Below are positions 1 to 22,314 of a DNA stretch of 22,314 bases, one piece after another; the stretch's first letter is position 1, and every line of letters starts with the position of its first letter. The stretch is from positions 1 through 22,314 of the IMG/VR virus record IMGVR_UViG_3300031576_000787. One strand, written 5' to 3'. A model generated the notes under the pieces. It did no database searches. It was not told the origin of the DNA and saw only the letters and a program-made list of their open reading frames with translations. Position numbers and translations under genes: made by a program. This DNA comes from a virus.

Positions 1-140
1 CCACCTGGGTATTGCCGAAGGCAAAGACCTATTGGATGATGGTTCAATAAGTATCGCTAGCCGTTCTACTATCGGGATTGGGCGGGCCGGAGACCCCTCC
101 GACCGGCCAAATTCATAGAAAAGGCTTGTAGGGGGCGGTT

Positions 141-530
141 TTAGGGGGTCCGCCAGCCCCTGACGGGGTGAAGCGGACAGCTAGTGCAAGGGCAGTTGCG
201 AACCCGGTCCTGTGGCCCCGGATCGTCATACCCCCCAACGCAGTCCCGGCAGATATCCTTGATGACGGCTGGCAGACCGACCTCCCTTGATTTCGAGCGG
301 GCCACCTTGTAGCGCTCTTCGGCGATGCGCCGTTGCTCGCCGCCGTCCGGGCTACCCCGATTCGCCAGCACTTTCTCCAGGTCCCAGTAGTACGCCCTGA
401 GCGCCTTGGTCAGTGATTTTGGGGCGCGCTTCGCTTTTTCGATCGGGTTGAGTTTCTCGATGCGCTCGCCCGCGGCGAATTTGGCTCGGCGGCTCTCCCG
501 TGCGAGCGCGAGATTGGCTTCTCTTTCCAT
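141..530 (-). CDS. Small phage protein with C-terminal cysteine cluster
   Basis: A 129-residue protein. The N-terminal two thirds is charged and probably helical. The C-terminal part carries the cysteine pattern CRDC...NCPCTSCPLHP at about residues 93-122. That Cys-x2-Cys...Cys-x-Cys-x2-Cys-Pro-Leu arrangement is recurrent in small uncharacterised phage proteins and looks like a zinc-binding knuckle. The ATG at 530 has an AGGAG six bases upstream, which supports the start. The gene runs leftward, opposite to the late operon, with the gpG-like gene upstream on the same strand across a 198-bp gap that holds no convincing gene. Function unknown; a DNA- or RNA-binding role is only a guess. Confidence 0.7.
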   Translation of the reverse strand: MEREANLALARESRRAKFAAGERIEKLNPIEKAKRAPKSLTKALRAYYWDLEKVLANRGSPDGGEQRRIAEERYKVARSKSREVGLPAVIKDICRDCVGGYDDPGPQDRVRNCPCTSCPLHPVRGWRTP

Positions 531-728
531 TGCCCGCTCCTTGTTGGCCGATGCGGCTCACTAGGGACTGTACATTTTTACATGTCTGAGTGAACAGCGG
601 CCAGAATTTTTGATGCGCTTCACCTCCATCAACAAGGCCGGCGACGCGCCGGCCGCTGCGCCGCGGAAGCAGTAAGGGCCGCGTCGATACAGCCCTCGTT
701 TGCGCCACGTGGAACAATCCGCGCCGGG

Positions 729-1214
729 TCAGACTGGTCCGTCCCAGGATTTGCTCAGAAACTCGTTCACGACTCTGATCAGTTCGAGTTTGTCGGCATC
801 CGAGGCGCCAAGGTAAGGGCGGGCTGGAATGGTGACCGATTTCTTTTGCACCCAGTTCTTCCCGATCTTAAAGCGCAGGTATCCGTCGCCCTTCGCCTTG
901 ATCGTCCCGCCGAGCTGGTGGATGCGCGCATAGGGCAGGTTCGTGCCGATCGCGACGTTCTCCGATGTGGCGCGATAGGTGATCGAGCCGCGCAGCCGAT
1001 TTGTGAGGGCGAGCGTTCGCCCGCCGCTCTCTGCCACGCGCCGGCTCGGTATCCACGGCACGCCCTCGGGCGATTGACCGGCCCGGAAGCGGAGCGCCGT
1101 GCCGGTCTTGATAACGCGGCCCAGGCCGCCCATCATTCGCTTCAGGTCGTCTCCCACGAATGCGGTGCGAAGGCGGAAGATTGCTTCGCGGACCTTCGCA
1201 TCGTCGAAAGTGAT
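729..1214 (-). CDS. Phage virion morphogenesis protein (Mu gpG / P2 gpS-like), start codon abnormal
   Basis: Head-tail completion family protein. The core shows the family pattern: RFRAGQSPEGVPWIPSRR, LTNRLRGSITY, NLPYARIHQLGGTI and a final RPYLGAS segment. The first ordinary start in frame is GTG at 1157 (142 residues), but family-like N-terminal sequence (ITFDDAKVREAIFRLRTAF) continues upstream to 1214. There the codon is ATC, directly after an in-frame TAA. An AGGA lies about ten bases before the ATC. Either ATC is a rare non-AUG start, or the original start was lost by mutation or rearrangement. In Mu this gene lies just before protease I on the same strand; here it precedes protease I but points away from it. 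Family assignment is firm, the 5' end is not. Confidence 0.78.
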   Translation of the reverse strand: MTFDDAKVREAIFRLRTAFVGDDLKRMMGGLGRVIKTGTALRFRAGQSPEGVPWIPSRRVAESGGRTLALTNRLRGSITYRATSENVAIGTNLPYARIHQLGGTIKAKGDGYLRFKIGKNWVQKKSVTIPARPYLGASDADKLELIRVVNEFLSKSWDGPV

Positions 1215-1365
1215 TTAGGTTGAATCCTGGAAGCCGCAAGGCTCTCCGGGATTAGCATCGTTTCCTAAAATGGATTAAAGGCTTTCACGCTCGCGCTCTA
1301 GCACGATCCGGTCTGCTGAATTTCAATCTCAGAGACCGATCAACGATGTCGAAGAAGCTGCGCGC
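1215..1365 (+). promoter_or_regulatory. Divergent intergenic region with possible late promoter
   Basis: This 151-bp gap separates the leftward gpG-like gene from the rightward structural operon, so any promoter for the operon visible here must lie in it. The best -10 candidate is TAAAAT at 1266-1271. The sequence about 17 bp upstream is a poor -35, which would fit an activator-dependent late promoter of the Mu type, but no activator site was recognised. A small hairpin AGCC-GCAA-GGCT lies near 1233-1244. No open frame of note. Confidence 0.25.
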
Positions 1366-2481
1366 ATGAAGTCGATCCAGTGCTTCAAAGCTGGCCGGCA
1401 TCCTGCGTCGAACGGGAAAACCTATCCGTTCACTCCGGCGATGGTGCAAGCCATCGCCGATGCCTATTCGCCGGAGCTGCACGAGGCGCCGTTCGTCGTC
1501 GGTCACCCGAAGGCCGACGCGCCCGCTTACGGATGGGCCAAGAAGCTGAGCGTCATCGACGGCCACCTGGTCGCCGAGCCGCACCAGGTCAACCAGGAAT
1601 TCGCCGAGCTGGTGAACACCGGCGCGTTCAAGAAGGTCAGCCTGGCGCTCTACGCGCCCGACGATCCGAACAACCCGAAGCCGGGCGGCTACTACGTGCG
1701 GCACATCGGATTCCTGGGCGCGCAGCCGCCGGCCATCAAGGGTCTGAAGAACGCCGAGTTCGCCGACAACGCCGAAGGCGTCATCGAGTTCATGGACTGG
1801 ACGACGCGCGACATCGCTTCGATCTTTCGCGGCATCCGCGATTTTCTGATCGGCAAGTACGGCCAGGAAGACGCCGACAAGGCGATCCCGAGCTACCTCA
1901 TCGACAGCATTCAGACGGACGCGGTAACCGATCCCGCGCCCATACCTTCTTTTCAGGAGACCAACGACGTGCTCACCAAAGAACAGCTCGAAGCGCAGAA
2001 GCGCGAGCAGGACGCCAAGGCCGAAGAACAGCGCAAGCAGGACATCGCGTTCGCCGAGCGCGAGAAGAAGATCAAGACCGACGAAGCCGCAGCGCGGCGC
2101 ACCGCGATCAGCGCCGAGGTCAAGGCGCTGGTCACCGCCGGCAAGATCCTGCCGAAAGACGAGGCCGGCCTGGTCGCGTTCATGGAGACGCTGCCCGCCG
2201 ACGCGAAGATCGAGTTCGCGGATGCTGGCACGGGCGACAAGAAGGTCAACACGCCGACGATCGACTGGCTGCGCGGTTTTCTCAAGACGCTGCCCAAGGC
2301 CGTCGAGTTCAAGGAGCGCGGCGCCGGTGACGCCGTCGAGCTGAGCGAAGACCCCGCGACGCAAGCGGCGCAGCTCGCGCAGCTCGCCATCGAGTTCACC
2401 GAAGCAGAGGCCAAGGCTGGCCGCACAGTGAACGCCGGCCAGGCAGTCGCGCACGCCAAGGCGAAGCTGCAGATCGCCTGA
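1366..2481 (+). CDS. Mu gpI-like prohead protease / scaffold protein
   Basis: A 371-residue protein matching the Mu I protease-scaffold family. The N-terminal half carries the signature AGRHPASNGKTYPFT, then HEAPFVVGHPKADAPAYGW, and GGYYVRHIGFLGAQPPAIKGL near residues 106-127. The C-terminal half, from about residue 190, is a charged coiled-coil region (KEQLEAQKREQDAKAEEQRKQ) typical of internal scaffolds. Family knowledge: the protease matures the prohead, and the C-terminal scaffold is often also made as a separate internal product. The ATG at 1366 has only a weak ribosome site; an ATG at 1346 is out of frame. First gene of the rightward late operon. Confidence 0.92.
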   Translation: MKSIQCFKAGRHPASNGKTYPFTPAMVQAIADAYSPELHEAPFVVGHPKADAPAYGWAKKLSVIDGHLVAEPHQVNQEFAELVNTGAFKKVSLALYAPDDPNNPKPGGYYVRHIGFLGAQPPAIKGLKNAEFADNAEGVIEFMDWTTRDIASIFRGIRDFLIGKYGQEDADKAIPSYLIDSIQTDAVTDPAPIPSFQETNDVLTKEQLEAQKREQDAKAEEQRKQDIAFAEREKKIKTDEAAARRTAISAEVKALVTAGKILPKDEAGLVAFMETLPADAKIEFADAGTGDKKVNTPTIDWLRGFLKTLPKAVEFKERGAGDAVELSEDPATQAAQLAQLAIEFTEAEAKAGRTVNAGQAVAHAKAKLQIA

Positions 2482-2512
2482 TCAACCCCAACACGACAAC
2501 AACGAGGCACGC

Positions 2513-2887
2513 ATGGCAAATCCGAACCTGATCCGCAACTTCAAAGCCGAAGCCGCCGTCGGTAAATTTCTCATCGTCAAGCTCGGCGCCGCCGATGGCC
2601 AGGTGCTGCAAGGTGCGGCCGTCGCCGACAAGCTGATCGGCGTGAGCACTGACATCGACGCGGCGATCAACGAACGCTGCGACGTGATTCTCGACGGCGT
2701 CGCCGACGTGATCTACGGCGCCGCCGTGACGCGCGGCGATCTGCTCACGACTGACGCGAACGGCAAGGCCGTGACGGCCGCGCCGGGCGCCGGAGTCAAC
2801 AACCGTGTGATCGGCACCGCGTTGGTCTCCGGCGTCCTGAACGACGTCGGCCAGGTCAACATCATGCCGAGCATGATGCAGGGCTGA
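2513..2887 (+). CDS. Capsid cement / decoration protein (DUF2190-like)
   Basis: A 124-residue protein, mostly beta-rich and small-residue rich. It follows the DUF2190-type capsid-cement pattern: an N-terminal NFKAEAAV...FLIVKLGA, a middle LIGVSTDIDAA, then GDLLTTDANGKAVTAAPG and a closing VIGTALVSG. Such proteins stabilise the expanded head from outside. Its place between protease and major capsid fits this. The ATG at 2513 follows a GAGG about seven bases upstream. Confidence 0.8.
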   Translation: MANPNLIRNFKAEAAVGKFLIVKLGAADGQVLQGAAVADKLIGVSTDIDAAINERCDVILDGVADVIYGAAVTRGDLLTTDANGKAVTAAPGAGVNNRVIGTALVSGVLNDVGQVNIMPSMMQG

Positions 2888-2927
2888 TCGGCACTCACTC
2901 AGAGAACCCCCAGGAGAACCACGCAAC

Positions 2928-4001
2928 ATGAAAACGAATCGTCTCAGTCACTTCTTCACCGCCCTGATCGTCGTCGCTGCGTTCGGCGCCTGGTCGTTCG
3001 GGGTGCTGCCCGATGCTGCCGCTGGCAGCATCCCGCTGATGTTCGCGGTCACCGGCGCTTTCCCGGTGAACCCCGAGCTGACGGCCATCGCGCTCGCGTA
3101 TCAGAACCCGGAGGCGGCGCTCATTGCCGACAGGGTGTTGCCGCGCGTTCCCACGGCGAAGAAGTTCAAGTACATCAAGTACACCACCGAGCAGGGCTAC
3201 ACGGTGCCGGACACCAAGATCGGCCGCAAGAGCGAGCCGAACATGGTGGACTTCGGCGGCACCGACGTGACCGATGAGTGCGTGGACTTCGGCCTGGACG
3301 ACATGGTGCCCAACGACGAGGTCGAGGCGTTCGACGCGATGGTGAAGCCGGCGAGCGGCGGGCCGCTGAATCCGATGGCGGTTTCGACGATGATGCTCAC
3401 CGGCCTGGTGCTGCTCGATCGCGACGTCCGCGTCGCGGCCCAGGTGTTTGCCCTGGCGACGTATCCCGCCGCCAACCGCGTGACGCTGGCGGGCGCGACG
3501 CAGTGGTCCGACGAAGCGGCCAGCAATCCGCTCAAGGCGATCACCGACGCGATGGACGTTCCCCTGGTGCGGCCGAACAAGCTGGTGCTCGGGCAGGCGA
3601 CCTGGACCGCGCTGCGGCGCCATCCGAAGATCGTTCAAGCCATCGGCAAGAGCGCGCAAACGGCCGGCTACGCCGGCCGCCAGGCGGTCGCCGAGCTGCT
3701 CGAGCTGCAGGAGATCATCGTCGGCCAGGCGTTCATCAATACCGCCAAGAAGGGCCAGGCGCCGGTCTACAGCCGCGCCTGGGGCAAGCACGCCGCGCTG
3801 CTGCACATCGACAGCCTGGCGGCGCAAACGCTGCAACCGACCTTCGGCTGGACCGCGCAATGGGGCGGGCGGATGGCCGGCAACATGCCGGAGCCGAAAG
3901 CCGGCCTGCGCGGCAGTCAGCGCATCCGGTCAGGCGAGAGCGTGAAGGAAGTGATCGCGGCCACCGACGCGGCCTACTTCTTCGAGAACGCGGTCGCCTA
4001 A
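2928..4001 (+). CDS. Major capsid protein of Mu-like phage, with hydrophobic N-terminus
   Basis: A 357-residue protein in the position of the Mu major head protein. Recognisable parts are NPELTAIALAYQNPEAALIADRVLPRVP after residue 45, the long central HK97-type body, and a C-terminus ending in a tryptophan-rich TFGWTAQWGG and SVKEVIAATDAAYFFENAVA. Unusually, residues about 9-27 (FFTALIVVAAFGAWSFGVL) form a strongly hydrophobic segment resembling a membrane anchor or signal. It lies upstream of the conserved body and could be removed by the protease encoded upstream. The ATG at 2928 has AGGAG twelve bases before it, so the hydrophobic part appears to be translated. An intrinsic terminator follows the stop. 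Confidence 0.87.
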   Translation: MKTNRLSHFFTALIVVAAFGAWSFGVLPDAAAGSIPLMFAVTGAFPVNPELTAIALAYQNPEAALIADRVLPRVPTAKKFKYIKYTTEQGYTVPDTKIGRKSEPNMVDFGGTDVTDECVDFGLDDMVPNDEVEAFDAMVKPASGGPLNPMAVSTMMLTGLVLLDRDVRVAAQVFALATYPAANRVTLAGATQWSDEAASNPLKAITDAMDVPLVRPNKLVLGQATWTALRRHPKIVQAIGKSAQTAGYAGRQAVAELLELQEIIVGQAFINTAKKGQAPVYSRAWGKHAALLHIDSLAAQTLQPTFGWTAQWGGRMAGNMPEPKAGLRGSQRIRSGESVKEVIAATDAAYFFENAVA

Positions 4002-4030
4002 CCAGCGCCCGGCTGAGCTGATCGAGCAAA

Positions 4031-4055
4031 GGGCCGGGTTCGCCCGGCCCTTTTT
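4031..4055 (+). terminator. Rho-independent terminator after the capsid gene
   Basis: Perfect 8-bp G+C stem GGGCCGGG / CCCGGCCC closed by a TTCG tetraloop and followed at once by TTTTT. It lies 29 bp after the capsid stop and 13 bp before the next start, inside the late operon. It would reduce, or if strong separate, expression of the neck and tail genes relative to capsid. Confidence 0.9.
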
Positions 4056-4068
4056 ACAGGAGACGAGC

Positions 4069-4233
4069 ATGACCACGAAGACCTACCTGGTGAAGTCGGC
4101 AGTCGCCTACGGCACCAACGCCAAGGATCAGCGCCGCTACGAAGAGGGCGAGCAGATAGAGCTGGAAGACGCGGACGCGAAGCCGCTGCTCGCCAGCGGC
4201 GTGATCGAGGCGTCGAAAGCCAAGGCGAAGTGA
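4069..4233 (+). CDS. Small conserved Mu-like protein in the neck region
   Basis: A 54-residue protein beginning MTTKTYLVKSAVAYG and containing RRYEEGEQIELEDADAKPLLASGVIEA. This compact pattern (a short strand, then a 'y.eGe.ieL.d.da..Ll..G.ie' motif) recurs in small proteins coded between capsid and DUF1320 in Mu-like phages; its function is not established. The ATG at 4069 has AGGAGA about seven bases upstream. It sits immediately after the terminator, and its stop overlaps the GTG start of the next gene as GTGA. Confidence 0.72.
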   Translation: MTTKTYLVKSAVAYGTNAKDQRRYEEGEQIELEDADAKPLLASGVIEASKAKAK

Positions 4234-4658
4234 ACCGGAATTTTTTCAACCGCGAGTGTCAAGCGTGTGGGGGAGCCGCCCGTCAGGCGGCTTCGTTCAT
4301 CGCCATCGCGGCGATCCTCTTCATCCAGAGTTGCGCGAGCGTACCGCAGGCGTCGCGCGTTCCTCTGCACGTCTACCAGGACGACAAGACCGTCGTCAGC
4401 CTGTGGGACGGCGAGTGCCAGGAAGAAGTCGCGGCGCTGATCGCGCGCGCGGCGCCCGCTTATCGCGATCGTTTCCGCAACCTCACGAGCACCTTCACGC
4501 TGCAGAGCGGCGCGCGCCAGGACTTCGCCGGCTGCTGGATGGAGCTGACCGACGCCGAGACGCGCGGCCAGGGGGGGGCGTTCAGCATGCTGTTCGAGGA
4601 CGGCGACCAGCACGTCGTGCCGAAAGCAATGTTCAAGGCGCGCGCCGGGACGATCTGA
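4230..4658 (+). CDS. Predicted phage lipoprotein
   Basis: A 142-residue protein starting at GTG 4230, overlapping the previous stop as GTGA. After a polar N-terminus comes a hydrophobic stretch (ASFIAIAAILFIQSC, about residues 21-35) ending in a lipobox-like I-Q-S-Cys, then a soluble domain of about 107 residues. Cys is the likely lipidated residue. Known phage lipoproteins include outer-membrane spanin subunits and superinfection-exclusion or receptor-blocking proteins. None can be assigned here, and the soluble domain is larger than most o-spanins. The gene contains a G8 run at 4571-4578, so slippage could switch it off. No homologue recognised. Confidence 0.62.
   Translation: MNRNFFNRECQACGGAARQAASFIAIAAILFIQSCASVPQASRVPLHVYQDDKTVVSLWDGECQEEVAALIARAAPAYRDRFRNLTSTFTLQSGARQDFAGCWMELTDAETRGQGGAFSMLFEDGDQHVVPKAMFKARAGTI
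4571..4578 (+). repeat. G8 homopolymer inside the lipoprotein gene
   Basis: Eight consecutive G residues within the codons for Gln-Gly-Gly-Ala. Gain or loss of one G would truncate or change the last 28 or so residues. A candidate slippage site; it could also be a place for sequencing error, although the frame is intact as given. Confidence 0.85.
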
Positions 4659-4662
4659 GCTG

Positions 4663-5094
4663 ATGGGCTACGCAACCAAGCAGAACATGATCGACCGCTT
4701 CGACCAGGCTGAGCTGATCCAGCTCACCGATCGCGGCGTGCCGCCCACCGGCGCGATCGTTGACGCGGTGTTGAACAGTGCTCTGGCCGACGCCGACGCG
4801 GAGATCGACGGCTACCTGGTGGGCGCGTACCAACTCCCGCTTTCGAGCGTGCCGAAGAACCTGACGATGCTGGCGTGCGACATCGCACGCTACAAGCTGT
4901 ACGACGACCGCGCGACCGAGCATGTGCGGCAGAGGTACGACGATGCAGTCAAGTACCTGGTGCGCGTCGGCAAGGGCGAGTTGTCGCTCGGCCTGGACGC
5001 GACGGATCAGCCGGCGCCGTCGAGCAACGCGCCGATGGTGGACGGCCCGGAGCGCACGTTCTCGCGCGACAAACTGAGCGACTACACGCGGTGA
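4663..5094 (+). CDS. DUF1320 neck protein (Mu gp36-like)
   Basis: A 143-residue protein matching DUF1320 / Mu gp36. It starts MGYATKQNMIDRFDQAELIQLTDR and continues with DAVLNSALADADAEIDGYLVGAYQLPL, LTMLACDIARYKLY and a RYDDAVKYLVRVGKGELSLGL segment. These helical proteins act at the head-tail connector in the way of gp6-type adaptors. It starts four bases after the lipoprotein stop, so the two are probably translationally coupled, and it ends one base before the gp37-like gene. Confidence 0.9.
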   Translation: MGYATKQNMIDRFDQAELIQLTDRGVPPTGAIVDAVLNSALADADAEIDGYLVGAYQLPLSSVPKNLTMLACDIARYKLYDDRATEHVRQRYDDAVKYLVRVGKGELSLGLDATDQPAPSSNAPMVDGPERTFSRDKLSDYTR

Positions 5095-5095
5095 C

Positions 5096-6316
5096 ATGGG
5101 CATCAAGAGTGTCGAGGATCAGCTCCTTGCGAAAATCACCGCGGCTCTCACGGTCGCCGGCCAATCGAAAGTCAAGACCGTCGATGTGCTGCCGAGCGAT
5201 TGGGACAAGGACATGCTGAGGAAATTCGCGGCTGTCGCGCCTGCGGTGCTCATCGCGTTCTCCGGCGGCCAGGTCAAGGATCTCGGCGCGAACGACGCGG
5301 TGTCGCTCGATGCGCAGTGGTCGGTGATCGCGGTGACGGCGCACGCGAGCGGCAACGCCGCCAGGCGGCGCGGCGACAGCCAGCAGATTGGCGCGTTCGA
5401 GATCTGCGAGCGCCTGGTGCCCGAGCTGCACGGCTTCACGGTTCCCGACGAAGGCTCGCTCAACCTGGTCGCGATCGAGAACCTGTGGTCGGGCGAGATC
5501 GAGAAACAAGGGCTGGCGGTCTACGCGATGCGCTTCGGCCTGCTGATGTCGTTCCCGCTCGTCGCCGACGAATCCGGCATGGGCATCTTCCTCACGTTCG
5601 ACGGCAAGTACGATCTTCCCCCGCGCGAGCTGTATCTGTCGCTGCCGGGCGGCGCGGGCAACTACGCGAGCACGCCCGACAGCCAGGCCATCAGCATCGC
5701 CGGGGATCTCGACATCCGCGTGCGCGTGGCGCTCGATGACTGGACACCAGCGGCCGAGCAGATGCTCGCGGCGAAGTTCGGCGTCGCCAATCAGGGCAGC
5801 TACCGCCTGTCGGTGCTGCCCGGCGGGCAGTTGCGCTTCGGCTACAGCACCACCGGCGCGAACGCGTTCAACCGTGATTCGACCGCCGCGTGCGGCTTCC
5901 AGGACGGCACGGCGCATTGGGTGCGCTGCACGGCGGACGTAGACAACGGCGCCGCCGGCCATGACGTGAAGTTCTACAAGTCCGACGACTACGATCCCGC
6001 GACCGGCGCGGGAGCATGGACGCAGATCGGCGCGACGGTGGTGACGGCCGGCGTCATCGCGATCTTCGACGGCAACGCCGCGCTCGCGCTCGGCGCCGAC
6101 AGCGCGGGCGCATCGAGCGCCGCCGGCAAGCTGCTGCGCGCGCGCCTGCTGAACGGCATCAACGGCGTGCTCGCTGCGGAGTTCCGCGCCGACGACGCCA
6201 CGCCCAACACCGTGGCCTTCGCCTCGAAAGCGACCGGCGAAATCTGGACCCGCCAGGGCGCGGCCGTGATCGCCGACGACTTCGCGGCCGAAGACACCGT
6301 ATCTCTGCCGCAATAA
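5096..6316 (+). CDS. DUF1834 (Mu gp37-like) protein fused to a LamG/ConA-like domain
   Basis: A 406-residue protein of two parts. Residues 1 to about 155 match DUF1834 / Mu gp37, a tail-terminator or neck protein: N-terminal SVEDQLLAKITAAL, a WSVIAVTAHASGN strand region, and a C-terminal EKQGLAVYAMRFGLLMSF. From about residue 176 follows a second domain of about 220 residues with the look of a laminin-G / concanavalin-A-like jelly roll: GNYASTPDSQAISIAGDLDIRVRV split over strands, then LAAKFGVANQGSYRLSVLPGG and a repeated beta pattern to the end. Ordinary gp37 proteins end near residue 160, so this is a fusion. The extra domain could bind glycans on cells or mucus. The first domain is firm, the second is by pattern only. 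Confidence 0.8.
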   Translation: MGIKSVEDQLLAKITAALTVAGQSKVKTVDVLPSDWDKDMLRKFAAVAPAVLIAFSGGQVKDLGANDAVSLDAQWSVIAVTAHASGNAARRRGDSQQIGAFEICERLVPELHGFTVPDEGSLNLVAIENLWSGEIEKQGLAVYAMRFGLLMSFPLVADESGMGIFLTFDGKYDLPPRELYLSLPGGAGNYASTPDSQAISIAGDLDIRVRVALDDWTPAAEQMLAAKFGVANQGSYRLSVLPGGQLRFGYSTTGANAFNRDSTAACGFQDGTAHWVRCTADVDNGAAGHDVKFYKSDDYDPATGAGAWTQIGATVVTAGVIAIFDGNAALALGADSAGASSAAGKLLRARLLNGINGVLAAEFRADDATPNTVAFASKATGEIWTRQGAAVIADDFAAEDTVSLPQ

Positions 6317-6329
6317 CCAGGAGAAATTC

Positions 6330-6518
6330 GTGGACAACAGAATCTACGTGGTGCCCGCCAAGGGCCTGACCGTGATCAACCCGGCGAACAACCAGGCGCT
6401 GCCGACCGAGGGCGCCGAGGTCGAGATGACGCCGTACTGGCAGCGGCGCATCAACGAAGGCGACGTGGTTCAGGTTGCCGAGGGCAAGGCGCCCGCCAAA
6501 GCGAAGACCAAGGAGTAA
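6330..6518 (+). CDS. DUF2635 protein (Mu gp38-like)
   Basis: A 62-residue protein. It shows the DUF2635 pattern: a short N-terminal YVVPAKGLTVINP, then LPTEGAEVEMTPYWQRRINEGDVVQV. The C-terminus is Lys/Ala-rich. Function unknown, but the gene almost always sits directly before the sheath gene in Mu-like phages, as here. Starts at GTG 6330 with AGGAGA eight bases upstream. Confidence 0.85.
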   Translation: MDNRIYVVPAKGLTVINPANNQALPTEGAEVEMTPYWQRRINEGDVVQVAEGKAPAKAKTKE

Positions 6519-6524
6519 GCGCAC

Positions 6525-7985
6525 ATGGCCATCAGCTTCAACCAGATCCCGATCACGATCCGCACGCCGGGTCAATACATCGAGTTCGACAACACGAAGG
6601 CCGTCCAGGGCCTGCCGGCGGTGCCGAGCAAGATCCTGGTGATCGGCACGCGCCTCGCGGCCGGCTCGGTCGCGCAGGCGATCCCGAAGATGGTGCTGTC
6701 GGCGTCGCAGGCCGAAGACTTCTTCGGTCGCGGCTCGATGCTGTCGCACATGTTCCAGGCGCTCAAGAAAGCGAACCCGTACACCGAGGTGTGGGGCATC
6801 GCGCTCGACGAGAACGCGGCCGGCGCGAAAGCCACCGGCACGATCACCGTCGTCGGCCCGGCGACGGAGAGCGGCACGATCAACCTGCTGATCGCCAGCC
6901 GCTCCGTCCAGGTCGGCGTGACCTCGGGCGACGCGCAAAACGCCATCGCCACGGCGATCAACGCGGCGATCAACGCGAACACGGATCTGCCGGTGACCTC
7001 CGGCGCCGCCGCGAACGTGGTGACGCTGACCGCGCGCAGCAAGGGAACCTACGGCAACTTCGTCGACGTGCGCGAGAACTACTACTTCGGTGAGCGCACG
7101 CCGAAGGGCGTGGTCAACACGATCGTGGCGATGGCGGGCGGCACGACCAACCCGGTGCTCAACACCGCCATCGCGGCGATCGGCAACGAGCAGTACAACA
7201 CCGTGATCGTCGGCTACGAAGACGCGGCCAACCTCACCAGCCTGGAAACCGAGCTGAGCAACCGTTGGGGTCCGCTGCAGCAGAAGGAAGGCCAGGCGTT
7301 CACCGGCTTCGCCGGCACGCACGCCGCCGCCGTGACGCAGGGCGACTCGCGCAACAGCCCGTTCGTCACGATCGCGCACGTCGGCAAGGCGCCCACGCCC
7401 TGGTGGGAGTGGGCCGCGACCCTGGGCGCGGTCGATGCGTTCGAGCCCGACCCGGCGCGCCCGCGCCAGACGCTGCCGCTCACCGGCGCGCTGCCGCCCG
7501 CGCCGCAGGACCGCTACACGCGCGACGAGCGCGACATCCTGCTCAACCACGGCATCTCGACCTTCCTGGTCGATGCCGGCAGCGTGTGCATGATCGAACG
7601 CACCATCACCACCTACAAGACCAACGCCTTCGGCGTGCCCGACATCAGCTATCTCGACATCGAAACGATGCGCACGCTGGCCTACCTGCGCTATACGGTG
7701 CGCGCGCGCATCGCGCTGCGCTTCCCGCGCTGCAAGCTGGCGAACGACGGCACGCGCTTCGGCCCCGGCCAGGCGATCGTCACGCCGCTCACGATCCGCG
7801 CCGAGCTGTGCGCGCTCTTCCGCGAGTGGGAAGAGGTCGGCCTGGCGGAAGGCTTCGAGCAGTTCAAGGCCGACCTGATCGTCGAGCGCAATTTGACCGA
7901 CCCCAACCGCGTCGACGCGATTATCCCGCCCGACGTGGTCAACCAGTTCCGCGTGTTCGCGGGCAAAGTGCAGTTCCGGCTGTAA
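6525..7985 (+). CDS. Contractile tail sheath protein (Mu gpL-like)
   Basis: A 486-residue protein matching the Mu L sheath. It begins ISFNQIPITIRTPGQYIEFDNTKA and has PSKILVIGTRLA, a central domain with NPVLNTAIAAIGNEQYNTVIVGY, and the C-terminal sheath core with TYKTNAFGVPDISYLDIETMRT in two segments and NLTDPNRVDAIIPPDVVNQFRVFAGKVQF. The sheath contracts to drive the tube through the cell envelope. Length is typical for the family. The ribosome site AAGGAG overlaps the end of the DUF2635 gene. Confidence 0.96.
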   Translation: MAISFNQIPITIRTPGQYIEFDNTKAVQGLPAVPSKILVIGTRLAAGSVAQAIPKMVLSASQAEDFFGRGSMLSHMFQALKKANPYTEVWGIALDENAAGAKATGTITVVGPATESGTINLLIASRSVQVGVTSGDAQNAIATAINAAINANTDLPVTSGAAANVVTLTARSKGTYGNFVDVRENYYFGERTPKGVVNTIVAMAGGTTNPVLNTAIAAIGNEQYNTVIVGYEDAANLTSLETELSNRWGPLQQKEGQAFTGFAGTHAAAVTQGDSRNSPFVTIAHVGKAPTPWWEWAATLGAVDAFEPDPARPRQTLPLTGALPPAPQDRYTRDERDILLNHGISTFLVDAGSVCMIERTITTYKTNAFGVPDISYLDIETMRTLAYLRYTVRARIALRFPRCKLANDGTRFGPGQAIVTPLTIRAELCALFREWEEVGLAEGFEQFKADLIVERNLTDPNRVDAIIPPDVVNQFRVFAGKVQFRL

Positions 7986-7994
7986 GGAGAAACC

Positions 7995-8357
7995 GTGAGC
8001 CAGAGACTCGGAAAAGCGTTCATCAAGACCAACGGTGCGCTCCTGGAGACCTTGCCGGGCGCGAAGATCAACCTGGGCGGCATCAAGCGCACGCCGGTGA
8101 AAGGCGCGAACAGCGTGCACGGCTACTCGGAAGAGATCGAGACCGGCAAGGTCGAGTGCGAGATCTCCGTGAGCAAGGACACGAAGCTGATCGACTACGG
8201 GAAGATGAGCAACGTGTCGATCACCTTCGAGTGCGACACCGGGCAGACGTTCGTGATCAAGAACGCGTTCCTGACCGATCCGCCCGAGGCGACGGCGCAG
8301 GAAGGCGGCAAGGTGCCGCTCAAGTTCGAGGGCGATCCCGCCGACCAGGTGAACTGA
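7995..8357 (+). CDS. Tail tube protein (Mu gpM-like)
   Basis: A 120-residue protein matching the Mu M tube family: LGKAFIKTNGALLETLPGAKINLGG in two strands, a GYSEEIETGKVECEISV segment and a closing GGKVPLKFEGDPADQV. It polymerises into the inner tube within the sheath. It starts at GTG 7995 with AAGGAGA just upstream, ten bases after the sheath stop. Order sheath-tube-chaperone-tape measure is that of Mu. Confidence 0.93.
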   Translation: MSQRLGKAFIKTNGALLETLPGAKINLGGIKRTPVKGANSVHGYSEEIETGKVECEISVSKDTKLIDYGKMSNVSITFECDTGQTFVIKNAFLTDPPEATAQEGGKVPLKFEGDPADQVN

Positions 8358-8367
8358 GCGCGCCTCC

Positions 8368-8547
8368 ATGATCGAGGTGCTCAAGGTGACCGCGACAGGC
8401 GGTCGCCAGTTTTTCAGCAAGCGCCATGACGTCACGCAGATGATGGAGAGCGTGCCGAGCTGGCAGCGCATCGAGCGCGTCAACATGACCGAGCAGCAAT
8501 TCCGCGAGCTGCCCGAGACCCACAGCAAGGCGGAAATTCTCAAGTAA
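8368..8547 (+). CDS. Small protein of unknown function between tube and chaperone genes
   Basis: A 59-residue frame starting at ATG 8368: MIEVLKVTATGGRQFFSKRHD, then MMESVPSWQRIERVNMTEQQFRELPETHS in two short helices. Codon positions are G/C-rich at the third base as in neighbours, and it fills the gap between tube and chaperone almost exactly. The ribosome site is poor, so coupling to the tube gene is possible. I do not recognise a family. Confidence 0.55.
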   Translation: MIEVLKVTATGGRQFFSKRHDVTQMMESVPSWQRIERVNMTEQQFRELPETHSKAEILK

Positions 8548-8559
8548 AGGGCAACGCCG

Positions 8560-8847
8560 ATGGATCGCTTCACCCACAAGCTGAAGAAACCGCTGGTGCT
8601 CAAGAATGCCGAGGGCGCCGAGATCGAGACGATCACCGAGCTGAAGCTGCGCGAGCTGGTGGGCGGCGACGCCGACCGTATCACCGCGACCGCGCCGGTG
8701 CCGATCCTGGTGCAGATGGTCGGCGCTGCCTCGGATCTGCCGCCGTCCACCGTGGCCAAAATTCCCCTCTTCGACATGATTGCAGCGGGCGAGGCCGCTG
8801 CCAAAGCGGGTTTTTTCGGCGATATCCCGGCAACCCTCACGAAGTAA
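8560..8847 (+). CDS. Tail assembly chaperone, short form (Mu gp41-like)
   Basis: A 95-residue protein of the phage tail-assembly (gp41) family: KLKKPLVLKNAEGAEIETITELKLRELVGGDADRI in successive strands and helices, then a C-terminal IPLFDMIAAGEAAAKAGFFG. It helps the tube polymerise around the tape measure. Starts at ATG 8560 with AAAGGG nine bases upstream. Near its end it contains the heptamer GGGTTTT in the reading phase G GGT TTT, allowing ribosomes to move to the -1 frame. Confidence 0.87.
   Translation: MDRFTHKLKKPLVLKNAEGAEIETITELKLRELVGGDADRITATAPVPILVQMVGAASDLPPSTVAKIPLFDMIAAGEAAAKAGFFGDIPATLTK
8808..8814 (+). promoter_or_regulatory. Programmed -1 ribosomal frameshift site GGGTTTT
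   Basis: The heptamer fits X XXY YYZ exactly in the zero frame (codons GCG GGT TTT TTC). After a one-base backward slip the -1 frame is open from 8814 to the TAG at 8964-8966 and codes for a GpE-like extension. Such frameshifts in tail chaperone genes are widely conserved in tailed phages including Mu. No strong downstream stem is obvious. Confidence 0.85.
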
Positions 8848-8966
8848 AGGCGGATCTCGCCTACACGTTCCACTTCCAGCCCTCCGAGCTGGACCGGCTG
8901 ACCTGGCCGCAACTGATGGACTGGCACGCGCAAGCGCGCAGGATCAATGAGCGCCTTAAGGCTTAG
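8814..8966 (+). CDS. -1 frameshift extension of tail assembly chaperone (GpE-like)
   Basis: This segment has no start of its own that would explain its full length. Read in the -1 frame from the slip at 8814 it adds 50 residues: a short linker, then ADLAYTFHFQPSELDRLTW and PQLMDWHAQARRINE. The pattern (Asp-Leu-Ala..Phe-His-Phe..Pro-Ser-Glu-Leu, then Leu.Trp..Ala) is that of GpE-type tail assembly proteins. The fusion protein would have about 135 residues: 85 from the short form plus 50. Its last 20 nt overlap the tape-measure start, which fits the usual layout of these chaperone pairs. Confidence 0.83.
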   Translation, partial: FRRYPGNPHEVKADLAYTFHFQPSELDRLTWPQLMDWHAQARRINERLKA

Positions 8967-10587
8967 CTTCATCATCGAAGCGATCGACCGCGCCACCGCC
9001 CCGGTGCGCGCGGTCAATCAGCGCATCGAGAAAGTGACCGAGCCGATCCGCAAGATCCGCGCGTCGGTGAACTCGCTGGTGCGCGAGAGCGGCCTGACCA
9101 GGCTCGCCGACCAGGCCAAGGTGGTCGGCGAGAAGTTCGAGGGCGTCAAGTCGTCGATCCTCAGCATCGGCGCTGCCGGCCTGGTCGCTGCGGCCGGCGC
9201 TGCGGCCGTGTGGTTGCCGATGAAGCACGTGATCGACCAGGGCAGCAGGATCAACGACACCGCCGAGATGCTCGGCGTCTCGGCGCGCGACTTCCAGCGG
9301 CTCGCCTACGCGCTCACGCTGGACGGTTCGAGCGCCGAGGATGCGGCCACGGCGCTGCGCTTCATGCAGAAGAACGCCGTCGATGCGCTCACCGGCAGCA
9401 AGGAGATGACCACCTGGTTCCGGCGCGCCGGCATGTCGGCCGACTTCCTGAAGAAGAACCTGAACGACCCGATCGCGATGGTGCACAAGATGTCGGACGC
9501 GATGGCGAAGAACCTCTCGCCCGCGCAGCGCATCGCGCTGATGCAGGCGCTGCTTGGCCGGGGCGGCGCGCGTCTGGTGCAGACGCTGTCGCAGGGGTCC
9601 GCTGCGCTGAACAAGTTCGGCGACGAGGCCGAGCGCCTGGGCGCGGTGATGGACGACAAGACCGTGTCGGCGATGGACGCCGTGGGCGACATGCTCACGC
9701 GTATGGACCGCGCCCTGGGCGGCGTCATGACGGTGGTGACGACGGCGGCACTGCCGGCCATCACCAGGATCGCCACGGGGGTCACCGAGTGGGCCGTCGC
9801 CAACCGCGCGCTGATCGCCACGCGCGTGACGGAGTTCGTTGAACGCCTGGTCAAGAATCTCCCGCATATCGTCGAAGTGGCGACGCAGATCGCCAGCGCC
9901 GTGGGCAGCGCGATCACGCGCGCCGACGCGCTCGCCCAGGCGATCGGCGGTTGGGAGAACGTCTTCAAGGCCATCGCCATCGTGCAGGGAATACAGCTCG
10001 CCGCAACGCTCTACCAGCTCGGCGCGGCCATCCTTGCTTTGATTCCTCCGATCGTCTCGTTCGGCATTGCGCTCATGGCAACGCCGGTCGGCTGGTTCAT
10101 CGGCGCCGTCGCGCTTCTGGCCGGCGCAGCGTTCCTGATCTACAAGAACTGGGGTCCGATCAGCGAGTTCTTCACCGATCTCTGGCGAGGCATCGTCGGC
10201 GCGGCGACCAGCAGCATCGAGTTCATCATGGACAAGGTCAATTCGATCGTCGCGTTCGTCAAAGACGTGATCCTGAAGCTCGACGCGATCACGCCGGAGT
10301 GGGTGAAGAAGTGGACGCTGCCGGGCGCGGTGCTCTCGGCCGCCGCCAACGCCGTGCGCCCCGCCGCCGCCGCCAACGCCGTGCGCCCCGCCGCCGCCGC
10401 CAACGCCGTGCGCCCCGCTGTGCCGTCGGCGTTGCCTGGCAGAGCCGGCGCGGGCCGGGCGGACGTCGGCGGCACGATCAACATCAAGATCGACCAGGAC
10501 GGCCGCGCGCGCGTCGCATCGATGCGCAGCGACAATCCCGGCGTTGATTACGACGTCGATACCGGCGTGTACCTGCCAACTTACTGA
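8947..10587 (+). CDS. Tail tape measure protein
   Basis: A 546-residue protein in the tape-measure position. The N-terminus (LSFIIEAIDRATAPVRAVN) and the helical, Ala-rich body with 'INDTAEMLGVSARDFQRLAY' are typical of Mu-like tape measures. Hydrophobic segments lie near residues 70-92 and 348-398 (ILALIPPIVSFGIALMATP, WFIGAVALLAGAAFLIY) and may insert into the host membrane on DNA entry. It is short, implying a short tail by the usual length rule. Near residues 465-491 a nine-residue unit NAVRPAAAA repeats three times. The ATG at 8947 follows AGGA and overlaps the frameshifted chaperone frame; the stop overlaps the next start as TGATG. Confidence 0.92.
   Translation: MSALRLSFIIEAIDRATAPVRAVNQRIEKVTEPIRKIRASVNSLVRESGLTRLADQAKVVGEKFEGVKSSILSIGAAGLVAAAGAAAVWLPMKHVIDQGSRINDTAEMLGVSARDFQRLAYALTLDGSSAEDAATALRFMQKNAVDALTGSKEMTTWFRRAGMSADFLKKNLNDPIAMVHKMSDAMAKNLSPAQRIALMQALLGRGGARLVQTLSQGSAALNKFGDEAERLGAVMDDKTVSAMDAVGDMLTRMDRALGGVMTVVTTAALPAITRIATGVTEWAVANRALIATRVTEFVERLVKNLPHIVEVATQIASAVGSAITRADALAQAIGGWENVFKAIAIVQGIQLAATLYQLGAAILALIPPIVSFGIALMATPVGWFIGAVALLAGAAFLIYKNWGPISEFFTDLWRGIVGAATSSIEFIMDKVNSIVAFVKDVILKLDAITPEWVKKWTLPGAVLSAAANAVRPAAAANAVRPAAAANAVRPAVPSALPGRAGAGRADVGGTINIKIDQDGRARVASMRSDNPGVDYDVDTGVYLPTY
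10339..10419 (+). repeat. Three tandem 27-bp repeats in the tape-measure gene
   Basis: Three head-to-tail 27-bp units at 10339-10365, 10366-10392 and 10393-10419; the visible difference is the final codon (GCC versus GCT). Each codes for three Ala and NAVRPA. The period is a multiple of three, so copy-number change keeps the frame and alters only the linker length. Confidence 0.95.
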
Positions 10588-11846
10588 TGAGCTGGCGCGA
10601 CAAACTCCGCAAGGCGTCGTTCCGGGGCGTCGAGTTCCTGACCCTGGAGCACGGCGGCGAGTTCGGCCGGCGCTCGGTAACGCACGAGTACCCGCTGCGC
10701 GACAAACCCTATGTCGAGGATCTCGGCCGCAAGGCACGCACGATCTCGATTGAGGCGTTCGTGCTGGCGACGGCCGCGAACGGCTTCACCTACATCCCCG
10801 GCCGCGACGCGCTGATCGCAGCGATCGAGCAGAGCGGCCCCGGCGTGCTCGTGCACCCGACCCTGGGCGAGCTGCGCGTATCGGTGACGGACTGCAGGCT
10901 CAGCGAGAAAACAACCGAAGGCGGCTTGGCGCGCTTCGCGCTCTCGTTCGTCGAGAGCGGCGAGGTGACGTTCCCGAACGCGTCGGCCAACACGCCCGCC
11001 ATCGTCAACTCGCGCGCGGACGCTGCCGAGGCGTCGATCACCGAAGACTTCAGCAAGAAGTTCAACGTCAAGGCGCTGCCCGCGTTCGTATCCGACTCCG
11101 CGATTGGCACGCTGACCAGCGCCACGTCGCTGATGGGGAACCTGCCGAAGCTGGTGCCGATGGCCAAGGATGCGCTGGCTGACTTCCTGCCGGGTCTGAG
11201 CACCCTGACGGCCAGCTTGCCCTCGCTGATCCAGGTGCCCGGCCAGCTCGCGCAGAACCTGCTCTCGCAGATCGGCGCCGTGCGCGGCCTTGCTGCCAAT
11301 CCGCTGGAGCTGTTCGGCGTGAGCGCCCGCGATCCGATGAACGACCTGAAGATGCTGCGCAAGCTGTTCGACTTCGGCTCACCTGGCACTTCGACGGCCG
11401 TGGCCAGCGTGCCGCAGACGACGCCTTCGCGCATTCAGCAGGCGGCGAACCAGCAGGCCATCACCGATCTGGTGCAGCGCGCGGCCGTGGTCTCCGCCGT
11501 GAGGGCGACCAGCGAGAAGGATTTCACCGTGTTCCAGGACGCGGCCTCGGTGCGCTCCGAGCTGGCCGATCGCCTGGACGACCTGATGCTGAGCGCGTCC
11601 GACGACGACGTCTACCGCTCGCTCGTGGATCTGCGCACGGCGATGGTCAGCGACCTCACGGCGCGCGGCGCGGACCTCGCGCGCCTGGTGAGCTACACGC
11701 CGGCCGGCACGCTGCCGGCCCTCACCATTGCCTACGATCTATACGGCGACGCGTTGCGCGACGCGGACATTGTGGTGCGCAACCGCGTGGCCTATCCCGG
11801 CTTCATCATGGGCGGCCGCCCCCTGCAGGTGCTCGCAGATGCCTGA
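10587..11846 (+). CDS. DNA circularisation / baseplate-hub protein (Mu gpN-like)
   Basis: A 419-residue protein matching the Mu N 'DNA circularisation' family at its N-terminus: WRDKLRKASFRGVEFLTLEHGGEFGRR split over the start, then VTHEYPLRDKPYVEDLGRKARTISIEAFV, and LVHPTLGELRVSVTDC. Family knowledge places gpN-type proteins at the tail hub, and the older name comes from DNA found circularised by it after injection. The C-terminal half (after residue 140) is variable and helical. Starts at ATG 10587 using the last base of the tape-measure stop; its own stop overlaps the gpP gene. Confidence 0.9.
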   Translation: MSWRDKLRKASFRGVEFLTLEHGGEFGRRSVTHEYPLRDKPYVEDLGRKARTISIEAFVLATAANGFTYIPGRDALIAAIEQSGPGVLVHPTLGELRVSVTDCRLSEKTTEGGLARFALSFVESGEVTFPNASANTPAIVNSRADAAEASITEDFSKKFNVKALPAFVSDSAIGTLTSATSLMGNLPKLVPMAKDALADFLPGLSTLTASLPSLIQVPGQLAQNLLSQIGAVRGLAANPLELFGVSARDPMNDLKMLRKLFDFGSPGTSTAVASVPQTTPSRIQQAANQQAITDLVQRAAVVSAVRATSEKDFTVFQDAASVRSELADRLDDLMLSASDDDVYRSLVDLRTAMVSDLTARGADLARLVSYTPAGTLPALTIAYDLYGDALRDADIVVRNRVAYPGFIMGGRPLQVLADA

Positions 11847-12936
11847 AGTGAAGCTGACCGTCAACGGCATAGATTACGGCGGCTGGAAGTCGATGCGCCT
11901 GGCGCGCGGCATCGAGCAGCTCGCCGGCACGTTCGAGCTGACGGTGTCAGAACTGTGGCCGGGCCAGCAGATCATCAAGAACGTCGCGCCGGGGGATACC
12001 TGCACGGTGACGCTCGACGGCACGATCGTGATCACCGGCTACGTGGACGACGTTGGCGTCGATTACGGCAAGGAGTCGCACGACGTCTCGGTGCGCGGCC
12101 GTGATGCGACCGGCGACCTGGTCGACTGCTCGGCGATCCACAAGAGCGGGAAGTGGGCGAAGGCCAAGGCCGAGACCATCGCCGCGGATCTGTGCGCGCC
12201 GTTCAAGATCGCGGTGCGCAGCGAGGTCGAGACCGGCGTCGCCATCGAGTGGAACATCCAGGAGGGCGAATCAGCGCACGAGTGCCTGGACCGACTGGCC
12301 AAGTCCAAAGGCGTGCTCCTGGTCAGCGACGGCAAGGGCGGGCTGGTGATCACGCGCGCCGCGAAGGGCGGGCGCGTCGGGACGATGATCGAACGCGGCG
12401 TGAACATCCTTTCGGGACAGCTTCAACTGTCGTTCAAGGATCGGTTCAGCAAGATCATCCTGAAGGGCCAGAGCGCGAGCAACGACAACCTGTGGGGCGA
12501 CGCGACCAGGCTGAAGGCCGAGGTCACCGACGCCATGATCGCGCGCTACCGGCCGCTGATCGTGATCGCCGAGGATCTGGCGGATGGCGCGGGCCTCAAG
12601 CGCCGCGCGCTGTGGGAAGCGAACGTGCGATCGGGGAAGTCCGCGCAGATCGTTACCAGGCTGCAGGGCTGGAGCCATCCCGGCGGGCTGTGGCAACCGA
12701 ACACGGTGGTGCACATCAAAGACCCCTGGGTGCGCACCGACGCGGATCTGCTGATCAAGGGCGTCACATCCTTCCTGGACGAGAGCGGCGCCATCACCGA
12801 GCTGCAGCTCGTGCTGCCGCAGGCGTTCGACCTGATCCCGATGCCGAAGAAGAAGGCCGACCCCTGGGAGATGCTCGGCAAGCAGCAGGCTGAGATTGAC
12901 AAGCTGAAGCGCGACGCGGAGAAGAAGGCCAAATGA
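11839..12936 (+). CDS. Baseplate hub protein (Mu gpP / gp44-like)
   Basis: A 365-residue protein, Mu P / late-control-D-like hub. Recognisable parts are VKLTVNGIDYGGWKSMRLARGIEQLAGTF in two strands, VTLDGTIVITGYVDDVGVDYG, and the classic hub pattern KAETIAADLCAPFKI and WNIQEGESAHECLDRLAKSKGVLL. The C-terminus is a charged Lys/Glu tail. The frame is open further upstream, but the start chosen is ATG 11839, because the family begins with the 'MPEVKLTVNG' strand; it overlaps the gpN stop by 8 nt. Confidence 0.91.
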   Translation: MPEVKLTVNGIDYGGWKSMRLARGIEQLAGTFELTVSELWPGQQIIKNVAPGDTCTVTLDGTIVITGYVDDVGVDYGKESHDVSVRGRDATGDLVDCSAIHKSGKWAKAKAETIAADLCAPFKIAVRSEVETGVAIEWNIQEGESAHECLDRLAKSKGVLLVSDGKGGLVITRAAKGGRVGTMIERGVNILSGQLQLSFKDRFSKIILKGQSASNDNLWGDATRLKAEVTDAMIARYRPLIVIAEDLADGAGLKRRALWEANVRSGKSAQIVTRLQGWSHPGGLWQPNTVVHIKDPWVRTDADLLIKGVTSFLDESGAITELQLVLPQAFDLIPMPKKKADPWEMLGKQQAEIDKLKRDAEKKAK

Positions 12937-13499
12937 ACGTCGATCGCATGGTGCGCAAACTGATCGGGCCGCTTCAGCGGCGCATTGCGCTGTCGATTGG
13001 TCGCTGCGTCGTGAAACTGGTCAACGACGCGACCCTGATGCAGGGCGTGCAGATCACGCTGCTGGCCGATGAAGCGCGCGACAACGTCGAGCGCATGCAG
13101 GAATACGGCTTCACGTCGGTGCCGCTACCCGGCGCCGAGGCGCTTGCCGTTGCCGTGGGCGGCACGCGCAATCACGTCGTCGTGATCAAGTGCGAAGACC
13201 GGCGCTACCGCCTGACCGGCCTGCAGGGCGGCGAGGTCGCGATCTATGACGACCTCGGGACCAAGATCGTGCTCAAGCGCGGCAACGTGATCGAGGCGAC
13301 CGCCGCGACGCGGATCGACCTGATCACGCCGCTCACGCATTCGAGCGGCAATCTGAAAGTGGACGGCAACATCGTCGCGGACGGCGATATCTCCGATCAC
13401 ACCAACAAGAGCATGTTGGGCATGCGGACCGTTTACAACGGCCACACGCACAACGATCCGCAGGGCGGCGCGGTCGGCGTGCCCAACCAGGCGATGTGA
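12933..13499 (+). CDS. Baseplate spike protein (Mu gp45-like)
   Basis: A 188-residue protein of the gp45 family, the membrane-piercing spike under the hub. It has an N-terminal OB-like region (VKLVNDATLMQGVQITLLAD) and a 'EYGFTSVPLPGAEALAVAVGG' stretch. The C-terminal beta-helical tip has the motif YNGHTHN around residues 168-174. In this family the His-x-His pair binds a metal ion at the tip. Starts with ATGA overlap to the gpP gene; ends one base before gp46. Confidence 0.93.
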   Translation: MNVDRMVRKLIGPLQRRIALSIGRCVVKLVNDATLMQGVQITLLADEARDNVERMQEYGFTSVPLPGAEALAVAVGGTRNHVVVIKCEDRRYRLTGLQGGEVAIYDDLGTKIVLKRGNVIEATAATRIDLITPLTHSSGNLKVDGNIVADGDISDHTNKSMLGMRTVYNGHTHNDPQGGAVGVPNQAM

Positions 13500-13500
13500 C

Positions 13501-13947
13501 GTGAGCGACGTCCGCACCGTCTTCGTCGACTTTGCCGGCGACCTACAGATCAGCGGGCCGAGTCTCGAGAACGATGACGGCCTTGAGACGGCCGTGGTGA
13601 TCTCCCTTTTCACCGACCGCCGCGCGAAGCCGGGCGACCCGCTGCCGGATGGCGTGCTCAACCGGCGCGGCTGGTGGGGCGACAGTTTCCCGAGCGCGGC
13701 GGGCGATCAGATCGGCTCGCGCCTGTGGATGCTCGCCAGGGAAAAGCAGCTCCCCTCCGTCGTCGCGCGCGCCCGCGAGTACGCGCTGGAAGCCCTGCAG
13801 TGGCTGATCGAAGACGGCATTGCGCGCGAAGTAAATGTGATCGCCGAAGTGGTGCGCGACGGCGTGCTCGGCCTGGGCATCGACATCGTGCGCTCGGATC
13901 AGCCGGTCGCGAAGTTCCGCTTCGACAGCTTCTGGAAGGGAAATTAA
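13501..13947 (+). CDS. Baseplate wedge protein (Mu gp46-like)
   Basis: A 148-residue protein of the gp46 family, the small wedge subunit related to T4 gp25. Signature parts are DGLETAVVISLFTDRRAKPGD in one run, RRGWWGDSFP and GSRLWML, followed by a helical ALEALQWLIEDGIA. It starts at GTG 13501, one base after the spike stop, and ends directly at the gp47 start. Confidence 0.92.
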   Translation: MSDVRTVFVDFAGDLQISGPSLENDDGLETAVVISLFTDRRAKPGDPLPDGVLNRRGWWGDSFPSAAGDQIGSRLWMLAREKQLPSVVARAREYALEALQWLIEDGIAREVNVIAEVVRDGVLGLGIDIVRSDQPVAKFRFDSFWKGN

Positions 13948-15006
13948 ATGACAGGGTTTGTGAGACCGACGCTTCAGGAGCTGGTGGACCGCGCGGCCGG
14001 CGACATCCAGGCGCGCCTGCCAGGCACCGACGCCAGGCTGCGCAGATCGAACCTCGAAGTGCTGTCGCGCGTGCATTCCGGGGCCGTGCACGGCCTCTAC
14101 GGGCGCCTGGACTTCCTGTCGCAGCAGATCCTGCCCGACACGGCCGAGAGCAGCTACCTGGAGCGCGAGGCGGGCGTGTGGGGCGTGCCGCGCCTGGCCG
14201 CCGTTAAAGCCACCGGCAACGTCACGATCACCGGCAACAACGGCGCGATCGTGCCGATCGGCACGACGCTGCAGCGATCGGACGGCGCGGAGTTCACCAC
14301 CGACGCCGAAGTCACGATCGTCGCCGGCACGGCGACGGCCGTGGTGACCGCCAGCGTGGCCGGCGCGGACGGCAACACCGCGCAGAATTCGCAGCTCGCC
14401 TTCAGCTCTCCGATCGTGGGCATCAACGGCAACGCGGTCGTCGCGGCCGGCGATCTTTCGCAGGGCGCGGATTCGGAATCCGACGACAGCCTGCGTGCCC
14501 GCCTGATCGATCGCATTCAGCAGCCGCCGCACGGCGGCGCTTCGTTCGACTACGTGACTTGGGCGAAGGAGATCGGCGGCGTCACGCGCGCCTGGATCTA
14601 CGCGGGCGAGCTTGGCGCCGGCACGGTGACCGTGCGCTTCGTGCGCGATGACGACGTGGCGAGCATCATCCCGGATGCCGGTGAAGTGGCGGCGGTGCAG
14701 GCATACATCGACGCGCGCCGGCCGGTGACCGCGAATGTCACGGTAGTCGCGCCGGTCGCCGTGCCGCTCAACTTCACCATCCAGCTCACACCGAACAGCG
14801 TGGCCGTCAAGGACGCGGTGACGGCCGAGCTGCAGGATCTCCTGCGCCGCGAGGCGCAGCCCGGCGGCACGCTGCTGCTGTCGCACATCCAGGAGGCCAT
14901 CAGCATCGGGGCGGGGGAGACCGACCACATCACCACCGTGCCGGCCGCGAACGTGGTGCGGGCCACCGGCGAGATCTCCACGTTCGGGGTAATCACATGG
15001 GCCTGA
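13948..15006 (+). CDS. Baseplate J-like protein (Mu gp47-like)
   Basis: A 352-residue baseplate J / gp47 wedge protein. It shows PTLQELVDRAAGDIQARLPG, then SYLEREAGVWGVPRLAAVKA, and the J core with GADSESDDSLRARLIDRIQQ followed by PHGGASFDYVTWAKEIGGVTR in adjacent segments. It forms the wedge that links the hub to the sheath. ATG 13948 abuts the gp46 stop. Its last 10 nt overlap the ATG at 14997 of the next frame. Confidence 0.95.
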   Translation: MTGFVRPTLQELVDRAAGDIQARLPGTDARLRRSNLEVLSRVHSGAVHGLYGRLDFLSQQILPDTAESSYLEREAGVWGVPRLAAVKATGNVTITGNNGAIVPIGTTLQRSDGAEFTTDAEVTIVAGTATAVVTASVAGADGNTAQNSQLAFSSPIVGINGNAVVAAGDLSQGADSESDDSLRARLIDRIQQPPHGGASFDYVTWAKEIGGVTRAWIYAGELGAGTVTVRFVRDDDVASIIPDAGEVAAVQAYIDARRPVTANVTVVAPVAVPLNFTIQLTPNSVAVKDAVTAELQDLLRREAQPGGTLLLSHIQEAISIGAGETDHITTVPAANVVRATGEISTFGVITWA

Positions 15007-15611
15007 GTATTTGGGGGGGGGGCGACCTGGTGGGCATGACCTCCGATCAGTATCTCGACCAGCTCCAGGCGCTGCTGCCGCAGGGCGCCGCCTGGACGCG
15101 CGAGAAGGGTGCAACGCTCACCAAGTTCCTCCAGGGCTTCGCGGACGAGCTGGCGCGCGTGGATCTGCGCGGCGACCAGCTCATCGACGAGGTCGATCCG
15201 CGTACCACCTTCGAGATGATCGGCGATTGGGAGCGCGTCGCCGGCCTGCCAGATCCGTGTGTCGGCCCTGGACAGACCACGGCGCAGCGCCGCAGCGCGC
15301 TGCTGCAGAAGCTGGTCAGCGTCGGCGGTGCCTCGCGCGCCTACTTCATCGCCGTCGCCGCCGCGCTCGGCTTCACGATCACGATCAGCGAGTTCCTGGA
15401 GCACTCGGTCGCCGACGACGTCGAGCACCAGCTCTTCGGCGCCGATTGGGCCTTTGCCTGGCAAGTGAACTCTGCTTTGAACACGGTGGGCGAACTGACG
15501 GTGGAAGACACCGCCGACGATCCGCTCGCCTGGTGGAGCAACGTGCCGCTGGAATGCGTCATTAGCCGACTCAAGCCGGCGCACACCGTAGTCATCTTCG
15601 CGTACACGTAA
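14997..15611 (+). CDS. Baseplate protein (Mu gp48 / DUF2313-like)
   Basis: A gp48/DUF2313 protein of 204 residues if it starts at ATG 14997. Typical parts are YLDQLQALLPQGAAWTRE, FLQGFADELARVD, the middle WERVAGLPDPCVGPGQTTAQRR and the ending WSNVPLECVISRLKPAHT. Family-like sequence begins at 'MTSDQYLDQL', so the ATG at 15036 (191 residues) or GTG at 15030 may be the true start. The longer form reads through a G10 run at 15013-15022 within codons 6-9. With the later start that run falls upstream and is not translated. With the early start, slippage there would destroy the protein. Confidence 0.9.
   Translation: MGLSIWGGGDLVGMTSDQYLDQLQALLPQGAAWTREKGATLTKFLQGFADELARVDLRGDQLIDEVDPRTTFEMIGDWERVAGLPDPCVGPGQTTAQRRSALLQKLVSVGGASRAYFIAVAAALGFTITISEFLEHSVADDVEHQLFGADWAFAWQVNSALNTVGELTVEDTADDPLAWWSNVPLECVISRLKPAHTVVIFAYT
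15013..15022 (+). repeat. G10 homopolymer at the start of the gp48-like gene
   Basis: Ten consecutive G residues lie 13 nt after one possible start and 13 nt before ATG 15036. A tract of this length is prone to slippage. It may also act as a G-rich ribosome-binding segment for the later start. Confidence 0.9.
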
Positions 15612-15625
15612 GGAGAAAAAGACCG

Positions 15626-16786
15626 ATGGACCGTCAGTGGAAATCAGGAGCTGCAGGCGCCCCGCCCGCGCTGGACAACGCGAGCGCAGGCTATCCCACC
15701 GCAGGCAACCCAGGCGGAGGCGTGCCGGCGACGAAGCCGGGACCGCATTGGTATCACATGGTCACCGAGGAACTGCTCGCCCTGATCGCCTCGGCAGACA
15801 TCGCTTTCGACAAGACGAATGTGACTCAAGTGCGTGCCGCGCTGCAGGCGATGTTTGGCGACAAGTCCGTGATAAACGGCAAAATCGTCATTACAGAGAA
15901 CGCCGGAGCGCATACCTGGACGGTCGCGGTCAAGACGCTTGCCGGCAACGATCCATCGCTGACGAATCCGGTGTACGTCGCGTTCCGAGACGTCGCTCCG
16001 GCCAGCAGCGCGCGCCTCATCAGAACCATCACCGGCGCGCTTTCCCTGGTCATTCCGAGCACCGCCACGCTCGGACATGGGAGCGCCAGGCAGCAGCATC
16101 TCTTCGTTTATTTCATCGACAATGCTGGCGCGGTCGAGCTGGCAGTCTCCAATCTGCCACCTGACTATCCAGGGTTCGCGGATTTTAGGCTTGTCAACAC
16201 GGTGGCGATCGCCGGAGGCTCCAATAGCCCGACGACGGTTTACGCGGCTGCCATCAGGAACAATATTCCCTGGGTCGCTGCCGCGAAGGTTCAGAGCACC
16301 CAGGCGGTCGCGGGGACGTGGGACGCAGCAGCGTCGCAGATTGATATGTTCCCGGTGCGAATGCCTGCGCAAGCGTTTAGCGCCTATCTGAACGCCAACC
16401 AATCGATCTCCAACGCCACTAACACCAAAGTGGTCGTTGATACCGAAGAATTCGATTCAGACAACGCTTTCGATGGCGCTGGTCGCTTCCAGCCAAAGCT
16501 CGCGGGTAGATATGTCGTCACGTGGATGGGGAAAATTCAGAGCCTGCCGGATCAGAGCGAGTATTTCTTCGGCATATTTAAAAACGGCGCGGAGTGGAAG
16601 CGCGGCCATCAGCAGTCGTCGGGCGCATCGACCGAAGGCACCGGAGGAAGCTGCGTCGTCAATATGAACGGTTGCAACGACTACCTGGAATTGTTCTGCT
16701 GGCAATCCTCTGCCGGCAGCAGGAATGCACAGGGCGGGTCTCCACTCACCTACTTCTCGGCCCACCGCATAGGAGCCTCGTCATGA
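15626..16786 (+). CDS. Tail fibre protein with C1q-like C-terminal domain
   Basis: A 386-residue fibre protein. The N-terminal part (about 1-75) is Gly/Pro/Ala-rich and ends in GPHWYHMVTEELLALIASA, a common attachment region of Mu-like fibres. The middle is beta-rich without recognisable repeats. The last 135 or so residues look like a C1q/TNF-type jelly roll: FSAYLNANQSISNATNTKV, VDTEEFDSDNAFDGAGRFQP, LAGRYVVTWMGKI, FFGIFKNGAEWKRG and ending YFSAHRIG. This tip would be the receptor-binding part and normally forms trimers. G+C content is lower here than in the tail genes, suggesting separate exchange. RBS AAGGAG lies upstream of ATG 15626; the stop overlaps the next gene as ATGA. Confidence 0.85.
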   Translation: MDRQWKSGAAGAPPALDNASAGYPTAGNPGGGVPATKPGPHWYHMVTEELLALIASADIAFDKTNVTQVRAALQAMFGDKSVINGKIVITENAGAHTWTVAVKTLAGNDPSLTNPVYVAFRDVAPASSARLIRTITGALSLVIPSTATLGHGSARQQHLFVYFIDNAGAVELAVSNLPPDYPGFADFRLVNTVAIAGGSNSPTTVYAAAIRNNIPWVAAAKVQSTQAVAGTWDAAASQIDMFPVRMPAQAFSAYLNANQSISNATNTKVVVDTEEFDSDNAFDGAGRFQPKLAGRYVVTWMGKIQSLPDQSEYFFGIFKNGAEWKRGHQQSSGASTEGTGGSCVVNMNGCNDYLELFCWQSSAGSRNAQGGSPLTYFSAHRIGASS

Positions 16787-17316
16787 TAAAGGCCACAAAC
16801 CTAGCATCGCGCATCGCGGTCCTGCTCGCAGGGCGCGGTAAGACCGCCAGCTTCCTTGACGACGTTTGCGTGCAGGACGATGGCGACGGCCCACGTCTGG
16901 TCTCCTGGGACAAACAGAAGCTCGGCCCGGAGCCGACGCAAAGCCAGATTGACGCGATCGATGACCTGGTCGTGTACCGAAACGAGAAGTGGGAAGAGAT
17001 CAAGGCCGCGCGCGATGCCGCGCGCAATGCAGGCTTCCTCTTCAACGGCAAGACGGTGCAGTCGGACGCCGCGTCTAGCGATAACGTGGCCGGCGCCGCG
17101 CTTGCGGCGACGATCGCCAAGGCGCTCGGGGTGCCGTACTCGGTCGAGTGGACGATGGCCGACAACTCTGTGATGCCGCTCAATGGCGATCAGGTGATCG
17201 CGATGTTCATGACCGGCGCGGAGTTCGTGAAGACGATCTACGCGCGTGGGGTGACGCTCCGCGAGCAGCTCGCCCAGGCAGAGACAGAAGAAGAAATCCA
17301 GGCGATAGCCTGGTGA
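16783..17316 (+). CDS. DUF4376 tail-associated protein, likely fibre accessory or assembly
   Basis: A 177-residue protein. The C-terminal part (about 75-177) fits DUF4376: EIKAARDAARNAGFLFNGKT, then VEWTMADNSVMPLNGDQVIAM and a helical ARGVTLREQLAQAETEEEIQ. DUF4376 proteins commonly follow tail-fibre genes and are thought to assist fibres or sit at the tail tip; direct evidence is sparse. The frame is open further upstream, but ATG 16783 overlaps the fibre stop as ATGA and is the sensible start. It is the last gene of the late operon. Confidence 0.85.
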   Translation: MIKATNLASRIAVLLAGRGKTASFLDDVCVQDDGDGPRLVSWDKQKLGPEPTQSQIDAIDDLVVYRNEKWEEIKAARDAARNAGFLFNGKTVQSDAASSDNVAGAALAATIAKALGVPYSVEWTMADNSVMPLNGDQVIAMFMTGAEFVKTIYARGVTLREQLAQAETEEEIQAIAW

Positions 17317-17337
17317 AAAAGGAGGGCGACCGTCACG

Positions 17338-17480
17338 ATGTTAGAGCACCGCGACGGCCCCTTTTCCCACTGATGAAGCCAGTGAGCCAGGACAAGGCCC
17401 CCCGCACCGATCGGCGCGAGGCGAGCCTATCACGCAGCTTGGAGGCTCACGATTCAAAAGGACCACAGCAGCAGCGGTAA
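17338..17480 (+). other. Two short overlapping frames upstream of the methyltransferase, possible leader
   Basis: ATG 17338 opens an 11-codon frame (MLEHRDGPFSH) that ends TGATG at 17371-17375, giving a 35-codon frame 17373-17480 (MKPVSQDKAPRTDRREASLS...). The first has GGAGGG eleven bases upstream. The second overlaps the apparent methyltransferase start at 17452 in another frame. They could form a translation leader or be chance. No protein family is recognisable. Confidence 0.3.
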
Positions 17481-18255
17481 AAGTTTTCTGTCATGGGTTG
17501 GCGGCAAGGCGCGCCTGGTGGATCGAATCATCCCACTCATCCCCGACCACACGTGCTACTGCGAGGTGTTCGCAGGCGCCGCGTGGCTGCTCTTTAAAAA
17601 GCCGGAAGCATCAAAATCCGAGGTCATCAACGACATCAACGTCGAGCTGGTGACCTTGTACCGCGTGATCCAGCACCACCTGGATGAGTTCGTGCGCTAC
17701 TTCAGGTGGGCGCTGGTCTCGCGGGATGAATTCGAGCGGCTGCACCAGGTGAAGCCGGAAACGCTGACGGACATTCAGCGCGCGGCACGGTTCTACTACA
17801 TGATCAGGACCGGCTTCAGCTCGAAGGTGAACAGCACCACCTTCGGCATGTCCACCGGCGCAAGGCCGGCACTCAATCTGCTGCGCATGGAGGAAGACCT
17901 GTCCGCCGCGCATCTTCGCCTAGCGAGGGTGTACGTCGAGAACATGCCATTCGGCGACCTGATCCGCCGCTACGATCGGCCGCACACCTTCTTCTACGTG
18001 GACCCGCCATACCACGGTAGCGAGGACGACTACGGTAAGGGGCTGTTCAGCCGGAGCGACTTCGCGGTGCTGGCCGAGCTGCTCGCCGGCATCAAGGGCA
18101 AGTTCATCATGTCTATCAACGACACGCCCGAGATCCGCAAGCTGTACGGCCGCTTCAGGGTGAGGACGGTGCCGACGCGATACTCGCTCGGCAACGCCGA
18201 TCGTGCGGGCGCCGTGCGTGAGCTGCTGGTGATGAACTTCAAGCCGAAGGATTGA
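17452..18255 (+). CDS. D12-class adenine-specific DNA methyltransferase (Dam-like), probable ATT start
   Basis: Transfers methyl groups from AdoMet to N6 of adenine in DNA. Motifs seen: SFLSWVGGKARLVDRI near residues 11-26 (AdoMet-binding WxGGK), the motif I-like CEVFAGAAW at 37-45, and the catalytic DPPY at 184-187 within FFYVDPPYHGSEDDYGKGLF. The first ordinary start codon in frame is GTG 17518, which would remove the WVGGK motif. Upstream the only well-placed candidate is ATT 17452, preceded by GGAGG with a six-base spacer; there is no in-frame ATG, GTG or TTG between the TGA at 17383 and 17518. A 267-residue product is normal for the family. Mu carries its modification gene mom at the same end, so an anti-restriction role is likely but inferred. 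No matching endonuclease is visible. Confidence 0.88.
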   Translation: MQKDHSSSGKSFLSWVGGKARLVDRIIPLIPDHTCYCEVFAGAAWLLFKKPEASKSEVINDINVELVTLYRVIQHHLDEFVRYFRWALVSRDEFERLHQVKPETLTDIQRAARFYYMIRTGFSSKVNSTTFGMSTGARPALNLLRMEEDLSAAHLRLARVYVENMPFGDLIRRYDRPHTFFYVDPPYHGSEDDYGKGLFSRSDFAVLAELLAGIKGKFIMSINDTPEIRKLYGRFRVRTVPTRYSLGNADRAGAVRELLVMNFKPKD

Positions 18256-18262
18256 CGATCAA

Positions 18263-18351
18263 CTGACCCGCTGCGGTGGATGCCGTGGCACATGGAAAGC
18301 CTGGGGCGCGCGCCTCGGTGCGATCGAGGGTTCGATTCCCTCGGGGTCAGG
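18263..18351 (+). other. tRNA-like element (degenerate or non-canonical)
   Basis: The outer arms look like a tRNA. A 7-bp acceptor pairs CTGACCC (18263-18269) with GGGTCAG (18344-18350). It is directly preceded by a T-arm CGAGGG-TTCGATT-CCCTCG at 18325-18343, with a canonical GGTTCGATTCC B-box. The length of 89 nt fits class II tRNAs, and a GGGGC-GCGC-GCCTC hairpin sits where a variable arm could be. But no proper anticodon stem-loop can be drawn (best: three G-C pairs around a nine-base loop), the D-arm is irregular and CCA is not encoded. The downstream TTTTT may let it act as a terminator. Its 3' end overlaps the stop of the leftward gene. Confidence 0.4.
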
Positions 18352-18544
18352 CCCTTTTTGAATCGATGACCGACTCGTGCGCCAGCATTTCGACCCGACC
18401 TCTGTAGATGCCCCCGCTCACAGAAAGCCAAATGATCAGGTGCACCCACCAGGCGGCGCCGGGCAATAGGAACCAGGCCACCAATCCGGTGAGGATGCTG
18501 CCGACAGCGAAGGCTTCGATCGCTGCTCGTTCCGATGGCTTCAT
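18347..18544 (-). CDS. Small two-helix membrane protein (prophage cargo)
   Basis: A 65-residue protein starting MKPSERAAIEAFAVGSILTG. It has two predicted membrane helices, at about residues 10-28 (FAVGSILTGLVAWFLLPG) and 30-47 (AWWVHLIIWLSVSGGIY), with a polar C-terminal tail. Its ATG overlaps the stop of the upstream secreted-protein gene as ATGA, so the two are translated together. Size and topology would suit a holin, but holin/lysis genes of Mu lie elsewhere and nothing else supports that. Function unknown. Confidence 0.7.
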   Translation of the reverse strand: MKPSERAAIEAFAVGSILTGLVAWFLLPGAAWWVHLIIWLSVSGGIYRGRVEMLAHESVIDSKRA

Positions 18545-18912
18545 ATCGTGTACCAGTCTCCGCATTGCCCGGTCGGGTTGCGTGCGGTGCGGGCGCAAAG
18601 CCGCTCGATCGGCTGGCCTTCGGGGTTGACGGAGCGCATCTGGATCTGCGCGCCGCCGACGCTGTAGAAGTCCTTGGTCAGCGTGCCGATCACGAACTTC
18701 GCGCGCTTCTGGACGTCGGCCTGGCCGTTGGCCTTCACGAGCACCTTGATGAAGAGCGTCGGCTGGTTCATGTAGACGCCGGTGCTGCAGGCGACGCCGT
18801 CCTTCTCGGGCGCGAGCTGCTTGCATTGCGCGTCGATGGTGTCGAATCGGCCGGCGTGCGCTGGCACCAAGGCGATGGAGAGAGCGGTGAGGATCAGCAG
18901 GCGGATCAGCAT
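18541..18912 (-). CDS. Secreted periplasmic protein of unknown function (prophage cargo)
   Basis: A 123-residue protein with a clear signal peptide (LIRLLILTALSIALVPAHA, cleaved near residue 21) and a mature domain of about 100 residues. The mature part contains four Cys (contexts AQCKQ, VACST, RLCAR, GQCGDW), enough for two disulfides, which suits the periplasm. ATG 18912 is favoured over an upstream TTG because GGAGG lies six bases before it. It is the first gene of a two-gene leftward unit that opposes the late operon and reads away from the prophage end, the usual arrangement of cargo (moron) genes expressed in the lysogen. Family not recognised. Confidence 0.75.
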   Translation of the reverse strand: MLIRLLILTALSIALVPAHAGRFDTIDAQCKQLAPEKDGVACSTGVYMNQPTLFIKVLVKANGQADVQKRAKFVIGTLTKDFYSVGGAQIQMRSVNPEGQPIERLCARTARNPTGQCGDWYTI

Positions 18913-19008
18913 GGGCAACCTCCGTGATTGACGCCGTCATGTTCAGCCAAGGCACCAGGCACGGTCAATGTGCAAATTCCCACTCCGGAGGGGCCTGGGT
19001 GGTCCGAT

Positions 19009-19098
19009 CCAACTGGCGTTCAAACGGCCGCCAGGCGGCGCGTTACGGGGTGGTCAAGACCATGCGTCGCAAGGGTTCGAGCCAAGCAGCGCGTTACA
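19009..19098 (+). repeat. Prophage right end with repeated putative transposase-binding sites
   Basis: CCAAGCAGCGCGTTAC (19082-19097) ends one base before the proposed terminus, and CCAGGCGGCGCGTTAC (19031-19046) repeats it 51 bp inwards with 14 of 16 identities. A weaker third copy may be CCAACTGGCGTTCAAAC at 19009, 22 bp further in. The terminal bases are CA, as in Mu-type ends. Direct repetition at a transposon end is what MuA-like transposases bind. Left-end counterparts are outside the window. Confidence 0.7.
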
Positions 19099-19737
19099 CT
19101 TGCCGCCCCGGATGTGCGGCAGCATGGAGGGCAGCGTGTCGAACATCGCCTGTACCTGATTGTCGATCAGCGCCGGCAACGACTCGTTGGTGCCCTTGTA
19201 GGGCACGTGCACCATGTCCGCCCCATCCCTCTTCTTGAACATCTCGAAAATCAGGTGCTGCGCGGTGCCGATTCCGACCGAGGCATAGTTGAGCTTGCCC
19301 GGTTGCGCCTTGGCGGCCGCGATGAGTTCCCCGACCGTCTTCGCGGGCACCGTGTTGCTCGTCACCAGAACGAGCGGCGACGCAGCGAACATCGTGATCG
19401 GCACCAGGTCCCGCTGCACGTTGTACGGCATGTCCTTGTACAGATTCGGAAAGATCGTCAGCGGCCCGAGGTTGCCCATGCCGATGGTGTAACCGTCGGG
19501 CGCCGCGCGGGCGACCTCGGCCACGCCGATACGTCCGCCCGCCCCTGGCTTGGAATCGTTGACGACCGGCTGACCAAGCGCTTTCGATACGCGGTCGTTG
19601 ATGACCCGCGCGAGAACATCATTCAGGCCGCCCGCCGGCCAGGGAACGATGAAACGGACCGGCTTGGCGGGCCAGTCCTGCGCCGCGGCAAGTGCCGGAA
19701 TCATTGCCGCGAACAGTGCGAGCACGATGCGTTGCAT
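19054..19737 (-). pseudogene. Truncated TctC/Bug-family solute-binding protein, interrupted by the prophage
   Basis: The 5' part of a periplasmic binding protein of the tripartite tricarboxylate (Bug/TctC) family. The signal peptide is MQRIVLALFAAMIPALAAAQ; then come the hallmark WPAKPVRFIVPWPAGG, VVNDSKPGAGGRIG, PDGYTIGMGNLGP, GKLNYASVGIGTAQHL and VPYKGTNESLPALI, ending DTLPSMLPHIRGGK. These 213 host codons span 19099-19737. Intact proteins have about 320 residues, so the last third is missing. Beyond 19098 the frame runs 14 codons into prophage sequence and stops. ATG 19737 has AAGGAA upstream; longer upstream readings lack family similarity. The dyad GTCAACTTGAC at 19783-19793, upstream of the start, may be an operator. 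The remainder should lie beyond the left prophage end. Confidence 0.92.
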
Positions 19738-19825
19738 GCTGGTTCCTTTCGTCATGCGCTGGATGCCGCTGGCCGATGCCCTGTCAACTTGACGCGAGTC
19801 AGCGGCAAACCTAGCATTTATAGAC

Positions 19826-20962
19826 ATGTCAAAGCAACCCGCGCTGCGAGTGGATCACGTCGGCAGCCTGTTGCGCCCGGAGCGCTTGAAAGACCTGTTC
19901 GGCAAGCACGCGGCGGGCTTCGCAAGCCGGGACGAGTTGCAGCACGCGCAGGACGCGGCCATTCGCGAGGTGGTCGCGAAACAGGAAAGCCGCGGCCTGC
20001 CGGTGGTGACCGACGGGGAGTACCGGCGCCTGAACTGGCAAGTGAGCTTTTCCGAAGTGGAGGGCTGGGACCTGTGGAGCGGCTCCTGGGAGAAACACCG
20101 CCGCAATCCGGAGAACCGCGGCCCCGGCGAAAAGCCGCTGACGAAAGGCGCCGACGCGGTGCTCACCTTTCGCACTCCGGCCACGTCGCGCCTAAAATTG
20201 GCGAAGAACTTCCCGCTGCAAGAGTTTCTGTTCCTCAAGAAAACCACGAAGTCGCTCGCCAAAATCACCCTCATGGGGCCGGACCGGGTGGCACAGATGT
20301 GCGACATCGAGGGCTCGCGCGCACACTACGTCGATGCGGACGAGTTTCTCGCGGACGTGGTTGCGATCCAGCGCTGCATGGTCGGCGAAATCGTGGATGC
20401 CGGCTGCAACTACATTCAGATCGACGAGCCGAGCTATACCGGCTACGTCGATCCGGCGACTCTCGAGCGCATGCAGGCGCGCAAAGAGGATCCGATGAAG
20501 AATCTGCGCCGCGCCGTGGCGGCGGACAACGCGGTGATCGAGGGGCTAGAGGGCCGCGCCACGTTCGGCCTCCACATCTGCCGCGGCAACCGCGCCAGCA
20601 TGTGGCACCGCGAAGGCAAGTACGACGCGATTGCCGAGACGCTGTTCGGCGGCCTCAGGTACGACCGGCTGCTGCTGGAATACGACACAGAGCGCGCCGG
20701 CGGCTTCGAACCGCTGCGTTTCGTGCCGCGCGGCGTGACCGTCGTGCTCGGCCTGATCACCACCAAGTCCGGGCGCGTCGAAAGCGTGGACGAACTGCGC
20801 AAGCGGATCGACGATGCAGCGCGCATCATCCCGCTTGAGCAACTCGCTCTCAGCCCGCAGTGCGGCTTTGCGTCCGGCATCGGCGGCAACCTGCTCAGCG
20901 AGAACGAACAGTGGCGGAAACTCGAGGTGATGCTGGAGACCGCGCGGCAGGTCTGGGGTTAG
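19826..20962 (+). CDS. MetE C-terminal-like (cobalamin-independent methionine synthase family) protein
   Basis: A 378-residue protein resembling the catalytic C-terminal half of MetE, alone without the N-terminal half. It shows VDHVGSLLRPERL, LPVVTDGEYRRLNWQ, CNYIQIDEPSYTGYV and the metal-ligand pattern of the family: His-x-Cys in FGLHICRGN (about residue 250), Glu in LLLEYDTERAG (about 285) and Cys in LSPQCGFAS (about 345). Such stand-alone proteins are common in betaproteobacteria and may move methyl or other groups between thiols; the substrate is unknown. It is divergent from the tctC-like gene. ATG 19826 lacks a good Shine-Dalgarno. Its end overlaps the MerR gene by 68 nt. Confidence 0.88.
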   Translation: MSKQPALRVDHVGSLLRPERLKDLFGKHAAGFASRDELQHAQDAAIREVVAKQESRGLPVVTDGEYRRLNWQVSFSEVEGWDLWSGSWEKHRRNPENRGPGEKPLTKGADAVLTFRTPATSRLKLAKNFPLQEFLFLKKTTKSLAKITLMGPDRVAQMCDIEGSRAHYVDADEFLADVVAIQRCMVGEIVDAGCNYIQIDEPSYTGYVDPATLERMQARKEDPMKNLRRAVAADNAVIEGLEGRATFGLHICRGNRASMWHREGKYDAIAETLFGGLRYDRLLLEYDTERAGGFEPLRFVPRGVTVVLGLITTKSGRVESVDELRKRIDDAARIIPLEQLALSPQCGFASGIGGNLLSENEQWRKLEVMLETARQVWG

Positions 20963-21341
20963 GCGGCCGCTTGCCGTTCGCGATCCATTCGCCGTAGAAC
21001 TCGATCTTGCCGTCGAGCAGCTTCAGCGCGCCCTGCCATTCGGCGATCGTTTCCTGGACGCGCGCGCGGTGCGCGGCGAGGATGTCCCTTCGCTCCGCTA
21101 GCGTCGTCCTCCCCCGCTTGACCAGCGCGGTGTAGGCGCGCATTTGCGCAATCGACATGCCGGTACGGCGCAGGCGCTCCATCAGCTCCAGCCAGCCCAG
21201 ATGCTGGTCGCTGTAGACGCGCCGACCGACCGCGTCGCGCGCGACACCGGGAATCAGCCCCTGCGCTTCGTACCAGCGGATCGCGTGGATGCTGCGGCCG
21301 ACGCGCGCTGAAAGCTCGCCGATGCGCAATGCCTCAGGCAT
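20895..21341 (-). CDS. MerR-family transcriptional regulator
   Basis: A 148-residue regulator. The winged helix-turn-helix is at residues 4-70: LRIGELSARVGRSIHAIRWYE, GLIPGVARDAVGRRVYSDQH, then LERLRRTGMSIAQMRAY-like recognition and dimer-helix sequence, and a long coiled-coil ending in KLLDGKIEFYGEWIANGKRP. It has no Cys, so a Cys-ligated metal or thiol-redox effector is unlikely. The C-terminal tail is Arg/Pro-rich and overlaps the convergent MetE-like gene. ATG 21341 lies inside the last codons of the SnoaL-like gene (8-nt overlap), so both are one operon. The promoter upstream of that operon has a MerR-type layout, which suggests autoregulation. Confidence 0.9.
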   Translation of the reverse strand: MPEALRIGELSARVGRSIHAIRWYEAQGLIPGVARDAVGRRVYSDQHLGWLELMERLRRTGMSIAQMRAYTALVKRGRTTLAERRDILAAHRARVQETIAEWQGALKLLDGKIEFYGEWIANGKRPPNPRPAARSPASPRVSATVRSR

Positions 21342-21774
21342 GCGACGCTTTGCCGGCGGCCGCAGCACCCGCGGGGCGGAACCAGGTGTCATGGACGTGC
21401 TGCGTATCCAGGTATTCCCGGACAGCGCAGATCTTGCCGTCGCGGAACCTGAGGAGGATGTGGTACTCCTGGCTGTACACACGGCCGTTCTTCAGCGCGC
21501 CGCGGCCTTCGAGCTCCACCGCGACGCGGTCGCCCTCGGCGGTCATGCCCTTCACCGTCATCGCGAGGCCGCCGTCAAGCCCCGCCATCATGCTCTCGAA
21601 GAGCCGGGCCATCTGCGCCTTATCCCTGGTCCCGCAAGTCGGCACCGAGCCGGGCTTGCCTGCGATCCAGTAGCTCAGGTCGTCGGTCATGTGCGCGAGG
21701 ACGCCCGCTATGTCGCGGCCGCCAAAGCGCGCGACAAATTCCTCGGCGAGCCGTTTGTTGCGTTCATTGCTCAT
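21334..21774 (-). CDS. SnoaL / NTF2-like protein
   Basis: A 146-residue cone-shaped-fold protein of the SnoaL/NTF2-like superfamily: ERNKRLAEEFVARFGGRDIAGVLAHMTDDLSYWIAGKPGS in the first helices and strand, MTAEGDRVAVELEGRGALKNGRVY in the middle, then YHILLRFRDGKICAVREYLDT, the usual penultimate strands. Members are isomerases, hydrolases or ligand binders; no substrate can be read here. ATG 21774 is chosen (GGAG nine bases upstream) over an upstream in-frame ATG at 21816, because the promoter lies at 21808-21838. First gene of the operon with the MerR regulator. Confidence 0.85.
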   Translation of the reverse strand: MSNERNKRLAEEFVARFGGRDIAGVLAHMTDDLSYWIAGKPGSVPTCGTRDKAQMARLFESMMAGLDGGLAMTVKGMTAEGDRVAVELEGRGALKNGRVYSQEYHILLRFRDGKICAVREYLDTQHVHDTWFRPAGAAAAGKASHA

Positions 21775-21807
21775 GCGAGCTGCTCCGTGTTGTCGGGACG
21801 AGCGCCC

Positions 21808-21838
21808 ATTGGACAACCTAGAGCGTACTCTATGTCAA
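21808..21838 (-). promoter_or_regulatory. MerR-type promoter and operator of the SnoaL-merR operon
   Basis: Read leftward: -35 TTGACA (21838-21833), then a 19-bp spacer, then -10 TCCAAT (21813-21808). The spacer carries the perfect dyad TAGAG-TACG-CTCTA (21819-21832), starting directly after the -35. An over-long 19-bp spacer with a dyad between -35 and -10 is the hallmark of MerR-activated promoters. The dyad resembles the TAGAGT/ACTCTA half-sites reported for aldehyde-type MerR regulators. It also lies 26 bp before hutU, so it could affect that gene. Confidence 0.75.
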
Positions 21839-21857
21839 AGGGCATATCATTCCGCTT

Positions 21858-22314
21858 ATGCCCTATTCCTCCGGACCCCGCACCGTGCGCGCGCCGCGCG
21901 GCACGCAGCTCTCGGCGAAGAGCTGGCTCACCGAGGCGCCTCTGCGCATGCTGATGAACAACCTCGATCCGGAGGTCGCCGAACGGCCCGAGGATCTGGT
22001 GGTCTACGGCGGCATCGGCAAGGCGGCGAGGAACTGGGAATGCTTTGATCGTATTGTTGAATCATTGAAAGAATTGAATTCGGATGAATCGTTGCTGATT
22101 CAATCCGGCAAACCTGTAGGCGTCTTCAAGACGCATCCCGACGCGCCGCGGGTGCTGATCGCGAATTCCAACCTGGTGCCGCACTGGGCCACCTCGGAGC
22201 ACTTCAACGAGCTCGACCGCAAGGGCCTGATGATGTACGGCCAGATGACCGCGGGCTCGTGGATCTACATCGGCAGCCAGGGCATCGTGCAGGGGACCTA
22301 CGAGACCTTCGCCG
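21858..22314 (+). CDS. hutU: Urocanate hydratase (urocanase), N-terminal part cut by window end
   Basis: The second enzyme of histidine degradation: adds water to urocanate giving 4-imidazolone-5-propionate, using tightly bound NAD+. The 152 codons present match urocanase strongly: [75 protein letters not shown] and [20 protein letters not shown] then [14 protein letters not shown]. The full protein has about 555 residues, the rest lying beyond the window. ATG 21858 fits the family's start but has no clear Shine-Dalgarno. Codons from about 22035 to 22125 are clearly more A+T-rich than the rest. Other hut genes should follow. Confidence 0.96.

Follow-up and report, generated by a model that had tools for sequence, protein, structure and literature searches.

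The window, a 22,314-nucleotide stretch of viral DNA (IMG/VR record IMGVR_UViG_3300031576_000787), contains a set of structural genes in the Mu-like order gp36-gp37-gp38-sheath-tube-TMP-gp43, in which gp38 and gp43 are represented by gp38-like and gp43-like proteins. The gp37-type gene (5096..6316, plus strand) encodes a protein of 406 aa without internal stops, a tail terminator with an inserted LamG/ConA-like domain that is recognised by its matches to PF08873, phrog_490 and phrog_5313. It is placed between the gene of a gp36-type head-tail adaptor (4663..5094; PF07030, E 3.1e-43) and that of a contractile tail sheath (6525..7985; PF04984/PF17482 and phrog_165, E 1.1e-187), and is directly followed by the gene of a gp38-like small protein of 62 aa (6330..6518; phrog_208, E 5.1e-19). 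The tail tube protein is encoded downstream of the sheath (7995..8357; phrog_185, E 9.4e-26), and all of these genes are on the plus strand. Judging from its homology with Mu gp39, the sheath protein would be the partner of the gp37 tail.

Several other features of the window may be mentioned here. The gene of a virion-morphogenesis/neck protein (phrog_26; 729-1157) is on the minus strand, whereas the other structural genes run in the opposite direction; in one relative (G770) the homologous gene lies upstream of gp37, on the plus strand, and in another (G768) it is found at a contig end, on the minus strand. An ORF of 142 aa between the capsid and gp36 genes (4230-4658, plus strand) has a start that resembles a lipoprotein signal and gave no PHROG match. 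Close to the C-terminus of the tape-measure protein (~10390-10480) the sequence NAVRPAAAA occurs as three tandem repeats that are nearly identical, and a C1q match of the tail fibre was not significant (E 0.16). The right end of the window (~18900-22314) resembles host DNA and by eye encodes a TctC/Bug-type periplasmic binding protein and a MetE-like protein, which suggests a host of the Burkholderiales type.

The terminator core comprises residues 1-157 (5096..5566, plus strand) and has the fold of Mu gp37. PF08873 (Phage_Mu_Gp37) matches residues 3-147 with an E-value of 1.9e-16 and 60.9 bits, against a curated cut-off of 25 bits, and phrog_490 likewise matches the gp37 part of the ORF (E 6.5e-27). 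A profile built from gp37 relatives finds the solved structure of Mu gp37, deposited as a 'probable tail terminator protein' (PDB 9khy), at E 1e-13, and a 12-row gp37 profile reaches Mu gp37 in the PDB at E 4e-31. By fold, the predicted core matches 9khy_1 (Foldseek, E 6.1e-7) and 2gjv_A, the latter with a Z-score of 15.1 across residues 1-157. These matches to PF08873, phrog_490, 9khy and 2gjv_A bear out the initial annotation, which had called residues 1-155 a DUF1834/gp37 protein. Mu gp37 (PDB 9khy, 9lj8; PF08873) and the window protein are alike in core fold, sequence family, gene neighbourhood and the start of the C-terminal tail, but Mu gp37 is a 182 aa protein with no inserted domain, whereas the window gp37 accommodates about 218 residues inside its tail.

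The inserted domain and its place in the tail

Residues 177-394 (5624..6277, plus strand) form a domain of the LamG/ConA/pentraxin fold that belongs to the phrog_5313 module. Positions 227-435 of phrog_5313 match residues 176-393 with an E-value of 8.7e-26, and since this region thus has a family of its own, the LamG-like pattern that had been noticed in it is no chance pattern. Sequence identity to phrog_5313 members is 23-35% over the whole module and up to 44% locally, the latter value being found with gp25 of Arthrobacter phage Shoya (E 4e-18). The conserved residues of the family, D204, D206, W216, R277, D281 and others, are kept.

Pfam gave no match for the inserted domain of the window, Laminin_G_3 (PF13385) included, and just two of 45 module family members match Laminin_G_3, both weakly (best E 0.0035); searches of the PDB by sequence returned chance-level matches only. 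With these searches having given nothing, the fold was seen by structure comparison. AlphaFold2, run with a 45-row module alignment, produced an all-β model with a mean pLDDT of 92.7 and a pTM of 0.88. Of the mixed alignments A9 was used, and A5, A8 and A10, in which module rows were partly placed on the gp37 N-terminus, were left out. Foldseek and VIA-align place the model in the ConA/LamG/pentraxin group of two-sheet jelly-rolls, where the top structural matches are pentraxins, the LG domains of neurexin and laminin, a sialyllactose-binding sialidase CBM40 and the putative carbohydrate-binding protein 4dqa, with Z-scores of about 15-19 for the LG and pentraxin rows. When predicted viral proteins are compared, the model comes closest to phage proteins, which include several named ConA-like lectin/glucanase as well as Shoya gp25. 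The initial annotation had described about 220 further residues with a β-rich, LamG-like pattern and had counted any structure of residues 176-406 other than a jelly roll as contrary evidence; the model is a confidently predicted jelly roll of about 218 residues.

The same annotation had presented the lectin-like domain as fused after gp37, with bounds at residues 165-406. The fusion stands, but alignment with relatives indicates that the domain is inserted rather than appended. The first half of the conserved C-terminal tail is found at residues 160-175 (5573..5620, plus strand) and the second half at residues 395-406 (6278..6313, plus strand), after the insert. Residues 160-175 are, by sequence, the probable counterpart of the start of the sheath-binding C-terminal β-hairpin of Mu, the gp37 profile extending into residues 146-166 of Mu gp37. 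In the window the order is TFDGKYDLPP (residues ~166-175), the jelly roll and then DDFAAEDTVSLPQ as the last residues, whereas the normal gp37 tail of the closest relatives reads TFDAKYDIPP...DDFSTSKPEARDTVSLPQ, the full tail of one of these, L051, being TFDAKYDIPPFAGELEYASWLQDDFSTSKPEARDTVSLPQ. The closest IMG/VR relatives have cores that are 77% (L051/L014) and 74% (L052/L015) identical to that of the window and yet are ordinary 207-residue proteins without the jelly roll, which is contrary to the possibility, raised at the outset, that this region is an integral part of the neck ring in all homologues of this gp37 branch. In more distant relatives the loop between the two conserved tail segments varies in length. 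Given the native tail halves on both sides and the closely related cores that are without it, the jelly roll is an in-frame insertion between two conserved tail halves and not an appendage; both halves being native, the inserted domain runs from about 177 to 394. In the AlphaFold2 monomer model residues 164-175 and 397-406 have pLDDT values below 50. Both halves are thus of low confidence, as they would be if folding took place only on the sheath. The window tail may form the same hairpin as that of Mu.

It is highly improbable that the fusion is an assembly or recombination artefact of the contig. It occurs in a single record whose relatives are without the insert, and the GC content of the insert (71.0%) differs from that of the N-terminal part of gp37 (64.6%), as might be seen after a chimeric join. 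However, such a join would rarely keep the frame at both ends of an insert and place it between two native tail halves; furthermore, a normal downstream gene starts 13 bases past the stop codon, and the GC3 of the insert (91.9%) is within the range of its neighbours (87-95%).

Occurrence of the module and of extended terminators

A tblastn search with the whole protein returned 38 phage records, in 36 of which the module part was matched, from phages of Streptomyces, Arthrobacter, Curtobacterium and Cellulophaga. In several Streptomyces phages the module is encoded by the gene that follows the tape measure, in Shoya it is within a gene annotated as hydrolase or tail fibre and in Teagster it is in a tail/hydrolase-type protein. 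By eye, the module of Shoya gp25 (L003:5137-7002) and of gp16 of Curtobacterium phage Teagster (L006:4608-6113) lies inside an SGNH-type-esterase-like sequence; gp25 is annotated as hydrolase/tail fibre and gp16 as minor tail protein. An alignment scan of IMG/VR with the module confirmed 488 relatives; 79 loci were retained, and among these the module and the gp37 domain occur together only in the window's own copies. At the locus L054 the module is carried by a protein whose residues 1-151 match the major tail protein family phrog_9522 (E 2.4e-7), with a tape-measure gene downstream. Phage proteins of ~1,217 residues at three further loci (L070, L071 and L085) contain four copies of the LamG-like module each. 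The module is also found in proteins of phages that are annotated without a sheath.

Judging from these matches, phrog_5313 is a known mobile domain of phage virions whose carriers include tail-tube, distal-tail and hydrolase proteins. By sequence, the domain inserted in the window gp37 is a clear member of this family of Streptomyces, Arthrobacter, Curtobacterium and Cellulophaga phage tail proteins, but none of the other members was found in a tail terminator. As the module is widespread in phage virions, the novelty lies in its position and not in the domain.

How rare the fusion is can be gauged from 58 distinct gp37 cores, measured in about 49 clusters across all loci fetched. In 56 of the 58 the protein ends within 74 residues after the core, and the remaining two have extensions of more than 250 residues, namely the window (255 residues past the core) and L174/L197 (289 residues). 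Long gp37 open frames in genomes (e.g. 411 and 369 aa) were rejected, being due to upstream read-through and not to C-terminal extensions. When IMG/VR was scanned for close relatives with the module alone, nothing was returned, and an exact-spacing pattern across the 3' junction was likewise without matches. With both scans empty no second copy of the gp37-module fusion is known, and it is represented by one record. A fusion seen once, in a loop that is already variable in length in relatives and so tolerates additions, could be neutral or transient, a mobile module in a tolerant loop with no measurable benefit. This is improbable: the inserted domain is intact and in frame, keeps the conserved residues of its family and is predicted to fold with high confidence.

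The second extended terminator (L197) belongs to a Mu-like prophage of a gamma-proteobacterial genome, which is also present in an IMG/VR record at 100% and has a sheath 45% identical to that of the window. A second prophage of the same genome (L201), with a sheath 48% identical, encodes a related extended gp37. In these two terminators (L197:4887-6065, plus strand; L201:5235-6491, minus strand) the C-terminal extensions (L197:5424-6065 and L201:5235-5882) are each ~215 residues long and are 38% identical to each other. They come after the whole tail and not within it, and show no sequence relation to the module of the window; by eye they look LamG-like, for which profile searches gave no support.

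Arrangement and possible function at the neck

The gp37 protein of Mu caps the tail tube and the sheath as a hexamer. Its C-terminal β-hairpin is interlaced with domain I of the last sheath ring, the two together making up a four-stranded sheet, and becomes longer when the sheath contracts (PMC11915804). If the hexamer, the neck position and the contact between hairpin and sheath are carried over from the Mu structure, the N-terminal domain of the window protein would assemble into a hexameric ring, which closes off the tail tube and sheath and attaches to the adaptor. The jelly roll was acquired in frame, at the point where the two tail halves are joined by a loop that varies in length. Because the tail hairpin of Mu and domain I of the top sheath ring are interlaced, the six jelly rolls would encircle the junction of neck and sheath, each held at its two ends and exposed outwards, and would shift as the sheath contracts and the hairpin stretches. 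They would probably serve as accessory binding sites, weak but multivalent, for polysaccharide of the host surface or the environment. The protein is a tail terminator of the Mu type to which a mobile LamG/ConA-type domain has been added; this domain probably acts as an accessory adhesin at the neck, and by analogy with Mu the six jelly rolls most likely form an outer ring of weak accessory adhesins.

The initial annotation had envisaged several copies of a glycan-binding fold displayed at the neck. A gp37-type ring component that carries a jelly roll is indeed present, and its Mu counterpart is hexameric at the neck (PMC11915804); the binding itself would be in keeping with the fold. Glycan or mucus binding is suggested by this fold together with the company that the module keeps, although no reported ligand was found for any phrog_5313 member. 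A LamG/ConA fold is not proof of sugar binding, and such domains also mediate protein-protein contacts.

The main rival to the adhesin reading is that the jelly roll has a structural role, bracing the junction of the terminator with the top sheath ring (or with the adaptor) and stabilising the neck without binding any glycan. Such a role is rather unlikely but has a precedent, as the terminator of phage 812 has a β-sandwich domain of its own that binds tail sheath proteins (PMC12886913). By description this protein, gp99, is like that of the window a contractile-phage tail terminator with an extra β-sandwich domain; its domain reportedly attaches to the sheath. Tail terminators that have further domains in contact with the sheath are also on record (PMC11784142), and the insert is located in the sheath-contacting tail. 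However, the closest relatives manage without a bracing domain, and the occurrence of the module in phages annotated without a sheath argues against a sheath-specific part. As the domain is borne on the loop of the hairpin between terminator and sheath, a more far-reaching reading may also be considered, in which glycan capture at the neck is mechanically coupled to contraction as a trigger, brake or anchor, so that the ring would be a neck sensor and not a passive adhesin; this is quite improbable.

An accessory adhesin at the neck would have partial precedents. Ig-like domains are found on tail tubes and sheaths (PMC9022992; PMC9230969) and, more broadly, on tail-tube, capsid, baseplate, fibre and Hoc proteins, and likewise represent a mobile β-sandwich added to a virion protein (PMC9022992). 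The window domain differs from these in its ConA/LamG fold and in its carrier protein, tail terminators being absent from the five classes of Ig-like carriers in that review. Lactococcal 936 phages have carbohydrate-binding modules at neck and tail, two of which bound host cells, and those of the neck passage structure resemble the window protein in that putative glycan-binding domains are displayed at the neck (PMC6669499). In these siphophages the modules belong to a separate collar protein on trimeric fibres, whereas in the contractile phage of the window the domain is joined to the terminator ring itself.

A limited search of the open-access literature found no description of a lectin-type domain in a tail terminator, which does not prove priority. 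Decoration domains are well known from phage heads, tail tubes, sheaths, baseplates and separate neck fibres; to our knowledge the head-tail junction is a place where they are rarely seen. A lectin-type fold in the tail-terminator ring of a contractile phage would be a new attachment point for decoration, and the extended terminators of the two gamma-proteobacterial prophages suggest that the terminator is a recurrent and overlooked site for added domains. From the insertion it appears that a passenger domain of ~218 residues can be carried by the sheath-clasping tail, which moves during contraction, and the terminator loop offers a defined site for testing the role of neck decorations.
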